Part shown: positions 1 through 64,000 of the stretch, one piece after another
Numbering within the stretch: position 1 is the first letter of the stretch
Layout: the number at the start of each line of letters is the position of its first letter
Source: Glycomyces amatae
GTDB lineage: Bacteria; Actinomycetota; Actinomycetes; Mycobacteriales; Micromonosporaceae
NCBI RefSeq assembly: GCF_020991375.1
Contig: NZ_JAJLQZ010000010.1
Location: forward strand, 1-64,000
Length of the DNA: 64,000 nucleotides
Direction: 5' to 3'
Notes under the pieces: generated by a model
What the model was told of the DNA's origin: nothing
What the model saw: only the letters and a program-made list of their open reading frames with translations
Databases searched by the model: none
Made by a program: the position numbers and the translations under genes

Positions 1-1
1 G

Positions 2-57
2 CGGCCCAGCGGCCCAGCGGCCCAGCGGCCCAGCGGCCCAGCGGCCCAGCGGCCCAG
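2..57. repeat. Tandem array of an 8-bp unit (7 perfect copies)
   Basis: Seven identical head-to-tail copies of CGGCCCAG fill the left edge of the window. The array may continue beyond the edge, so the copy number is a minimum. An 8-bp unit is not a multiple of three, so a change in copy number would shift any reading frame across it. I see no convincing gene here. Confidence 0.9.
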
Positions 58-180
58 TTCCACGATGCCGACTTACCACGCCGACCTCGCAACCCCGGCC
101 TCACCTCGCCTTCATCGCGACCCTTCGACCCTCCTCCCGGCGCCCGCGCCGCCGACTCCCATGGCCTTCCGTCTCACCGC

Positions 181-199
181 CCGGCGCCGCCGGCGCCGG
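181..199 (-). terminator. Hairpin downstream of the MDR oxidoreductase gene
   Basis: CCGGCGCC and GGCGCCGG form a perfect 8-bp stem with a 3-nt loop, about 47 bp past the stop codon of the minus-strand oxidoreductase. There is no T-tract, so this is only a probable terminator. The rest of 58-245 shows nothing else I can support. Confidence 0.4.
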
Positions 200-245
200 T
201 TCCCCCGACCTCCGGCCTCGACGACGCTCACCCGCCGCGCCGCCC

Positions 246-1226
246 TCACGGCACCAGGACCACCTTTCCCGTCGTGCCCCGGTTCTCCATGGCCCGATGG
301 GCTTCGGCGGCCTCGGCCAGCGGGAAGGCCTGCACCGCCGGGCGCAGCCGCCCCGCCGCGAGCTCGGCCAGCGAACGCTCCTCCAGCGCCCGCAACCCGC
401 CGAGCCGCTCCAGCAGCTTCGGGCCGAGCGCGCCGGAGACGGTGAGGCCCCGGCCCACGATGTCCTCGACCGTGGCCTCGGTGGGCCTCCCGGCCGACCA
501 TCCGAAGACGACCATCCGGCCGCCGAAGCCGAGCCTGTCGAAGGCCGCGCGGCCGACCTCGCCGCCGACCGAGTCGTACAGCAGCGTCGCCTCGCGCCCC
601 TCGAGCGCCTCGTCCAGCGCCGCGGTCCAGCCCTCGGCCCGGTAGTCGACGGCGGCGTCGGCGCCGTTCGCGGCGACCCGCCCGACCTTGTCGGCCCCGC
701 CAGCCAGGCCGACCACGTACGCCCCCGCGTTCTTGGCGGCCTGCACCAGCAGGGTGCCGAGCCCGCCCGCGGCGGCGGGCACGATCACCGTGTCCTCTGC
801 CGACACCGGGCCGACGCCGAGGACCATCAGCGCGGTGCGCCCGGTCCCGATCATCGCGACGGCCTCGCCGAAGTCGACGCCCTCGGGGATCTCGTGCACC
901 GACGCGACCTCGCGGACCGCCTTCTCGGCGTATCCGCCCGACGCGAACCCGAGGTGCGCGACCACGCGCCTGCCGATCCAGGAGGCCTCGACCCCCTCGC
1001 CGACGGCGTCGACGATCCCGGCGGCCTCGCGCCCGGGCAGGGCCGGGAGCGCCGGCAGCGGGTACGGGGTGTCGGCGGCGCCGCTGCGGAAGGTCGCGTC
1101 CAGGAGGTGGACCCCGGCGGCCCGGGTGGCGATGCGGACCTGGCCGGGGCCCGGTTCGGGCTCGGGGACCTCCTCGTGGACGAGGACCTCGGGGCCGCCG
1201 AAGGAATGGTGTCGGATCGCGTGCAT
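246..1226 (-). CDS. Zinc-independent MDR oxidoreductase (NADPH:quinone reductase-like)
   Basis: This 326-aa protein has the medium-chain dehydrogenase/reductase layout: an N-terminal GroES-like domain (about residues 1-120) and a Rossmann domain with the glycine-rich turn AAAGGLGT at 151-158. The catalytic-zinc cysteine and histidine pattern of alcohol dehydrogenases is not visible, which fits the quinone oxidoreductase branch (NADPH-dependent reduction of quinones or enones). The length is normal for the family. It lies downstream of nothing obvious on its strand and about 125 bp after the SARP regulator gene, so it probably has its own promoter. The physiological substrate cannot be read from the sequence. 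Confidence 0.85.
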   Translation of the reverse strand: MHAIRHHSFGGPEVLVHEEVPEPEPGPGQVRIATRAAGVHLLDATFRSGAADTPYPLPALPALPGREAAGIVDAVGEGVEASWIGRRVVAHLGFASGGYAEKAVREVASVHEIPEGVDFGEAVAMIGTGRTALMVLGVGPVSAEDTVIVPAAAGGLGTLLVQAAKNAGAYVVGLAGGADKVGRVAANGADAAVDYRAEGWTAALDEALEGREATLLYDSVGGEVGRAAFDRLGFGGRMVVFGWSAGRPTEATVEDIVGRGLTVSGALGPKLLERLGGLRALEERSLAELAAGRLRPAVQAFPLAEAAEAHRAMENRGTTGKVVLVP

Positions 1227-1313
1227 CTGGTCCTGCTTTCCTTGTCCGATGGGTGTGCGCGCAACGGTAGGGAGGGACCGACTGGGACCGCATCTGTCGA
1301 TCGACCTGAACCG

Positions 1314-1333
1314 CCTCTGACGAAGGTCAGGGG
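1314..1333 (-). terminator. Hairpin after the SARP regulator
   Basis: CCTCTGAC and GTCAGGGG pair (with one G-T pair) around a 4-nt loop, 20 bp beyond the stop codon of the minus-strand regulator. This is a likely rho-independent terminator, although no clear T-run follows. Confidence 0.45.
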
Positions 1334-1352
1334 CGGCCGGGGGCGGCGCCGG

Positions 1353-4300
1353 TCACGGCTCCCGGCCCTCGTCGATGCCCAAGGCCTCGAACAGCTCCCG
1401 CGCCTCGGCGCGGCAGCGCCCGGCCGGCTCGGTCGCGCCCGCGGCCCCGTAGGCGCGCGCCAGCGCCCGCAGGCTCCGGGCCTGGCGCAGCGGGTCGGGC
1501 ATGGCCGCGAACACGTCGCAGGCCTGGCGGCCCATCCGGACCGCCCGCACCAGGTCGCCGTCGGCGGTGTGGAGCTTGCACAGGACCCTCGCCTTGACCG
1601 CGAGGGTCTCCGAGGTCTGGTACCGGTCGAGGTGGGCGACGCGGTCGAGGGCGTCGCGGGCGTGGTCGGTCTGGTGCTCGTCCACGTACATCTCGGCGAG
1701 CCAGTACGTGTAGACGAGCTGGTGGCGCCAGCCGTTGACCTGCTCGACGAGTTCGAGCCCGTGCAGCAGCGCGGCCTCGGCGCGCGCGAAGTCGCCGTCG
1801 GCGCGGTGCACCGCCGACTGCCTGAAGTAGAGCCGGGCCCGGTAGTACTTGGACGGGTGGTCGCGCAGCATCTCGGCGGTCTCGCGGCACTGCTCCTCGG
1901 CGGCCGAGATGCGGCCCTGGTCGACGTACAGCTCCGAGAGGGACAGCAGCGGGTAGACCGTCGCGGGCCCGTCCGGCCCGGCGGCGTCGAGCGAGCGGGC
2001 CTTGAGCAGCAGCGTCTCGGCCTCGGCGAAGAGCCCCATGCGCCGCAGCACGGTCCCCAGCGAGGTGAGCGCCTCGACGCGGACGTGGCGGTCCCCGGAC
2101 CTGTCGGCGGCGGCGACGGCCTCGCGGAGGATCGAGACGGCCTCCCGGTACCGGCCCAGCTGGGTCAGGGTGGTCCCGAGGTCGTTGCGGGCCTTGCCGG
2201 TCCGGTCGCCGTGCGGGGTGCGGCGCAGGTACTGGAGGGTCTTCTCGGCGTAGGCCTTCGACTGGTGCAGCTCACCGGCGGCGTAGGCGACGGCGTCGGC
2301 GAGCGCGTACGCGCGCACCGCGTCCATCGGCTCGTCCGAGCGGACGCCGGTCTCGATGCCGCGCTCGGCGACGTACGCGAGCTCGGGCAGCTCGTACTGG
2401 GAGTCGGCGAGGGCGCGCCGCTCGGCGCCCTCGTCGAGGTACACCGCGTCGGCGAACGCGATGAGCCGGGTGAGCAGCCGGGACACCGCGGGGTGGCCGT
2501 TCCATTCGAGGAAGGTCGCCACGATGTTGCGGTACTCCTCGACCGGCAGGCGCGCCGAGCCCTTCGCGTACCAGTCGACGGCCTGCTCGCGCAGGCGCTG
2601 GAGGGCGGCCGGGTCGAACCCGGCCTCGGCCTTGCGGCGGGCGTAGTCGCGGACGAGGTCGTGGAACCGGTAGCGGCCGGGCCGGTACTCGTCGACGCGG
2701 TGGGCGGCGACGAGTTTCGCCAGGAGCCGTTCGGCCGCGTCGGGCTCCCACGCGGCCAGGGACATCGCGAGGCCCTTGGAGAAGTCGGCGCCGGGCAGGA
2801 ACGCGAGGTTGAGGTACAGCAGCTCCTCTTCGGGTTCGAGGGCCTGGAAGGAGAGGTCGAAGGCGGCGGCCACCGTCGTCGTCGGGTCGCCCTCGACCGC
2901 GAGGTGCGCGAGCCGGTCCCGTCCGGCGAGGGCCGAGGCGGTCCCGGCGAGCGTCGTACCCTGCTGCCCGCGCAGGTTGGTGCCGACGATCCGCAGCGCC
3001 AGCGGCAGTCCGCCGCACAGCTCGGCGACCCGCCGGGCGGCCTCGGGTTCGGCCCGGACGCGTTCGGGGCCGATGAGGCTCGCCATCATCCGGACCGACT
3101 CGTCGGCGTCGAGCGCGCCGACGGTGACCTGGCGGACGTCGTGGAGGGCGGCCAGGTCGGGCAGGCGGGAGCGGCTGGTGACGACCGCGACGCTGCCGGC
3201 GGTGGCGGGCAGCAGGGGGACGACCTGGCGGGAGTTGCGGGCGTTGTCGAGGAGCACGAGCGTGCGCGTGTCGGCCAGGCGCGAGCGCAGGAGTGCGGCG
3301 GCCTCGTCGGCGTCGGGCGGGATCGACTCGGTCGGGACGCCGAGCGCCCGCAGGAATCCGGCGACGGCGTCGAGGGGGGTGAGGGGCGCGGCCCGGTCGA
3401 AGCCGCGGAGGTTCACGTACAGCTGGCCGTCGGGGAAGCGCTCGCGGACGCGGTGGGCCCAGTGGAGGGCGAGGGTGGTCTTGCCCGAGCCGCCGATCCC
3501 GGAGAGGACCGCGACGCGCGGGCCCGGCTCCAGCAGCCGGTCGAGGGCCGCGAGCTGGTCGGCGCGGCCGGTGAAGTGGATGCTGTCGGACGGGAGCTGC
3601 GCGGGGGCGGGCAGGTCGTGCCGGGGGGCGGCCGCCTTGGGCGGCGGCCTGAGGGAGGGGTCGTCGCGGAGCATCGCGGCGTACAGGTCCTTGAGCCGCC
3701 GGCCGGGGTCGATGCCGAGCTCGTCGGCGAGCTGGCGGCGGATGGCCTCGTACTCGTCGAGGGCCTCGGCGGCGCGCTCCTCCCGGTGGAGGGCGGTGAT
3801 GAGCAGTTCGGCGGCCCGCTGGCGGTAGGGGTGGCGTTCGAGGACGCGGCGCAGGTCGGCGACGACGGAGACGCCGGTGGCGAGCGCGAGTTCGAGTTCG
3901 GCGCGGTCCTCTTCGGCGGCGGCGCGCTCCTCGTTCCACCGCAGCGCCCCGGACTCGATGAAGCGGCCGCCGAGGCCGGCGAGGGCCGGTCCGCGCCACA
4001 GGGCGAGCGCTTCGCGGAGGGTGGCGAGGGCCGCCTCGGGCTCGGAGGCGGCGACCTGCTCGCGGGCGATGCGCGCGGAGCGCTGGAAGCGCAGCGAGTC
4101 GAGCTTCTCGGGGCGCACCCGCATCCGGTAGCCGTCGCCGACCTTCTCGAGTTCGGAGGTTCCGGCGTGCAGGAGCAGGCCGCGGGCGGTGGCGACGGTG
4201 TTCTGGATCTGGCGGCGCGCGGTGGCGGGCGGGTCCTCCTCCCAGATCGCGTCGACCAGGTGCGGCAGTGCGACCACGTGTCCGGCCTCCAGGAGGAGGA

Positions 4301-4391
4301 CGGCGAAGAGCCGGGGCAGGGTCCGGCCGGGGAGGGGGACGGGGTTGTCCTCCCAGGACAGCTGGAGCGGTCCGAGGATGCCGAATTCCAC
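1353..4391 (-). CDS. SARP-type regulator with BTAD, NB-ARC ATPase and TPR domains (AfsR-like)
   Basis: This 1012-aa multidomain regulator has an OmpR-like winged helix (about 1-90), a bacterial transcriptional activation domain (about 95-240), an NB-ARC/STAND ATPase module with the P-loop GIGGSGKTT starting near 299 and the kinase-2 stretch LVLLDNAR, and a long C-terminal TPR region (about 650-1010). Proteins of this plan activate secondary metabolism genes and switch with ATP binding. The start is a GTG with a GGGAGGTGG ribosome site a few bases upstream. The open frame runs further upstream, but there it overlaps the divergent gene and lacks domain content. A strong palindrome (4474-4485) sits in the shared upstream region. 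No biosynthetic cluster is adjacent, so the target is unknown. Confidence 0.9.
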   Translation of the reverse strand: MEFGILGPLQLSWEDNPVPLPGRTLPRLFAVLLLEAGHVVALPHLVDAIWEEDPPATARRQIQNTVATARGLLLHAGTSELEKVGDGYRMRVRPEKLDSLRFQRSARIAREQVAASEPEAALATLREALALWRGPALAGLGGRFIESGALRWNEERAAAEEDRAELELALATGVSVVADLRRVLERHPYRQRAAELLITALHREERAAEALDEYEAIRRQLADELGIDPGRRLKDLYAAMLRDDPSLRPPPKAAAPRHDLPAPAQLPSDSIHFTGRADQLAALDRLLEPGPRVAVLSGIGGSGKTTLALHWAHRVRERFPDGQLYVNLRGFDRAAPLTPLDAVAGFLRALGVPTESIPPDADEAAALLRSRLADTRTLVLLDNARNSRQVVPLLPATAGSVAVVTSRSRLPDLAALHDVRQVTVGALDADESVRMMASLIGPERVRAEPEAARRVAELCGGLPLALRIVGTNLRGQQGTTLAGTASALAGRDRLAHLAVEGDPTTTVAAAFDLSFQALEPEEELLYLNLAFLPGADFSKGLAMSLAAWEPDAAERLLAKLVAAHRVDEYRPGRYRFHDLVRDYARRKAEAGFDPAALQRLREQAVDWYAKGSARLPVEEYRNIVATFLEWNGHPAVSRLLTRLIAFADAVYLDEGAERRALADSQYELPELAYVAERGIETGVRSDEPMDAVRAYALADAVAYAAGELHQSKAYAEKTLQYLRRTPHGDRTGKARNDLGTTLTQLGRYREAVSILREAVAAADRSGDRHVRVEALTSLGTVLRRMGLFAEAETLLLKARSLDAAGPDGPATVYPLLSLSELYVDQGRISAAEEQCRETAEMLRDHPSKYYRARLYFRQSAVHRADGDFARAEAALLHGLELVEQVNGWRHQLVYTYWLAEMYVDEHQTDHARDALDRVAHLDRYQTSETLAVKARVLCKLHTADGDLVRAVRMGRQACDVFAAMPDPLRQARSLRALARAYGAAGATEPAGRCRAEARELFEALGIDEGREP

Positions 4392-4473
4392 AGGCCACCT
4401 CCCGGGGGGTCGCGGTGCGGCCGTTCGATGCCAGGGATCACCAGTGTATGGGCATTTGCTGATCATTTGGGAA

Positions 4474-4485
4474 CGCTTGCAAGCG
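4474..4485. promoter_or_regulatory. Perfect palindrome between divergent genes (candidate operator)
   Basis: CGCTTGCAAGCG is a perfect 12-bp palindrome, and a GGAAC/GTTCC pair extends it with a one-base offset (4470-4490). It lies midway in the 222-bp region between the SARP gene and the DUF1445 gene. Its shape resembles a LacI-family operator (alternating GC-rich half sites around a central CG/GC step). Which protein binds it is not known. Confidence 0.5.
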
Positions 4486-4613
4486 GTTCCGCCCCTCGGC
4501 CGCTCCGGGCCGCGCTTCTGGCCGGTGCGTCCTGCTCGTGAAGGACTCGTGAAGGTCTTAACGCGCCGGATCGGATGCTCGACGGCATCGAGCAGCGAAT
4601 TCGAGGAGGAACG

Positions 4614-5432
4614 ATGTTCACGAAACAGCGTCCCGAGGCGACGGCCCTTCCCCGCGAGGCCCGCGCCAGGTTCCGGGACGGGCTGGACACCGCCACCGGC
4701 GGCTGGTCGCACGGGTTCGTGCAGGCCAACCTGGTGAGCGTGCCCCGCCGCTACGCGGACGACCTGCGCCGCTTCACCGTGCGCAACGCGCGGCCCTGCC
4801 CGCTGCTGGACGCGGTGGGGCCGGGCCGCTTCACCACCGGGCTGGCCGAGGGCGCGGACCTGCGCCGCGACCTTCCGGCCTACCACGTGTGGCGGCGGGG
4901 CCAGCTGGTCGCGCGGCGCACCGACGTGGTGGACCTGTGGCGCCGCGACCTGGTGACGTTCCTGGTCGGGTGCAGTTTCACGTTCGAGCCCGTGCTGGAG
5001 CGGTGGGGGATCCCGCTGCGCCACCTGGAGCAGGGCCGGAACGTCCCGATGTTCCGCTCGAACCTGCTGTGCCTGCGCGCCGGGCGGTTCCGCGGCCCGC
5101 AGGTCGTGTCGATGCGCCCGATCCCCGCCGACCTCGTCCGGCGCGCCGCCAGGCTCACGGCCGACATGCCGTACGCGCACGGGGCGCCGGTCTACGTGGG
5201 CGAGCCGCGGGAGATCGGGGTCCGGGACCTGTCCAGGCCCGATTTCGGGGACCCGGTGCGGTTCGAGGCCGGCGACGTGCCGGTGTTCTGGTCGTGCGGG
5301 GTGACGCTCCAGGAGGCCGTGGTCAGGGCGCGCCTGCCGTTCGCGATCACCCACGCGCCGGGGCACATGCTCATCACCGACCGCCGCGTCCGCGGCACCG
5401 GGGAGATTCCGGTCCGCCGCCGGGAGCGCTAG
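4614..5432 (+). CDS. DUF1445 / YcsI family protein (putative hydro-lyase, D-glutamate cyclase-like)
   Basis: This 272-aa protein matches the YcsI/DUF1445 family in length and in landmarks: an N-terminal ARxxFRDG segment, a GCSFTFE core and a C-terminal HAPGHMLITD stretch. Family members are annotated as putative hydro-lyases; the mammalian member converts D-glutamate to 5-oxo-D-proline. The ATG chosen follows a GAGGAGGA ribosome site at 4603-4610. A start 39 bases upstream would lack one. The gene is divergent from the SARP regulator, and its last 4 bases overlap the stop of the convergent HxlR gene. Confidence 0.8.
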   Translation: MFTKQRPEATALPREARARFRDGLDTATGGWSHGFVQANLVSVPRRYADDLRRFTVRNARPCPLLDAVGPGRFTTGLAEGADLRRDLPAYHVWRRGQLVARRTDVVDLWRRDLVTFLVGCSFTFEPVLERWGIPLRHLEQGRNVPMFRSNLLCLRAGRFRGPQVVSMRPIPADLVRRAARLTADMPYAHGAPVYVGEPREIGVRDLSRPDFGDPVRFEAGDVPVFWSCGVTLQEAVVRARLPFAITHAPGHMLITDRRVRGTGEIPVRRRER

Positions 5433-6109
5433 ACCGTCCCCGGGGCCGCCCCGGCCGAGGCCGCGGCGGGCTCGGGGAGGCGGAACAGGCCGAGGAACCG
5501 CTCGGCCATCGCCTGGTCGCCCTGGACGGTGACGCGCCCGGCGTGCAGCGACACGTCGAGGCTGCGTCCCCCCAGGGTGAGCCGTTTGAGGGTCTCGGCG
5601 TCGGTGCGGATGACCGCGTGCGGGTGCTCGGGCCTGCCGGGGGCCAGGATCAGCTGGGCGTCGATGATCTCGGCGATGAACGGCCGGTCGCCGACCCACA
5701 GTTCGAACGCCGCGTCGAAGCCCCTCGCGGCGACGGGCATGAAGAGGCTGCGCATCGAGAGGATGAGCGCGTCGACGCCCATCGGCGCGTCGAGCGGGAT
5801 GGCCGCGGACCGCGCGCCCCAGCGCAGCAGGTACACGATGGCCGGTTCGAGGTCGCGGCCCCAGTCGGTCAGCTCGTACACTTTGGATGCGGCCGGGGGC
5901 GGGAGGCGGCGCTTGGAGACCACGCCGTGGGCCTCGAGTTCGCGCAGCCGCTGCGACAGGACGTTGGCGCTCGCGCCGTGGAGCCCGCCGCGCAGGTCGG
6001 TGAACCGCTTCGGCCCCAGGAGGAGCTCGCGGACGATCAGGAGCGACCAGCGTTCGCCGACGAGGTCGAGCGCGTGTGCCGCCGGGCAGCCCTCACCGTA
6101 GGTGCGCAC
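5429..6109 (-). CDS. HxlR-family winged-helix regulator with a C-terminal extension
   Basis: This 226-aa protein has an HxlR-type winged helix in its first ~95 residues (CPAAHALDLVGERWSLLIVREL, then the wing KRRLPPPAASKVYELT). The conserved early cysteine is present. The remaining ~120 residues are an extra domain resembling the sterol-carrier-like module seen in long HxlR proteins, so ligand sensing is likely. It is convergent with the DUF1445 gene (4-bp overlap) and divergent from the carbonic anhydrase gene. The palindrome TACCG-TCG-CGGTA at 6149-6161, about 40 bp upstream of its start, could be its own operator. Confidence 0.85.
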   Translation of the reverse strand: MRTYGEGCPAAHALDLVGERWSLLIVRELLLGPKRFTDLRGGLHGASANVLSQRLRELEAHGVVSKRRLPPPAASKVYELTDWGRDLEPAIVYLLRWGARSAAIPLDAPMGVDALILSMRSLFMPVAARGFDAAFELWVGDRPFIAEIIDAQLILAPGRPEHPHAVIRTDAETLKRLTLGGRSLDVSLHAGRVTVQGDQAMAERFLGLFRLPEPAAASAGAAPGTV

Positions 6110-6148
6110 TGGAGTCCTCCGAAACAGCAGAATGAAACCGCAGGTGAA

Positions 6149-6161
6149 TACCGTCGCGGTA
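6149..6161. promoter_or_regulatory. Short palindrome upstream of the HxlR gene (candidate operator)
   Basis: TACCG-TCG-CGGTA is a perfect 5-bp inverted repeat with a 3-bp spacer in the 205-bp divergent region between the HxlR and carbonic anhydrase genes. The position is right for autoregulation. The short arms make chance occurrence possible. Confidence 0.3.
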
Positions 6162-6314
6162 GTCCGTCTTCATCATAAGGTCCCCGAAGACGAGCGGCAA
6201 GTCCTGGTAAATGACCATCGCATCTCGGAACGGTAACGCACACTTTGCGAAACGCGCGCCGCGACCCGCACGTCGCGCTTGCACCCGCTCGGATCATGCG
6301 GCACCATTCAGAGC

Positions 6315-6926
6315 GTGCCAGAACTGACCACCTCCGCTCTCATGGAGCACCACGAAGCCGCCAAGACACTGGTCGAACTGCTCGAGGGCAACGGCCGATT
6401 CGTCGCGGGGGAGCCGCGCTACAAGCGCGACATCACCGCCGCCCGCGAGGCCGCCCCCGGTCAGACGCCCAGCGCCGTCGTCTTCACGTGCATCGACTCC
6501 CGCGTCACCGCCGAGAGCGTGTTCGACCGCGACTTCGGGCAGCTGCTCGTGGTGCGCACCGCAGGCCACGTGCCCGACCGCGCCGCCGTCGGGTCCCTGG
6601 AGTTCTCCGCCGCCGAGCTGGGCGTCTCCCTGGTGGTCGTGCTCGGCCACGAGCGGTGCGGGGCGATCGACGCCGCCTTGAACGCCGTCGCCGACGACAC
6701 CCACGACCCGCGCACCGGCTACCTCGTCGAGCAGCTGTGGCAGCCCGCCTCGCAGGCCCTGTCGGAGACCCCCGAGGGCGAGGACCCCGCGTCGCACGCC
6801 CTGCGGCTCCAGGTGCGCCGCACCGTCGCCGACCTCAGCCGCCGCGAGAGCCTCGAGGGCGTCCTCGTCGTCGGCGCGGTCTACGACCTCGACACCGGCC
6901 GGGTCACCCTCGTCGACGAGGACTGA
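6315..6926 (+). CDS. Beta-class carbonic anhydrase
   Basis: The enzyme interconverts CO2 and bicarbonate in the cytoplasm, supplying bicarbonate to carboxylases. The zinc-site residues are all visible: Cys59, Asp61 and Arg63 in the CIDSR motif, and His112 and Cys115 in GHERCGA. The protein is 203 aa from the GTG chosen. Upstream of this GTG there is no ribosome site, but TTGCAC at 6279-6284 and an AT-richer stretch just before the start could form a promoter for a leaderless message. An ATG at 6342 is the alternative start. It is followed 34 bp later by the pterin dehydratase gene, probably in the same transcript, which ends at the 7257-7295 terminator. Confidence 0.92.
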   Translation: MPELTTSALMEHHEAAKTLVELLEGNGRFVAGEPRYKRDITAAREAAPGQTPSAVVFTCIDSRVTAESVFDRDFGQLLVVRTAGHVPDRAAVGSLEFSAAELGVSLVVVLGHERCGAIDAALNAVADDTHDPRTGYLVEQLWQPASQALSETPEGEDPASHALRLQVRRTVADLSRRESLEGVLVVGAVYDLDTGRVTLVDED

Positions 6927-6960
6927 GGACACCGCGACCGGCGGCTGCCACAATCGAACC

Positions 6961-7251
6961 ATGAGCGATCAACCCTTGACCGAGGCCGAGATCGAACTGG
7001 CGCTGTCGGAACTGCCCGGCTGGAGCCACGTCGAGCACCGCCTCGAACGCAGCTGGTCCTTCGGCGGGCACCTCCAGGCGCTCGCCGCCGCGACCGCGGT
7101 CGGCCTGCTCAACGAGCGGCGCGACCACCACTCGGACCTGACCGTCAACTACGACCGGCTCACCGTGTCCACGACCACGCACTCGGCCGGACACCGCGTG
7201 TCCGCCAAGGACGTCGACCTGGCGACCGCCGTCTCCGACCTCCTGGACTGA
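6961..7251 (+). CDS. Pterin-4a-carbinolamine dehydratase
   Basis: This 96-aa protein is a full-length 4a-hydroxytetrahydrobiopterin dehydratase. It carries the signature RRDHHSDLTVNYDRL followed by the SAGHRVSAKDVDLA helix, which contains the catalytic histidines. It dehydrates the carbinolamine formed by pterin-dependent hydroxylases. In bacteria lacking such hydroxylases the role is less clear. It lies directly after the carbonic anhydrase gene and ahead of a strong terminator. Confidence 0.9.
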   Translation: MSDQPLTEAEIELALSELPGWSHVEHRLERSWSFGGHLQALAAATAVGLLNERRDHHSDLTVNYDRLTVSTTTHSAGHRVSAKDVDLATAVSDLLD

Positions 7252-7256
7252 TCCGC

Positions 7257-7295
7257 ACGCCGAAGGCCGCGCCCCACCGGCGCGGCCTTCGGCGT
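7257..7295 (+). terminator. Strong rho-independent-type terminator
   Basis: A perfect 17-bp stem (7257-7273 with 7279-7295) and a 5-nt loop begin 6 bp after the pterin dehydratase stop codon. The closing arm contains a TT but no long T-run, as is common in high-GC actinobacteria. Confidence 0.85.
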
Positions 7296-7420
7296 CTCCG
7301 AGAGCGGCTGGCGCCCAACCCGAGGCGGACGCGGCACCGATGTGTACGACCTGCGCGAACGGGGAATGCAAAGACCCCCATCGCTGTCGCGATGGCAGAC
7401 GGCACCAGTGGGAGCACGCC

Positions 7421-7759
7421 ATGGACGCATTCGTCGCCCGCCCGTCCCGCGCCGACCGGCGCATCACCTTCGACCGCCTCGCCAGGGCCCGGCGCCGCGG
7501 CGAGATCGACGGCAAGGAGTACCGGCTGCGGCGCCAGCTCGCCCGCCGGGCCGAGACGGTCGCCGACCTCCAGGCCCTCCTCCAGGACGTCGCCGACTAC
7601 GAGCAGGGCAAGGACCACTGGCGCTTCGGCCGCTGGCGCGGACCGGTCCGCCACGGCCACGAGCTCGAGATCCAGCGCTTCGTCGGCTTCGCCATCGTCG
7701 CCGCCGCGCTCATCGCCGTGGCCCTGTGCGTGTACCTCGTGGTCGCGGTCGCCAGTTGA
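7421..7759 (+). CDS. Small membrane protein with DUF1707-like N-terminus
   Basis: This 112-aa protein has a charged N-terminal segment (about 12-62) that follows the DUF1707/SHOCT-like pattern of a short helix, GEIDGKEYRLRRQLARRAETVADLQALLQDV, and a single membrane helix at about 87-110. The start at 7421 is preceded by GGGAG at good spacing. An upstream ATG at 7340 would add 27 residues with three cysteines but has weaker translation signals. The function is unknown; proteins of this type are common small membrane proteins in actinobacteria. It converges on the aminotransferase gene. Confidence 0.7.
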   Translation: MDAFVARPSRADRRITFDRLARARRRGEIDGKEYRLRRQLARRAETVADLQALLQDVADYEQGKDHWRFGRWRGPVRHGHELEIQRFVGFAIVAAALIAVALCVYLVVAVAS

Positions 7760-7764
7760 CGAGA

Positions 7765-7809
7765 CCGCCGGGGGCGCTGATGCATCGGCCTCACCAGCGC
7801 CCCCGGCGG
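7765..7809. terminator. Bidirectional terminator between convergent genes
   Basis: A perfect 15-bp GC-rich stem (7765-7779 with 7795-7809) and a 15-nt loop fill the gap between the convergent DUF1707-like and aminotransferase genes. It can serve both transcripts. Confidence 0.75.
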
Positions 7810-7813
7810 CCGC

Positions 7814-9064
7814 CTACGCCGCGACGAACGCGGCGAGCTTCTCCTCCAGGCCCGCGAGGGCCTCGGCGATCCACGGCATCGCCACCGGGTCGGGCGCCAC
7901 CAGCGCCGCGAGACGCTCCGCATCGGACTCCCCGTAGATCCCCGGGACCGCCACGCGGATCGTCAGCGACGCCGGGTCGTCGCCGAACGCGGTGCCCGGC
8001 AGGACCACGACCCCGAACTCGTCCAGCAGCGCCCGGGCCAGGTCGGCGCTGGTCGCCACGCCCCGGCGGCGGGCCAGGGCCTCGCGCACCGGGCCGAAGT
8101 CGGGCCACACGTAGAAGCCGCCCTGCGGGGCCTCCACGGCGCAGCCGGCGCGCGCGAACGCCCCGGCCACCGCGGTCGCGACCGAGCCGTGCAGCCGCCG
8201 CGACGCCGCCACCCGGTCCACCAGCACCTCCGGGTCCGACCAGGCGTAGGCGGCCGCGTGCTGCATCGGCATCGGCGTCGAGGACCACAGCTCCGAGGCG
8301 ATGCCCCGCACCGACTCCCGCAGCGCCGCCCCCAGCGGCGAGTCGGGGAAGCGCGCCGCGCCGACCCGCCAGCCGCCGAGCGCGTAGTTCTTCGACAGGG
8401 ACGTGGTGGTCACCGTCCGCTCCGGCGCCCACGCGGCGGGGGAGGGGAACGCGCCCTCCTTGAACACCAGGTCCCGGTAGATCTCGTCGGCCACCACGAT
8501 CAGGTCGAGCTCCCGCGCGGCCTCGCACAGGGCCTTCACCGACCGCTCGGAGGCCAGGCGCCCGGTCGGGTTGTCCGGCAGCGTGACCACCACGACCCGC
8601 GGGTCCCGGCCCGCGGCCCGCGCCTCGCGCACGGCCGCGTCCATCGCCTCGGCGTCGGGCACGCCGCCCTCGCCGCGCGGGACCGGCACCCGGAGCGGGT
8701 CGCGACCGAGCAGCTCCGCCTGGGCCGCGTACGACACCCACGCGGGGCTGGGCAGCACCACGTCGCCCCCGACGGCGTGGAGCAGGGCGAACAGCAGCGG
8801 CTTGGAGCCGGGTCCGAGCAGGACCTGCGCGGCGTCGGTGGGGACGCCGCGGCGGGTCCAGTACCCGGCGGCGGCCTCGCGGGCCGGGCCGATCCCGGCC
8901 ACGGGCCCGTAGGAGGCCGTCCCGGCGGCCCGGCCGAGGTAGCGGCTCAGCATGGGGTGCACCGGAATCCCCGCTTCACCGAAGCCGAGTGCGAGCACCT
9001 CCTGCCCGGCGGCCCGGCGCGCGGCGGTCGCTTCGTTGGCGGCGAGAGTGGCGGAGACGGTCAC
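7814..9064 (-). CDS. PLP-dependent aminotransferase, class I/II fold
   Basis: This 416-aa fold-type I PLP enzyme has the substrate-loop region ASYGPVAGI, the NPTGR motif after the sheet that ends DPRVVVVTLPD, the DEIYRDL aspartate that binds the pyridine nitrogen, and the Schiff-base lysine in SLSKNYALGGWRVG. It transfers amino groups between an amino acid and an oxo acid; which ones cannot be inferred. The GTG start follows a GGGAG site. It is divergent from a LysR gene with a 102-bp shared promoter region, so LysR control is likely. Confidence 0.9.
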   Translation of the reverse strand: MTVSATLAANEATAARRAAGQEVLALGFGEAGIPVHPMLSRYLGRAAGTASYGPVAGIGPAREAAAGYWTRRGVPTDAAQVLLGPGSKPLLFALLHAVGGDVVLPSPAWVSYAAQAELLGRDPLRVPVPRGEGGVPDAEAMDAAVREARAAGRDPRVVVVTLPDNPTGRLASERSVKALCEAARELDLIVVADEIYRDLVFKEGAFPSPAAWAPERTVTTTSLSKNYALGGWRVGAARFPDSPLGAALRESVRGIASELWSSTPMPMQHAAAYAWSDPEVLVDRVAASRRLHGSVATAVAGAFARAGCAVEAPQGGFYVWPDFGPVREALARRRGVATSADLARALLDEFGVVVLPGTAFGDDPASLTIRVAVPGIYGESDAERLAALVAPDPVAMPWIAEALAGLEEKLAAFVAA

Positions 9065-9153
9065 TGGTGACTCCCTGTTGCGTGTCGTGTCTGACGGTGC
9101 CCAGAGTCCTCCGCCGCGAGCATCAACGCAAGTATTTCTACCTTTCGCCGAGG

Positions 9154-9168
9154 ATAAGATTTCCTTAT
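9154..9168 (+). promoter_or_regulatory. T-N11-A LysR box overlapping the lysR start; also the -10 element
   Basis: ATAAG-ATTTC-CTTAT is a perfect 5-bp inverted repeat that fits the T-N11-A rule for LysR proteins. TAAGAT (9155-9160) inside it is also a good -10 hexamer placed 6 nt before the ATG at 9167, which implies a leaderless message. A bound LysR protein would cover both, consistent with autorepression. Confidence 0.6.
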
Positions 9169-10087
9169 GCTCGACGTTCGCCGCCTGCGGCTCCTCTACG
9201 AGTTCGCCGCCCAGGGATCGATAGCCGCCACTGCCTTGGCGACCGGCCAGACCGCCTCGGCGGTCTCGCAGCAGCTCGCCGCCCTGGAGAAGGAGACCGG
9301 CGTGGCCCTCCTCGAACGCACCGCCCGGTCGGCCCAGCTGACCGACGCCGGGCGCCGGCTCGTGGAGCACACCGCGCGCATCATCGAGGCGATCGACGCC
9401 GCCGAGACCGACCTCGCCGCCGAGGCCGCCGAGCCCCGCGGCCGGGTCACCGTGACCGCGTTCCCCACCGTCGCGGTCGCGCTGGCCGGGCCGATGGTCC
9501 GGCGCCTGCGCCGCTACCCCGAGCTCCAGATGGTCCTGCGCCAGCAGCTGACGGTCTCCGAGTCGCTGGCGCGCGTGCGCTCGGGGGAGATCGACCTGGC
9601 CCTCATCGACGACTGGTCGGGTCAGCGCCGCCCCGCGACGGCCGGGCCGCTGACCTTCCACCACCTGGTGAACGACCCGCTCGTGGTCGCGCTGCCGGTC
9701 CGCCACCCCCTGGCGGACCGGGAGGTCCTGTCGGCGCACGAGCTGGCCGGGGAGTCGTGGATCGCCTCCCCGGAGGGCGAGCCGTCGCGGACGGCGCTCG
9801 ACCGGCTGTGGCGGGCCGAGGGCATCACCGCGCCGGTCTCGGAGTTCGAGGGCCTGGACACCATCCTCACGCTCGTGGCCAAGGGCCTGGGGGTGACCGT
9901 GGCGCCGTGGATGGCGGCGGCCGAGCGCCGGGACGTGGCGGTGCGCCGCTTCGCCGAGGCCATGCCGGGCCGGGACGTGTACGTGGTCCACCGGACGGCC
10001 TCGACGGGCCGCCCGGCGGTGATGACGGTGCTCCAGGCGCTCCACCAGGCGGCCCGCAAGCTCATGGCCGCCGCCGAGCGCTTCTGA
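9167..10087 (+). CDS. LysR-family transcriptional regulator
   Basis: This 306-aa regulator has the LysR winged helix-turn-helix (about 3-60, with TASAVSQQLAALEKETGVALLER) and a periplasmic-binding-like effector domain (about 90-290). It is divergent from the aminotransferase gene, the usual arrangement for a LysR regulator and its target. The start codon lies inside a T-N11-A box, and no ribosome site precedes it, so translation is probably leaderless. The effector is unknown but may be an amino acid or oxo acid, given the neighbour. Confidence 0.92.
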   Translation: MLDVRRLRLLYEFAAQGSIAATALATGQTASAVSQQLAALEKETGVALLERTARSAQLTDAGRRLVEHTARIIEAIDAAETDLAAEAAEPRGRVTVTAFPTVAVALAGPMVRRLRRYPELQMVLRQQLTVSESLARVRSGEIDLALIDDWSGQRRPATAGPLTFHHLVNDPLVVALPVRHPLADREVLSAHELAGESWIASPEGEPSRTALDRLWRAEGITAPVSEFEGLDTILTLVAKGLGVTVAPWMAAAERRDVAVRRFAEAMPGRDVYVVHRTASTGRPAVMTVLQALHQAARKLMAAAERF

Positions 10088-10106
10088 CCCGCGCCCTGCG
10101 GGGGTT
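10088..10106 (+). terminator. Terminator after lysR
   Basis: CCCGC and GCGGG pair around a 5-nt loop and are followed by GG and a TTTT run. The element lies in the 27-bp gap to the convergent YibE/F gene. Confidence 0.6.
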
Positions 10107-10114
10107 TTCAGGCT

Positions 10115-11380
10115 TCAGCGCAGGTGCGAAGGGGGATAAGGCGACTCGTCCTCGTCCCACGCCCGCGCCGCCGGGTCCGGCTTCGGCGGCTTCGGCCGGG
10201 GCGCCTGCTCCTTCGGGGCCTTCTCCCGCGGCGTGCGCCGCGCGAGCACCGCGGCCAGCCAGGTCGTGACCGGGACGGCCGCGATCAGCCCCAGCGTGCC
10301 CGCGACCGACCGCACGATCTCGGTCGCGATCGTCTGGCTCGTGAGCACCTGGTCCATGGGCCGCCCGGCCGCGGCGATGAGCACCAGCAGCGGCAGCGAG
10401 GCGCCCGCGTACGCCAGCACCAGGGTGTTCACCACCGACGCGAGGTGGTCGCGCCCGACCCGCATGCCCGACTTGAACAGCCGCGCCGGCCCCCACCGCG
10501 GGTTCGCCTTCGCGACCTCGTCCACCGTGGCCGCCTGCGAGACCGTCACGTCGTCGATGACGCCGAGCGCGCCGATGAGGATGCCCGCCAGGAGCAGCCC
10601 CGACATGTCGATCGGGTACTGGAGCGCGAGGTTCGTGGTGTTCTCGTCGAGGACCCCGTTGAGCTTCGCGAGCCGCACCGCCGCCTGCGCCAGGAGCACC
10701 GTGAGCACCAGGGACGCGAGCGTCCCCACCACGGCCACGGTCGTGGTCCGGTTCCACCCGTGCGACAGGTACAGCGACACGAGCATGATCGCGGCCGCCC
10801 CGACGACCGCGACCAGGATCGGCGAGGACCCGTCGAGGATCGCCGGGACCATGAACAGCAGCACCACCGCGAACGTCACGGCGAGGCCGATCAGGGACCG
10901 CACCCCCTTCCAGCGGCCGAACGCGATCACCGCCAGGGCGAAGGCGATCACCAGCGCCCACAGCGCGCCGGAGCGGTCGTGGTCGATGATGTGGAACTGC
11001 TGGCCCGAGACCGAGTCGGGCGTGTAGAGGATGATGACGTCGTCCCCGGCGGCCACCACCGGCGCGCCCGGGCCGCTCGGGATGTCGACGACCGTCTCCT
11101 CGCCGGCGTGCTCGCCGCTGGTCAGGCGCACGACGACGTCGCCGCACACGGTGGCCTGGAGCTGCTCGTTCAGCGCGGCGTCGGCCTCGTCGCACTCGGT
11201 CTCGTGCACCGAGACGACGTCGCCGTCCACCTCGGTGCCGTAGGCCTCGGCCGCGGCGTCCTCGACCCCCTGGGGCCACAGCAGGACCATGCCGAGGACC
11301 GTGGCGACCGCGGCGGGGACCAGGATCCACAGGGCGGCGCGGGGGACGGCGTCGTTCGGGACGGTATGGACGTGGTTCAC
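10115..11380 (-). CDS. YibE/F family multi-pass membrane protein
   Basis: This 421-aa protein has one N-terminal membrane helix, an extracytoplasmic domain of ~100 residues, then about seven further helices, including GILIGALGVIDDVTVSQAATVDEVAK, the diagnostic stretch of YibE/F proteins. The C-terminus is a Pro/Lys-rich cytoplasmic tail. The molecular function of the family is not established. The GTG start is preceded by TAAGCT 7 nt upstream (plus-strand 11388-11393) and no ribosome site, which suggests a leaderless transcript. Confidence 0.88.
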   Translation of the reverse strand: MNHVHTVPNDAVPRAALWILVPAAVATVLGMVLLWPQGVEDAAAEAYGTEVDGDVVSVHETECDEADAALNEQLQATVCGDVVVRLTSGEHAGEETVVDIPSGPGAPVVAAGDDVIILYTPDSVSGQQFHIIDHDRSGALWALVIAFALAVIAFGRWKGVRSLIGLAVTFAVVLLFMVPAILDGSSPILVAVVGAAAIMLVSLYLSHGWNRTTTVAVVGTLASLVLTVLLAQAAVRLAKLNGVLDENTTNLALQYPIDMSGLLLAGILIGALGVIDDVTVSQAATVDEVAKANPRWGPARLFKSGMRVGRDHLASVVNTLVLAYAGASLPLLVLIAAAGRPMDQVLTSQTIATEIVRSVAGTLGLIAAVPVTTWLAAVLARRTPREKAPKEQAPRPKPPKPDPAARAWDEDESPYPPSHLR

Positions 11381-11518
11381 GTTGCCGAGCTTACGATCCC
11401 GATCCGGCCGCGCGTCGGAGCCGCGGCGGCGCGGCACGCCGCCGGGCGTCCGCGCGGCGGACTGTTCAGAAGGTGACGAATGGGTTACCAGGGGTTTCGG
11501 TCTGTAGCGCTCCAGTCT

Positions 11519-12301
11519 CTATACGTCAACGGGATCGACCCATCGGACCGCGGAGTAATTGCGCCACAAGTGGAGCAGTGCCGGGTCTCCGTGGACTGAC
11601 AGGTCGTCGAAGGGCAGCCGGTTCCACAGCGCCAGGTACAGCAGCTCCACCGGGCCCTCGATGACGCAGTGCGGGGTCTCGACCTCGCTGAACGTCACGA
11701 GCGGGCCCGTGTCGGTGGGGTGGATGTACCAGTCGCCGCGGCCTGGGGGCAGGTCGCTGGCGTGGATGTGGAGCACTGACGGCCGCAGTGCCCGCACCCG
11801 GCTCGACGGCCTGCCGTGGAAGCCCAGCAGCAGCTCGTCGATGCCGTCGGCCGCGAAGTCGGGGCCGACCGGTGATATCTCGTCGCCGCGCGCCTGTTCG
11901 GCGTCGACGCGGTGGATGGTGGTCTCGTGGGCCTGTCTGCGGACCCAGAAGCGCCGTGAGGACTGAGAGGGGAACACCTGCCAGCACTGGAGGTCGTCAG
12001 GTGCGTCCTCCAGTGTGGCCGCGAGCCGGTCGAGGCCCTCGCGCACCCAGTCGACCAGCAGGTCGTCGTGGGGCAGGGGCCCCACGATCCGCTGGAGGTC
12101 CTGCTTCCTGGGGTCGTGAGGCAGCGCTCCGCCGACGATCGCCGCCGCCCAGCGATGGACGGTCCCGATATGGGTCAAGAGGTCCTTGACGACCCAGCCC
12201 GGGCAGGTGGGCACGATGGCGTTGAGCGCGAGTTCCCCACCAGCGACAGCGATCCGCTCCCCTTCGGTCCGCAGCACGTTGATTTGATCGCCGATGTTCA
12301 T
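11519..12301 (-). CDS. Maleylpyruvate isomerase-family mycothiol-dependent enzyme
   Basis: This 260-aa protein has an N-terminal DinB-like/MDMPI four-helix domain (about 1-150). The metal-site pattern includes the histidine in DLLTHIGTVHRW and the HETTIHRVDAE motif. It also has a C-terminal MDMPI-type domain. Such enzymes use mycothiol, the actinobacterial thiol, in isomerisation or conjugation reactions. The substrate here is unknown. The ATG at 12301 is preceded immediately by AGAGG. A longer form (20 extra residues) is possible. It stands alone between the YibE/F gene and the divergent TenI-like gene. Confidence 0.8.
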   Translation of the reverse strand: MNIGDQINVLRTEGERIAVAGGELALNAIVPTCPGWVVKDLLTHIGTVHRWAAAIVGGALPHDPRKQDLQRIVGPLPHDDLLVDWVREGLDRLAATLEDAPDDLQCWQVFPSQSSRRFWVRRQAHETTIHRVDAEQARGDEISPVGPDFAADGIDELLLGFHGRPSSRVRALRPSVLHIHASDLPPGRGDWYIHPTDTGPLVTFSEVETPHCVIEGPVELLYLALWNRLPFDDLSVHGDPALLHLWRNYSAVRWVDPVDV

Positions 12302-12444
12302 CCTCTGAAGTTTCGCACCTGTGTCGTGAATTACGCAAGTTCGAGACGTGGACCGATACACAAGCGTTAAACCGGTGTAGCAGCGGCGAGTCAGGCGAAA
12401 GCGACTCCCGGAACACCGGCCACTCCGGATAGGCTCGGATCCCC

Positions 12445-13008
12445 ATGCATCCGCTCCTGGTCGTCTCCGACGCGCCCCGGTGCCCGCGGCCCCTCGCCGA
12501 GCAGGTCGCGCTGGCGCTGCGCGGCGGCCCGTTCGCGCTCGTCCTGCGCGACAAGCACCTGCCGTGGGAGGCCCGCCTCGCCCTGGCCGCGGCTCTGCGG
12601 CCGGTCCTGGAGGACGCGGGCGGCACGCTCATCGTCGCCGACCCGGCCGCGCCCGTCGCGGCCGCGCACCTCTCGGCCCGCTTCCCGGTCCCGGCGCCGC
12701 GGCCCGCGCTGCTGGGCCGCTCCGTCCACGCCGGGGAGCGCATCGACCCCGGGCTCGACTACTGCACCTACTCGCCGGTCTGGCCCACCGCGTCCAAGCC
12801 CGGCTACGGCCCCGCCGCGGGCACGGACGGGCTGGCCGCGGTGTGCGGGGGACCGGTCCCCGTGTTCGCGCTCGGCGGCGTCACCGGCCCCGACCGCGCC
12901 CGCGCCGCGAGGGAGGCGGGCGCGGCGGGGGTCGCGGTCATGGGCGCGGTGATGCGCGCCGCCGACCCGGAGCGCGCGGTGCGCGGGCTCCGGGAGGCGC
13001 TCCTCTAG
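12445..13008 (+). CDS. Thiamine phosphate synthase/TenI-like TIM-barrel protein
   Basis: This 187-aa protein follows the ThiE/TenI barrel: LRDK near the first strands, [20 protein letters not shown] in the phosphate-loop region, FALGGV and VAVMGAVM near the end. It is shorter than typical ThiE (about 210 aa), which fits TenI (thiazole tautomerase-like) better than full ThiE. No other thiamine gene and no TPP riboswitch is nearby, so the role is open. Its last 4 bases overlap the stop codon of the convergent beta-glucosidase gene. Confidence 0.72.
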
Positions 13009-14351
13009 CGCTCCAGCCCGTTCGCCTCGATGACGCCGGCGTAGAACTTGGCGCTGGACTTGGGGGTCCGCTTCTGGGTCGCGTAGTCGACGTGGACGAT
13101 GCCGAAGCGCTTGTCGTAGCCGAAGGCCCACTCGAAGTTGTCCATGAGGGACCAGGCGGTGTAGCCGCGGACGTCCGCGCCCGCCTCGATCGCGTCGTGG
13201 ACCGCCGCGATGTGCGCGCGCAGGTAGGCGACGCGCTCGACGTCGTCGACCTCGCCGTCCTCGCCGGGCCCGGTCGGGTAGGCCGCGCCGTTCTCGGTGA
13301 TCATGGTCGGCACGTTGTAGTCCTTGTGCAGGCGCACCAGCAGGTCCGTCAGGCCGGACGCCTCGATCGGCCAGCCCATGTCGGTGAACTCCAGGCCCTC
13401 GGGGGTCCAGGTCTCGATCCCGGCCGAGCCGGGCTGCACGTCGGACTCGGGGGCGTCGGGGTTCACCCGGAACCAGGTGGGGTTGTAGTAGTTGACGCCG
13501 AGCAGGTCGATCGGCTGGTTGATCTGGTCGAGGTCGCCGTCGCGCACGAAGGACCAGTCGGTGTGGTGCGCGGTCCGCTCGAGCATCTCGGCGGGGTACT
13601 CGCCCTTGAGGATCGGGTCGAAGAAGACCCGGTTCGCGAGTCCGTCGGCGATTCGCACGGCCTCCTCGTCGCCGCGGCACTGGGTCGGGTTGAGCGCGAT
13701 CGAGACCCGCTCGGCGCCGGCGGCGCGCAGCGCCTGCACGGCGAGGCCGTGGGCGAGGTTGAGGTGGTGGGCCGCGGCGAGCGCCGCGGCGGGCTCGGTG
13801 CGCCCGGGGGCGTGGTGGCCGTTGCCGTAGCCGAGGAACGCCGAGCACCACGGCTCGTTCAGGGTCCACCAGGTGTGGACGCGGTCGGAGAGCCGGCCCG
13901 CGACGATCGCGGCGTACTCGCCGAAGCGCTCGGCGGTCTCGCGCTCGGGCCAGCCGCCGCGGTCCTCGAAGCCCTGCGGCAGGTCCCAGTGGTAGAGCGT
14001 CGGCATCGGCTTGATCCCGGCGGCGACCAGCTTGTCGACGAGCCGGTCGTAGAAGTCGAGCCCCGCCGGGTTGGCGGGGCCCGTGCCGTCGGGCTGGATG
14101 CGCGGCCACGCGATCGAGAACCGGTAGGTGTCGAGGCCCAGCGACGCCATGAGGGCGACGTCCTCGTCGAGGCGGTGGTAGTGGTCGCAGGCGACGCGGC
14201 CGGTCTGGCCGCGCCAGGTCTTCCCCGGCGTGTCCGCGAACGTGTCCCAGATGGAGGGCCCGCGCCCGTCCTCGGCGGCGGCGCCCTCGACCTGGTAGGA
14301 GGCCGTCGCGGTTCCCCAGAGGAAGCCCTCGGGGAAGGTCAGCTGCGTCAT
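13005..14351 (-). CDS. GH1 beta-glucosidase
   Basis: This 448-aa cytoplasmic glycoside hydrolase family 1 enzyme opens with [19 protein letters not shown]. The acid/base glutamate lies in TLNEPWCS and the nucleophile glutamate in [24 protein letters not shown] segment lines the glucone site. It hydrolyses beta-glucosides such as cellobiose imported by the divergent ABC transporter. The ATG is preceded by AAAGG. The CebR-like box in the shared upstream region suggests cellobiose- or beta-glucoside-responsive repression. Confidence 0.95.
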
Positions 14352-14455
14352 CGGATGACACCTTTCTCGGCGATGAGTTTCGTGAACGCGAGCCGCCTGG
14401 GAGTGCGCCGGCCCGCGCCGCAAGTGAGTTGCCGGGCCTCGGAATGATACGTCAC

Positions 14456-14469
14456 TGGTATCGCTCCCA
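14456..14469. promoter_or_regulatory. CebR/LacI-type operator between beta-glucosidase and ABC transporter
   Basis: TGGTATCGCTCCCA matches 12 of 14 positions of the CebR box TGGGAGCGCTCCCA known from actinomycete cellulose and cellooligosaccharide regulons. It lies in the 346-bp divergent region, 105 bp upstream of the bgl start. A weaker half-matching site is at 14486-14499. The repressor gene itself is not in the window. Confidence 0.7.
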
Positions 14470-14530
14470 TGACACGGGTCTCAACAGATATCGATCCAAT
14501 CGCATCCAGTAACGATTCGGCAATGCAGAC

Positions 14531-14559
14531 TTGACATTCAGTGTTACTCAGAGCACGAT
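14531..14559 (+). promoter_or_regulatory. Promoter of the beta-glucoside ABC transporter operon
   Basis: TTGACA (14531-14536) and CACGAT (14554-14559) are separated by 17 bp. This gives a leader of about 130 nt before the binding-protein ATG. The rest of the 14352-14697 divergent region holds the operator at 14456-14469 and nothing coding that I can support. Confidence 0.6.
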
Positions 14560-14697
14560 TGCCAGCGTCGCCCGACGGCGGGTGAGGCGGTCCCTACCAG
14601 GGAACGGACCGGGTGAGAGCGGTTCCGCGAATGGTCGGGACAGGGAGGCAGTCGGACTCGCCGGGCTGACAACACCTGCGAAGAGAGGGAAACCCCG

Positions 14698-16026
14698 ATG
14701 AGCAAGACCCGACGAATTTCCTGCCTTGCGGCTGCCGCCGGTGCCATCGCGCTCGCCGCGACGGCGTGCGGCGCGCCGGAGGACGAGGACAGCTCGCGCG
14801 GCGAGGTCCCGGAGGAGGCCCAGGACTGCGCGAACTACGACTTCGGCTCCTTCGACGGAGAGACGGTCACCATCCTCGGCTCCATCCGCGACCAGGAGGC
14901 CGACGAGATGATGGCCGCCTGGGCGTTCTTCGAGGAGTGCACCGGCGTCAACATCGACTACGAGGGCACCGGCGAGTTCGAGGCCGACATGGCGGTCCGC
15001 GTCGACGGCGGCAACGCCCCCGACATCGCGCTGTTCCCGCAACCGGGCCTCATGTCCAACTTCAAGGACAGCCTCGTCCCCGCGTCCGAAGAGGTCACCG
15101 CCCTGGCGACCGAGGGCTGGACCGAGGACTGGCTGAACTACGGCACGATCGACGGCCAGCTGTACGCGGCGCCGAACTCGTCCAACGCGAAGTCCTTCAT
15201 CTGGTACTCGCCGACGTTCTTCAGCGAGAACGGGTACGAGGTCCCCAAGACCTGGGACGAGCTGATGACGCTCTCGGACACCATCGCCGACTCCGGCATC
15301 ACGCCGTGGTGCGCGGGCTTCGAGTCCGGCGGCGCCACCGGCTGGCCGGGCACCGACTGGATCGAGGACATCGTCCTGCGCGAGGGCACCGACGTGTACG
15401 ACCAGTGGGTCAGCCACGAGATCCCGTTCAACGACCCGCAGATCGTCGAGGCCATCGAGAAGGCCGGCACGGTCCTGACCAATGAGGACTACGTCTTCAA
15501 CGGCACCGACACGATCGCGTCGACGCCGTTCCAGGAGGCCGGCCACCCGATCCTCGACGGCAGCTGCGCCTTCTACCGGATGGCGTCCTTCTACGGCGCC
15601 ATGTGGCCCGAGGGCACGAACGTGGCCGAGGACGGCGACGTCTTCGCGTTCCAGTTCCCCGAGACCAACGAGGGCGACAAGACCATGCTGGTCGGCGGCG
15701 AGTTCGTGGCCGCGTTCAGCGACTCCGAGGCCACCGAGGCCACCCGCCAGTACCTGGCCAGCGAGGTCTACCACAACGCCCGCCTCCAGACCGGCCCGTG
15801 GAGCACCGCCCACCAGGGCGTGGACCCGAACAACGCGACCACGCCGATCAACGTGCTCGCCACGCAGATCCTGACCGACCCGTCGGTCACCGTCCGCTTC
15901 GACGGCTCGGACCTCATGCCCGGCGAGGTCGGCGCCTCGTCCTTCTGGACCGGCATCATCGAGTGGGTCAGCGGCGACAAGGACGCCCAGCAGATGGCCG
16001 ACGACATCGAGGCCTCCTGGCCGTAG
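14698..16026 (+). CDS. ABC transporter sugar-binding lipoprotein (family 1)
   Basis: This 442-aa extracellular solute-binding protein begins with a lipoprotein signal (KTRR, a hydrophobic stretch, then LAATAC with the lipidated Cys near residue 23), followed by an acidic linker. The body follows the family 1 carbohydrate-binding fold (TILGSIRDQEADEMMAAW, NAPDIALFPQPG). It would capture beta-glucosides or oligosaccharides outside the membrane for the two permeases that follow. The ATG is preceded by GAGAGGG. A strong hairpin separates it from the permease genes. Confidence 0.9.
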   Translation: MSKTRRISCLAAAAGAIALAATACGAPEDEDSSRGEVPEEAQDCANYDFGSFDGETVTILGSIRDQEADEMMAAWAFFEECTGVNIDYEGTGEFEADMAVRVDGGNAPDIALFPQPGLMSNFKDSLVPASEEVTALATEGWTEDWLNYGTIDGQLYAAPNSSNAKSFIWYSPTFFSENGYEVPKTWDELMTLSDTIADSGITPWCAGFESGGATGWPGTDWIEDIVLREGTDVYDQWVSHEIPFNDPQIVEAIEKAGTVLTNEDYVFNGTDTIASTPFQEAGHPILDGSCAFYRMASFYGAMWPEGTNVAEDGDVFAFQFPETNEGDKTMLVGGEFVAAFSDSEATEATRQYLASEVYHNARLQTGPWSTAHQGVDPNNATTPINVLATQILTDPSVTVRFDGSDLMPGEVGASSFWTGIIEWVSGDKDAQQMADDIEASWP

Positions 16027-16054
16027 GGCCGGGCCCGTGTAGCTGACAATGAAA

Positions 16055-16083
16055 CCGAGCGGGGCCGGACCGGCCCCGCTCGG
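16055..16083 (+). other. Intercistronic hairpin between binding-protein and permease genes
   Basis: A perfect 12-bp stem (16055-16066 with 16072-16083) and a 5-nt loop lie 28 nt after the binding-protein stop and 32 nt before the first permease start. In comparable operons such structures protect the upstream message or reduce read-through, so that binding protein exceeds permease. Confidence 0.75.
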
Positions 16084-16115
16084 CCCCATTGCCCGGACAA
16101 CTGGAGTCACAACAC

Positions 16116-17090
16116 GTGGACATCTCCGATTACACCGACCGGTTCGGCCTCCTCGCCGTGGGCCTGGTCGCGTTCCTCGCGATCCTCATGGCCCTCTACG
16201 GACTCGCCGAACTCGCCTCCCGCCGCGACCGCAGCCGCGCGGTCGCCTTCGTCTTCCTGGCCCCGGCGGTGCTGTTCCTCCTCGTCGGCCTGGTCTACCC
16301 GGCCGTGCGCACCGTCATCATGTCCTTCTTCTCCGGCGACGGCTCCGAGTTCGTCGGCCTGGACAACTACGCCTGGGCCGTCTCCGACCCCGACGCCCTC
16401 CAGATCCTCGTCAACACCGCACTGTGGATCGTCATCGTCCCGCTGCTGTCGACGGCCCTCGGCCTGCTCTACGCCGTCCTCATCGACGGCCGGCGCGGCG
16501 AGCGGGTCTTCAAGGCCCTCGTGTTCCTGCCCATGGGCATCTCGTTCGTGGGCGCCGCGATCATCTGGAAGTTCGTCTACCAGTACGACGCCTCCGGCGA
16601 CCAGATCGGCCTGCTCAACCAGCTGCTCGTCTGGCTCGGCGCCGACCCGGTCAACTGGCTCACCGAGTCGCCGTGGAACAACTTCCTGCTCATGGTCGTC
16701 CTCATCTGGATCGAGGTCGGCTTCGCCACGGTGGTCCTGTCCGCCGCGCTCAAGGGCGTGCCGAACGAGATCGTCGAGGCCGCCCGCATCGACGGCGCCA
16801 GCCCGGCCGAGATCTTCTGGAACGTCACCGTCCCGTCGATCCGCTCGGCCATCGTCGTCGTCGCCGTCACCGTCTTCATCGCCACGCTCAAGCTGTTCGA
16901 CATCGTGCGCGCGATGACCGGCGGCCACTACGACACCGACGTCCTCGCCCACAACATGGTCGAGCAGGCCTTCCGGCTCAACAACGACGGGCGCGGCGCC
17001 ACCATGGCCGTGCTGCTGTTCCTGCTCGTCGTCCCCGTCGTCATCTACCAGGTGCGCAACATGCGCCGCCAGGAACTGGAGGCCCGATGA
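16116..17090 (+). CDS. Sugar ABC transporter permease (MalF-like)
   Basis: This 324-aa integral membrane protein has about seven predicted helices and the EAA loop EIVEAARIDGASPAEIFWNVTVP, which contacts the ATPase. The N-terminus includes an extra helix before the charged SRRDRSR stretch. The GTG chosen has GGAG 9 nt upstream (16103-16106). Its stop overlaps the start of the next permease (ATGA), so the two are translationally coupled. No ATPase gene is adjacent; a shared MsiK-type ATPase elsewhere is the usual actinobacterial solution. Confidence 0.9.
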   Translation: MDISDYTDRFGLLAVGLVAFLAILMALYGLAELASRRDRSRAVAFVFLAPAVLFLLVGLVYPAVRTVIMSFFSGDGSEFVGLDNYAWAVSDPDALQILVNTALWIVIVPLLSTALGLLYAVLIDGRRGERVFKALVFLPMGISFVGAAIIWKFVYQYDASGDQIGLLNQLLVWLGADPVNWLTESPWNNFLLMVVLIWIEVGFATVVLSAALKGVPNEIVEAARIDGASPAEIFWNVTVPSIRSAIVVVAVTVFIATLKLFDIVRAMTGGHYDTDVLAHNMVEQAFRLNNDGRGATMAVLLFLLVVPVVIYQVRNMRRQELEAR

Positions 17091-18037
17091 GCACGGACGC
17101 CCAAGCGCCCGAGAAGCCCGCGCGCATCGGGGAGACCCGCGGCGAGCGCCTGCGCCGGGTCCTGTCCAGCCGGGCCGCGAGCGTCGCGGCGCTGATCATC
17201 GCGATACTGTGGACGATCCCCACCTTCGGGCTGTTCATCTCCTCGTTCCGGCCCGAGGACGACATCCGCGAATCGGGCTGGTGGACCTTCTTCACCGACC
17301 CGAGCTTCACGCTCGACACCTACAACTACGTCCTCTACTCGGACTCCCAGGGCGGCGGGCTCATCCGCAACCTGATCAACACCATCGTCATCACGATCCC
17401 GGGCGTGCTCATCCCCGTCGCGTTCGCCGCGATGGCCGCCTACGCGCTCTCCTGGATCGACTTCAAGGGCCGCAACCTCCTGTACATCTCCATCTTCGCG
17501 CTCCAGGTGGTGCCGCTCCAGATGGCGCTCATCCCGCTGCTGTCCTTCTTCAGCACGGGCCTGCACATCGGCAGCGTGCCGATCACCCCCGAGTGGAACC
17601 TCGACGGCGTCAACACGATCGTCCAGGTCTGGATCGCCCACTCGATCTTCGGCCTGCCGCTGGCGATCTTCCTGCTGCACAACTTCATGCGGGAGCTGCC
17701 GTCCGACGTCATGGAGGCCGCGCGCATCGACGGCGCCAGCCACTCGCAGATCTTCCGCAAGGTGGTCCTGCCGCTGGTGACGCCGGCGCTCGCGTCGATC
17801 GGCATCTTCCAGTTCCTGTGGGTGTGGAACGACTTCCTGGTCGGCCGCACCTTCGCGCCCGGCGAGGCCACGCGGCCGCTGACCGCGGTCCTGGGCGACA
17901 TGGCCGGGACGTGGGGCTTCGGCTGGACGCGGCTCCCGGCCGCGGCGTTCATCGCGATCATCGTGCCGCTCGTGGTGTTCCTGCTGCTCCAGCGCTACTT
18001 CGTGCGCGGGCTCCTGGCCGGCTCGGTCAAGGGCTGA
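17087..18037 (+). CDS. Sugar ABC transporter permease (MalG-like)
   Basis: This 316-aa partner permease has six predicted helices and the EAA loop DVMEAARIDGASHSQIFRKVVLP. It ends in the typical FVRGLLAGSVKG tail. The ATG overlaps the stop of the upstream permease by the ATGA junction. With the binding lipoprotein it forms the membrane part of the beta-glucoside importer. The operon ends at the hairpin at 18051-18082. Confidence 0.92.
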   Translation: MSTDAQAPEKPARIGETRGERLRRVLSSRAASVAALIIAILWTIPTFGLFISSFRPEDDIRESGWWTFFTDPSFTLDTYNYVLYSDSQGGGLIRNLINTIVITIPGVLIPVAFAAMAAYALSWIDFKGRNLLYISIFALQVVPLQMALIPLLSFFSTGLHIGSVPITPEWNLDGVNTIVQVWIAHSIFGLPLAIFLLHNFMRELPSDVMEAARIDGASHSQIFRKVVLPLVTPALASIGIFQFLWVWNDFLVGRTFAPGEATRPLTAVLGDMAGTWGFGWTRLPAAAFIAIIVPLVVFLLLQRYFVRGLLAGSVKG

Positions 18038-18050
18038 CCGGCGCGGACCA

Positions 18051-18082
18051 CCGGGGGGAGGGGTTTTCGCCCTTCCCCCCGG
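18051..18082. terminator. Terminator at the end of the ABC operon
   Basis: A 12-bp GC-rich stem with one bulged A and a GTTTTCG loop lies between the convergent permease and PLD-like genes. It can serve both directions. Confidence 0.7.
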
Positions 18083-18086
18083 ACCG

Positions 18087-19187
18087 TCACGCCTCCCGCC
18101 ACAGCCGCTGGAAGTACGCCGCCAGGAGGTCCACGACCTCCCCGTCCTCGACCTTGAGGACGTTGTCGTCGGTCTGGTTGAGCGAGTTGGCGGTCAGGTT
18201 GTGCGTGCCGGTCCACACCACCGACTCGTGCCGGTCCCCGAACTGCGCCTCCGCGATGATGAGCTTGCTCCGGTACGCGGGGTGGATCCGCACGTTCGAC
18301 TTCCCGAGCTTGTCCTTGAGCCACCCCGGGTCGTTGGTGTCCTTGTCGGTCAGCAGGACCCGCACCTGGCACCCGAGCCCCTGGATCCGGTCGAGCTCGC
18401 CGCGCACCGCCGGCCGGTTCGACTGGAAGTTCGCGTGCGCCACCAGTACCCGGTCGCCGTCCCCGCAGCCGGTGATCCTCCCGAGCTGCTCCGCGATCGG
18501 GTCCTCCTTGCGCGGGAACACCCACGCCTGCGCGAGATCGGTCGCGACGGTCTTGTCCCGCTCGCCCCAGCCGTCCCAGCCGCCGCCGTAGAGCCGGTTC
18601 CAGAAGCCCGAGTAGAACTCGAACAGCTCCCGGTCGCCGTGGACGCCGATCATGAGGTGGGCCTGCTCGGCGTGGCCGCGCCGGAAGTTGAAGCTCGTCA
18701 CCAGCACCGTCGGCGTCCCGCCCCGTTCGATGAGGAAGAACCGGTTGTGGTGCGGCCCGCGGCCCTCGCCCGAAGCGGTCGGCAGGCACGAGCCCGCGCA
18801 CTGCTCCACTTTGGCCCCCGCCTGCTCGAGCTCGGCGATCGCGGGGCCGCTGGAATCGGCGCCGCCGCTGCGCTCGCCCACGACGACCCGCACGTCCACG
18901 CCGCGCCCCTCCGCGTCCGCCAGCGCCTCCGTGAGCGGCGCGACCGTCCGGTGGAGCGTCAGCTCGAAGGCCGCCGCCCTGACGGTGTCGCCCTTCTTCG
19001 CCTTCCCGATCTGGCGGACGATCTCGGCCACGATCGACGTGTCCTCACCGCCCCTCGGGTCGGTCCGGCAGACCGTGTAGTCGCCGGAGCGGGTGCACCC
19101 GGTCGTGGCGGCCGCGGCCGGGGCGGGAACGGACAAGGCCGCCAGAACCGCGCTCAAGGCGGCAACGGCGAGGAACCTGCGATGCAT
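18087..19187 (-). CDS. Secreted phospholipase D-like protein with degenerate HKD motifs
   Basis: This 366-aa protein has a Sec signal peptide (about 1-27, ending APAAAA) and two PLD-like repeats. The first motif region reads HHNRFFLIE (about 146-154), where HxK has become HNR. The second reads YRSKLIIAE (about 305-313), where the histidine is replaced by arginine, although the following GTHNLTANSLNQTDD segment is intact. Both phosphotransfer histidine/lysine pairs are therefore altered, so catalysis is doubtful and a binding role is possible. Cysteines suggest disulfides in an exported protein. It ends convergent with the ABC operon. Confidence 0.8.
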   Translation of the reverse strand: MHRRFLAVAALSAVLAALSVPAPAAAATTGCTRSGDYTVCRTDPRGGEDTSIVAEIVRQIGKAKKGDTVRAAAFELTLHRTVAPLTEALADAEGRGVDVRVVVGERSGGADSSGPAIAELEQAGAKVEQCAGSCLPTASGEGRGPHHNRFFLIERGGTPTVLVTSFNFRRGHAEQAHLMIGVHGDRELFEFYSGFWNRLYGGGWDGWGERDKTVATDLAQAWVFPRKEDPIAEQLGRITGCGDGDRVLVAHANFQSNRPAVRGELDRIQGLGCQVRVLLTDKDTNDPGWLKDKLGKSNVRIHPAYRSKLIIAEAQFGDRHESVVWTGTHNLTANSLNQTDDNVLKVEDGEVVDLLAAYFQRLWREA

Positions 19188-19429
19188 GCTGAACCCCCAT
19201 CAGTCGTGTCTGCTTCATGAAGATCGCACGTCTTCGCCGACACGGCGGGCGTTCCGGTGGTTGAAGGGATGTTTCGCCTGGTGGCGCCGTCACGGCCTTG
19301 TAATTTCCATAAGGGCGAATTGGCGCTCTTGTCAGGCGGATTCCGGGAAACGACAGTCGGATAGCCGACGTTCTCTCAACAATCGAAGGTGAAGAAGCCC
19401 GTGACTGGAACTCGCCACCAGGAGACGCC

Positions 19430-19672
19430 ATGAGCGCACATGCAGCAGAAGAACTGCCCGAGGAGCTTCACCTGAGTCTCGCCGAGCAGATCGCGCATCG
19501 GCCCGAGCGCACCCAACCGCAGGCGGTCCCCGAGGACGAGCCGCCCGCCCCGGAACCGGCCGTGGGGGCCGGCTGGCTACTGGCCGGAATGCTACTCCTG
19601 GTCGCCGTCGGCGTCCTGATGCTGCTGATCTTCGCGTCGGGAGGCAACGCCGAGCAGTCGCTGATGCTCTAG
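19430..19672 (+). CDS. Small single-pass membrane protein, unknown function
   Basis: This 80-aa protein has an acidic, proline-rich N-terminal half and one hydrophobic helix at about 47-69. I do not recognise a family. The reading frame is supported by GGAG at 19421-19424, 6 nt before the ATG, and by a strong terminator just after the stop. TTGTCA at 19329-19334 and GACAGT at 19352-19357 (17-bp spacing) form a possible promoter in the 242-bp region upstream. Confidence 0.6.
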   Translation: MSAHAAEELPEELHLSLAEQIAHRPERTQPQAVPEDEPPAPEPAVGAGWLLAGMLLLVAVGVLMLLIFASGGNAEQSLML

Positions 19673-19680
19673 GGACCCGC

Positions 19681-19706
19681 TGACCCGGCCCCGACAGGCC
19701 GGGTCA
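19681..19706 (+). terminator. Terminator after the small membrane protein
   Basis: TGACCCGGCC and GGCCGGGTCA form a perfect 10-bp stem with a 6-nt loop, 8 bp beyond the stop codon. Confidence 0.75.
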
Positions 19707-19759
19707 CTGCGGCCTCGTCCGGACGCCGACCGGCGTGCGGGGGTGGAAAGATCATCCCC

Positions 19760-20689
19760 GTGGAAACCTGGCGTGGAATAGACGCGACCCCTGAGGGCTG
19801 GCCCGCCTCCGTCGTGGCCATCGGCGTGTTCGACGGCGTGCACCGCGGGCACGCGGCCCTGATCCGCACCGCCGCCAAGGCCGCCGCCGAGCGCGAGGCC
19901 CGCTGCGTCGTGGTCACCTTCGACCCGCACCCGACCGCCGTGGTCGCACCGCACGCGGTCCCCGCGCAGCTGACCACCGTGGACCGGCGGCTCGAGCTGC
20001 TGGAGGCGCTCGGCGTCGACGCCGTGTGCGTGCTCCCGTTCACCGAGGAGCTCTCCAAGCTCAGCCCCGACTACTTCGTCCGGCACGTGCTCGTCGGCGC
20101 CCTGCACGCCAAGGCCGTGTGCGTCGGCGAGAACTTCCGCTTCGGCCACAAGGCCGCCGGGGACGTCGCCAAGCTCGCCGAACTCGGGGAGGAGTTCGGC
20201 TTCGAGGTGCTGCCGCAGACCCTCACCGCCGACGCGGAGGCGTTCTCCTCCACCCGCGTGCGCCGCCTGGTCGCCGCGGGCGACGTGGCCGCCGCCGCCG
20301 AGGTCCTCGGCCGCGACTTCGGCCTCGAGGGCACCGTCGTGCACGGCGCCGGGCGCGGCGGGACCGCCCTGGGCTTCCCGACCGCGAACCTCGCGACCGC
20401 GCCGAACACCGCGATCCCCGCCGACGGCGTCTACGCCGGCTGGTGCCACCGCGACTCCCACCGCCACCCGGCCGCGATCAGCGTCGGCACCAACCCCACC
20501 TTCGAGGGCGGCGAGCGCACCGTCGAGGCCTACCTCCTGGACTTCTCCGGCGACCTCTACGGCGAGCGCGTCCGCCTCGACTTCACCGCGCGCCTGCGCG
20601 GCCAGGTCGCCTTCGACGGGATCGAGCCCCTCGTCCGCCAGATCGAGACCGACGTCGCAGACACCCGCCGCGTCTTGGAGCTGGGGTAA
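19760..20689 (+). CDS. ribF: Bifunctional riboflavin kinase/FAD synthetase
   Basis: This 309-aa enzyme converts riboflavin to FMN and FMN to FAD. The N-terminal nucleotidyltransferase domain (about 15-160) carries IGVFDGVHRGH, the signature adenylylation motif, and FDPHPT. The C-terminal riboflavin kinase domain (about 185-309) carries GRGGTALGFPTANL, with the PTAN metal-binding motif, and GVYAGWC. The GTG start is at 19760. It lies directly upstream of rpsO in the conserved actinobacterial order, and the rpsO promoter is inside or just after its end. Confidence 0.96.
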   Translation: METWRGIDATPEGWPASVVAIGVFDGVHRGHAALIRTAAKAAAEREARCVVVTFDPHPTAVVAPHAVPAQLTTVDRRLELLEALGVDAVCVLPFTEELSKLSPDYFVRHVLVGALHAKAVCVGENFRFGHKAAGDVAKLAELGEEFGFEVLPQTLTADAEAFSSTRVRRLVAAGDVAAAAEVLGRDFGLEGTVVHGAGRGGTALGFPTANLATAPNTAIPADGVYAGWCHRDSHRHPAAISVGTNPTFEGGERTVEAYLLDFSGDLYGERVRLDFTARLRGQVAFDGIEPLVRQIETDVADTRRVLELG

Positions 20690-20704
20690 CGCGCCTGTTA
20701 ACCT
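20675..20704 (+). promoter_or_regulatory. Putative rpsO promoter
   Basis: TTGGAG (20675-20680) and TAACCT (20699-20704) with an 18-bp spacer straddle the ribF stop codon. This gives a leader of about 87 nt for rpsO. Confidence 0.5.
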
Positions 20705-20797
20705 GGTCCGGTCCCCGCGGTGGAACGCGCGGACCCGACCGATCTGCCCGACACCGCGGATCCGGCCGGATATCGCAAACCAGAAAGGTGCTCGAAC

Positions 20798-21073
20798 ATG
20801 GCGCTCGACGCTGAGAAGAAGTCCGCGATCATCAAGGAGTACGCGACCGGTGAGGGCGACTCGGGTTCCACCGACGTCCAGGTCGCGATCCTGACCGCCC
20901 GCATCAAGGAGCTCACCGCCCACGTCCAGGTGCACAAGCACGACCACCACTCGCGTCGCGGTCTGCTCCTCCTGGTGGGCAAGCGCCGCCGTCTCCTCAA
21001 GTACCTGAAGAAGGAAGACATCGCGCGCTACCGCAACCTGATCGAGCGTCTCGGCATCCGCGACAACGCCTAG
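20798..21073 (+). CDS. rpsO: Ribosomal protein S15
   Basis: This 91-aa small-subunit protein binds 16S rRNA early in assembly. The family landmarks are present: [48 protein letters not shown]. The ATG follows AGAAAGGTG at 20782-20789. It sits between ribF and pnp, as in most bacteria, and is followed by its own terminator-like hairpin. Some transcription may read through into pnp. Confidence 0.97.
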
Positions 21074-21087
21074 CGCGACTCGACCGA

Positions 21088-21116
21088 GGGAGCGTCCCGC
21101 ACGGGGCGCTCCCTTT
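21088..21116 (+). terminator. Terminator after rpsO
   Basis: GGGAGCG and CGCTCCC, with further CCC/GGG pairing inside, form a hairpin followed by TTT. It begins 14 bp after the rpsO stop. Confidence 0.75.
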
Positions 21117-21416
21117 CGCCGTCCCCGCCCCCCGGAGCCACCTGTCCGGGCTCACTTTTCCTTCGCGGCTGCCGTCCCGTCGGCCGGATAACGTAGGGTG
21201 GTGGACGGAGAGCACCACGCTCGCCGCAGCGCCTCACGGAGAGGCGCGGCGCGGCTCGCCAGAGACCGCCCCGGTCCTCGGTAGTGGCATCCGGAACGCC
21301 CCGCGCGACGCGGGGCCGAACCTCCGAGTGCTTCGATCGAAGACCGGAACGCGTATAGGCGGGCGGCGCTCCGAACTACGCAGTGCCACGGCACTTCACA
21401 AGGAGATCGACACTAT
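21117..21416 (+). other. Leader/promoter region of pnp
   Basis: This ~300-bp non-coding stretch separates rpsO from pnp. TAACGT (21189-21194) is a possible -10 element. A perfect 8-bp hairpin with a 3-nt loop is at 21298-21316. AGGAG at 21401-21405 is the pnp ribosome site. In other bacteria the pnp leader folds into a hairpin through which PNPase controls its own mRNA; the hairpin here would suit that, but this is inference. Confidence 0.5.
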
Positions 21417-23819
21417 ATGTCCGATAACGACCGGACACCCGAGGCCTACAACCTCGGGGAACACCACGCCACCGCCGTCATCGACAACGGCGAGTACGGC
21501 ACCCGCAAGATCGTCTTCAGCACCGGGCGCCTGGCCAAGCTGGCCCAGGGCTCGGCCATCGTGCAGATGGACGACACCGTGGTCCTCTCGACCACGTCCG
21601 CCTCGAAGAACCCGAAGGACCACTTCGACTTCTTCCCGCTGACCGTCGACATCGAGGAGCGGATGTACGCCGCCGGGCGCATCCCCGGCTCGTTCTTCCG
21701 CCGCGAGGGCCGCCCCAGCGAGAACGCCATCCTCATCTGCCGCCTCATCGACCGCGGCCTGCGCCCGTCCTTCGTGTCGGGCCTGCGCAACGAGGTCCAG
21801 GTCATCGGCACGATCCTGGCCGTCGACGCCAAGGACGAGTACGACGTGGTCGCCATGAACGGCGCCTCCATGTCGACGCAGCTCGCCGGGCTGCCGTTCT
21901 CGGGCCCGCTGGGCTCGACCCGCGTCGTCCTCATCGACGGCACCTGGGTCGCGTTCCCGACCCTGGAGCAGATCGAGAAGGCCACCTTCGACATGGTCGT
22001 CACCGGCCGGGTCCTCGACTCGGGCGACGTCGCGATCATGATGGTCGAGGCCGAGGCCACCGAGAACACGATCGGCCACATCGCCGCGGGCGGCACCAAG
22101 CCGACCGAGGAGGTCGTCGCGAGCGGCCTCGAGGCCGTCAAGCCGGTCATCGCCGAGCTCGTCCGCGCCCAGGCCGAACTGGCCGCCGTCGCGGCCAAGC
22201 CGGTCGCCGACTACCCGCGCTTCCCGGACTACCAGGACGACGCGTACGCCGCCGTCGAGTCGGCCGTCACCGCCGAGCTCGACCAGGCGCTCCAGATCGC
22301 CGACAAGACCGACCGGCAGAACGAGCTCGACCGCGTCAAGGCGCTCATGCTCGAGAAGCTCGCGGCGGACTTCGAGGGCCGCGAGGGCGAGCTGGGCGCC
22401 GCCCTGCGCACGCTCACCAAGAAGCTGGTCCGCAAGCGCGTCATCAACGAGGGCGTCCGCATCGACGGCCGCCTGCCCGCCTACATCCGCCCGCTGGGCG
22501 CGGAGGCCGGCATCCTGCCGCGCGTCCACGGCTCGGCCCTGTTCGAGCGCGGCGAAACCCAGATCATGGGCGTCACCACGCTGAACATGCTGCGCATGGA
22601 GCAGGCCATCGACACGCTGTCGCCGGTCAGCAAGAAGCGCTACATGCACAACTACAACTTCCCGCCGTACTCGACCGGTGAGACCGGCCGCGTCGGCTCG
22701 CCCAAGCGCCGCGAGATCGGCCACGGCGCGCTCGCCGAGCGCGCCCTGGTGCCGGTGCTGCCGAGCCGCGAGGAGTTCCCCTACGCGATCCGCCAGGTCT
22801 CCGAGGCGCTCGCGTCGAACGGCTCGACCTCGATGGGCTCGGTCTGCGCGTCCACGATGTCGCTCATGAACGCGGGCGTCCCGATCAAGGCGCCCGTCGC
22901 GGGCATCGCGATGGGCCTCATCTCCGAGGAGACCGAGGAGGGCACCAAGTACGTGACCCTCACCGACATCCTCGGCGCCGAGGACGCCTACGGCGACATG
23001 GACTTCAAGGTCGCCGGGACGCCTGAGTTCGTGACGGCCCTCCAGCTGGACACCAAGCTCGACGGCCTGCCCTCGGACGTGCTGGCGCAGGCGCTCCAGC
23101 AGGCCAACGACGCCCGCCACGCGATCCTCGACGTCATGCTCGACGCGATCAGCGAGCCGGGCGAGCTGGCCAGCACCGCGCCGCGGATCACCACGCTGAA
23201 GATCCCGGTCGACAAGATCGGCGCGATCATCGGCCCGAAGGGCCAGACGATCAACCAGATCCAGGACGACACCGGCGCGGACATCACCGTCGAGGACGAC
23301 GGCACGATCTACGTGTCGGCGGAGAACGGCGAGGCCGCGTCCGCCGCGGTCGAGACGATCAACGCCATCGCGAACCCGACCCTCCCGAACGTGGGGGACC
23401 GGTTCCTGGGCACGGTCGTCAAGACCACCGACTTCGGCGCGTTCATCTCGCTGGTGCCCGGCCGCGACGGCCTGCTGCACATCTCGAAGGTCGGCGACGG
23501 CAAGCGCGTCGAGCGGGTCGAGGACGTCCTGGGCGTCGGCGACAAGATCGAGGTCGAGATCGGCGACATCGACAACCGCGGCAAGATCTACCTCGACAAG
23601 GTCTACCCCGAGGGCCAGGAGCCCGAGGGCTACAAGAAGGGCCGCCCGGCCGAGCGCAAGGAGTCCCGCGGGGACCGGGGCGACCGCGGTGACCGCGGCC
23701 CGCGCCGCGACCGCGAGCGCTCCGGCGACCGCGGCGACCGTGGTGACCGCGGCGGCGACGGCGAGCGCCGCCGGCGCCGCACCCGCCGCACCGAAGACGG
23801 TGGAGGCTCGGAAGAGTAG
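21417..23819 (+). CDS. pnp: Polyribonucleotide nucleotidyltransferase (PNPase / guanosine pentaphosphate synthetase)
   Basis: This 800-aa trimeric 3'-5' phosphorolytic exoribonuclease has a first RNase PH-like domain, an all-alpha linker, a catalytic second RNase PH domain ([30 protein letters not shown]), a KH domain ([21 protein letters not shown]) and an S1 domain ([24 protein letters not shown]). It degrades and tails RNA. The actinomycete form was also described as guanosine pentaphosphate synthetase. The C-terminal ~55 residues are a low-complexity Arg-Gly-Asp-rich tail (many RGD/DRG repeats, then poly-Arg), probably an RNA-binding extension. The next gene starts on the base after the stop. 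Confidence 0.97.
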
Positions 23820-25118
23820 ATGAGTCGCCTCCAGACTCGCACGCTCATCGACGACCCGCTGGGCGGCACGGTCCGTATGACCGTGCTGCCCGGCGGTTTG
23901 CGTGTGCTCACCGAGACCGTCCCGACCATGCGCTCGGCCTCCGTCGGCGTGTGGGTCGGGGTGGGGGCCCGCGATGAGGCCCCCGAGTACGCCGGCGTCT
24001 CGCACTTCCTCGAACACCTCCTGTTCAAGGGCACCGCGAAGCGCACCGCCACCGAGATCGCCGAGGCGGTCGAGTCCGTCGGCGGCGAGTCGAACGCGTA
24101 CACCGCGCGGGAGCTCACCTGCTTCTACGCGCGGGTGCTCGACGACGACCTGCCCATGGCCGTGGACGTCCTCGGCGACGCCATGTGCGCCTCGCTGGTG
24201 ACCCCCGAGGACGTCGAGGTCGAGCGCGACGTGATCCTCGAGGAGATCGCCGCCTCCGCCGACGAGCCCTCCGACGTCGTCCACGAGCTGTTCTCGCGGG
24301 CCCTGTTCGGCGACGGCCCCCTCGGGCGCGACATCGCCGGGGACCCGCGCACCGTCAAGGCCCTGACCCGCGAGCAGATCCACGAGTTCTACCGCCGCCA
24401 CTACCGGGCGCCGAACCTGACGGTGTGCGCCGCGGGCGGAGTCGACCACGGCGAGACCGTGAAGCTCGTCCAGGAGGCGTTCGCGCCCCTGCTGGGCGGC
24501 ACCTCGCTCCCGCGCGGGCGGCGCGAGGACGCGGCGCCCCTGCCCCGGCCGCGGCGGCTCCTGGTGGAGCGCCACGACACCGAGCAGGCGCACCTGGTGG
24601 TGGGCTGCCGCCTGTTCTCGCGCCACGACGACCGCAAGGACGCCTTCGAGGTCCTCAACAACATCCTCGGCGGCGGCATGTCCTCGCGGCTGTTCCAGTC
24701 GGTGCGCGAGCAGCGCGGCCTGGCGTACACGGTGTACTCCTTCAGCACCTACTTCGCCGACACCGGCGTGTTCGGCGTCTACGCCGGCTCCAACCCCGAC
24801 AAGGTCCACCAGGTGCGCGAGCTGGTGCTCGCGGAGCTGGCGACGATGGCGGCCGAGGGCGTCACGGACGAGGAGCTGCGCCGCGGCAAGGGCATGAGCA
24901 AGGGCGGCATGGTCCTGTCCCTGGAGGACTCCGGTTCGCGCATGAACGCGCTGGGCCGCGAGGAGCTGCTGTACGGCGAGCACCTGAGCATCGAGCGGGA
25001 GCTCGCGGACATCGAGGCGGTCACCGCCGAGCAGGTGCGCTCGGTCGCCGCCGAGATCCTGTCGCAGCCGATGACGACCGCGGCCGTGGGGCCGTTCGAC
25101 CAGAAGGACTTCGCATGA
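23820..25118 (+). CDS. M16-family zinc metalloprotease (processing peptidase-like)
   Basis: This 432-aa M16 peptidase carries the inverted zinc motif HFLEH at about 62-66, with a downstream glutamate in VERDVILEEI as the third ligand. The C-terminal M16 half has the usual GGGMSSRLFQSVREQRGLAY motif. It is the pepR/YmxG-like protease that follows pnp in actinobacteria and Bacillus; its substrate is not established. The ATG starts immediately after the pnp stop, and its own stop overlaps dapB by ATGA, so all three are co-translated from one message. Confidence 0.93.
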   Translation: MSRLQTRTLIDDPLGGTVRMTVLPGGLRVLTETVPTMRSASVGVWVGVGARDEAPEYAGVSHFLEHLLFKGTAKRTATEIAEAVESVGGESNAYTARELTCFYARVLDDDLPMAVDVLGDAMCASLVTPEDVEVERDVILEEIAASADEPSDVVHELFSRALFGDGPLGRDIAGDPRTVKALTREQIHEFYRRHYRAPNLTVCAAGGVDHGETVKLVQEAFAPLLGGTSLPRGRREDAAPLPRPRRLLVERHDTEQAHLVVGCRLFSRHDDRKDAFEVLNNILGGGMSSRLFQSVREQRGLAYTVYSFSTYFADTGVFGVYAGSNPDKVHQVRELVLAELATMAAEGVTDEELRRGKGMSKGGMVLSLEDSGSRMNALGREELLYGEHLSIERELADIEAVTAEQVRSVAAEILSQPMTTAAVGPFDQKDFA

Positions 25119-25849
25119 TCAAGGTGGGGGTGCTCGGGGCGCGCGGCCGCATGGGCCGGGCCGTGTGCGAGGCGGTGGACGCCGCCGACGACATGGAGCT
25201 GACCGCGACCGTGGGCCGCGACGAGCCGCTCGAGAAGCTCGCGGGCGTCGACGTGGCCGTGGACTTCACACTGCCGGACGTCGTCATGGAGAACCTCGCC
25301 TGGTGCGTCGACCGCGGCATCCACACCGTCGTCGGCGTCTCGGGCTTCGACGAGCAGCGCCTCGACGCCGCCCGCGAGGTCGTCGCCGCGGACCCGGAGG
25401 TCGGGTCGGTCATCGCCCCGAACTTCGGGATCGGCGCGGTCCTGCTCATGCAGTTCGCCGCGAAGGCCGCCAGGCACTTCGACTCGGCCGAGATCATCGA
25501 GGCGCACCATCCGCGCAAGATCGACGCGCCCTCGGGCACAGCCGTGCACACCGCCCGGATCATCGCCGCGGCCCGCGCGGAGGCGGACTGCCCGCCGATG
25601 CCGGACGCGACCGAGGCCGACCCGCACCGCTCGCGGGGCGCGGAGGTCGAGGGCGTGCGCGTGCACGCGATCCGCTCGGCCGGGTACGTCGCGAGCCAGG
25701 AGGTCCGCTTCGGCGGCCCCGGCGAGCGCTTCGCGATCAGCCACGACTCGCTCGACCGGGCCTCGTTCATGCCCGGCGTGCTGCTCGCGGTCCGCGAGGT
25801 GGTCAAGCGCCCCGGGCTGACCGTGGGCCTCGACGACCTGCTCGACTAG
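25115..25849 (+). CDS. dapB: 4-hydroxy-tetrahydrodipicolinate reductase
   Basis: This 244-aa enzyme catalyses the NAD(P)H-dependent step after DapA in the DAP/lysine pathway. The nucleotide-binding loop GARGRMG is at 8-14. The catalytic signature EAHHPRKIDAPSGTA is at 129-143. The C-terminal ISHDSLDRASFMPGVLLAV segment is typical. It overlaps the protease gene by ATGA and ends before a strong terminator. DapA lies 5 kb further on, next to rnj. Confidence 0.96.
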   Translation: MIKVGVLGARGRMGRAVCEAVDAADDMELTATVGRDEPLEKLAGVDVAVDFTLPDVVMENLAWCVDRGIHTVVGVSGFDEQRLDAAREVVAADPEVGSVIAPNFGIGAVLLMQFAAKAARHFDSAEIIEAHHPRKIDAPSGTAVHTARIIAAARAEADCPPMPDATEADPHRSRGAEVEGVRVHAIRSAGYVASQEVRFGGPGERFAISHDSLDRASFMPGVLLAVREVVKRPGLTVGLDDLLD

Positions 25850-25860
25850 CCCGACCCGAC

Positions 25861-25894
25861 GAAGCGCCCGCCGGCGGATGCCGGCGGGCGCTTC
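25861..25894. terminator. Terminator after dapB
   Basis: A perfect 15-bp stem (25861-25875 with 25880-25894) and a 4-nt loop lie between the convergent dapB and the following membrane-protein gene, so it can act on both strands. Confidence 0.85.
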
Positions 25895-25906
25895 GCCCGT
25901 CCGGGC

Positions 25907-26731
25907 TCACTCCTCGGCGGGGTCCTCGCTCGCGGGCTCCTCGGGAGCGGGGCCGGTGGTCGTCTCGGCGCCGCCCTGGCCCTCGTCGGTCGGCGACGGC
26001 GTCTCGCCGGGGGCCTGCTCGGTCTCGCTGGGCGCCTCGGCGGTCGACTCGCTCGGGGAGGGCGTCTCGGCGGGCGGCGCGGTCGCGGACCCGCTGGGGG
26101 AGTCCGGCGCGGTGGGGGACTCGGCGGTCTCGGTCCCGGGCTCGTCCGAGGGGGTCTCGACGATCACGGTCGTGCTCTGGTCCGGTTCGGCGTTGATGAG
26201 CCGGCCGGGGTCGCCGGTGAGCGCGCCGATGAGGTACAGCGCGCCGATGGTGAGGCCGAAGACCAGGACGCTGGAGACGAGGATGGCGATGAGCGTCCGC
26301 CGGTGCGACCCGGTCTTCGTGACGCGCCCTTCGGGTTCGAGGTCGGGGACCTCCATCTCGGCGGTGTCGTCGCCGGCGTGCGCCTCGAGCCGCGCGGTGT
26401 CGGGGATCCTGGCGGTCGCGGTGGCGCCGCCCGGTTCGAGCTTGACGGTGACGGCGGTGCCCTTGGCGGATCCCTTGGGGGCCATGGCCTGGATCTGCGC
26501 CTTGACGCGGTCGCCGGTGCGGCGGATGGCCCGGAGGATGAGCACGGAGCCGATCGCCGAGAAGAGGCTGAGGAACGCGGCGCCGGGGACGGTGCCCCAG
26601 AGGTTGAGGAGCTTCGCGAGCACCGTGCCGAGGACGGTGGCCCCGGCCGCGGCGAGCACCTGCCCGACGCTCAGTTCAAGACTGGGGTCTTTCTCTTTGC
26701 CGCCCTTGCTGTTCGATTGGTACTGCGTCAC
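25907..26731 (-). CDS. Membrane protein with long Pro/Ser/Thr/Glu-rich tail, unknown
   Basis: This 274-aa protein has predicted membrane segments at about 24-68 (two helices or a hairpin) and 146-171, and an 85-residue low-complexity C-terminal tail rich in Glu, Pro, Ser and Thr, which would face outward if the N-terminus is inside. I do not recognise a family. The GTG start has a GGAGG ribosome site. It is the second gene after the LppM-like lipoprotein on the same strand, so both may act at the cell envelope. Confidence 0.65.
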   Translation of the reverse strand: MTQYQSNSKGGKEKDPSLELSVGQVLAAAGATVLGTVLAKLLNLWGTVPGAAFLSLFSAIGSVLILRAIRRTGDRVKAQIQAMAPKGSAKGTAVTVKLEPGGATATARIPDTARLEAHAGDDTAEMEVPDLEPEGRVTKTGSHRRTLIAILVSSVLVFGLTIGALYLIGALTGDPGRLINAEPDQSTTVIVETPSDEPGTETAESPTAPDSPSGSATAPPAETPSPSESTAEAPSETEQAPGETPSPTDEGQGGAETTTGPAPEEPASEDPAEE

Positions 26732-26851
26732 CCGTCCTCCTTCCGGTGGCGTCGTACGACGGGTGTCCGTTACCAGTCCGTGATCCGCCCGAGGCTCCCC
26801 AGGATACGGGCCGTGAACGCGGCGACTACTGTTTGTGCGCGAGCCAACAGG

Positions 26852-27538
26852 TCACGCGGAGCGGGTGCCGACCGAGTGGCGGCGCAGGGCCCGCCACTGC
26901 CACAGCCACAGCAGCGCGAGGGCTGCGACGGTGCAGGCGAGGGCGACGAGGGCGAAGGTCGCGACGTCGTTCTCGACGGCGGTGGCGTTGAGCTCGTAGT
27001 CCTCGCCGGGGGTCATGGTCCAGGTGACGGTGCGGCCGTCGAGCCGCCCGTTGTGCTCGGTGACGCGGGCGGGGAAGTCGACGCTGATGAGGATCTCGGC
27101 GTCCTCGAACGCGTCGGGGTCGATGAACCCGGCGGCGCGGAGGTCCCAGTAGCCCTCGAGGTCGTACTGGCGGCCGGAGTGGTCGAGGCGCAGGTAACCC
27201 CAGTCGTCGCCGCCGAACTCGGCGAAGTCGGCGAGCGGGCGGTCGGTGAAGGTCGCGGTGTACCCGACGAAGCCGTCCTCCTCGTAGGGGGTGCGCTCGG
27301 TGCCGGGGACGCCGTCGAGGAGGGCGTCGAGGAACGCGTCGAGTTCGTCCCGGCCGAGGCCCTCGTCGGCGGCCCGGTCGAGGAAGTCCTCGCTCCAGGC
27401 GGCGGTGAAGGCCCCGCCGACGGTGTCGTCGGACCGGATCTGGAGGCCGAGGTCGAGCCGGAGGCAGCCGCTGGCGGTGAGCAGCAGCGCGAGCGCGGCG
27501 GCGGCGACGAGCGCGCGGCGGGCGGTGCGACGGAACAT
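26852..27538 (-). CDS. LppM-like lipoprotein (DUF3153)
   Basis: This 228-aa protein has a lipoprotein signal ending LTASGC, an extracytoplasmic domain, one C-terminal membrane helix (VATFALVALACTVAALALLWLW) and a short basic tail. This plan matches the LppM family, mycobacterial members of which influence phagosome behaviour; the biochemical role is unknown. The ATG at 27538 is chosen over an adjacent upstream TTG. Its promoter region contains the paired repeats at 27608-27762. Confidence 0.75.
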   Translation of the reverse strand: MFRRTARRALVAAAALALLLTASGCLRLDLGLQIRSDDTVGGAFTAAWSEDFLDRAADEGLGRDELDAFLDALLDGVPGTERTPYEEDGFVGYTATFTDRPLADFAEFGGDDWGYLRLDHSGRQYDLEGYWDLRAAGFIDPDAFEDAEILISVDFPARVTEHNGRLDGRTVTWTMTPGEDYELNATAVENDVATFALVALACTVAALALLWLWQWRALRRHSVGTRSA

Positions 27539-27607
27539 CAACCGAGCCTAAGCTCCGGCGCGGCGCGTCCCGCCGTTTTCGCCGACTCGGGCCACGGATT
27601 GTCGGAC

Positions 27608-27660
27608 CCCCCGATGCACCCTTGTGCCGGGGGCCCTGCGAACGGGCCCCGGAGGCTCCC
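27608..27660. repeat. Folded repeat, copy 1
   Basis: CCCCCG and CGGGGG enclose GCAC-CCTT-GTGC, giving a compound hairpin at 27608-27633. The same G-run can instead pair downstream: GGGGCCC at 27630-27636 with GGGCCCC at 27644-27650. The two folds are mutually exclusive. A diverged second copy starts 102 bp further on. Confidence 0.7.
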
Positions 27661-27709
27661 GCCGCGCCCGGCGCCCGGTGTTCGAAGCGGCCGCCGGATT
27701 CCTGTCGCA

Positions 27710-27762
27710 CCCCCGATGCACCCTTGTGCTCGGGGGCGCCGCGAACGAGCGCCGGTCGCTCT
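27710..27762. repeat. Folded repeat, copy 2
   Basis: This is the second copy of the element at 27608. The core GATGCACCCTTGTGC is identical. The outer stem is CCCCCGA with TCGGGGG (27710-27716 and 27730-27736), one pair longer than in copy 1. The downstream alternative hairpin is kept in shape but with different bases (GGCGC with GCGCC), as expected if structure rather than sequence is conserved. Confidence 0.7.
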
Positions 27763-27823
27763 CGCCGTGCCCGCGGGTCCTCCCGCCCGCTCCCGGCCGT
27801 TACGCTGAGGTCGAGGAGGCGAT

Positions 27824-28381
27824 GTGTGCGCAGTCGATGATGCCGCCCTGAGCGGCGGGTCCGAGGCCCCGTCCGCAGCGGCGGGCGCCGCGGCCGGTCC
27901 CCGCCCGCCGAGCCCCGCCCCGGGCGACCCCGGACCGCCGCCGCGGCGGCGCCGCTGGACCGGCGACCTGCTCGCCTACCCGTGGTTCGCCCCGCTCGCC
28001 CTGCTCGGGTGCTTCGCGGTCGCCGCCGGCGGCGTCCTCGCCACCGACCCGACCGACGACACCGGCACGACCACCTGCCTCTTCAAGCTCACCACCGGCT
28101 TCGACTGCCCCGGCTGCGGCGGCACCCGCGCGTTCTACTACGTGCTCACCCTCAACCTGCCCGAAGCCGCCCGCCACCACCTCATGGCCGTCTTCGCCGC
28201 CCCGTTCATCGTCTGGATGTACCTCGCCTGGGCCCTGCCGCGCCTGGCCCCCAGGCGCACCTGGCGGCTGCCGACCTTCCACCTCACCCCGAGGGCCCTC
28301 ACCGGCTTCCTCCTCGTCTGGGCCGCGTTCTTCGTCGCCCGCAACCTCCCCTGGGAGCCGTTCGCGTTCTTCTACGTGTGA
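27824..28381 (+). CDS. DUF2752 membrane protein
   Basis: This 185-aa protein has a proline-rich N-terminal segment, then about three membrane helices, and carries the DUF2752 signature TGFDCPGCGGTRAFYYVL (about 91-108), with its CPxCGxTR cysteines. The function of the family is unknown. The GTG start at 27824 follows GAGGAGG at 27813-27819. An ATG two bases earlier is in another frame and soon stops. It ends at a strong terminator. Confidence 0.85.
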   Translation: MCAVDDAALSGGSEAPSAAAGAAAGPRPPSPAPGDPGPPPRRRRWTGDLLAYPWFAPLALLGCFAVAAGGVLATDPTDDTGTTTCLFKLTTGFDCPGCGGTRAFYYVLTLNLPEAARHHLMAVFAAPFIVWMYLAWALPRLAPRRTWRLPTFHLTPRALTGFLLVWAAFFVARNLPWEPFAFFYV

Positions 28382-28410
28382 GGGCCCGGCCGCTGCGGCG
28401 GCCGGGCCCT
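28381..28410 (+). terminator. Terminator after the DUF2752 gene
   Basis: A perfect 12-bp stem (28381-28392 with 28399-28410) and a 6-nt loop begin at the last base of the stop codon. Confidence 0.8.
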
Positions 28411-28467
28411 CCCGTGGGTGTTGTGTGCGGTTCATGCGGCCCGGGCGACGCCAGGGCCGGGTCTCCT

Positions 28468-29289
28468 CTACGCGTAGGCGTTCGCGCGGTGCAGGTAGAT
28501 GTCGCCCGAGACCGAGCGGGCCCGCACCTCCAGGCTCGTGCCGCCCCCGGCCGGCGCCGGCGAGGTGTCGCCCGTCGCCAGCTCCGAGGTCACCGTGCCG
28601 GCCTTCGCGTCCAGGTCCACCCAGACGTCCGTGCCCGGCACCACGCCGATGGTGATGCGCCCCGACACGGTGTTCGCCTTGACGCTGCCCGACTTGAGCG
28701 CGGCCAGCTCGATGCCGCCCGAGAGCGTGTTCACGTTCGCGGAGGCGTCGATGCGCTCGGCCGTGATCGAGCCGGCCACCGTCTTCGCGGAGAAGTCCCC
28801 GCCGACGTGGTCGGCCTTGACCTGGCCCGAGGCCGTGTTGGCCCGGAAGTCCTCGGCGGTGTCGATGACGCTGATCGACCCGGAGACCGTGTTGGCGCGC
28901 ACGCTCGAGGCGCTCTCCACCGTGGCCGATCCCGCGACCGTGTTGATCGAGACGGCGCCGAGCCGGCCGTGGAGGCTGATCGGGGCGGAGGTGGTCTTCA
29001 CCGAGACCTCCGAGCCGACCGGGACCTTCACCGCGAGGTGCACGCCGATCTCCTTGCGGAAGAACCAGTTCGTGGGCTTGTCCGGCGCCATGACGCGGAG
29101 GTGCCCGTTCTCGAACTCGACGCGCGCCAGGTCGGCGGCGTCGGCGTCGCCCTCGGAGCGCCGCTGCGCGGGCTTGATCTCCACCAGCACCGTCTTGGCC
29201 TCGTGGGCGGTGACGGCGACCGAGCCGTCGGCGAGCGTGAGCGCCGCCGTGATGGGCCCGTCGTGGGTGAATTCGGTGTACTCGTTCAT
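28468..29289 (-). CDS. DUF4097 beta-helix protein
   Basis: This 273-aa protein lacks a signal peptide. It consists mostly of repeating short strands ([46 protein letters not shown]), the right-handed beta-helix pattern of DUF4097/DUF4098 proteins. The N-terminal 80 residues form a separate beta-rich part. The function is unknown. It lies 11 bp after a ribbon-helix-helix gene on the same strand, and the two form one transcription unit driven by the promoter at 29802-29830. The ATG has GGAG upstream. Confidence 0.8.
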
Positions 29290-29300
29290 CAGAGGTGCTC

Positions 29301-29795
29301 CTAAGCCCTGGCGTAGCCGGTGATGCGCTGGCTGTACTTCGCGCCGCCGCCGGACGGGCCGGAGGTGCGCGAGGCGTGCACGGCGTTGTTGATCGCGCGG
29401 ACCAGCCAGGCGTTGACCGAGGCGCCGTCCGCGGAGGCCGCCTTCTCGACGTTCTCCTTCAGCGACTCGGGCAGGCGCAGCGTGATGCGGGCGACGTCGT
29501 CCTCGACCGGCGGGGCCGGCGGCGGCGCGGCCTCGGCGGTCTCACCGCCGCTGACCCGCAAGTCCACTTCCTTGCCCCGCACCCGAAGATCGACCGACGC
29601 CGAGGAGCCGGCCTGATCCAGTCCGGCGGTGATCTCGGCGGCGGCTTCGGAGAGGGCCTCCATGAGCGCCAGGCGAGCCCCCGCGTCGAGTGCTTCCGAC
29701 AGCAGTTCCGCGGTCCGCGCGGCGTCCTCGCCGCCGGGCGCGGCGGCAGCGGTGAGGCTTCGGCGGAGCGATTCGATATACGGCGTCAAATCCAT
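29301..29795 (-). CDS. Ribbon-helix-helix (HicB/Arc-like) regulator
   Basis: This 164-aa protein carries a C-terminal ribbon-helix-helix DNA-binding segment ([37 protein letters not shown], about residues 104-139). The preceding 100 residues are alpha-helical and acidic. It is co-transcribed with the DUF4097 gene and probably autoregulates: its promoter overlaps repeated TGTCAT elements. It resembles HicB-family antitoxins in the DNA-binding part only. No toxin-like small gene is present, so a toxin-antitoxin role is not supported. Confidence 0.75.
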
Positions 29796-29830
29796 GACAC
29801 CATCATGACATCATTTCTGACGTCTGTCAA
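29796..29830 (-). promoter_or_regulatory. Leaderless promoter and repeat operator of the RHH/DUF4097 pair
   Basis: On the minus strand TTGACA (plus positions 29825-29830) and CATGAT (29802-29807) are exactly 17 bp apart, and the ATG follows the -10 box by 6 nt. This predicts a leaderless mRNA. TGTCAT occurs twice (with ATGATG between), overlapping the -10 and the start codon, which is a suitable direct-repeat operator for a ribbon-helix-helix protein. Confidence 0.75.
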
Positions 29831-30011
29831 GCGGCGCGCTGAAACCACGAGATGCGCGACGGCCCGGCCCGCGCCGCCCCCGCCGCACCCGACACTCCCG
29901 ACCCGCGGTCCCGGCCCGGGCGCGTGCCGGACCACACTCCGCCCACGAGTACCCTCAGGGAGTCGAGCACCAGCAATAACAGGCACCGAACACGAACGAG
30001 GGGGAGCGGGG

Positions 30012-30764
30012 ATGCCCGAAATCGTACCGATGGACGTCCGACTCATCGCATGGACGCACTTCGAGTCCCCGGCCGACGTCCCCTGGGACACCGACGCCGA
30101 CGGCGGCCAGGCCCTCGCCGAGTTCGCCGGACGCGCCTGCTACCAGTCCTGGAAGAAGCCCAACCCCAAGACCGCCACCAACGCCGGCTACCTCGACCAC
30201 ATCCTCCAGGTCGGACACCTCTCCGTCCTCGAGCACGGCACCGTCAGCTTCTACCTCAGCGGCATCTCCCGCTCCCTCACCCACGAGCTGATCCGCCACC
30301 GCCACTTCTCCTACTCCCAGCTGTCCCAGCGCTACGTCCCCGAGCGCGACGCGAGCATGGTCGAACCCGAGGCCATCGCCTCCGACCCCGAACTCCACGA
30401 GCGCTTCCTCGCCGCCGCCGACGCCGCCCAGAGCGCCTACGACGACCTCCTCGAAGGCCTCGAGAAGAAGTTCGCCGACGTCGCGAACCCGACCCTGCGC
30501 CGAAAGCAGGCGCGCCAAGCGGCGCGATCGGTCCTCCCCAACGCCACCGAGACCCGCATCGTCGTGACCGGCAACTACCGCGCCTGGCGCCACTTCATCG
30601 CCATGCGCGCCTCCGAGCACGCCGACGTCGAGATCCGGGCGCTGGCCATCGAATGCCTCAAGCAGCTCAAAGAGAAGGCCGCCAACGTCTTCGCCGACTT
30701 CCGCATCACGAAGCTCGACGACGGCACCGAGGTCGCCTCCAGCCCCTACGTCACCGAGGGCTAG
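30012..30764 (+). CDS. thyX: FAD-dependent thymidylate synthase
   Basis: This 250-aa ThyX makes dTMP from dUMP using FADH2 and methylene-tetrahydrofolate. The diagnostic RHRx7S motif is present as [11 protein letters not shown] (95-105), and the C-terminal [14 protein letters not shown] region binds nucleotide. The ATG chosen has a GGGGAGCGGGG stretch upstream. A second ATG 18 bases later lacks a ribosome site. Its place between dapB and dapA is the common actinobacterial arrangement. Confidence 0.96.
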
Positions 30765-30932
30765 AGCAGCAGGCGAGGCCGCACCACCCCGCGCCACGGG
30801 CCCGTACACGCGCCCGCGAGCGGCGCCGTGGCGAAACCACGGCCGCGGGGCGGCGCAACCTGAGACAGTCATACGGAACGAGCGGCCGGGCGCCGGAGCC
30901 CCAGCCGCCGGAATCAGCATTGGTGAAAGCAG

Positions 30933-31826
30933 ATGCGCAACGCAACGCGCCCCTTCGGGCGAACACTCGCGGCCATGATCACGCCGTTCACACCCTCCGG
31001 GGAACTCGACGTCCCCGGCACCGCCGCCCTCGCCCGCCACCTCGTCGACGAGCAGGGATGCGACGGCCTGGTCGTGAACGGCACCACCGGCGAATCGCCC
31101 ACCACCACCGACGCCGAGAAGGCCCAGGTCGTCGAGACCGTCGTCGAGGCCGTCGGCGACCGCGCCCACGTCATCGCCGGCGCCTCCACCTACGACACCC
31201 GCCACTCGATCCACCTCGCCGAGCTCTCCCAGAAGGCCGGCGCCCAGGCGCTCCTCCTCGTCACCCCCTACTACAGCAAGCCCACCCAGGCCGGCGTCGC
31301 CGCCCACTTCGAGGCCGTCGCCGACGCCACCGAGCTGCCCGTGATGCTCTACGACATCCCGCCCCGCTCGGTCATCGGCATCGCCGACGAGACCTTCGCC
31401 CGCATCGCCCGGCACGAGCGCATCATCGCCGTCAAGGACGCCACCGGCGACCTCGCCAAGGCCCAGCGCGTCCGCGTCGCCACCGGCCTCGCCTTCTACT
31501 GCGGCGTCGACGAGCTCAACCTCGCCGCCTACGCCACCGGCCAGGTCGGCGTCGTCTCCGTCACCTCCCACCTCGTCGGCAAGCACCTCAACGCCATGTT
31601 CGACGCCTACGACCAGGGCGACACCGTACGGGCCGCGGCCCTCAACGACGCCCTCCTCCCGGTCACCGACGCCCTCATGTGCCACGGCCCCGGCGTCGCC
31701 GCCGTCAAGTCCGGGCTCGCCTCGCAGGGCCTGCCCGCCGGCGAGCCGCGCCTGCCTCTGCTCCCGCCCGAAGCGGCGCTCGCCGAACGCATCGCCGCCC
31801 GCATCGCCGACCTGAAGGAGGCCTGA
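30933..31826 (+). CDS. dapA: 4-hydroxy-tetrahydrodipicolinate synthase
   Basis: This 297-aa TIM-barrel aldolase condenses pyruvate with aspartate semialdehyde at the entry to DAP and lysine synthesis. The Schiff-base Lys168 lies in AVKDATGD, the catalytic Tyr140 in VMLYDIPPRS, and the Thr pair in VVNGTTGESPT (51-52). The stop codon shares a base with the rnj start (TGATG), so the two are translationally coupled, as in many actinobacteria. Confidence 0.96.
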   Translation: MRNATRPFGRTLAAMITPFTPSGELDVPGTAALARHLVDEQGCDGLVVNGTTGESPTTTDAEKAQVVETVVEAVGDRAHVIAGASTYDTRHSIHLAELSQKAGAQALLLVTPYYSKPTQAGVAAHFEAVADATELPVMLYDIPPRSVIGIADETFARIARHERIIAVKDATGDLAKAQRVRVATGLAFYCGVDELNLAAYATGQVGVVSVTSHLVGKHLNAMFDAYDQGDTVRAAALNDALLPVTDALMCHGPGVAAVKSGLASQGLPAGEPRLPLLPPEAALAERIAARIADLKEA

Positions 31827-33517
31827 TGGGCCTGACCCGACCCAAGAACCTGGGCGCGCCCGGCGCCCTCCCCGACGGCGCCCTCCGCGTCGTACCCCTC
31901 GGCGGCCTGGGCGCCATCGGCCGCAACATGACCCTGTTCGAGTTCGACGGCCGGCTCCTCATCGTCGACTGCGGGGTGCTCTTCCCCGACGTCGACCAGC
32001 CCGGCGTCGACCTCATCCTGCCCGACTTCACGCCCATCCTCGACCGCCTCGACGACATCGAGGCCATCGTCGTCACCCACGGCCACGAGGACCACATCGG
32101 CGCGATCCCGTTCCTGCTCGAGCACAAGAACGACATCCCCGTCGTGGGCTCCCGCTTCTCCGTCGCCCTCGTCGAGGCGAAGCTGCGCGAACGGCGCATC
32201 AAGCCCGCCGGGATCGTCGTCGCCGAGAACGAGACCCTCCAGCTCGGACCGTTCGGCCTGGAGTTCCTCGCCGTCAACCACTCGATCCCCGACGCGCTCG
32301 CCGTCGCGATCCGCACCGACGCCGGACTCGTGCTGTGCACCGGCGACTTCAAGATGGACCAGCTGCCGCTGGACGGGCGCATCACCGACCTGGCCGGGTT
32401 CGCCCGCCTCGGCGACCAGGGCGTCGACCTGCTGCTGTCGGACTCCACCAACGCCGAGATCCCCGGCTTCGTGACCTCCGAGCGCCAGATCGGGCCGGTC
32501 CTCGACAAGCTCTTCGAGGACGTCAAGGGCCGCATCATCGTCGCCTCCTTCGCGAGCCACGTGCACCGCGTCCAGCAGGTCATGGACGCCGCGCACGCGC
32601 ACGGCCGCAAGGTCGCCTTCGTGGGCCGCTCCATGGTCCGCAACATGGCGATCGCCCGCGACCTCGGGCTCATGCAGGTCCCCGAGGGGCTGCTGGTGAG
32701 CATGGACGAGGCGGTGCGCCTGCCGGCCGACGAGATCGTCTACATGTCCACCGGTTCGCAGGGCGAGCCGATGAGCGCCCTGGGCCGCATGGCCTCCGGC
32801 GACCACCGGCACATCACCGTCGAGCCCGAGGACACCGTGATCCTCGCGTCGTCGCTGGTGCCCGGCAACGAGACCGCCGTGTACGGGGTCATCAACCGCC
32901 TCGCGCGCACCGGCGCCACCGTGATCCACAAGGACGTCGCGAAGGTCCACGTCTCCGGCCACGCCCCCGCGGGCGAGCTGCTGTACGTGCTCAACGTCGT
33001 CAAGCCCTCCAACATGATCCCGGTCCACGGCGAGGCGCGGCACCTCCAGGCGCACGCGCGGCTCGCGATCGAGTCGGGCGTGCCGTCCGACCAGGTCATC
33101 GTCATCGAGAACGGCGACGTGGTGGACCTGATCGACGGGCGCGCGCGCCTGGTCGGGCACATCCCGAACAACCTCGTCTACGTGGACGGCCTGTCGGTCG
33201 GCGACGTCGGCGAGCCGGTGCTCAGCGAGCGCCGGATGCTCGGCGACGGCGGCTTCATCGCCGCCACGGTCGTGATCGACTCCGAGAACGGCAAGGTCGT
33301 CGGCGGCCCCACGGTCTCCGCCCGGGGCTTCTCGGAGGACCCGAAGGCCTTCGACGGGGTCCTGCCGCTCATCGACGACGCCATGGAGCGCGCGGCGCAG
33401 GACGGCATCACCGAGGCGCACCAGCTCCAGCAGATCCTGCGGCGCACGGTCGGCAAGTGGGTCAACGACACCTACCGCCGCCGCCCGATGATCGTGCCGC
33501 ACGTGCTCGAAGTATGA
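31826..33517 (+). CDS. rnj: Ribonuclease J
   Basis: This 563-aa metallo-beta-lactamase/beta-CASP ribonuclease has the zinc motif HGHEDH at 85-90, a further histidine in LAVNHSIPDA, the aspartate in CTGDFKMD and the beta-CASP motifs (SDSTNAE, ASFASHVHRVQQ, SGHAPAGEL). It acts as a 5'-3' exonuclease and endonuclease in RNA maturation and decay and works with PNPase, encoded 10 kb upstream. Its last codons and stop form the first copy of a ~31-bp tandem repeat. Confidence 0.96.
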   Translation: MGLTRPKNLGAPGALPDGALRVVPLGGLGAIGRNMTLFEFDGRLLIVDCGVLFPDVDQPGVDLILPDFTPILDRLDDIEAIVVTHGHEDHIGAIPFLLEHKNDIPVVGSRFSVALVEAKLRERRIKPAGIVVAENETLQLGPFGLEFLAVNHSIPDALAVAIRTDAGLVLCTGDFKMDQLPLDGRITDLAGFARLGDQGVDLLLSDSTNAEIPGFVTSERQIGPVLDKLFEDVKGRIIVASFASHVHRVQQVMDAAHAHGRKVAFVGRSMVRNMAIARDLGLMQVPEGLLVSMDEAVRLPADEIVYMSTGSQGEPMSALGRMASGDHRHITVEPEDTVILASSLVPGNETAVYGVINRLARTGATVIHKDVAKVHVSGHAPAGELLYVLNVVKPSNMIPVHGEARHLQAHARLAIESGVPSDQVIVIENGDVVDLIDGRARLVGHIPNNLVYVDGLSVGDVGEPVLSERRMLGDGGFIAATVVIDSENGKVVGGPTVSARGFSEDPKAFDGVLPLIDDAMERAAQDGITEAHQLQQILRRTVGKWVNDTYRRRPMIVPHVLEV

Positions 33518-33599
33518 GAGCACGCGTGAAGTGGAGCCTCGGAGTGTGAGGGCACGCGTGAGGCGCGGCTCGAGGTCTGACGGCAGTACGTGGACGAGG
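33506..33599 (+). repeat. Three degenerate ~31-bp tandem repeats starting in the rnj stop region
   Basis: Copies start at 33506 (CTCGAAGTATGAGAGCACG), 33538 (CTCGGAGTGTGAGGGCACG) and 33569 (CTCGAGGTCTGACGGCAGT), with periods of 32 and 31 bp. Each keeps the order Leu-Glu/Gly-Val-stop in its own frame, so the end of rnj has been multiplied outside the gene. Copy 3 runs into the terminator stem. Confidence 0.7.
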
Positions 33600-33640
33600 C
33601 GGGGCCGCAACCGATCCGGTTGCGGCCCCGCCTCGTCCAC
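33590..33640. terminator. Very long perfect hairpin between convergent genes
   Basis: A perfect 24-bp stem (33590-33613 with 33617-33640) and a 3-nt loop separate rnj from the convergent membrane-protein gene. This is a strong bidirectional terminator. Confidence 0.9.
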
Positions 33641-33643
33641 GCC

Positions 33644-34327
33644 CTAACCGGGGCTGACGGTGATCGTGGGCTCGGCTCCGGGCCAGCCGGCCGGGGCCGG
33701 GGGCGGCGGCGCGACGTACTGCCCCTGACTGCGCACGTGCATGAAGAACGTGCTCAACGCCAGCAGCGCGACCCCGACGGCGAGGAGGTACACGCCGCTG
33801 TCGGCGGTGATGTCGATCTGCGCGGACGCGGACTCGGAGCCGTCGAACTCGTCGTAGCCCTGGAAGTACTCCACGGCCTGGCGCAGCTGCGTCACCGGGT
33901 GGTAGGCGACGGCGGCGAAGAGCGCGGCGGCGCCGACGGCCCCCAGGCGCACCGGCCAGCGCAGCGCCGGACGGCGGAGGGTGCTGAGCCCGACCGCGGC
34001 GAGCAGCGCGATCGCCAGGACCACGGTGGGCGTGTCGATCCCGAACCCGCTGCCGGTGCTGTAGACCCCGGAGAGCGAGTAGAAGCTGAACTCGCCGTCG
34101 GGGTCGTCGATCTTGATCCGCGGCAGCAGCAGTGAGACGCACAGCAGCGCGAGGCCGACGCCGGCGACGCCCAGGCCGATCGGCGAGGGCGCGTCCGACG
34201 GCGGCCGAAGCGGCGGGGGAGGGGCGAACTGCGGCGGCCCGGGCGGCGGCGGCGCCATGTGGGGCGGCCCGGGCGGCGCCGAGGGCGCGGCGGGCTCGGA
34301 GGGGTCCTGAGGAGGCATGGAGTTCAC
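33644..34327 (-). CDS. Four-helix membrane protein, paralogue of the next gene
   Basis: This 227-aa protein has a proline-rich N-terminus (PPGPPHMAPPPPGPPQ), four predicted helices beginning PIGLGVAGVGLALLCVSLLLP, and a short Pro-rich tail. It shares this plan and several motifs with the 225-aa protein encoded just upstream on the same strand, so the two are tandem paralogues. I recognise no named family. The GTG start lies 7 nt after TAGCAT (plus 34335-34340), fitting a leaderless mRNA. An ATG at 34336 or 34318 is possible. Confidence 0.65.
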   Translation of the reverse strand: MNSMPPQDPSEPAAPSAPPGPPHMAPPPPGPPQFAPPPPLRPPSDAPSPIGLGVAGVGLALLCVSLLLPRIKIDDPDGEFSFYSLSGVYSTGSGFGIDTPTVVLAIALLAAVGLSTLRRPALRWPVRLGAVGAAALFAAVAYHPVTQLRQAVEYFQGYDEFDGSESASAQIDITADSGVYLLAVGVALLALSTFFMHVRSQGQYVAPPPPAPAGWPGAEPTITVSPG

Positions 34328-34410
34328 CGGTGCCATGCTACTGGCCGGAGACCGGGCGCATGGTCCTGAACACCGGCGCCACCGCGTTCGCAGTGTCCTG
34401 TATGGAGGCG

Positions 34411-34446
34411 AAAAAGCGGGGCCGCCCGGAAAGGGCGGCCCCGCTT
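34411..34446 (-). terminator. Canonical terminator between the two paralogues
   Basis: A perfect 14-bp stem (34433-34446 with 34414-34427) and a 5-nt loop end in five Ts on the minus strand. It stops transcripts from the upstream paralogue, so the two genes are separate units. Confidence 0.9.
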
Positions 34447-34458
34447 CGGCGTTCGCGG

Positions 34459-35136
34459 CTACTGCTGGGTCATGCCGGGCCAGCCGTTGCCCTGCTGCTG
34501 GTTCTGCTGCGGCGCGGCCGGCTGCTGGACCGTCGGCTGCGGGCCGGGCTGCTGTCCCGGTTGCTGGTAGAACTGCTGCTGGGCCGGCTGCTTCGGCGGC
34601 GCCCAGCGCATCAGGAAGATGCTGACGGCCAGGAGCGCGGCGGCCAGGATGAAGAGCCAGATGCCGCCGCCGGCGCTGGCTTCGACGTCCAGTTCGGCCT
34701 CTTCCCACGCATCGCTGCCGAAGACGCCGTTGAGCTCGATGACCGGGTGCAGCGCGGCGGCCGCGGTGAGGGCGGCGAGGCCGATGCCGCCGAGTTTGGC
34801 GGCCCACTGGAGGTTCGGCCTGACGCCGGCGGCGGCCCAGCCGACGAGGACCACGAGGACCAGGGCGGGGGGCAGGCCAGGGAGGCTGACGCCGGCGGTC
34901 TCGAGGGCCGAGCCGGCGATGTCGTCGCCGTCGCTGCCGCCGAGCGAGATCTGCGGGATCAGGGAGCCGACGGCGAGGAGGAGCAGGCCGACCCCGGCGA
35001 GGCCGAGGCCGACGGGGGTGGGGCGGTCGGGGCCGCTGGGGAGGAACCCGCCGGGCGCGGCCTGCGCGGGCGGGCCCGGCTGGGGGTAGGACTGGTACTG
35101 CGGTTGCTGGGGAGCGTGTTCGCTCACGGCGGTCAC
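34459..35136 (-). CDS. Four-helix membrane protein with Gln/Pro-rich tails
   Basis: This 225-aa protein has a Gln/Pro-rich N-terminus (APQQPQYQSYPQPGPP), four predicted helices beginning PVGLGLAGVGLLLLAVGSLIP, an AALHPVIEL segment that matches AYHPVTQL in its paralogue, and a Gln-rich C-terminal tail. Both tails are disordered and likely cytoplasmic. The GTG at 35136 is used; another GTG at 35127 is possible. The function is unknown. It has its own terminator. Confidence 0.65.
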   Translation of the reverse strand: MTAVSEHAPQQPQYQSYPQPGPPAQAAPGGFLPSGPDRPTPVGLGLAGVGLLLLAVGSLIPQISLGGSDGDDIAGSALETAGVSLPGLPPALVLVVLVGWAAAGVRPNLQWAAKLGGIGLAALTAAAALHPVIELNGVFGSDAWEEAELDVEASAGGGIWLFILAAALLAVSIFLMRWAPPKQPAQQQFYQQPGQQPGPQPTVQQPAAPQQNQQQGNGWPGMTQQ

Positions 35137-35308
35137 ATCTCAATCGTGCGTCGGGGCGCCGGACAGGGGATCGTCCTCCGCATCCTAAAGGGTTCCCGCC
35201 ATTCGCGAGGAACGCTCGTGCAGCGATGCGGGAGGGATGTCGTACCCGGGTGCTATTTTTGCGCCAGGGGTCCCTTAAGGGGGGTTTATCGTGATATATA
35301 CGGATTCG

Positions 35309-36010
35309 CTAGTTCTTGGGCCTGATCGGGAGCGGATTCGGGGGCTCGACCCGCAGCTCGTTGACCACCATGTCCGCCGGGGCGTCGAGCAGGTCCGCGA
35401 TGGTCTTCGCCACCGTCTCCCGGCTCATCGCCCGCTCGGGGTCGTACTCGGCCCCGTACTGGTCCCGCAGCCCCCGCTGCATGTCCGTGTCGAAATGCGA
35501 CGGATAGAAGCTCGTCACCCGCACCCCGTTCGCCCGCTCCTCCGCGCGCAGCGCGTCCGCCAGCGCCTTCAGCGCGTGCTTGCTCGCCGAGTAGGAGGCC
35601 AGCCGCGGCGCCGCGCTCAGCCCCGCGCCCGAGTTGAGGAACAGCACGTGCCCCCGCGCCGCGCGCAGCGCCGGCAGCAGCAGCCGCGTCAGCTCCGCCA
35701 CCGCGACCACGTTGACGGTGAGCGTCCGCTGCCACCACTCCAGGGTCTCCTCGCCCACCGCGGCCACATTGAGCACTCCCGCGTTGTGCACCACCGCGTC
35801 CAGGCGCTCGATCCCGGCCTCCGCGACGGCGCCCGCGAGGCCCGCCGGGTCGCCCAGGTCCGCGATGAGCGCCTGCTCGTGCGGCACGCCGTCGAGCGCC
35901 GCCGCGGTGCGGGCGTGCGCGATGACCGCGTCGCCGCGGTCGGCGAACCGCTGGGCCAGGGTCCGCCCGAGTCCGCGGCCCGCCCCGGTCACGAGGATCG
36001 TTTTCGACAT
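35309..36010 (-). CDS. Short-chain dehydrogenase/reductase
   Basis: This 233-aa NAD(P)-dependent SDR has TGAGRGLG for cofactor binding (9-16), HNAGV, a catalytic serine in LFLNSGAGL and the YSASK catalytic motif. The C-terminus ends in a basic RPKN. The substrate is unknown. It is divergent from ftsK (74 bp between starts). Confidence 0.9.
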
Positions 36011-36071
36011 GCCGTCACATTAGCCGCTCCCGTAAGCGCCTTCACCGGAGCGCCGCTCGGCGTGCGGGCGG

Positions 36072-36077
36072 TAACGT
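36072..36077 (+). promoter_or_regulatory. -10 element of a leaderless ftsK promoter
   Basis: TAACGT lies 7 nt before the ATG at 36085, and no ribosome site is present. Transcription would begin at or next to the start codon. Confidence 0.55.
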
Positions 36078-36084
36078 ATGGACC

Positions 36085-39000
36085 ATGATGGCCAGGACGA
36101 ACGGCAAGGGCACGGCCCGCAAGGGGAGTGCGCCGGCGGCGCGGCGCAAGCCCGCCCCGTCCCCCGCCCGCAAGAGCGCGCCGCCCGCAGCGAAGAAGAC
36201 CGCGAAGAAGACCGCCAAGAAAGCGGTCAAGAAGACCGCCAAGCGGACCGCGAAGAAGACCGCCGCCAAGCGCCGCAGCACCGTCCCCGGCCCGCTCGAG
36301 GCCCTCGGCCTCGGCCTGCGGGGCCTGTGGGTCGGCACCGCCCGCACCACCGGCTGGATGGCCCGCTCGGTGGGCAAGGAGGCCGCCACCGCCCGCGAGA
36401 TCGACCCGGCGCACCGCCGCGACGGTCTCGGCCTGCTCCTGGTCGCCGTCGCGATCGTGCTCGCCTGCGCCGTCTGGTTCGACGTGGCCGGCCCCGTCGG
36501 CGAGCGCCTCGCGTTCATCCTCGACTGGCTCCTCGGCCTCGCCACCCGCGCCCTCCCGGTCCTGCTGGTCCTGTGGGGACTGCGGGTGATGCGCCAGAGC
36601 CCGCCCGAGGAGACGCACGGGCGGTCGCTCGTCGGCTGGAGCGCGATCTGGCTCTCCAGCCTCGGCCTCCTGCACCTGATCTCGGGTCTGCCGGCCGACA
36701 TGGGCGAGCGGATGGCCGCCGGCGGGCAGATCGGCTGGATCGTCGGCGGCGGACTCGCCGCGGGCGTCTCCGCCTACGTCGCGTTCCCGCTCCTGGTGCT
36801 CCTGCTCCTCTTCGGCGTCCTCGTGGTGACCGCGACGCCGCTGAACCAGGTGCCGTACAAGCTCGCGCTCCTGTGGGGCCTGGCGACCGGCAGGGTCGAG
36901 TCGTACGAGGACGACGAGGCCGAGTCCGAGGCCGAGTCCGAGAAGCGCAAGACGCGCGCCGAGAGCCGCGAGGCCAAGCGCCTCAAGGAGGAGGAGGCCC
37001 GCCGGGCCCACCACCCCACCACGGTGCTGCCGCGCCTCTCGCCCGAGGAGGTCCCCGAGCTCAACAACGGCGGCGCCGAGGCCGAGGCCGCCGCGGCCAG
37101 GCCCGCGCCGCCCCCCGAACCGGTCCGCGAACCGCCGAAGCACACCCCGGCGCCCAAGCGGACCGAGCAGCCCACCCTCTCCGACGGCGCCGCGGCGCTG
37201 GAGGGCGACTACCGGCTTCCCTCGCTCGGCATGCTGCCGACCGGCCCGACCGCCAAGAAGCGCTCCAAGGCCAACGAGGCCGTGATCGCCGCTCTGATGG
37301 AGGTGTTCGAGCAGTTCAACGTGGACGCCGCCGTCACCGGGTTCACCCGCGGCCCCACCGTGACCCGCTACGAGGTCGAGCTCGGCCCGGCCGTCAAGGT
37401 CGAGCGGATCATCCAGCTGGCCAAGAACATCGCCTACGCGGTCAAGAGCTCCGACATCCGCATCATCAACCCCATCCCGGGCAAGAGCGCGGTGGGCGTC
37501 GAGATCCCCAACACGGATCGCGACGACGTCGCCCTCGGCGACGTGCTGCGCTCGCAGCTCGCCCAGGCCGACCCCCACCCGATGATCGTTGGTCTGGGCA
37601 AGGACGTCGAGGGCGGCTACATCCTCACCAACCTGACCAAGACTCCGCACATGCTCGTGGCAGGGGCCACCGGCTCGGGCAAGGCCCTCGCCCTGGACGA
37701 GCCGATTCCGACTCCCGACGGCTGGTCGGCCATGGGCGACCTGCAAGTCGGCGACCGCGTGTTCGACGAGCACGGCGTCCCCTGCACGGTCATCGCGGCG
37801 ACCGAGGTGATGGAGGACCGGCCTTGCTACGAAGTGGAGTTCTCCGACGGAACGGTCATCGTCGCGGACGCCGAGCACCAGTGGGTGACCACGACCCGCG
37901 CCGACCGCTCCAAAGCGCGGCGACGCAAGGACGACTCCTACTGGTCCGAGGAGGAGATCCTCTGGATCAAGACGCGCGCCCATTCGGTGCTCGCCCTGCC
38001 CGACATCCCGATGTCGACCGCCCAGGTCCTCGACGACGTCGGTGTGCGGTACAGGAACGTCCTCTTCCAGGTCGCCAGGGACATCCCAGTGGTCGAGGGT
38101 GCCGCGACCACGTTCTATGAGCGGGGCGGGAGGATGGTCCGGAGGACCGTGCCAGTGCGCTCCGGCCATGCGATGTACCAGGCGCTGGTCGACCGGGTCA
38201 CGATGCCGGGGCGGTCCGCCACGCGCCGAGAACGGCGGGGAGTCACGACGACCGCCGAGATCGCGGCCACGCTGCGGGTGGAGAGTCGGGGTCGGTCCTG
38301 GGCGAACCACTCGGTGTCGGTCGCCGGGGCGCTGGCCCTGCCCGCCGCGGACCTGCCCATCGAGCCTTACACGCTCGGATGCTGGCTTGGCGACGGAACC
38401 ACGGGGTCCGCCCAGATCACCAGCGCCGACGAAGCGATCCTGGAGGGCGTCCGGGCCGACGGCTACCTCGTCACCGGTTACCCGAGCGTGAGGATGGGCT
38501 ACCACATCTCGAACGCTCCTGAACGCGAGCGCCGGATCCAGGCGGCGATCACGCTGGCGGAGCAGGGCGTCGGCCTGGCCAGGGCGGCCCGCCACGCGGG
38601 CGTCGGCGTCTCGGCGGTCTGCACCGCCGCGAAGGGCCGCTTCGCGGTCGGGCGGAACGGTGGCGCCGAGCCCGGCACGCCGCCCGCCGCGCCGTATCGG
38701 ACGATGCGCGCGCTGTTCGCGGAGATCGGGCCCAAGCGCATTCCCGGCCGGTATCTGCGCGCCTCGGAACGGCAGCGCCGCGCGCTGCTGGCGGGTCTGC
38801 TCGACACCGACGGGACCGTGGGCAAGTCCGGGAACATCGTCTTCGCCGTGACAAGCGAAGGGCTGGCGGCCGACTTCCGCGAACTGGTCCAGAGCCTCGG
38901 TTACCGGGCGACCATGGCCACCCGGAGCGTCAAGGGCCGGAAACCGGAGACGTCGATCTGCTACCTCGTCTCCTTCACCACATCGGACCAGGTCTTCCGG

Positions 39001-40149
39001 CTGCCGAGGAAAGCCGCTCGCCAGACCGCGTCCACGAGGCCGACAACGCGTGAGCGGTACATCGTCGACGTCCGTCCGGTGCCCTCGGTCCCCGTGCGGT
39101 GCATCGAGGTCGACAGCCCGAGCCACCAGTTCCTCGCAAGCCGCTCGTTCGTCCCCACGCACAACTCGAGCCTCATCAACACGATGCTCGCGTCGCTGCT
39201 CATGCGCGCCACCCCCGAGCAGGTGCGGCTGCTGCTCATCGACCCCAAGCGGGTCGAGCTGTCCAACTACGAGGGCATCCCGCACCTGGTGCACCCCATC
39301 GTGACCAACCCGAAGAAGGCGTCCGACGCCCTCCAATGGGTGGTCAAGGAGATGGACATGCGCTACGAGGACCTCGCCAAGGCCGGGGTGCGGAACGTGG
39401 ACGACTTCAACCGCAAGGTCCGCTCCGGGGAGCTCACGACCGACCCGGCCTCGGGCCGGGAGCTGCGCCCGCACCCGTTCCTGCTGGTGATCGTGGACGA
39501 GCTGGCCGACCTCATGATGGTCGCCGCCCGCGACGTCGAGGAGTCGGTCGTGCGCATCACCCAGCTCGCCCGCGCCGCCGGCATCCACCTGGTCCTGGCC
39601 ACGCAGCGCCCGTCCGTGGACGTGGTCACCGGCCTCATCAAGGCCAACGTGCCCTCGCGCCTGGCGTTCTCGACCTCCTCGCTGGCCGACTCGCGGGTCA
39701 TCCTCGACCAGCCCGGCGCCGAGAAGCTGGTGGGCCGCGGCGACGGCCTGTTCCTGCCGATGGGCGCCTCCAAGCCCGAGCGCATCCAGGGCGCGTGGGT
39801 CTCGGACGAGGAGATCGAGGCGGTCGTCGAGCACGTGAAGTCACAGATGGAGCCGCAGTACCTCGAGGAGGTCACCGCCGGGGACGGCCCGACCCGCGAG
39901 ATCGACCCCGAGATCGGCGACGACCTCGAGCTGCTGTGCCAGGCCGTCGAGCAGGTGGTCACCACCCAGTTCGGTTCGACCTCGATGCTCCAGCGCAAGC
40001 TCCGCGTCGGCTTCGCGAAGGCCGGGCGGCTCATGGACCTCATGGAGACCCGCGGCGTCGTCGGCCCCTCCGAGGGCACGAAGGCGCGCGACGTGCTGGT
40101 GCAGCCCGGCGACCTCGACGGCGTGATCGCCTCCATCAGGGGCGAGTGA
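36085..40149 (+). CDS. ftsK: DNA translocase FtsK, interrupted by an intein
   Basis: This 1354-aa precursor gives 860 aa after removal of a 494-aa intein. The N-terminus is Lys/Ala-rich ([15 protein letters not shown]), followed by about four to five membrane helices, an acidic/Pro linker, and the motor: beta domain ([19 protein letters not shown]), Walker A GATGSGK split from its Ser by the intein (Lys533/Ser1028), Walker [14 protein letters not shown], and the C-terminal gamma winged helix ([24 protein letters not shown]) that reads KOPS-type sequences. It pumps chromosomal DNA at the division septum. The motor cannot bind ATP until the intein is spliced out, so splicing is required for function. 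The start is probably leaderless. Confidence 0.96.
37684..39165 (+). mobile_element. Class 3-type intein with LAGLIDADG endonuclease, inserted in FtsK Walker A
   Basis: The insert is 494 aa. It begins with Ala, not Cys or Ser ([14 protein letters not shown]), ends PTHN and is followed by Ser+1. Three features match the WCT set of class 3 inteins: Trp67 in block B (EHQW, where class 1 has a TxxH pattern), Cys473 in block F (RCIEVD) and Thr492 before the final His-Asn. Two dodecapeptide motifs, LGCWLGDGT (231-239) and LAGLLDTDG (369-377), mark a homing endonuclease. A basic helix-turn-helix-like segment (about 285-320) lies between them. In class 3 inteins the block F Cys makes the first acyl shift. 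The insertion point is between the Lys and Ser of GATGSGK-S. Confidence 0.88.
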
Positions 40150-40152
40150 GCG

Positions 40153-40189
40153 GCGCGGGGGCCGGTCCGCATCGGACCGGCCCCCGCGC
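40153..40189. terminator. Terminator between convergent ftsK and lipoprotein genes
   Basis: A perfect 17-bp stem (40153-40169 with 40173-40189) and a CAT loop fill the gap between the ftsK stop and the convergent lipoprotein stop. Confidence 0.88.
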
Positions 40190-40194
40190 GGCGC

Positions 40195-41280
40195 CTACTC
40201 GAAGCTGACGCTGATGTCGTGGGTCTTGTCGCCGGTGATCGGCAGCGAGATGCCCTCCTCGGGCCACTCGACCGGGCCCTCGGGGTGGAACTTCAGCTCG
40301 AACGCGAGCGCGGTCGCGGGGACGTCGTACTGGAGGGTGAAGGTCCGCCAGATGCCGTCGCTCCAGTCCTCGTCGACGTGGTCGACGGCGGTCGCGGTCA
40401 GCTCGCCGTCCGGCCCGGAGACCTTCAGGGCCTCCTCGGGGTCGATGGCCCACTCGAGGCCGCTGCCGGAGTGGAGCCAGCCGAACGTGATGTCCAGGCG
40501 GGCCCGGTCGGGTTCGGCGACCCAGCCGACGTCGGGTTCGAAGACCTCGCGGGTGACGGTGAACTGCGTGGAGTACTGCCAGTCGTCGAACCAGTACTCG
40601 TAGCTGCCGGTGCTGGTGTAGCCGTCGACGGAGTTCTCGACCAGGTCGGTGTTGACGACGTTGGTGGACCCGTTGTAGAGCGCCTCGATGAGGCCGGTGC
40701 GGGTGCGCTCGCGCATGTCGATCGCCTGGGTCCGCTCGGCGTCCACGACCTCCAGCGAGATCGGGGCGTCCTTCTCGGCGACGGTGAGGTAGACCGCGCC
40801 GGGCGCGGGCACGGAGCCGTCGAAGTCCCACTGCTCGTCGCCGACCTTGAGGGTCGCCGCCAGCTCCTCGCCGTCGTTGACGGTGAACGGGGCGGCCGCG
40901 CCGGGGTCGGGTGCGAACTGGACGAGCGTGAACTCGTAGCCCGGCTCGGGCGAGTACAGCTGCGTGTCCTCGCCGAGGAGGTACTCGAGCTGGAAGCCCT
41001 CGGGGATCTCGTCGAAGGACGCCACGCACTCGACGCGGAGGGCGAAGTGGGCGCCGACGAGCAGGCCCTCGTCGCCGGCGAACCGGGACTCGCCTTCGGC
41101 CGGGCAGACCGAGACGGGCACCTCGTCGCTGGTGATGGTGTAGCCGGCACGGGTGTGGAGGGTGCCGGTCGGGGCTTCGCCGCAGGCGGCGACCGACAGC
41201 GCGGCCGCGGCCGCGAGCACCGCGAAGGCGGTGCGGCGGGCGGTGCGGGGGCTGTCGGGGGCGATGTCTTTGGGGGACAT
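40195..41280 (-). CDS. Putative lipoprotein, unknown function
   Basis: This 361-aa protein has a twin-arginine-like basic N-region, a hydrophobic stretch and the lipobox LSVAAC near residue 33, so it should be anchored outside the membrane. The body is beta-rich and acidic. I recognise no family. The ATG follows TAGGCT (plus 41287-41292) by 6 nt with no ribosome site, suggesting a leaderless transcript. It is divergent from rimO across 247 bp. Confidence 0.7.
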   Translation of the reverse strand: MSPKDIAPDSPRTARRTAFAVLAAAAALSVAACGEAPTGTLHTRAGYTITSDEVPVSVCPAEGESRFAGDEGLLVGAHFALRVECVASFDEIPEGFQLEYLLGEDTQLYSPEPGYEFTLVQFAPDPGAAAPFTVNDGEELAATLKVGDEQWDFDGSVPAPGAVYLTVAEKDAPISLEVVDAERTQAIDMRERTRTGLIEALYNGSTNVVNTDLVENSVDGYTSTGSYEYWFDDWQYSTQFTVTREVFEPDVGWVAEPDRARLDITFGWLHSGSGLEWAIDPEEALKVSGPDGELTATAVDHVDEDWSDGIWRTFTLQYDVPATALAFELKFHPEGPVEWPEEGISLPITGDKTHDISVSFE

Positions 41281-41527
41281 GTGACAAGCCTAAGGTATGG
41301 CCGCCAAGGGCGGTGAACCGATGTTGTCCCTGCGCAGACGGCATATGAAAGGCCCGGATTGTCCCTCGTGAATTCGGCGCATTCGCCCCAGCGGGGCCGT
41401 CGGCGCTCTCCGGCGGGGCGCCGCGCGCCGGGCCGGGGCGTAAGGTGCGCCACTGTACCGCCCGCCGTCGGTGTGGCCCTGCCCGCCGCGCGGGCGCTTC
41501 CGGGGGGCCGGTAGGTACGCTTTCCTG

Positions 41528-43015
41528 GTGTCTGCAGCTCATTCGACCCGTTCCCAGGACCAGGGCGCCCGCGACGGCGCCGAAGGCGCCAAGAGCGTCG
41601 CGCTCCTGACGCTCGGCTGCGCCCGCAACGAGACCGACTCCGAGGAGCTGGCCGCCCGCCTGGCCGCCGGCGGCTGGACGATCAGCGACGACGGCGAGAA
41701 CGCCGACGTGGTCATGGTCAACACCTGCGGGTTCATCGAGCAGGCCAAGACCGAGTCCATCGACGTGCTCCTCGACGCGTCCTCGACGGGCGCGAAGGTC
41801 GTCGCGACCGGCTGTATGGCCGAGCGCTACGGCCGCGAGCTCGCCGAGAGCCTCCCCGAGGCCGACGCGGTGCTCGGCTTCGACCACTACCCGGACATGG
41901 CCGCCCGCCTGGACGACGTCCTGGCCGGGCGCGCGCTCGAGTCCCACCGGCCCTCGGACCGCCGCAAGCTCCTGCCGCTGGCCCCGGCCGCGCGCCAGGG
42001 GGCCGCCGCCGTGGTCCCGGGGCACTCGCGGAGCGCGCAGGCCGACGGCGCCGCGCTCGCCGAGGGCGCCCCGCAGCACCTCGCTGTGGTGCGCCGGCGC
42101 CTCACCGACGGCCCGGTCGCGAACCTCAAGCTCGCCTCGGGGTGCGACCGGCGCTGCACGTTCTGCGCCATCCCCTCCTTCCGCGGCTCGTTCGTCTCCC
42201 GCACCCCCGAGGAGATCCTCGCCGAGGCCGCCTGGCTCGCCGGCGAGGGCGTCAAGGAGCTCAACCTCGTCTCGGAGAACACCACCTCGTACGGGAAGGA
42301 CCTGGCCGACCCGCAGGCGCTGGAGCACCTCCTGGAGGGCATGGCGGCGGTCGAGGGGATCGAGTGGATCCGCCTGTCGTACCTCCAGCCGGCCGAGCTG
42401 CGGCCGAGCCTGATCGAGTCGATGCTGCGCGTCGAGAAGGTGGTGCCGTACTTCGACCTGTCGTTCCAGCACTCCTCGGCGAAGGTGCTGCGGCGGATGC
42501 GCCGCTTCGGCTCCACCGAGAACTTCCTGGCCCTGCTGGCCCAGATCCGCGAGCGCGCCCCGCTGGCGGGCGCCCGCACGAACGTCATCGTCGGCTTCCC
42601 CGGCGAGACCGAGGAGGACGTCGAGGAGCTCATGGGCTTCCTGGAGGAGGCCCGGCTCGACTCCACGGGCGTGTTCGCCTACTCCGACGAGGACGGCACC
42701 GAGGCGGTGGGCCTCGACGGGCACGTCGACGAGGACGACGTCGCCGACCGGCACACCCGCGTGTCGATGCTCGTGGACGAGCTGGTCAGCCAGCGCGCGG
42801 CCGAGCGGGTCGGCGAGACGATGACCGTGCTCGTGGAGTCCGTGGAGGACGACGGCGTGGACGGCCGCGGCGCGCACCAGGCGCCGGAGGTCGACGGGAC
42901 GATCGCGCTGGTCGGCGAGGTCGAGGGGCTCGAGGTCGGCGACTTCGTGACCGCGAAGGTCGTGGACTCGCACGGCGTGGACCTGGTCGCGGAGATCGTC
43001 GAGGAGGCCTGGTGA
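41528..43015 (+). CDS. rimO: Ribosomal protein S12 methylthiotransferase RimO
   Basis: This 495-aa radical-SAM enzyme adds a methylthio group to an aspartate of S12. The N-terminal UPF0004 domain cysteines are C31, C67 and C96. The radical-SAM cluster C206-x3-C210-x2-C213 ([10 protein letters not shown]) and the C-terminal TRAM domain are present. The GTG start is 6 nt after TACGCT (41516-41521), a leaderless arrangement; upstream in-frame codons lack signals. Its stop overlaps the pgsA start (GTGA). Confidence 0.95.
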
Positions 43016-43593
43016 CCGCTCGGGAGCAGCCGGTCTCACCGTGGAACATCGCGAACGTGGTGACGGTGGCCCGGATCTTCCTGGTGCCGGTCTTCGCGGT
43101 GTTCGTGGCCCTGTCGGGCATGGAGCACTCGGGGTGGCGGATGGCCGCCTGCGCGCTGTTCGTGTTCATCTCGGCGACGGACTTCGTGGACGGCTGGCTG
43201 GCGCGCTCGCGGAACCTGGTGACCGATTTCGGCAAGCTCGCCGACCCGATCGCGGACAAGGCGCTCATCGGGACCGCGCTGGTGCTCCTGAGCTACTACG
43301 GCGACCTGCCGTGGTGGGTGACCGCCGTCATCCTGGTGAGGGAAATCGGGATCACCGCATGGCGCATGGCGGTCCTGCGGCGGACGGTGATCGCGGCCGA
43401 CCGCGGCGGCAAGCTCAAGACGGTCCTCCAGATCACCGCGGTGGCCTGGTACCTGTGGCCCTGGCCGTCGCCGCTGGACGCGGTGGGCCCGTGGCTCATG
43501 GGCGGTGCGGTGGTCCTCACGGTGCTGACGGGAATGGATTACCTCTGGAAAGCATTCAAATCGAGGGAGAGCGGGCCGAAGGCGACGAGCTAG
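43012..43593 (+). CDS. pgsA: CDP-diacylglycerol-glycerol-3-phosphate 3-phosphatidyltransferase
   Basis: This 193-aa membrane enzyme makes phosphatidylglycerol phosphate. The CDP-alcohol phosphotransferase signature is complete: Asp60-Gly61, Ala64-Arg65, Gly74, Asp78 and Asp82 in [23 protein letters not shown]. About six membrane segments are predicted. The GTG overlaps the rimO stop, so the two are coupled. In many actinobacteria cinA follows; here the next gene is clgR after only 86 bp. Confidence 0.93.
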
Positions 43594-43679
43594 GCTTGCA
43601 GGACCCACTTAAGCTCAACTGAGTAGTCGTTCGGCTCGAAAGCTTCGCCGGATGCTATGGCGGCGCGGAGGAGAGTCTC

Positions 43680-44117
43680 ATGGTGTTGTTGCGGGAACTG
43701 CTGGGAGAGACCCTGCGGCGCCGACGCCGCGCCCAGAAGCGGACGCTGCGCGACGTGTCGAAGCAGGCCAATGTGAGCCTGGGGTACCTCTCCGAGATCG
43801 AGCGGGGCCACAAGGAGCCGTCGAGCGAGCTCCTGGCCTCGGTGTGCGGCGCGCTCCAGGTGCGCCTGTCCGAGGTCCTCGCCGAGGTCTCCCGCGAGGT
43901 GGCCGCCCACGAGCACGTCGACGCCGTGCCGCCGGGGCGCGAGGCGCCGCAGAACCGCCAGGTCGCGCTGCTGCTGCCGCGTGACAAGGACCTCACCGAG
44001 GAGTCGCAGCGGCGCCGCCGTCACGCCCCGCCCCCGTCGCCGGCGTCGATCGCGCAGGTCCGTTCTCGGCACCGCCGGGGCGAGGTGACCGATTCGGTGG
44101 TGCGCGCGGCAGCCTGA
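43680..44117 (+). CDS. clgR: XRE-family regulator, ClgR-like
   Basis: This 145-aa protein has a Cro/CI-type helix-turn-helix at about 15-70 (RTLRDVSKQANVSLGYLSEIERGHKEPSSELL), which is characteristic of ClgR/PopR, activators of clp protease and envelope-stress genes. The C-terminus ends in three alanines (SVVRAAA), matching the C-terminal Ala-Ala degron by which ClgR proteins are destroyed by ClpP. It lies directly upstream of pspA, a known ClgR target in mycobacteria. A short inverted repeat CGAA-AGC-TTCG (43637-43647) precedes it. Confidence 0.88.
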   Translation: MVLLRELLGETLRRRRRAQKRTLRDVSKQANVSLGYLSEIERGHKEPSSELLASVCGALQVRLSEVLAEVSREVAAHEHVDAVPPGREAPQNRQVALLLPRDKDLTEESQRRRRHAPPPSPASIAQVRSRHRRGEVTDSVVRAAA

Positions 44118-44266
44118 ACGCGACCGATGATGTAGTTTTGCGATTGAGGCGTCACCGTGTCCCGCAGGGGTGGCGCCGATGTCCGACACTAGAGGCAAGT
44201 CGGCGTTGCAATGCTTAATCTATGGCTCGCGAGCTTCGCCAAGGCTCCACCGGAAGGACCCCGATA

Positions 44267-45130
44267 ATGGCCAATCCGTTCGTCAAGGGCTGGAAGTACA
44301 TGATGGCGCTCTTCGGTGCGAAGATCGACGAGCACGCCGACCCCAAGATCCAGATCCAGCAGGCGATCGAAGAAGCGCAGAAGCAGCACCAGGCGCTGGT
44401 GGGGCAGGCGGCTTCGGTGATCGGCAACCAGCGCCAGCTGGAGATGAAGCTCAACCGCTCGATGTCCGAGGTGGAGCGCCTCCAGGCGCAGGCGCGCCAG
44501 GCGCTGGTGCTCGCCGACAAGGCCCGCGCCGAGGGCGACGAGGCGAAGGCGCAGCAGTTCGAGTCCACCGCCGAGGTCCTCGCCGGGCAGCTGGTCTCCA
44601 CCGAGCAGTCCCTTGAGGACATGAAGGTGATGCACGACCAGGCGCTCACCGCCGCCGACCAGGCCAAGAAGGCCGTCGAGAACAACCAGATGATCCTGCA
44701 GCAGAAGCTCCAGGAGCGCACCAAGCTGCTCGGCCAGCTGGAGCAGGCCAAGATGCAGGAGACCATCGCCTCCTCGCTGGAGTCGATGTCGCAGACCGCC
44801 GCCCCCGGCAACGTGCCGAACTTCGACGAGATCCGCGACAAGATCGAGGGCCGCTACTCCAACGCCATGGGCCGCGCCGAGCTCGCCTCGAACTCGGTCG
44901 AGGGCCGCCTGCTGGAGGTCAACCGGGCCACCCGCGACATGGCCGGCGCCTCCCGCCTGGAGCAGATCCGCGCCTCCCTGGAGGGCGACCAGCTCTCCGG
45001 TTCCAAGGCCGGTCCCGCGATCGAGTCCAAGGAGTCGGTCACCAACGCCCGCCTCGCCGACATCCGCGCCTCGCTCGGCGACGAGGGCTCGGCCGAGCCC
45101 GACAAGACCGCCGACAAGACCAACAGCTAG
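44267..45130 (+). CDS. pspA: Phage shock protein A (PspA/IM30 family)
   Basis: This 287-aa coiled-coil peripheral membrane protein senses and repairs membrane damage. The N-terminal amphipathic helix [21 protein letters not shown] and the long charged coiled coil (about 25-190) are typical; a Ser/Lys-rich tail follows. The ATG is preceded by GGAAGGA at 44252-44258. The gene sits between clgR and the PspM-like gene, matching the actinobacterial Psp module clgR-pspA-pspM. Confidence 0.94.
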
Positions 45131-45142
45131 GGAGCGCCTCCG

Positions 45143-45943
45143 GTGGACGCCAAGGCCCGCAAGCGCGCGTTCAAGCGCCTGCGGGCCCGCCTGTCCTCCG
45201 CGAAGTCCTGGACCACGGTCGCGGGCGGCTCGATCGCCGGCAGCGCCTTCTTCACCCCGTACCTCGGCCCGAGCGCCCTGGACGGGGTGTGGATCACCGT
45301 CGCGGGGTTCTCCACGGCCATGGCCGTGGTGCGCTGGTTCGACTACCGGCGCCTGGCCCGGGCCCTGCCCGCGACCGAGCGCGACTCGCTGGAGCTCCAC
45401 GGCCCGGCGCGGCTGGCCAAGGAGGCCCGCGGCCTGTTCGGCGAGACCGCCGGGGCGATCCGCCGCGGGCGCGTCAAGGCCCAGTTCCGCGGCAGCCGGG
45501 CCCTGCGGCCCTACGAGCGCCTGGAGCAGGCCTCGATCGCCGCCGAGCAGATGGCGCAGCGCCTCGAGGGCGACCCCGAGGCGGTCGCGATCCTCGCCGG
45601 GGCCTCGAGGGCCGGGCAGGAGCTGTACCGGCTCGCCTTGGGCGTCAAGGACGTCGAGCAGGCCATGGCCATCGCGCCCGAGGGCCGCCACGCAGGGCTC
45701 GAGGCGAACCTGGCGCGCATGGTCGAGCGCCTGGAGACCGGCGTGGCCGCGTACGAGGACATGGTCAGCGCGGCGGGGGAGTGCCTGGCCGGGTCGATCG
45801 GGCTCCAGCAGGCGCTGACCGACCACCGCGCCGACGAGACCCTGGACCTGCTCACCGACGCCGCCGACCGCCTCCGCGCCGCCGGGGACGCCGCCAGCGA
45901 GATCCACGGCCGCATCGACCCCCGCCGCGACGCCACCGCCTGA
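45143..45943 (+). CDS. pspM: Phage shock envelope stress response membrane protein (PspM-like)
   Basis: This 266-aa protein has a basic N-terminus, two adjacent hydrophobic segments at about 24-64 and a long helical cytoplasmic domain. Position and plan match PspM, the membrane partner of PspA in actinobacteria. The GTG start is 12 bp after the pspA stop with GGAG upstream, so both are on one message. The assignment rests mainly on context and topology. Confidence 0.75.
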   Translation: MDAKARKRAFKRLRARLSSAKSWTTVAGGSIAGSAFFTPYLGPSALDGVWITVAGFSTAMAVVRWFDYRRLARALPATERDSLELHGPARLAKEARGLFGETAGAIRRGRVKAQFRGSRALRPYERLEQASIAAEQMAQRLEGDPEAVAILAGASRAGQELYRLALGVKDVEQAMAIAPEGRHAGLEANLARMVERLETGVAAYEDMVSAAGECLAGSIGLQQALTDHRADETLDLLTDAADRLRAAGDAASEIHGRIDPRRDATA

Positions 45944-46032
45944 GACCCGCTGGGGCGCAAGGCCTCTCACCGCGCCGGCGTTGACCGACCAGGCGAAATA
46001 GACGAGAATGTCTCATTTGATCTAATCGCCGG

Positions 46033-46737
46033 ATGGCATCCCGACTGCTTCGCTCCGCCGCTGCGGCGTCCGTCCCGCTCGTCCTCTGGGGGGCGCCGGC
46101 GCAGGCCGCCGACCCGATCCCCGAGGGCCCGGTCGAGCTCCACCTCAAGGACCATCCCGAGCTCCCGCTCGACGCCGAGGGCGGCGAGATCCGGCTCAGC
46201 GCCGTCCACGACCTGTGGACGGTCAGGACCCCCGAGGCCCTGGTGCCGCTCGGCGGCCACCAGATCGTCCACGACGAGTCCGGGCAGTGCCTGACCGCCG
46301 ACACGAGCGGCGGCGGCGAGACCGCGCCGGTCCTCCTCGCCGACTGCGCCGACGCGCTCACCTGGGACGTCGTCTACGACGACCTGCCCTCGCACCAGGA
46401 CTTCCGGTTCATCACCGCCGACGGCTACTACCTCGGCCTGGAGTCCAACGACGCGGTCGAGGGCGCCCGGGTCCTCGCCGTGGACGTCGACTCGGGGACG
46501 CTCCACTCCCAGGAGTGGCAGTTCGCCGCGGCCGACGTCCCGCCGCCCGCGCCGCCGAGCGAGTCCCCCTCGGCCCCCGCGTCCTCCGCGCCGCCCACCG
46601 AGACCGCGGCCCGGACGCTCCCGCAGGCCGGCACCGGCGCGGGCGTGGCGGCCGGAGCCGGAGCGGCGGCGCTGCTCGGCGGCGCCGCGCTCGTCGTGTG
46701 GTGGCAGCGCCGCCGGGCCCTGCGCTCCCACTGGTGA
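46033..46737 (+). CDS. Secreted beta-trefoil (ricin-type) protein with LPQAG tail
   Basis: This 234-aa protein has a signal peptide (1-25, APAQA), a domain of ~140 residues with ricin-like features (SGQCLTAD and SQEWQF), a Pro/Ser-rich linker, LPQAG at 196-200, a membrane helix at about 204-224 and an RRR tail. The tail order matches a sortase substrate, but LPQAG is not a consensus LPxTG/LAxTG. It may bind carbohydrate at the cell surface. TCTAAT 6 nt before the ATG suggests a leaderless start; TTGACC at 45981 with GAGAAT is an alternative promoter. Confidence 0.72.
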   Translation: MASRLLRSAAAASVPLVLWGAPAQAADPIPEGPVELHLKDHPELPLDAEGGEIRLSAVHDLWTVRTPEALVPLGGHQIVHDESGQCLTADTSGGGETAPVLLADCADALTWDVVYDDLPSHQDFRFITADGYYLGLESNDAVEGARVLAVDVDSGTLHSQEWQFAAADVPPPAPPSESPSAPASSAPPTETAARTLPQAGTGAGVAAGAGAAALLGGAALVVWWQRRRALRSHW

Positions 46738-46826
46738 CCCCGGCGCCGCCCCCGGCCGCGACACACTGAATCCCATGATGCGGGAAATGCTGGTCCGGGT
46801 CGGGGGCCGGTGGCATACTTCGACTC

Positions 46827-46880
46827 GTGACCTTCCAGCTCATCATTAGCTGCGGGCGTTCCGCGGAGCACCTTCGATAG
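46827..46880 (+). CDS. Leader peptide of the cimA attenuator (17 aa)
   Basis: A short frame starting GTG encodes VTFQLIISCGRSAEHLR. CATACT at 46814-46819 is a -10 box 7 nt before the GTG, so the message would be leaderless. Leu-Ile-Ile, with ATT, a codon rare in such a GC-rich genome, forms the control segment. Stalling when charged tRNA-Ile or tRNA-Leu is short would favour the antiterminator (46850-46858 with 46910-46918). Isoleucine control fits the downstream citramalate synthase. Confidence 0.75.
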   Translation: MTFQLIISCGRSAEHLR

Positions 46881-46899
46881 ATGCCACCGCCGAACGCCA

Positions 46900-46929
46900 G
46901 ACCTCCTGCCGCCCGCAGGGGGTCTTTTT
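46900..46929 (+). terminator. Attenuator terminator upstream of cimA
   Basis: GACCTCCTGC (46900-46909) and GCAGGGGGTC (46915-46924) pair with one G-U, loop CGCCC, then five Ts. CTGCGGGCG (46850-46858), inside the leader-peptide gene, is a perfect 9-bp complement of CGCCCGCAG (46910-46918) in the terminator loop and 3' arm, which gives an alternative antiterminator. GGCGTTC (46855-46861) can also pair with GAACGCC (46892-46898). Confidence 0.82.
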
Positions 46930-47003
46930 CGTTCAGGGCAAACGAACGTTCAGGTCGGCTGCGCAGCGGCGGGACCGATGACACACAGAACCTGGAGCAC
47001 CAA

Positions 47004-48635
47004 GTGACGCAACCAGACCCGCAATCCAGCGGCACGAACGCCACCCGAGACGGCGACTTCCACGTCTTCGACACCACGCTCCGCGACGGCGCCCAGATGG
47101 AGGGCCTGCGCTACTCCGTCGCCGACAAGCTCGCCGTCGCCGAACTCCTCGACGACCTCGGCGTCGACTACATCGAGGGCGGCTGGCCCGGCGCGATCCC
47201 CTCGGACACCGAGTTCTTCTCCCGCGCGGCCGAGGAGCTGAACTTCAAGCACGCCAAGCTCGTCGCCTTCGGCATGACCCGCCGGGCCGCCTCCAGCGCC
47301 GCCGAGGACCCCGGCTTCCAAGCCCTCCTCGAATCGCGCGCCCCCGTCCTGTGCCTGGTCGCCAAGTCCGACATGCGCCACGTCGAGCAGGCCCTGCGCA
47401 CCACCCCCGAGGAGAACCTCGCGATGATCGCCGACTCGGTGCGCACCGGTCGCGAGCACGAGCGCCAGGTCTTCATCGACTGCGAGCACTTCTTCGACGG
47501 CTTCCGCCACGACCCCGACTACGCGGCCCTCGTCGTCAGGACCGCGCTCGAGGCCGGCGCCGAAGCGGTCGTCCTGTGCGACACCAACGGCGGGCGCATC
47601 CCCTCGGACATCACCGCGGCCGTCACCGAGCTGCGCCGCCGCCTGGAGGCCGACCTCCCGCCCGAGCGCGTCCGCCTCGGCATGCACGCCCAGAACGACA
47701 CCGGCTGCGCCGTCGCCAACACCCTCGCCGCCGTCCAGGCCGGGGTCATGCACGTCCAGGGCACGGCGAACGGCTACGGCGAGCGGCCCGGCAACGCGAA
47801 CCTGTTCAGCGTCATCGCGAACCTGGAGACCAAGCTCGGCCGCAAGGTCCTGCCCGACGGCGGCCTTGAGAAGCTCACCCGCATCTCGCACGCCATCGCC
47901 GAGATCGCCAACATGACCCCCGACGAGCACGCCCCCTACACCGGGCACGCCGCGTTCGCGCACAAGGCGGGCATCCACGCCTCCGCGATCAAGGCCGACC
48001 CGGCCCTGTACAACCACGTCGACCCCGTGGCCGTCGGCAACGACATGCGCATCCTGGTCACCGAGATGGCCGGGCGCGCCTCCGTCGAGCTCAAGGGCCG
48101 CGAACTGGGCATCGACCTCTCCGGCGACAAGGGCGCGCTCGACCGCATCACCGGCCGCGTCAAGGAGCTCGAGTCCAAGGGCTGGTCCTTCGAGGCCGCC
48201 GACGCCTCCTTCGAGCTGCTGGTCCGCGACGAGGTCGAGGGCGGCCTGCCCCGGCCCTTCGCCCTCGACACCTACCGCGTCATCGTCGACCACGACCCGA
48301 ACGGCGAGACGGTGGCCGAGGCGACCGTGCGGCTCGACGTGGACGGCGAGCGTGTCATCGCGACCGCGCAGGGCAACGGCCCGGTCAACGCCCTCGACGC
48401 CGCCCTGCGCAGCGCGCTCGCCGCGCGCCACCCGCGCCTGGCCGAGCTCACGCTCTCCGACTTCAAGGTCCGCATCCTCGCGGGCTCCAAGGGCACCGAC
48501 GCGGTCACCCGCGTCCTGGTCTCCATGAGCGACGGCGAGTCCGAGTGGACCACCGTGGGCGTGGCCCCCAACCTCATCGAGGCCTCCTGGAACGCCCTGG
48601 CCGACGCCCTCGCGTACGGCCTCAACCGCCGCTGA
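47004..48635 (+). CDS. cimA: Citramalate synthase
   Basis: This 543-aa enzyme of the isopropylmalate/citramalate synthase family condenses pyruvate and acetyl-CoA into citramalate, the threonine-independent route to 2-oxobutyrate and isoleucine. The barrel begins FDTTLRDGAQMEG; HAQNDTGCAVAN supplies the metal-binding His; GERPGNANL matches the CimA/homocitrate synthase branch. A C-terminal LeuA-type regulatory domain (about 420-543) probably binds isoleucine. The GTG is preceded by GGAG (46993-46996). Expression is probably set by the attenuator at 46827-46929. Confidence 0.92.
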   Translation: MTQPDPQSSGTNATRDGDFHVFDTTLRDGAQMEGLRYSVADKLAVAELLDDLGVDYIEGGWPGAIPSDTEFFSRAAEELNFKHAKLVAFGMTRRAASSAAEDPGFQALLESRAPVLCLVAKSDMRHVEQALRTTPEENLAMIADSVRTGREHERQVFIDCEHFFDGFRHDPDYAALVVRTALEAGAEAVVLCDTNGGRIPSDITAAVTELRRRLEADLPPERVRLGMHAQNDTGCAVANTLAAVQAGVMHVQGTANGYGERPGNANLFSVIANLETKLGRKVLPDGGLEKLTRISHAIAEIANMTPDEHAPYTGHAAFAHKAGIHASAIKADPALYNHVDPVAVGNDMRILVTEMAGRASVELKGRELGIDLSGDKGALDRITGRVKELESKGWSFEAADASFELLVRDEVEGGLPRPFALDTYRVIVDHDPNGETVAEATVRLDVDGERVIATAQGNGPVNALDAALRSALAARHPRLAELTLSDFKVRILAGSKGTDAVTRVLVSMSDGESEWTTVGVAPNLIEASWNALADALAYGLNRR

Positions 48636-48740
48636 GCCTCCGCTCCCACCGACACGCCACGAGCGACACCGATCGGGTCCGGCCCACGAGGCCGCGATCC
48701 AGCCCGGCCCGCGCCGACCGCGCGGGAGGGCGCAAGAGAA

Positions 48741-48778
48741 GGGCCCGCCCGCCTCGAACCGACGAGACGGACGGGCCC
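48741..48778. terminator. Terminator between convergent cimA and beta-propeller genes
   Basis: A 16-bp stem (48741-48756 with 48763-48778) with two wobble positions and a 6-nt loop. On the minus strand it ends in a T-rich tail (TTCTCTT), so it mainly serves the beta-propeller gene. Confidence 0.78.
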
Positions 48779-48787
48779 TCGGGCGTG

Positions 48788-49930
48788 TCACTGGAAGACG
48801 GCGAACCGCCGCTGCTCGGTCGTGCCGCTCCCGAAGGTGGTGAACGAGCCGCCGACGGTCATGTTCGCGCCCGACGGGTGCACGGTGGCGTCCCAGGCGC
48901 CGATCACCCCGTTCGCGCCGGGGTTCCAGTCCAGGAGCACCCCGTTCATGTCGACCGCGAGGAGCTTGCCGCGGTGGGCCTCGACGCCGTCGAGGCACTG
49001 GCCCAGCGGCCCGGCGTGGTTGGTGACGCAGGCCTGGTCGAAGTGGCCGCCCCCGATGACGGTGTCGCCCCACACCGCGACGGTCTGCATCCCGCCGTCC
49101 ACCGCCTGGTACCAGAGGGTCTCGCCCGAGGTGGTGAACGCGCGGATCTCGCCGCCGCGCCCGTCGAGCGCCGCGAACACGCGGTCGCCGGAGACCACGA
49201 CCTCGCGGGTGAGCACGAACACCCGGGACTGGAACCCGGTGTCGACCGCGCCCGTGGCCGGGTCGACCGCGCCGAGCTTCCCGTACTTCTTGTCGCCGCC
49301 CATCATGCCGAAGCTCCCGGCCACGTAGAGGCGGCCGTGGCCCTGCTGGAGGTCCCGCACGCCGCCCTCGGGGATCGACGGCGTGAAGCCGGCGATCGGC
49401 GTGCCGTCCGCGGCGCTCACCGCGGCGAGGCGCGGCTGCGCGAACCCGCCGACCGAGAGGAACGTCCCGCCCAGGTAGACCGTGGAGCCGACCGGCTCGA
49501 TCGAGTAGACCGTGGCCGACGGCTTGGCCCGCCACTCTTCGTCGAGCGCCCCGGTGGCGAGGTCGAAGCGGGCCACGCGCGCGCGGTCCACCCCGTCGAC
49601 GTGCTTGAACGCCCCGGCGATGTACAGGTAGCCGCCGCCGGTCGTCACCTCGTGGACGGGCCCGTCCAGCTCGGGCGCGAACGGCAGCAGGGCGCCGGTC
49701 CGCGAGTTCACCGCCGCGAGGTAGGTCCGGTCCGAGTACTTCCCCTCGAGGTTCTTGGCGCGGGTGAAGATCCCGCCCGAGTAGACGACGTCGCCGTCGT
49801 AGGCCACCTTGTAGACCTCGTCGTTGAAGGACGCGGTGGCCTGCGGCAGGCTGGAGCCGATCGCTCCGGCGGGCGCCTGCGCGAGCAGGACGGCCCCGAG
49901 CAGTACGAAGAGTGTGATCATGCGACGCAT
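48788..49930 (-). CDS. Secreted beta-propeller protein (delta-60-type repeats)
   Basis: This 380-aa protein has a signal peptide (1-23, ending PAGA) and about seven repeats of the form VYSGGIF..., LYIAGAFKHVDG..., VYLGGTFLSVGG..., LYVAGSFGMMG..., which are blades of a propeller like those in DUF5122/delta-60 proteins. No catalytic motif is visible; a binding or scaffold role outside the cell is likely. The ATG is 6 nt after TAAAAC (plus 49937-49942) with no ribosome site, suggesting a leaderless mRNA. Confidence 0.8.
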   Translation of the reverse strand: MRRMITLFVLLGAVLLAQAPAGAIGSSLPQATASFNDEVYKVAYDGDVVYSGGIFTRAKNLEGKYSDRTYLAAVNSRTGALLPFAPELDGPVHEVTTGGGYLYIAGAFKHVDGVDRARVARFDLATGALDEEWRAKPSATVYSIEPVGSTVYLGGTFLSVGGFAQPRLAAVSAADGTPIAGFTPSIPEGGVRDLQQGHGRLYVAGSFGMMGGDKKYGKLGAVDPATGAVDTGFQSRVFVLTREVVVSGDRVFAALDGRGGEIRAFTTSGETLWYQAVDGGMQTVAVWGDTVIGGGHFDQACVTNHAGPLGQCLDGVEAHRGKLLAVDMNGVLLDWNPGANGVIGAWDATVHPSGANMTVGGSFTTFGSGTTEQRRFAVFQ

Positions 49931-50100
49931 ACGGCAGTTTTACACGCGTACCATGACTCTCCGGGCATTGCGGACGGCGCGTCACCCGGGGCGTGAGTGG
50001 GGGCGCACACGCCCCCCGCCTCCACACCGGACCGCAACGCGGCGACCGCGAACGCCCGCACGGCCACCTGGGCCTGGCCGGACCGTACTACAGTTGAAAC

Positions 50101-50442
50101 GTGACTTCCTACAAGACCGATCGCGCCCGCGCGGCCGCCCGGGCCGCGGATTCGGCCGTGTACGGACGGCGCCGCTTCGGCTCCGGCTTCCTCCTCGGCC
50201 TGGTGATCACGGTGATCCTCGCCGTCGCGCTCGGGTTCGTCCTCGTCGGCGACATCGGCGAGACCCTCAAGGTCCGCCTCGGCGCCACGGCCCTCTCGCT
50301 CCTGGTCGCCACGCCGCTGACCTGCGTGCTCGGCTTCTTCGTCGGCATGTTCGCCAAGGTCCGGCGCCTCGGCATGGGCATCGTCGTCGGCGCCCTGGTC
50401 GCCACCGTCGTCCTCGCCGGGCTCTTCCTGCTGCTCGGCTAG
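50101..50442 (+). CDS. Small three-helix membrane protein, unknown
   Basis: This 113-aa protein has a basic N-terminus and three predicted helices at about 27-49, 60-84 and 90-112. It matches no family I can name. TACAGT at 50089-50094 is followed after 6 nt by the GTG start, without a ribosome site, so leaderless expression is likely. It is divergent from the beta-propeller gene. Confidence 0.6.
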   Translation: MTSYKTDRARAAARAADSAVYGRRRFGSGFLLGLVITVILAVALGFVLVGDIGETLKVRLGATALSLLVATPLTCVLGFFVGMFAKVRRLGMGIVVGALVATVVLAGLFLLLG

Positions 50443-50447
50443 CCGGA

Positions 50448-50489
50448 GGCCGCTCCGCGCCCAGTGACCCGGCCGCTCCGCGCCCAGTG
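50448..50489 (+). repeat. Two perfect 19-bp direct repeats
   Basis: GGCCGCTCCGCGCCCAGTG occurs at 50448-50466 and 50471-50489, separated by 4 bp, in the gap between the small membrane protein and the FAH-family gene. The purpose is unknown; a local duplication or a tandem binding site is possible. Confidence 0.8.
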
Positions 50490-50565
50490 GTGCCTCCGAT
50501 CCCTCCCGCCCCCGAACTAAGCTGAGGCCGCAAGGTTTCGAACCAGTCTCAGAGAGGGGCCGACT

Positions 50566-51357
50566 GTGCGGATCGCGCGGATCGCTCAACCGACCGGCAT
50601 GTCGTTCGCCGTCCTCGAAGGGGAGGGCCCGGGGGCCACCGCCGCCGAGATCGAGGGCCACCCCTTCGCGCAGATCGAACTCACCGGCCAGCGGTGGGCG
50701 CTGGAGGACGTGCGCCTCCTCGCGCCCATCCTCCCGTCCAAAGTGGTCTGCGTGGGCCGCAACTACGCCGAGCACGCCGCCGAACTGGGCAACGAGGTCC
50801 CCAAGGAGCCCTTGATCTTCCTCAAGCCCTCCACCTCGGTCGTCGGACCCGGCGAGCACATCCGGCTCCCGGCCGTCTCCGACCAGGTCGAGCACGAGGC
50901 CGAGCTCGCCGTCGTCATCGGCCTGCCCGGCGCCCGCGGCCTCGACCGCGAGGCCGCCAAGGGCTCGATCTTCGGCTACACCTGCGCCAACGACGTGACC
51001 GCCCGCGACCTCCAGCAGCAGGACGTGCAGTTCACGCGCGCCAAGGGCTTCGACTCGTTCTGCCCGCTCGGCCCCTGGATCGAGACCGACCCGCTTGAGA
51101 ACGGCACCGACGTGGCCGACGCCGAGGTCCGCTGCGAGGTCGGCGGCGAGGTCCGCCAGCTCGGCTCGACCAAGGACATGGTCTTCGACCCGGCCTCGCT
51201 CGTCGCCTACGTCTCCCAGATCATGACGCTGCTGCCCGGCGACGTGGTCCTCACCGGCACGCCCGCCGGCGTCGGCCCCCTCCAGGCCGGCGAGACCGTC
51301 TCCGTCTCCGTCGCCGGCATCGGCACGCTCTCCAACAAGGTGGTCCCCAGTGAATGA
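50566..51357 (+). CDS. Fumarylacetoacetate hydrolase-family protein
   Basis: This 263-aa FAH-fold enzyme has the metal site in [12 protein letters not shown] (Glu residues) and [15 protein letters not shown], with the C-terminal [15 protein letters not shown] motif. Members cleave C-C bonds or decarboxylate oxo acids (e.g. acylpyruvate hydrolase, oxaloacetate decarboxylase); the substrate here is not resolvable. The GTG has GAGAGGGG upstream. It overlaps gltX by 8 bp, so the two are co-translated, a common pairing in actinobacteria. Confidence 0.9.
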
Positions 51358-52891
51358 CGCCCACGCCCGTCGCCCCGCCCAACCGCCGCAAGCGGCTGCT
51401 CCCCGAACCGGAACGGCTTCGCCGTCCCATGCCGTCCGCACCCGCTTCTGCCCCAGCCCCACCGGGACGCCGCATGTGGGCCTGGTGCGCACCTGCCTGT
51501 TCTCCTGGGGCTACGCCCGCGCCAAGGGCGGCCAGTTCGTCTTCCGCATCGAGGACACCGACGCGGCGCGCGACACCGAGGAGTCCTACGAGCAGCTCCT
51601 CGAGGCGCTCTCGTGGCTCGGCATGACCTGGGACGAGGGCCCCGACATCGGCGGCCCCCACGCCCCCTACCGGCAGTCGCAGCGCCTCGACGTCTACGCC
51701 GACGTCGTCGAGCGCCTCCTCGACGGCGGCTACGCCTACGAGGCCTTCTCCACCAACGAGGAGGTCGAGGCCCGCCACCGCGCCGCCGGCCGCGACCCGA
51801 AGCTCGGCTACGACAACTTCGACCGCGACCTCACCGAGGAGCAGAAGGCCGCCTTCCGCGCCGAGGGCCGCAAGCCGGTGTACCGGATGCGGATGCCGGA
51901 CGAGGACATCACCTTCCAGGACGCGGTGCGCGGCGAGATCACCACGCCCGCCGGGACCGTGCCCGACTACGTGATCGCCCGCGCCGACGGCTCGCCGCTG
52001 TACACCCTGACGAACCCGGTCGACGACGCGATCATGAAGGTCACCATGGTGACCCGCGGCGAGGACCTCATGCCCTCGACGCCGCGCCAGATCGTCATGT
52101 GGCGGGCCCTGATCGACCTCGGCATCGCCGAGGCCGAGCCCGAGTACGCGCACCTGCCGCTCATCGTGGACGAGCGCGGTAAGAAGATGTCCAAGCGCGA
52201 CCCGCGCTCGAACCTCTTGCAGTACAAGGAGGCCGGGTACCTGCCCGAGGGCGTCCTCAACTACGTGGCGACCCTCGGCTGGTCGATCTCGGGCGACCGC
52301 GACGTGTTCACCGTCGCGGAGTTCCTGGAGGCCTTCGACCTGCACGACGTGAAGTCGAACCCGGCGCGGTTCGACGAGAAGAAGTTCGACGCGATCTGCT
52401 CGGACCACTTCCGCGCCGTGGACCCCGCCGAGCTGACCCGGCTCCTGCTCCCGCGCCTGGCCGCGGCCGGACTCGTGGGCGAGGCCCCGACTCCCGAGCA
52501 GGCGCACGTCCTCCAGGTCGCGGTCCCGCTGGTGCAGGAGCGCTGCACGACCCTCGCGCAGGCGGTCGAGATGCTCCGCTTCCTGTTCTGCGGCACCGAG
52601 GTCGAGCTCGACGAGGACAGCGCCAGGAAGACCTTCAAGGACGACGCGCCGCAGGTCCTCGACGCCTCGATCGCGGCCCTCGAGGGCATCGAGTGGACCA
52701 CCGCGTCCATCGAGGAGGCCCTCAAGGCCGCCCTCGTGGACGGCATGGGCCTCAAGCCGCGCAAGGCCTTCGGCCCGGTCCGCGTGGCGGTCAGCGGCAA
52801 GACCGTCTCGCCGCCGCTGTACGAGTCGATGGAGCTGCTCGGCAGGGACGTCAGCCTGGCGCGCCTGCGCGCCGCCCGGGCGACGCTCTAG
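51350..52891 (+). CDS. gltX: Glutamyl-tRNA synthetase
   Basis: This 513-aa class I synthetase charges tRNA-Glu, and in actinobacteria also tRNA-Gln for later amidation. The HIGH-type motif is [10 protein letters not shown] (36-45) and the KMSKS-type motif KKMSKR (278-283). The N-terminus has an extra ~28 low-complexity residues before TRFCPSPTG, and an alternative later start is possible. The GTG lies within the end of the FAH-family gene. A strong terminator follows. Confidence 0.95.
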
Positions 52892-52898
52892 GAGCCCC

Positions 52899-52934
52899 GC
52901 GAAGGCCCCGCCCGGCACCGGGCGGGGCCTTCGC
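52899..52934 (+). terminator. Terminator after gltX
   Basis: A perfect 16-bp stem (52899-52914 with 52919-52934) and a 4-nt loop begin 8 bp after the gltX stop. Confidence 0.85.
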
Positions 52935-52961
52935 CGCGCCAGGGGACTCGCCGTAGCGCAC

Positions 52962-52985
52962 TACTGTGCAATGCATGGTACTGTG
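52962..52985 (+). promoter_or_regulatory. padR promoter with TACTGTG direct repeats
   Basis: TACTGTG occurs at 52962-52968 and 52979-52985, a 17-bp period, with TGCAATGCA between. TACTGT at 52979-52984 serves as a -10 box 7 nt before the GTG. PadR proteins usually bind their own promoters, and this repeat pair is the obvious candidate operator. Confidence 0.55.
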
Positions 52986-52991
52986 GTAGGC

Positions 52992-53321
52992 GTGGATCGA
53001 TCGCAACTGCTCAAGGGCCTGCTCGACATCATCGTGCTCCGCGTCCTGGACGACCAGGACGGCTACGGCTACGAGATCCTGGGCCGCCTGCGCAAGGCCG
53101 GGTTCGACGAACTCGGCGACGCCTCGGTCTACGGCACGCTCCGGCGCCTCTACCGGGCCGGGCACCTGTCCACGTACGTCCAGCCCAGCGAATCAGGGCC
53201 CCACCGCAAGTACTACGCACTGACCGAGCCCGGCCGGAAGCACCTCCGCCAGATGCGCGACGCCTGGGAGGACGTCAGCGCGAAGATGCGGACCCTGCTC
53301 GACGCCCCCACGAAGGGTTGA
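52992..53321 (+). CDS. PadR-family transcriptional regulator
   Basis: This 109-aa protein is a PadR winged helix (KGLLDIIVLRVLDDQDGYGYEILGRLR, then SVYGTLRRLYRAGHL and the HRKYYALTEPG wing) followed by the dimerisation helix. The GTG lies 7 nt after TACTGT and lacks a ribosome site, so it is probably leaderless; an upstream ATG at 52971 would start inside the promoter. It is paired with the HAAS membrane-protein gene 2 bp downstream. Confidence 0.9.
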   Translation: MDRSQLLKGLLDIIVLRVLDDQDGYGYEILGRLRKAGFDELGDASVYGTLRRLYRAGHLSTYVQPSESGPHRKYYALTEPGRKHLRQMRDAWEDVSAKMRTLLDAPTKG

Positions 53322-53323
53322 CC

Positions 53324-54409
53324 ATGACCGACGTTCCCAGCCGGACCGCCGAGATCGACGCCTACCTGGTCGCGGTCGAACGCCATCTGGCCGACCTGCC
53401 CGAGGCCATACGCGAGGACCTGATGTCCGACCTGGACGCCCACCTCGCCGAGGTCGCCGCGGACCTCGACGCCGGAACCGCGCTCCGCGACCTTCTCGGC
53501 AGCCCCGAGGCCTACGCCCGGGAGCTGCGCGAGACCGCCGAGGTCCCCAGGGAGCGCGCCGGGGACCGCCTGCGCCGCGGCCTCCGCCAGACCGCCGAGC
53601 CGCTGACGCGGCGGCTCAAGGACTGGGCCGACAAGTACGCCGTGAGCACCGGCCACGCCGACGCCGCGGAACTGCGCGACCGCCTGCGTCCCGGCTGGTG
53701 GGCCCTGCGGGGCGCCCTCGTCGCGCTGGTGTTCCTCTACCTGTTCGCCGCCGCCCAGTTCAACGCCACCGGCTACAACCTGCTCGGGTCGATTCCCGGG
53801 ACGCTGCTCGCGATCGCCCTGGTGCTGCTCTGCGTCTGGGCCTCGCTGCGGATCGGCAAGAAGTCCCTCGAATGGGGCCGGCGCCGGCGGTTGTGGACCG
53901 GGGCGGCGGGCGTCGCCCTCGTCGCCTACAGCTTCTACGCGTTCGGGTGGTCGCTGAGCGGCGTCGTGCCGATCGGATCGGTCGAGAACGCCTCCGACGA
54001 CTACTACTACGACGATCCGGCCTCCTACCTCTCCGACATCTACGTCTACGACGAGAACGGCGAACCCCTCACCGGCGTCTACCTGTTCGACCAGAACGGC
54101 GACCCGATCATGATCGGCGACCCCTGGAACTGCGAGCCGGCCATGGACCCGTTCGCGACCGCCGAGGAGCACCGGTCGCAGGGCGCTCCGGAGGGCGACG
54201 CCTCCGGGGCCTTTGACGACCTGGGCTACTACCAGTACCCGCTGTGCGCCGACCAAGCCCCCGACACGACCGCGGGCCCCTCGGCGACGCCCTCCGAGAG
54301 TGCGACCGCGACCCCCGGGGAGACGGCGACGCCTGCCGAGGACTCGACCGCCACCCCCGAGACGACCGCGACGCCCTCCGCGACCCCTGAGGAGACCGCG
54401 ACGTCTTAG
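53324..54409 (+). CDS. HAAS-domain membrane protein with Thr/Pro/Ala tail
   Basis: This 361-aa protein starts with a HAAS-type helical domain (about 8-75, EIDAYLVAVERHLADLPEAIREDLMSDLDAHL), which typically accompanies PadR regulators. Three helices follow (about 127-146, 153-175, 190-212), then an acidic, Tyr-rich outside region (DDYYYDDPAS) and a ~45-residue TATP-type low-complexity tail, probably surface-exposed and possibly glycosylated. It is the likely regulatory target of the adjacent PadR protein. The function is unknown. Confidence 0.75.
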   Translation: MTDVPSRTAEIDAYLVAVERHLADLPEAIREDLMSDLDAHLAEVAADLDAGTALRDLLGSPEAYARELRETAEVPRERAGDRLRRGLRQTAEPLTRRLKDWADKYAVSTGHADAAELRDRLRPGWWALRGALVALVFLYLFAAAQFNATGYNLLGSIPGTLLAIALVLLCVWASLRIGKKSLEWGRRRRLWTGAAGVALVAYSFYAFGWSLSGVVPIGSVENASDDYYYDDPASYLSDIYVYDENGEPLTGVYLFDQNGDPIMIGDPWNCEPAMDPFATAEEHRSQGAPEGDASGAFDDLGYYQYPLCADQAPDTTAGPSATPSESATATPGETATPAEDSTATPETTATPSATPEETATS

Positions 54410-54752
54410 GCCGAGCGGGCGAGAACGCCGGCGTCGCCGCCCCTGGTGAGGATGCGTCTCCAGGGGCATGCGGGGCTGCTGTGACCTGCGTCGACCCGGT
54501 GGCGTCCGCGTTGTGACGTTCATCTCCGTGGACCTAAGTGGAAGAAGATCCGGCGGCCCGTCCGGGCGTCAATGGGCCGTTCGGGGGAGGTCGGGCGCCC
54601 GGTTCTCCGGCCTTTGCCGCAATCCGCTCGATACCAGAACTATCGGTCGAGACGGGCACCCGATAGTTTCGCTCGCAGACCGCAATGTGCCGTATTGAGC
54701 TCATTACCGAGCGGTACGGCGCCGCGAAATCGGGTCCTTAGGGTTACCCCCG
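54410..54752 (+). ncRNA. Candidate structured 5' leader of the transglycosylase-like gene
   Basis: The 343-bp gap has no gene. Its 3' half can form a branched fold: closing stem CCGCTCG (54624-54630) with CGAGCGG (54708-54714); arm A AACTATCGG (54638-54646) with CCGATAGTT (54660-54668); arm B around 54671-54700 (CAAT/ATTG). TAGGGT (54739-54744) ends 8 nt before the ATG. Cell-wall hydrolase genes of actinobacteria often carry c-di-AMP (ydaO) riboswitches, but I do not see the conserved ydaO core here. Confidence 0.4.
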
Positions 54753-55475
54753 ATGTTTACCCGAACGAAGCCTTCCCGAGCGAAGCACCGCGCCCCAGAG
54801 CCCCGCCCCGGCGGGCTCCGGCACGTGGTCCGCAACCGGGTGTTCGCCTCCGCCGCCGCCGTCCTGGTCGCCCTCGGCTCGGGCAGCAGCGCCAGCGCGG
54901 CGATCATCAGCACCGACGACCCGACCGCCGAGGAGCTGCTCGCCGCCGAGATCGTCGCCGACGCCGGGGACGCCGACCGCCAGTGGGACCAGGTCGACGC
55001 GATGGAGAGCATCCTCCCCGTCAAGGAGCAGGGCACCGCCGACGCCGCCAAGGCCGAGGCCGCCGAAGTCCCCGAACCGGAACCGGAACCGGAAGAGCCC
55101 GCCGCCGAGGAGTCCTCCTCCGGCTCCGGCGACTCCGGTCCCTCGGTCGAGGTCTCCGCCGACTGCTCCGAGTACTCCGGCAACAAGGCCGTCGGCTGCA
55201 CCATGACACTCGAGGCCGGCTGGGACATGAACGAGGTGGGCTGCCTCGTGAACCTGTGGGACCGCGAGTCCGGCTGGAACGAGACCGCCTCCAACCCGAG
55301 CTCGGGCGCCTACGGCATCCCGCAGTCGCTCCCCGGCGACAAGATGGCCTCCCACGGCGACGACTGGCAGACCAACCCGGCCACCCAGATCGCCTGGGGC
55401 CTGGACTACATCGAGGGCCGCTACGGCAGCCCGTGCGGCGCCTGGTCGCACAGCGAGTCCAACGGCTGGTACTAG
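54753..55475 (+). CDS. Secreted transglycosylase-like (aggregation-promoting factor C-terminal-like) protein
   Basis: This 240-aa protein has a signal/anchor region (about 28-50), an acidic Glu/Pro linker (about 105-130) and a C-terminal lysozyme-like domain. The domain contains LVNLWDRESGWN (probable catalytic Glu), SGAYGIPQSLPGDKMASHGDDWQTNPATQIAWGLDYIEGRYGSPCGAW and the ending NGWY. It resembles resuscitation-promoting and cell-wall lytic proteins. It would act on peptidoglycan outside the cell. Regulation may depend on the leader at 54410-54752. Confidence 0.88.
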   Translation: MFTRTKPSRAKHRAPEPRPGGLRHVVRNRVFASAAAVLVALGSGSSASAAIISTDDPTAEELLAAEIVADAGDADRQWDQVDAMESILPVKEQGTADAAKAEAAEVPEPEPEPEEPAAEESSSGSGDSGPSVEVSADCSEYSGNKAVGCTMTLEAGWDMNEVGCLVNLWDRESGWNETASNPSSGAYGIPQSLPGDKMASHGDDWQTNPATQIAWGLDYIEGRYGSPCGAWSHSESNGWY

Positions 55476-55520
55476 ACCGCCGCTATCGTGAACCCATGCG
55501 GGCCCCGGACTCGCTGACCC

Positions 55521-55557
55521 CGAGAGGCCCCGGTGCGGAACGCACCGGGGCCTCTCG
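55521..55557. terminator. Terminator between convergent transglycosylase-like and nurA genes
   Basis: A perfect 17-bp stem (55521-55537 with 55541-55557) and a GAA loop lie between the convergent genes, effective on both strands. Confidence 0.88.
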
Positions 55558-55566
55558 CACGTCCGC

Positions 55567-56484
55567 CTACCGCCCGGCCTCCAGGGACGCCGCGCGCACC
55601 GAGCGCAGCAGCAGCCGCGGGTCGCCGAGCATCCGCTTGAGGCGGCGTTCGAGCCCCGCGATCGGCGTGAGGTTCTGCGGGGCCCGCGCGTCCTTGTGCG
55701 CGGCCGAGCCCAGCGGCGGCAGGGACGCCGCCGTCGCGTCGGCCAGCGCGATGGCCGCCTCCTCGCTCAGGTCGTCGGCGGCCTCGAGCCGGGCGATGCC
55801 CGCCCACCCGCGCGAGGACGTGCCCGGCAGGCGCAGGTACCAGGTGTAGCGCGGCCAGCCGGACATGAGGTGGAAGACCGGGGTCCGCTGACCGGGCGCG
55901 AGCCGCTCGACGACGGCGTTCAGCTCGGTCTGGAGGTAGGAGCGGTGGTGGCTCTTGACGTACCCCACCGAGTTCGGCAGCCGGGTGCGCCCGCGCAGCG
56001 GGCCGTCCAGGACGGACAGCTCGGCGTCCATCGCGACCATGGACGCGACCTTCGCCTCCAGCTCGGCCATCGCGGCCTGCGCGGTCGCGATGAGCTCGCC
56101 GGGATCGGCCGACTCGGCCCTGCGGTACGGGTAGCGGCCGAAGTCGGCGCCGGGGTCGACGGCGGCGAACAGGCCGCGCTCCACGGCCGCCTCGGCGACG
56201 GCCGAGGCCTTGCCGTCGAGGTCGCAGGCGACGGCGCCCGCGGCCCAGGAGACGCACACGCCCGGCGAGCGGACGCCCTCGTCGAGCAGCTCGACGCGGG
56301 CGTCGATGCGGCGCACCCCGTCGACCACGACGATCCGCCGCGGCCCCGAGGCGGGCGCGTCGACCGGCCGCCAGTCGGCGGGGTCGAGCTCGACGTCGGA
56401 CCGGACCACGGCCCGGTCGGAGCGGGAGGGGGACTCCGGATTGTCGGCGAAGGAGGGGTCCCAGGCGTCGACGGTGATCTGCAA
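55567..56484 (-). CDS. nurA: NurA-family nuclease
   Basis: This 305-aa protein matches NurA: the metal-binding aspartate in IVVVDGVRRIDARVEL (Asp55), a downstream GRTRLPNSVGYVKSHHRSYL segment and the C-terminal HLMSGWPRYTWYLRLPG part. NurA is a 5'-3' exo/endonuclease that works with the HerA motor in end resection. The start is a TTG with GCAGGTG upstream; the frame stays open further upstream but with no family similarity. TAGTGT (plus 56516-56521) may be its -10 box. It lies 470 bp after sbcC on the same strand, at the end of the herA-sbcD-sbcC cluster. Confidence 0.82.
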   Translation of the reverse strand: MQITVDAWDPSFADNPESPSRSDRAVVRSDVELDPADWRPVDAPASGPRRIVVVDGVRRIDARVELLDEGVRSPGVCVSWAAGAVACDLDGKASAVAEAAVERGLFAAVDPGADFGRYPYRRAESADPGELIATAQAAMAELEAKVASMVAMDAELSVLDGPLRGRTRLPNSVGYVKSHHRSYLQTELNAVVERLAPGQRTPVFHLMSGWPRYTWYLRLPGTSSRGWAGIARLEAADDLSEEAAIALADATAASLPPLGSAAHKDARAPQNLTPIAGLERRLKRMLGDPRLLLRSVRAASLEAGR

Positions 56485-56955
56485 GGCGCACCTGCTTTCA
56501 AGATCGTTGGGGCCCACACTAGTCGGCCGCGGCTCGCGTGTCGCCCCCCCGCGGCCGTCCCAAACCCCCACCCTCCCGAGAGGGGAAAGGAAGCCTGGCT
56601 GCGAGCATCCCGGTTGCGACCGACAGGAATCGGCGCTGAAACCGTTCTGCGGACCGGAATTCACCCGAACGGAGGCGCTGACGTGAGCGATGCCTTTCCA
56701 ATCCGCCGGACCGACGCACCGGGTGCGGCGCCTCCCGCGGGGTGACCGCGAGACGGGAGATCGCCCTCCGGACCATCTCCCCGCGCCGCGTCTCCCACGG
56801 GCACCCGGCCGGATCCAGGCCGAAGTCGACACTGCGCGCCCGCGAGGAGGCCGCGCGTTCGCGGCCTCTCCAGAGGGCGCCACCCCCGCGGCCGCCCGGC
56901 CGAAGACGAGCAGAATGCCGCCTCCGGGGGCATGGAGGCCGCCTCACGCGAGCGT
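56485..56955 (-). other. 470-bp non-coding gap between sbcC and nurA
   Basis: I see no gene on either strand. A perfect 9-bp hairpin with a CGTT loop (56847-56868) may end the sbcC transcript. On the minus strand, GTTCGGGTGAATTCCGGTCC (complement of 56651-56670) resembles the GGGTGAATC core of ydaO riboswitches, but the rest of that fold is not recognisable. The nurA promoter lies at the nurA-proximal end. Confidence 0.45.
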
Positions 56956-59388
56956 TCAGCTGAAGGTCTTCTCCACGTGCGAACCCTTCGCGTCCTTCGT
57001 GATCCGGTACCGCACCGGCACCCGCTCGGCCAGCTCCGGCACGTGCGTGATGAGCCCCACCGTCCGGCCCGCCGAGAGCGTCAGCGCCTCCAGCGTGGTC
57101 GCCACCGCGTCCAGCGTCTCCGGGTCGAGCGTCCCGAACCCCTCGTCCAGGATGATCGACTCCAGGCACGCCCCGTGCCGCGCGAGGCTCGCCAGCTGGT
57201 CGCTCAGCGCGAGCGCCAGCGACAGCGACGCCGCGAACGTCTCGCCGCCCGACAGGCTCCGCGCCGGGCGCGCCATGTCCGCGTCGTGGTGGTCGACCAC
57301 CCAGAAGTCCTGGTCCCGGTAGATCAGGTCGTACTGGCCGCCCGTGATCTGGTTGAGCATCATCGTCGCGCCCGCCACCAGCTCGTCCAGCGCCTCGCTC
57401 AGCAGCCACTCCATGAACCGCCGCGCCTCCAGGTGCGACGCGAGCGCCTTCGCCACCTCGGCCTCGTGCGCGAACTTGCGGGTGTCCGCCTCCAGGTCGA
57501 CGCGCTGCGCGCGCGCCTCCTTGAGCCGCTCGTGCGCGCCGCGCGCCGACTCGACCGCGGCCGCGTGCCGTCCCACGTAGTCCCCGCCCGCGCCCGTCCG
57601 CGGCACGTCGACGTCGAACTCGCCCAGCGCGAGCCGCAGTTCGCTCCGCAGGGTCGCGGCCCGGCCGTCCAGGCCCGCCAGCTCGGTGCGGGCGGCCTCG
57701 CGCTCGACCTCCGCGCGCGCCATCGACGCGGCGGCCCAGTCGACCAGGTCCGTCCAGCTCGCGGCCAGGTCGTCCCCGCCCGCGGGCGGCCCGAGCACGG
57801 CCACCTGGTCGCGGGCGTGCTGGAACTCCTTCCAGGCCCGCTGCCGCCGCTCGTCCACGGCCGCCTTGCGCTTCTCGGCCTCCCGCAGGGCCCGCCGCGC
57901 CGCCTTGAGCGCCGCGCCGGTCCCCGCCAGCTGCTGCCGGGCCTCCTCCGAGGAGGCCCGCCGCGCCTGGAGCGCCGCCGGCTCGGGGACGTCCTCGAGC
58001 TTCTTCTTCAGCCGCCGCTCGGCCAGTTGCAGCTCGGTGAGCCGCTCCTCGTAGTTCTCCAGCTTCGTCTGGAGCGCGACGACGGCGGCCTGCGCGTCCC
58101 GGAACTCGTTCGTCGCCGTCCGCGAGGCCTCCTCGGCCTGCTGCATCGACTCCGACAGGTCGTGCTCGGGCACGTCCTCCACGGGGCGGTCGCAGACGGG
58201 GCACTCGTCGCCGACCTCGAGCCCGGCCCGCAGCGTCCCGGCCAGCTCGGCCATGCGGATCTTGTGGAGGGACGCGTGCTGGATCTCGACCTCCTCGGAC
58301 GCGGCCTCCTCGAGCTCCTTGGCCTCGGCGAACTGGGCGCGCAGCTCCTCGGTCAGCTCCCGGCCGGTGCGCAGCTTCGACTCGGTCTCGGCCAGCTCGG
58401 TCCAGGCCTTGAGCTGCCGCTCGATGAGTCCCAGGTCGAGGCCGTCCAGCTCGGACCGGAGCCGCTCGTCCTCGGCCTCGGTGGCCTCGACCTCGGCGGT
58501 CTTCTCGGCCACCGCCGCGTTCGCAGCCGCGACCTGCGCGGCGATGTCGGCGACCCCCTCGGGCCGCTTGATGTACGTCAGCGACCCGAGGTTCGACTCG
58601 GCCTCGTGGAGGCGTCGGCGCGCGGTCTCGACCGCGGCGGCCAGCCCGTCGAGCGCGGTCGCCTTGTCCCGCACCGGCTCGGTGAGCTTCTCGAGCTTCT
58701 CGGCGCGTTCGGCGGCCGCGCCGATCTCGGCGTCGGACACGGCCGGGACGCGCGCGAGCTGCGCCTCGAGGGTCTTCATCGCAGTGGTCGCGGCGTCGCG
58801 CTTCGCCCCGGCGAGCTGCTGGACCCGCCGGTAGACGCTGTGCCCCAGCAGGTTCTCGAGGATCTTGCGCCGGTCGGCGGGCGAGGCGTGCAGGAACTCG
58901 GCGAACTCGCCCTGGGGGAGGAGCACGCACTTGGTGAACTGCTCGAACGGCAGCCCGATGACCCGCTCGGCCGCGCTGCTGACCTCGCTGGGGCTGCCGG
59001 CGAGGGCCTTGCCGAGCCCTTCGACCAGCTCGCCGTCGTCGGCGGGGTTCACGCCTGCGGGCAGCTGCTCCAGCGCCGCGGTGGTGGTCTTGACCTTGCC
59101 GTTGCGGTCGCGGCGCAGGATCCTGGTGGCCACGTAGTGCATCCCGGCGGCGGCGAACACGAGCCGCACGCGGCCTTCGACGGCCGAGGGCGCGATGGCG
59201 TTCTGCGTGGTGTTCACGCGCCAGCGCGGGGTGCGCCCGTAGAGCGCGAAGCACATCGCGTCGAGCACCGTGGACTTCCCGGCGCCGGTGGGCCCGGTGA
59301 GCGCGAAGAAGTCGACGTCGGTGAAGTCGAAGGTCTCGGTCCCGGTGTAGGAGCCGAACCCTTGCAGATCCAAACGGATAGGGCGCAC
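56956..59388 (-). CDS. sbcC: SbcC/Rad50 DNA-repair ATPase
   Basis: This 810-aa SMC-like ATPase has Walker A GPTGAGKS (about 32-39), a long coiled coil, the zinc hook CPVC at about 396-399, the signature SLSGGETFAAS and Walker B SIILDEGFGTLD. With SbcD it tethers and cuts DNA ends and hairpins. It is shorter than E. coli SbcC (about 1050), as is usual in actinobacteria, because of a shorter coiled coil. The GTG at 59388 is preferred because GGAG lies 8 nt upstream and the family usually begins MRPxxL; a GTG at 59397 is the alternative. Confidence 0.94.
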   Translation of the reverse strand: MRPIRLDLQGFGSYTGTETFDFTDVDFFALTGPTGAGKSTVLDAMCFALYGRTPRWRVNTTQNAIAPSAVEGRVRLVFAAAGMHYVATRILRRDRNGKVKTTTAALEQLPAGVNPADDGELVEGLGKALAGSPSEVSSAAERVIGLPFEQFTKCVLLPQGEFAEFLHASPADRRKILENLLGHSVYRRVQQLAGAKRDAATTAMKTLEAQLARVPAVSDAEIGAAAERAEKLEKLTEPVRDKATALDGLAAAVETARRRLHEAESNLGSLTYIKRPEGVADIAAQVAAANAAVAEKTAEVEATEAEDERLRSELDGLDLGLIERQLKAWTELAETESKLRTGRELTEELRAQFAEAKELEEAASEEVEIQHASLHKIRMAELAGTLRAGLEVGDECPVCDRPVEDVPEHDLSESMQQAEEASRTATNEFRDAQAAVVALQTKLENYEERLTELQLAERRLKKKLEDVPEPAALQARRASSEEARQQLAGTGAALKAARRALREAEKRKAAVDERRQRAWKEFQHARDQVAVLGPPAGGDDLAASWTDLVDWAAASMARAEVEREAARTELAGLDGRAATLRSELRLALGEFDVDVPRTGAGGDYVGRHAAAVESARGAHERLKEARAQRVDLEADTRKFAHEAEVAKALASHLEARRFMEWLLSEALDELVAGATMMLNQITGGQYDLIYRDQDFWVVDHHDADMARPARSLSGGETFAASLSLALALSDQLASLARHGACLESIILDEGFGTLDPETLDAVATTLEALTLSAGRTVGLITHVPELAERVPVRYRITKDAKGSHVEKTFS

Positions 59389-59431
59389 GGCGTTCACTCC
59401 CGTCCGGGCGGTGGCGGGCTGGCGGGTGAGA

Positions 59432-59456
59432 GACGGGGCCGGGGCGGAGCCCCGTC
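59432..59456 (-). other. Intercistronic hairpin between sbcD and sbcC
   Basis: GACGGGGC and GCCCCGTC form an 8-bp stem with a 9-nt loop in the 85-bp gap between the two genes. It could weaken read-through or protect the sbcD message. Confidence 0.45.
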
Positions 59457-59473
59457 AGGTCCGGTCGGGCGCA

Positions 59474-60628
59474 TCAGGACTCCTCGGCGACGGTCTGGGT
59501 GTCCTCGTAGAGCTTCGCGAACAGCCCGGCCACGGCCGGGTCGTCGTGGCCGTTCTCGGCGAGGTAGGCGGTGAACAGCTCCCCGGGGCTGCGCCCCGAC
59601 CGGCGTTCGCGCGGCGCGGCCTCGGCGAGGCGCGCCACGGGGTCGATGTGGATCTGGACGGCGCGCGGGAACAGGTCGGCGACCTCGCCGCGCAGTCCGG
59701 CGCGGGCCGGTTCGGTCACGAAGACCCGCAGCCACGCCCGGTCGTCCACCGTCGCCTTCGCGAGCTGCTCGAGGGTGCCCCGCACCGTGGCGAGCGGGAC
59801 GGCCGCCGTCAGTGGGACGGTCCGCACCCGCGCGGGCGTCCCGGCCGTCACGTCCACGACGGCGACGCTCGGCGTGTGGTCCTCCTCGCCGAAGTCGACC
59901 GCGATCGGCCCGCCGGAGTAGCGGATCGGGCAGGGCCCGTTGATCGCCTGCGCCTTGTGCAGGTGGCCCAGGGCCGCGTAGCTCGTGGTGGGCGGGAAGA
60001 TCGCGGCGGGGACGGCGTAGTCGGCCACGGTGTGGACCTCGCGCTCCCCGCCGCCCACTTTGCCGCCGACCACGGTGAGGTGACCGGTGAACAGGTTGAC
60101 GGTGTCGGGGCCGAAGTCCTGCGTCAGGGCCGCGACGAGCCGCCGCAGGTGGTCGGCGTAGTTCGCCTCGGCGCCCGAGGCGCCGAGCTCGAACAGCTCG
60201 GCGGCCCGCACGGCGTGGCGCTGGGCGATGAACGGCAGGGCCGCGATCTTCCAGCGCTCGCCGTCCCGCGTGGTCCCGGTGACGAGGTGGTCGGCGGCCT
60301 TGCCGAGGCTTCCCCGCAGGTGGATCCCGGCGGCGCGGGCCCATTCGCGCAGGGCGTCGAGGGCCCTGCCGTTGTCGTGGTTCCCGGCGATGACGACGAC
60401 TTCGGCCCCGGTCTGGTGCAGCGCCGAGAGCGCGGCGGTCAGGAGCTTCTGCGCCTCGCTGGAGGGCGAGGCGGTGTCGAACAGGTCCCCGGCCACGATC
60501 ACCAGGTCGGCCTGCTCGTCTCTGGTGATGTCCACGATCTGCTTGAAGACCGCGCGCTGCTCGTCGAGGCGCGAGCGGCCCTTCATGGTGACGCCGACGT
60601 GCCAGTCGGAGGTGTGCAGAATCCGCAA
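59474..60628 (-). CDS. sbcD: SbcD/Mre11 exonuclease
   Basis: This 384-aa calcineurin-like phosphoesterase is the nuclease partner of SbcC. The metal-binding motifs are SDWHVG (7-12), AGDLFD (46-51) and AGNHDN (81-86), then TGHLTV and ALGHLHKAQ. It carries 3'-5' exonuclease and endonuclease activity on DNA ends. The start is a TTG with GGAGCC upstream, 11 bp after the herA stop, so herA, sbcD and sbcC form one operon. Confidence 0.95.
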   Translation of the reverse strand: MRILHTSDWHVGVTMKGRSRLDEQRAVFKQIVDITRDEQADLVIVAGDLFDTASPSSEAQKLLTAALSALHQTGAEVVVIAGNHDNGRALDALREWARAAGIHLRGSLGKAADHLVTGTTRDGERWKIAALPFIAQRHAVRAAELFELGASGAEANYADHLRRLVAALTQDFGPDTVNLFTGHLTVVGGKVGGGEREVHTVADYAVPAAIFPPTTSYAALGHLHKAQAINGPCPIRYSGGPIAVDFGEEDHTPSVAVVDVTAGTPARVRTVPLTAAVPLATVRGTLEQLAKATVDDRAWLRVFVTEPARAGLRGEVADLFPRAVQIHIDPVARLAEAAPRERRSGRSPGELFTAYLAENGHDDPAVAGLFAKLYEDTQTVAEES

Positions 60629-60639
60629 GGCTCAGGCTC

Positions 60640-62364
60640 CTAGAACGGGATGTCGTCTTCGTCGTCGCCGGCGAGGTCGAACGGGTCGACCCGGGCAGTG
60701 GGCGAGATGGCACGGCCCGGCCGTGCGGTGGCGGGCGCGGACCCGGCCTCGGCGGGGCGGGTGGCCCAGGCGGGGAACGGGAAGTTCACCACGAGCGGCA
60801 CCGGCAGCTCGGGCTGGGCCACGAACATGGTGCCGGGCTTGGCCATGAGCACCCGCATCCGCTGCGCCTGGGTGAGGAACCCGTACTCGGGGCGCGTGGC
60901 CTCGGCGGCGTCGAGCCGGCCGACGACGCGGATCGCCGAGTTCGAGGCGATCCGCCGCTCCACTTCGGACGCGGTCTGCTGCGCGCCGATGAGGATGACC
61001 CCCAGCGAGCGGCCGCGTTCGGCGATGTCGAGCAGGATGTCCTTGATCGGGCTGGTGCCCTCGCGCGGCGCGTACTTGTTGAGCTCGTCGAGGACGACGA
61101 ACTGGAGCGGCCGGGCCGAGCCCGCCTTCTCCTTGCGCTCGAACTCGGTGCGCAGCACCACGCCCACGACGAAGCGCTGCGCCCGGTCGGGCAGGTTGTG
61201 GAGGTCGACCACGGTCACCTGCGCCTCGGAGGCGAGGGCCGCGCCGCGGGGCGGCAGGTCGCCGCGGATGAGGCGGCCGATGTCGCGCCCCGAGGCGATG
61301 AGCCGCCGGATGAACGCGTTCACGGTGCCCAGGCCGATCGCGGACCCGGCCCACTCGGTGCGGGTCTCGTCGTCGGCGAGGCGCTCGCAGACGAGGTCGA
61401 CGAGGTCGCGGTAGGTCGTGAGCAGCTGCCCGTCGACGCTGATCGCGCCGTTGTCCTTGGGGCGGGCCTCCTTGCGCAGGCGGGCGGCGACCTGGTGGAC
61501 GACCATCGTGTACTGCTGGCGGTCGTCGTCGCCGTCGGCGAACACGAACGGCAGCAGGCTCAGCTGGCAGAACTCGGCGAGGGTCCAGTAGAACGCGTCG
61601 ACGCCGGTGGACCGGCACGCCACGTCCGGGATGCCGTTCGCGTCGCCCTCGCGCGGCGGGGCCAGGACCTCGACGGACTTGAACGCGCCGGGCTCCATGC
61701 CCAGGCGCCGGTAGGACTCGCGGATCGCGTCGTCGAGCTTCGAGTTGTCGTGGTCGAGGAGCAGCAGGTCCTCGCCCTTGACGTTGAAGATGAGCGCCTT
61801 GGTGTTCGCGGCCTCGGCGCCGAGCGCGCCCGAGTGCAGCAGCGAGTACAGCAGCCAGGTCGCGAACGAGGTCTTCGTGGCGACGCCGGAGATGCCCGAG
61901 ATGGAGACGTGCGCGCCCCGGGTGCCGTCGAGGAAGTCCGGGTTCAGGAACACCGGCTGCCCGTCCCGCGAGAACCCAAGGGGCACTTGACGGCTCATGC
62001 CGTCGAAGTACAGGGCCCGCTCGCGGTCCTCGCCGGTGGCGCGCTGGACCTCGGCGCCCGGGCGCGGCGGCACGAACACCTCCGGCTCGACCCGCGTCAC
62101 CGTGACCTCGGCGGCCTCCTGCACCTGCGCCGGGAGCAGGCCCCCGGCGATGTCGAAGACGTCGGAGTCGAACTGGGCGCCCTCGTGGCGCGAGCGGACC
62201 GAGGTGACCACGCCCGAGATGCGGACGGCGCCGACCCCCGGGACCTGGCGCTCGGTGGTCAGCACGTCGTCGAGCTGGGCGTAGGCCTCGGGGCCGACGC
62301 CGACCCAGAACGACAGGGGCGTCGCGTCCTCCGTGCCGAGCACGCGTCCCACCGATTCACTCAT
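60640..62364 (-). CDS. HerA-like ATPase (FtsK-HerA superfamily)
   Basis: This 574-aa protein has an N-terminal HAS-barrel-like beta domain (about 5-100) and a RecA-type motor. The P-loop reads GISGVATKTS (157-166), where the usual GK-T has Thr in place of the second Gly. Walker B is LQFVVLDELNK, with Asp-Glu at 426-427. A GAQQTASEVERRIASNSAIRVVGR segment carries the sensor and arginine finger. The C-terminal tail DDEDDIPF is acidic. The protein would form a hexameric DNA-pumping motor that partners NurA. The ATG overlaps the upstream reductase gene by 8 bp. Confidence 0.85.
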   Translation of the reverse strand: MSESVGRVLGTEDATPLSFWVGVGPEAYAQLDDVLTTERQVPGVGAVRISGVVTSVRSRHEGAQFDSDVFDIAGGLLPAQVQEAAEVTVTRVEPEVFVPPRPGAEVQRATGEDRERALYFDGMSRQVPLGFSRDGQPVFLNPDFLDGTRGAHVSISGISGVATKTSFATWLLYSLLHSGALGAEAANTKALIFNVKGEDLLLLDHDNSKLDDAIRESYRRLGMEPGAFKSVEVLAPPREGDANGIPDVACRSTGVDAFYWTLAEFCQLSLLPFVFADGDDDRQQYTMVVHQVAARLRKEARPKDNGAISVDGQLLTTYRDLVDLVCERLADDETRTEWAGSAIGLGTVNAFIRRLIASGRDIGRLIRGDLPPRGAALASEAQVTVVDLHNLPDRAQRFVVGVVLRTEFERKEKAGSARPLQFVVLDELNKYAPREGTSPIKDILLDIAERGRSLGVILIGAQQTASEVERRIASNSAIRVVGRLDAAEATRPEYGFLTQAQRMRVLMAKPGTMFVAQPELPVPLVVNFPFPAWATRPAEAGSAPATARPGRAISPTARVDPFDLAGDDEDDIPF

Positions 62365-63124
62365 CGCTCGATCCTCGCATGTAGCGCAGCATGAGGTTGC
62401 CCCCGGCTTCGAGGACGTGTCGCAGCACGAGCGGCCGCGCCGCGGCGGCCGTCGGCTGCGCGCCGCGACCGGCGCCGTGGGCCTCGGCGATCCGCATCGG
62501 ACCGGGCCCGACCAGCTTCGGCGCGAGCGTGAGGTCCAGCTCGTCGGCCAGGTCGGCCTCGACGAGGGACCCGAAGACGTGCGGCCCGCCCTCGCACAGG
62601 ACCTGCCGCAGGCCCCGCTCGCGCAGCGCCGCCACGGCCGCGGCGAGGTCGACCTCGCCCTCCCCGGCGGCGATCACGTCGGCGACCGCTAGGAACGGCT
62701 CGAGCCGCTCCTTCGCCAGGTCCGCCGGGACGATGAGGATCGGGCGCCGGGGCGCCTCGGTGAAGATCCCCGAGCCGGGGTCGAGCGCGGCCGTGCGCGA
62801 GACGATCGCCATGACCGGCACCTCCGGCAGGCCCCGCGCCCGGCGCCACGCCATCCGGTCGGGGGAGAGCACCAGCGGCCCGTACCCCTCCGTGCGGACC
62901 GTCCCCGACCCGGCGACGAGCACGTCGCACCGGGCCCGCAGGACCTTGAAGACCCGCTTGTCCTCCTCACCGGACAGTGGACCCGAGACCCCCTCGAGGG
63001 TCGCGGCGCCGTCGGCGCTGGAGACGAAGTTGACCCGCAGCCAGTCGGGCCCGGGCGGCTCGTAGGCCGCGTACACCTCGTCGTCGGTCAGTTCATCGAG
63101 TCTTCGGAAGCGCACCTCTGCCAC
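62357..63124 (-). CDS. RibD C-terminal-type pyrimidine reductase
   Basis: This 255-aa dihydrofolate reductase-like protein has NFVSSADGAATLEG, VLVAGSGTVRTEGYGP and VLCEGGPHVFGSL, the landmarks of the riboflavin-pathway uracil reductase domain. It lacks the deaminase half, so it is a standalone reductase; the substrate may be a riboflavin intermediate or another NADPH-reduced compound. The GTG at 63124 is 6 nt after TACCTT (plus 63131-63136); a GTG at 63142 is possible. It overlaps herA by 8 bp and so heads the repair operon. Confidence 0.85.
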   Translation of the reverse strand: MAEVRFRRLDELTDDEVYAAYEPPGPDWLRVNFVSSADGAATLEGVSGPLSGEEDKRVFKVLRARCDVLVAGSGTVRTEGYGPLVLSPDRMAWRRARGLPEVPVMAIVSRTAALDPGSGIFTEAPRRPILIVPADLAKERLEPFLAVADVIAAGEGEVDLAAAVAALRERGLRQVLCEGGPHVFGSLVEADLADELDLTLAPKLVGPGPMRIAEAHGAGRGAQPTAAAARPLVLRHVLEAGGNLMLRYMRGSSDE

Positions 63125-63175
63125 GGCCACAAGGTAGCCCACGGGCCCGACAGCCCGGCACCGGGAGGTCCATTG

Positions 63176-63195
63176 TTTCGCATGCCTGTGCGAAA
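63176..63195. promoter_or_regulatory. Inverted repeat upstream of the ribD-C/herA/sbcDC operon
   Basis: TTTCGCA-N6-TGCGAAA is a perfect 7-bp inverted repeat about 50 bp upstream of the operon start. It is AT-richer than its surroundings, which suggests a protein-binding site rather than a terminator. It is not the actinobacterial LexA consensus (TCGAAC-N4-GTTCGA). Confidence 0.5.
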
Positions 63196-63247
63196 ATGGG
63201 CGCTGTGTCGCGAAGCGATCATCCGAAGTGACCGGACGTCCCGCCCC

Positions 63248-64000
63248 TCAGGGGCCGAGGACCCGGTCCAGGTACGCGTTCGCGAACCGCCGGTCGGGGT
63301 CGGTCTCGTTCCGGACCCTCAGGAAGTCCTCGAAGTGCTTGTACCGCTTCGTCAGCGTCGCGGCGTCCAATGAGTGCATCTTGCCCCAGTGCGGCCGCCC
63401 CTCTGCCGCGTCGAAGACCGCCGCGCAGTCCTTGAAGTACGGTCCGTGGTCGTGCCGGTGGTACTGGTGCACCGCCACATAGGCCGTCCGGCGCCCGTGC
63501 GCCGTCGACAGCCAGATGTCGTCGGCGGCCGCGAAGCGCACCTCCACCGGGAACGAGACGGTGTGCCCCTGCCGCTCCACCATCGACTTGAGCTCGCGCA
63601 GCACCCCCGGCAGCGCCTCGCGCGGCAGCGCGTACTCCATCTCGCGGAAGCGCACCGTCCGCGGCGAGGCGAAGACCCGGTGCGAGCGGTCGGTGTACTC
63701 GCGGGCGCTCCAGACGCGCCCGGCCAGCCGGTTCAGGCCCGGCACCATCCGCGGGAACCGCGCCCCGACCCGGTTGCTCGCCTCGAACAGGGTGTTCTCG
63801 GTGAAGCCCTCGTTCCACCAGTACGACAGGGCGCCCGGCGACCGGCTCGGCTCGGACATCGCGTAGCGGTTGTTCCGCTTCGTCAGCGTCCGCTCGGTGT
63901 GCGGGAACCAGTAGAACTCGAAGTGGTCGTTCTCGGCCACCATCTCGTCGAGGCCCTCCAGGACCGCGTCCAGCCGCTCGGGCCGCTCGACCGCCTTGAG
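63248..64000 (-). CDS. Aldonolactone oxidase-type flavoenzyme (C-terminal part, truncated by window)
   Basis: The last 250 residues of a larger FAD enzyme are visible; the start lies beyond the right edge. VAENDHFEFYWFPHTE, the PREMEYALPREALP-like segment RFREMEYALPREALP, RPHWGKMHSLD and the final FANAYLDRVLG are typical of the D-arabinono-1,4-lactone/L-gulonolactone oxidase C-terminal domain. It oxidises a sugar lactone or alditol with oxygen or another acceptor. It is on the same strand as the repair operon but separated by 123 bp. Confidence 0.88.
   Translation of the reverse strand, partial: LKAVERPERLDAVLEGLDEMVAENDHFEFYWFPHTERTLTKRNNRYAMSEPSRSPGALSYWWNEGFTENTLFEASNRVGARFPRMVPGLNRLAGRVWSAREYTDRSHRVFASPRTVRFREMEYALPREALPGVLRELKSMVERQGHTVSFPVEVRFAAADDIWLSTAHGRRTAYVAVHQYHRHDHGPYFKDCAAVFDAAEGRPHWGKMHSLDAATLTKRYKHFEDFLRVRNETDPDRRFANAYLDRVLGP

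Follow-up and report, generated by a model that had tools for sequence, protein, structure and literature searches.

Does a bacterium trim its broken DNA ends with the same four-gene team that is known from heat-loving archaea? The question is raised by the soil actinomycete Glycomyces amatae, in which herA, sbcD, sbcC and nurA share the minus strand of contig NZ_JAJLQZ010000010.1, with an overlapping reductase gene of the Rv2671 type ahead of them; the window analysed is the whole stretch from position 1 to 64,000 of that contig. We consider it probable that the cluster is a chromosomal operon for DNA end resection, in which HerA-NurA would resect the 5' strand while SbcCD would open the ends and hand them over. 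Many actinobacteria carry the four genes adjacent to one another, and the machine that they encode probably serves to trim DNA ends at breaks ahead of their repair.

Layout of the locus

The genes and the one wide gap between them are as follows, in the order of transcription.

62357..63142, minus strand: RibD-C-like reductase gene (Pfam RibD_C, E 3.7e-29; PDB 4xrb, Rv2671, E 4.8e-44)
60640..62364, minus strand: herA, 574 aa, FtsK/HerA-family DNA translocase of the Deinococcus type (7f6d_B, E 5.6e-139)
59474..60628, minus strand: sbcD, 384 aa, TTG start, Mre11-type nuclease (TIGR00619, E 3.5e-58)
56956..59397, minus strand: sbcC, 813 aa, GTG start, Rad50-type ATPase with a CPVC zinc hook (TIGR00618, E 8.4e-75)
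56485..56955, minus strand: sbcC-nurA gap, 471 nt, with a single copy of a repeat that is dispersed in the genome
55567..56484, minus strand: nurA, 305 aa, TTG start, RNase-H-fold nuclease (7f6d_H, E 1.3e-19)

The sequence-only reading had placed herA, sbcD, sbcC and nurA on one strand with the first three tightly spaced, and had described a RibD-type reductase gene that overlaps herA. All of this was borne out: every gene lies where it had been located, on the minus strand, the gaps are 11 nt between herA and sbcD and 76 nt between sbcD and sbcC, and the last 8 nt of the reductase gene are shared with herA. Start/stop overlaps of 1–4 nt are common among the loci compared for spacing. The repeat copy between sbcC and nurA occupies approximately 56546–56671 and has 16 more partial matches elsewhere in the genome. 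Given the 471-nt gap before it, nurA may have its own transcript in the window. The sbcC-nurA junction in relatives from other genera is mostly a short gap or an overlap.

By flank inspection, the reductase gene lies upstream of herA in many loci of Micromonosporaceae and Glycomycetaceae, and it was not seen in the herA-cluster flanks of other families, so that it was set aside as a component of the system. Since it is seen upstream only in these two families, it is probably a neighbour and not a functional part of the four-gene core.

Identity of the four proteins

Searches against Pfam and NCBIfam left HerA and NurA unsettled, and both were settled by searches against solved structures. HerA stays under the cut-off of the Pfam HerA domain and matches D. 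radiodurans HerA over the structure search with the E value given above. Aligned to that protein (DrHerA), its K164, T165, K196 and D199 correspond to K175, T176, K217 and D220, and its D426, E427, R434, R452 and R491 to D487, E488, R495, R513 and R552; conserved are thus Walker A (K164/T165), Walker B (D426/E427), the translocation residues R434 and R491 and the trans residue R452. DrHerA R154 and R96 are lost, with D143 and E86 in their places.

The 305-aa protein had been proposed as NurA, with the fold named beforehand as the test, and it is NurA by sequence, model and residues. With 17.3 bits it misses the Pfam cut-off of 21 bits (PF09376 gave 0/1 in the own genome), and it resembles D. 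radiodurans NurA in the structure search. Its AlphaFold2 model (pLDDT 87.5) superposes on 1zup at Z 22.8 and on 7f6d_G at Z 22.2, that is Z 22–23 to bacterial NurAs against 9.6–15.1 to archaeal ones. The alignment equates D55, K177 and R267 with the essential catalytic D53, K201 and R309 of the Deinococcus enzyme (the chain numbering was offset by 20 to allow for a presumed tag), and these three residues are invariant in 12/12 aligned NurAs. The interface between the two proteins is partly kept. Of the basic residues that Deinococcus NurA contributes, 4 of the 9 that could be mapped are retained, namely K92 (Lys for R92), R117, H263 and K264, while 5 are changed and motif 4 lies beyond the alignment; on the HerA side 2 of 3 acidic residues remain (D68 and D71), E80 being replaced by F70.

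SbcD exceeds the TIGR00619 cut-off clearly (197.4 against 77.65 bits). It matches the SbcD structure 4lty, which we take to be the E. coli protein, at E 1.9e-38, and the Mre11 nuclease 1ii7, presumably that of Pyrococcus, at E 5.7e-9 over only 88 residues. SbcC scores 252.4 bits with TIGR00618, beneath that model's own cut-off of 478.5, and exceeds the Pfam cut-offs of SbcC_Walker_B and AAA_23; it matches the SbcC structure 6s6v_C at E 1e-40. In trees with stand-alone SbcCD sampled from HerA-less actinobacteria, the cluster SbcD and the cluster SbcC each separate fully from the stand-alone proteins (support 100), and the cluster lineage tracks HerA across the families of one order. Among linked SbcC proteins, 52/61 are shorter than all 20 stand-alone ones; a short coil was rejected as a hallmark of the linked lineage, the other 9 reaching the shortest stand-alone length. 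Each of the 40 relatives whose genomes have HerA shows exactly one SbcD above the cut-off, and a second SbcD occurs in at least 4 HerA genomes.

Conservation of the cluster and alternative readings

The suggestion that homologous arrangements exist in other actinobacteria proved correct, as all four genes lie on a single strand in 113/140 other loci, which exceeds chance. Two orders were found, herA-sbcD-sbcC-nurA (92 loci) and nurA-herA-sbcD-sbcC (21 loci); of the remaining loci 20 are truncated where their record ends, and 7 deviate. The survey for HerA and NurA as unrelated, non-co-occurring genes found them instead together, in the genomes as well as at the loci compared: 76 of 396 genomes have both, 16 have HerA only, 3 NurA only and 301 neither, and once distant HerAs are excluded NurA is present in 74/76 HerA genomes against 5/320 others. 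HerA occurs in 37/37 genomes of the own family, where 17 loci were mapped, 15 with all four genes and 2 cut by contig ends. In Pseudonocardia thermophila herA stands alone within 9 kb, and at two loci (L084, L087) it lies 10–20 kb away from the other cluster genes. The wide inter-gene gaps of 16 loci were read for a fifth gene that recurs; compared by eye from the sequences, the inserts looked unlike one another at the different loci. The high mirror-tree correlations among the four proteins (Pearson 0.80–0.91 for 64 loci; 0.68–0.82 for the 48 loci of the first gene order) were not used as support because they were calculated without control for the species tree.

Linkage of this kind could also reflect two independent machines that are merely adjacent and share regulation alone, HerA-NurA for resection and SbcCD for the cleavage of hairpins and palindromes. 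This is consistent with D. radiodurans, where the accessible part of PMC8708640 describes herA-nurA as unclustered with sbcCD, and with five loci (L039, L043, L089, L097 and L100) in which 2.8–4.6 kb and other genes separate herA from sbcD. We regard it as unlikely, although a serious contender, in view of the separate SbcCD lineage that tracks HerA and of a linkage preserved in two different gene orders.

The locus could also be read as a module that defends against phages by degrading invading DNA, like HerA-nuclease systems or TdpAB. In PADLOC, HerA matches mad8 (E 2.1e-10) and, at 2.2e-6 or weaker, HerA models; SbcC matches mad3 (1.1e-30) as well as LmuB (2.2e-28), and SbcD matches an Effector model (8.9e-8). 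The TdpAB nuclease chain 8wfd_G, which we read as TdpB, is a structural neighbour of NurA (Z 12.7). Yet any Rad50-like ATPase may produce such SbcC matches, and NurA is far nearer to bacterial NurAs than to 8wfd_G and had no PADLOC match at E 0.1. HerA is moreover not patchy within its family, has SbcCD and NurA as partners, and is rare on plasmids (6/72,556 records at E 1e-10, one of them chromosome-sized) and on phages (2/50,697 at E 1e-5), and we consider a defence role very improbable. HerA/FtsK relatives have been discussed in connection with DNA transfer and chromosome segregation, and a main role of the cluster in either of these instead of in repair has a parallel in Thermus, where hepA and a second NurA-like gene influence transjugation (PMC5448004, in the part available), but SbcCD constantly accompanies herA-nurA and the gaps examined show no transfer genes recognisable by eye; such a role seems hardly credible.

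Proposed machine and known systems

In the end-resection operon that we favour, SbcC-SbcD, of the Rad50-Mre11 type, would recognise the break, open blocked or hairpin ends and pass them to HerA-NurA, where the HerA ring would pump double-stranded DNA into the NurA dimer, which would cut the 5' strand and leave a 3' single strand for RecA. Resection of the 5' strand is the most likely activity of this pair, judging from the conserved residues and from Deinococcus biochemistry, as D. radiodurans HerA-NurA resects that strand (PMC9960219, in excerpt). We infer the hand-over from SbcCD because the genes are linked, this SbcCD lineage belongs with HerA-NurA and there is an archaeal precedent, HerA being bound by Mre11 in Sulfolobus (PMC2288612, in excerpt). 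Several observations count against the proposal: herA and nurA knock-outs in D. radiodurans and Thermus have effects on damage resistance that are mild or even opposite (available parts of PMC9960219 and PMC4663267), the interface is only partly kept, some loci are dispersed, second SbcDs occur, and a 471-nt gap precedes nurA.

The sequence-only reading had also asked how the cluster divides work with AdnAB/RecBCD and NHEJ. The first of these stands, an AdnAB-like tandem being present in the genome (its second frame combining UvrD and PDDEXK_1), and the others found no match there, neither RecC (PF04257) nor Ku (PF02735), at a completeness of 100. Speculatively, the machine would work alongside this AdnAB-like helicase-nuclease, and its substrates would probably be ends on which AdnAB performs poorly. 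A wider reading, which we hold tentatively and at somewhat less than even odds, is that Actinomycetota possess a four-protein resection machine whose own SbcCD lineage co-evolved to load HerA-NurA on blocked ends as a second pathway beside AdnAB, while genomes that lack HerA-NurA have another lineage of SbcCD. The two lineages predict that only the linked kind binds or stimulates HerA-NurA. Mesophilic actinomycetes with linked genes are a possible model for the cooperation of Mre11-Rad50 and HerA-NurA at ordinary temperature, and AdnAB as a possible back-up would permit deletion tests of the link.

HerA and NurA of actinobacteria are already published, and the cluster is a widespread addition to a known type; among the hits listed and the passages covered in the open-licence literature, none dealt with an actinobacterial cluster of herA-nurA-sbcCD, and an earlier mention is possible. 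The archaeal herA-mre11-rad50-nurA operon of Sulfolobus has the same four activities, likewise clustered, and PMC4351679, in the text available, lists the S. islandicus genes in the same sequence as in the window, which we interpret as map order. The SbcCD and NurA of the window are nevertheless bacterial-type, and the earlier description as a "bacterial version" of this operon therefore stands in the sense of how it works and not in that of descent, which is not demonstrated because SbcD/SbcC are bacterial-type and HerA-NurA Deinococcus-type. The nearest characterised relatives are NurA-HerA of D. radiodurans, with which catalytic and translocation residues are common; the genes lie apart from sbcCD there and are clustered here. 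With E. coli SbcCD the window shares the SbcD/SbcC domains and the zinc hook, and differs in the linkage to herA-nurA and in an SbcC of 813 aa against 1048 aa (chain 6s6v_C). A bacterial precedent is Oceanithermus profundus, in which sbcD-sbcC lie downstream of the herA homologue hepA; if nurA precedes hepA as in Thermus, its place in Oceanithermus being presumed, the second order of our set results (PMC5448004, as excerpted). Oceanithermus is one thermophile, set beside the window by description; the window, part of a set that extends across the phylum, shows the order herA-sbcD-sbcC-nurA instead.

Gene identities and layout

The window, part of a 191-kb contig in a 6.17-Mb genome, carries five consecutive minus-strand genes and a repeat copy between the last two of them:

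62357-63142, minus strand, RibD-C reductase, first of the five
60640-62364, minus strand, herA
59474-60628, minus strand, sbcD
56956-59397, minus strand, sbcC
56546-56671, copy of a dispersed repeat with core CTTCCTTTCCCCTCTCGGGAGGGTGGGGGTTTGGGACGGC
55567-56484, minus strand, nurA

Successive gaps between the genes are -8, 11, 76 and 471 nt. The sequence-only reading had taken the 305-aa protein for a NurA nuclease, and this identification holds. Among solved structures the protein matches Deinococcus radiodurans NurA (E 1.3e-19), and the nearest structures to its AlphaFold2 model (12-sequence alignment; pLDDT 87.5, pTM 0.85) are Thermotoga TM1739 (1zup; Z 22.8, 261 residues aligned at rmsd 3.1) and DrNurA (7f6d_G; Z 22.2, 281 residues at rmsd 3.0), followed by Sulfolobus NurA (2ygk; Z 15.1), other archaeal NurA entries (9.6-12.8), TdpAB (Z 12.5-12.7) and endonuclease V (Z up to 10.6). 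HerA matches D. radiodurans HerA (E 5.6e-139) and is 94-96% identical to HerA of Glycomyces species, its nearest named relatives (best 80 of 293). Since NurA falls under the Pfam cut-off (17.3 vs 21 bits) and HerA is barely detected by Pfam, routine annotation may miss both.

The Deinococcus residues named in PMC9960219 were mapped onto the window proteins via HMMER alignments. NurA D53, K201 and R309, whose mutation is described there as abolishing nuclease activity, correspond to D55, K177 and R267. In HerA, residues K175, T176, K217, D220, D487, E488, R495, R513 and R552 are all conserved, and R154 and R96 are not. At the ionic HerA-NurA interface, two of three Deinococcus residues are conserved on the HerA side and four of nine mapped residues on the NurA side, one of these as Lys for Arg and with motif 4 outside the alignment.

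The reductase is nearest to Rv2671 (4xrb, E 4.8e-44), a protein reportedly linked with dihydrofolate reductase. Its noted overlap with herA is real (8 nt). It is probably not a functional part of the system: it lies upstream of herA in many Micromonosporaceae and Glycomycetaceae loci, often some distance off, and no such gene was seen flanking the mapped loci of other families. The overlap is confined to Glycomyces (L031, L033, L034) among loci with measured gaps, and we read the reductase as a neighbour that turned translationally coupled.

Elsewhere in the genome the repeat has partial matches at 16 places; it may be what separated nurA from sbcC in this species. In other Glycomyces the same gap spans 0.1-2.7 kb with cargo differing between loci, by eye resembling carbonic anhydrases, a transporter and a nucleotidyltransferase-like protein (L124 11434-14008; L122 14421-15269; L034 13415-13969), and is possibly an insertion hot spot. 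At a Micromonospora sicca locus, a protein that by eye resembles a transposon protein of the TnpB/IS605 type lies between sbcD and sbcC (L132 11948-13441).

Linkage and co-occurrence of the four genes

HerA orthologues were found in 40 of 61 genomes, namely 37/37 of the window's own family (its own genome included) and 3/24 from the order's other families; another four of those 24 genomes gave weak partial HerA matches alone. With profiles of the four proteins, 140 loci were mapped in three sets: relatives (two of its 21 congeners, together with each of the 18 other HerA genomes among the 61), loci picked for family diversity from the 92 HerA genomes in a phylum sample of 396, and named loci (best 80 of 293 confirmed). 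At least one pair (L033, L121) is the same genome.

Arrangement of the four genes in the three locus sets
Arrangement; relatives (of 20); phylum loci (of 40); named loci (best 80 of 293)
herA-sbcD-sbcC-nurA (first order); 17; 12; 63
nurA-herA-sbcD-sbcC (second order); 0; 21; 0
ended by record boundary; 3; 2; 15

The suspicion that similar arrangements exist in other actinobacteria is thus confirmed, the four genes standing together in 17/20, 33/40 and 63/80 (best 80 of 293) loci. Seven loci remain. L084 and L087 have HerA alone within 7.5 kb, with sbcD and nurA 10-20 kb off on the same contig and strand; L118 has a distant HerA, alone; L108 has nurA-herA and no sbcD in its final 842 nt; L120 is a distant version in which sbcC was not seen; L181 (Pseudonocardia thermophila) has HerA alone within 9 kb; and at L200 nothing was found within 3 kb past herA. 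The 63 named four-gene loci (best 80 of 293) belong to Micromonosporaceae (36), Glycomycetaceae (5), Streptosporangiaceae (5), Pseudonocardiaceae (3), Thermomonosporaceae, Frankiaceae, Kineosporiaceae and Acidimicrobiales (2 each), Streptomycetaceae, Nakamurellaceae, Nitriliruptorales and other Actinomycetes (1 each), and one Bacteroidota-labelled and one Gammaproteobacteria-labelled MAG, whose labels may be wrong.

HerA (E 1e-20) occurs in 92/396 and NurA (E 1e-3, by a profile built in part from genomes of this sample) in 79/396 genomes of the phylum sample. Co-occurrence in relatives, on which the earlier reading had been made to depend, is borne out: 76 genomes have both, 16 HerA only, 3 NurA only and 301 neither. 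Of the genomes with one gene only, 13 with HerA and two with NurA come from family f32, which has a distant HerA. When the 15 f32 genomes with distant HerA, and G332, were removed from the HerA set, a choice made post hoc, NurA was found in 74/76 HerA genomes vs 5/320 others; four of those five belong to f32 and the remaining one matches weakly. SbcD (TIGR00619 over cut-off) is present in 145/396 genomes and so is common also without HerA.

In f32 genomes (L119 and L120 included) the distant HerA (27-33% identity) has a weak NurA match upstream and SbcD downstream, with SbcC too downstream in L119; the cluster probably exists there in a second, diverged form. G204, which has an ordinary cluster, also holds a second, diverged HerA adjoining NurA and SbcD matches (G204:C15:13773-16929).

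SbcCD of linked and stand-alone loci

Linked SbcCD from 46 first-order loci (45 of the 92 mapped with that order, plus the window) and 20 of 21 second-order loci were compared with 20 stand-alone loci from HerA-less genomes, 10 from the phylum sample and 10 drawn from the 12 HerA-less relatives with SbcD. In the SbcD tree (84 rows: 46 first-order, 19 second-order and 19 stand-alone, one each of the latter two dropped for coverage) one branch divides linked from stand-alone forms with SH-aLRT 100. A tree built on the ATPase parts of SbcC, with 45, 16 and 20 rows respectively, shows the identical split with support 100, with L119 very long-branched; both trees are unrooted and come from quick searches. 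Loci from genomes of one taxonomic order, sorted by the presence of HerA in those genomes, fall on opposite sides (L049 and L050 vs L209-L218), and hence within that order the SbcCD type tracks HerA-NurA.

The best solved relative of the window's linked SbcD is 4lty (1.9e-38), ahead of 7dog (1e-25); one stand-alone SbcD prefers 7dog (2e-34) to 4lty (3.7e-30), as a shorter query that is not strictly comparable. Linked SbcC is usually shorter (medians 809 and 816 vs 989.5 residues matched), with 9/61 as exceptions. Exactly one SbcD lies over cut-off in 40/40 HerA genomes among the 61 relatives, and at least four HerA genomes of the phylum sample have a second (G204, G241, G326, G431).

Proposed end processing and known systems

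Neither RecC nor Ku gave a match in the window's genome. Ku is found in 29/40 HerA genomes vs 20/21 others; within Glycomyces it is patchy (14/22 genomes). PDDEXK_1 occurs in 61/61 genomes, and in the window's genome two UvrD-helicase/PDDEXK_1 proteins stand in tandem, a pair that we read as AdnAB by its domain layout. HerA-NurA would thus add to AdnAB here and not replace it, and our guess is that it serves blocked ends.

According to PMC9960219, Deinococcus HerA translocates duplex while the complex digests the 5' tail, and a 3' tail is left. Residues for translocation and 5' digestion are present in the window, and the grouping of the four genes is retained across loci. SbcCD may open the DNA end and then pass it on; a Mre11-HerA interaction is described for Sulfolobus acidocaldarius in PMC2288612.

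In the literature searched we came across neither the cluster at phylum scale nor its two orders, nor an SbcCD lineage of its own. The kind itself is already known and a bacterial case is on record: HerA and NurA occur in Actinobacteria (PMC8708640), and in Oceanithermus profundus sbcD and sbcC lie downstream of hepA (PMC5448004). The Deinococcus herA and nurA genes, according to PMC8708640, are not clustered with the Mre11/Rad50 homologues, whereas the window's herA and nurA are clustered with sbcD and sbcC.
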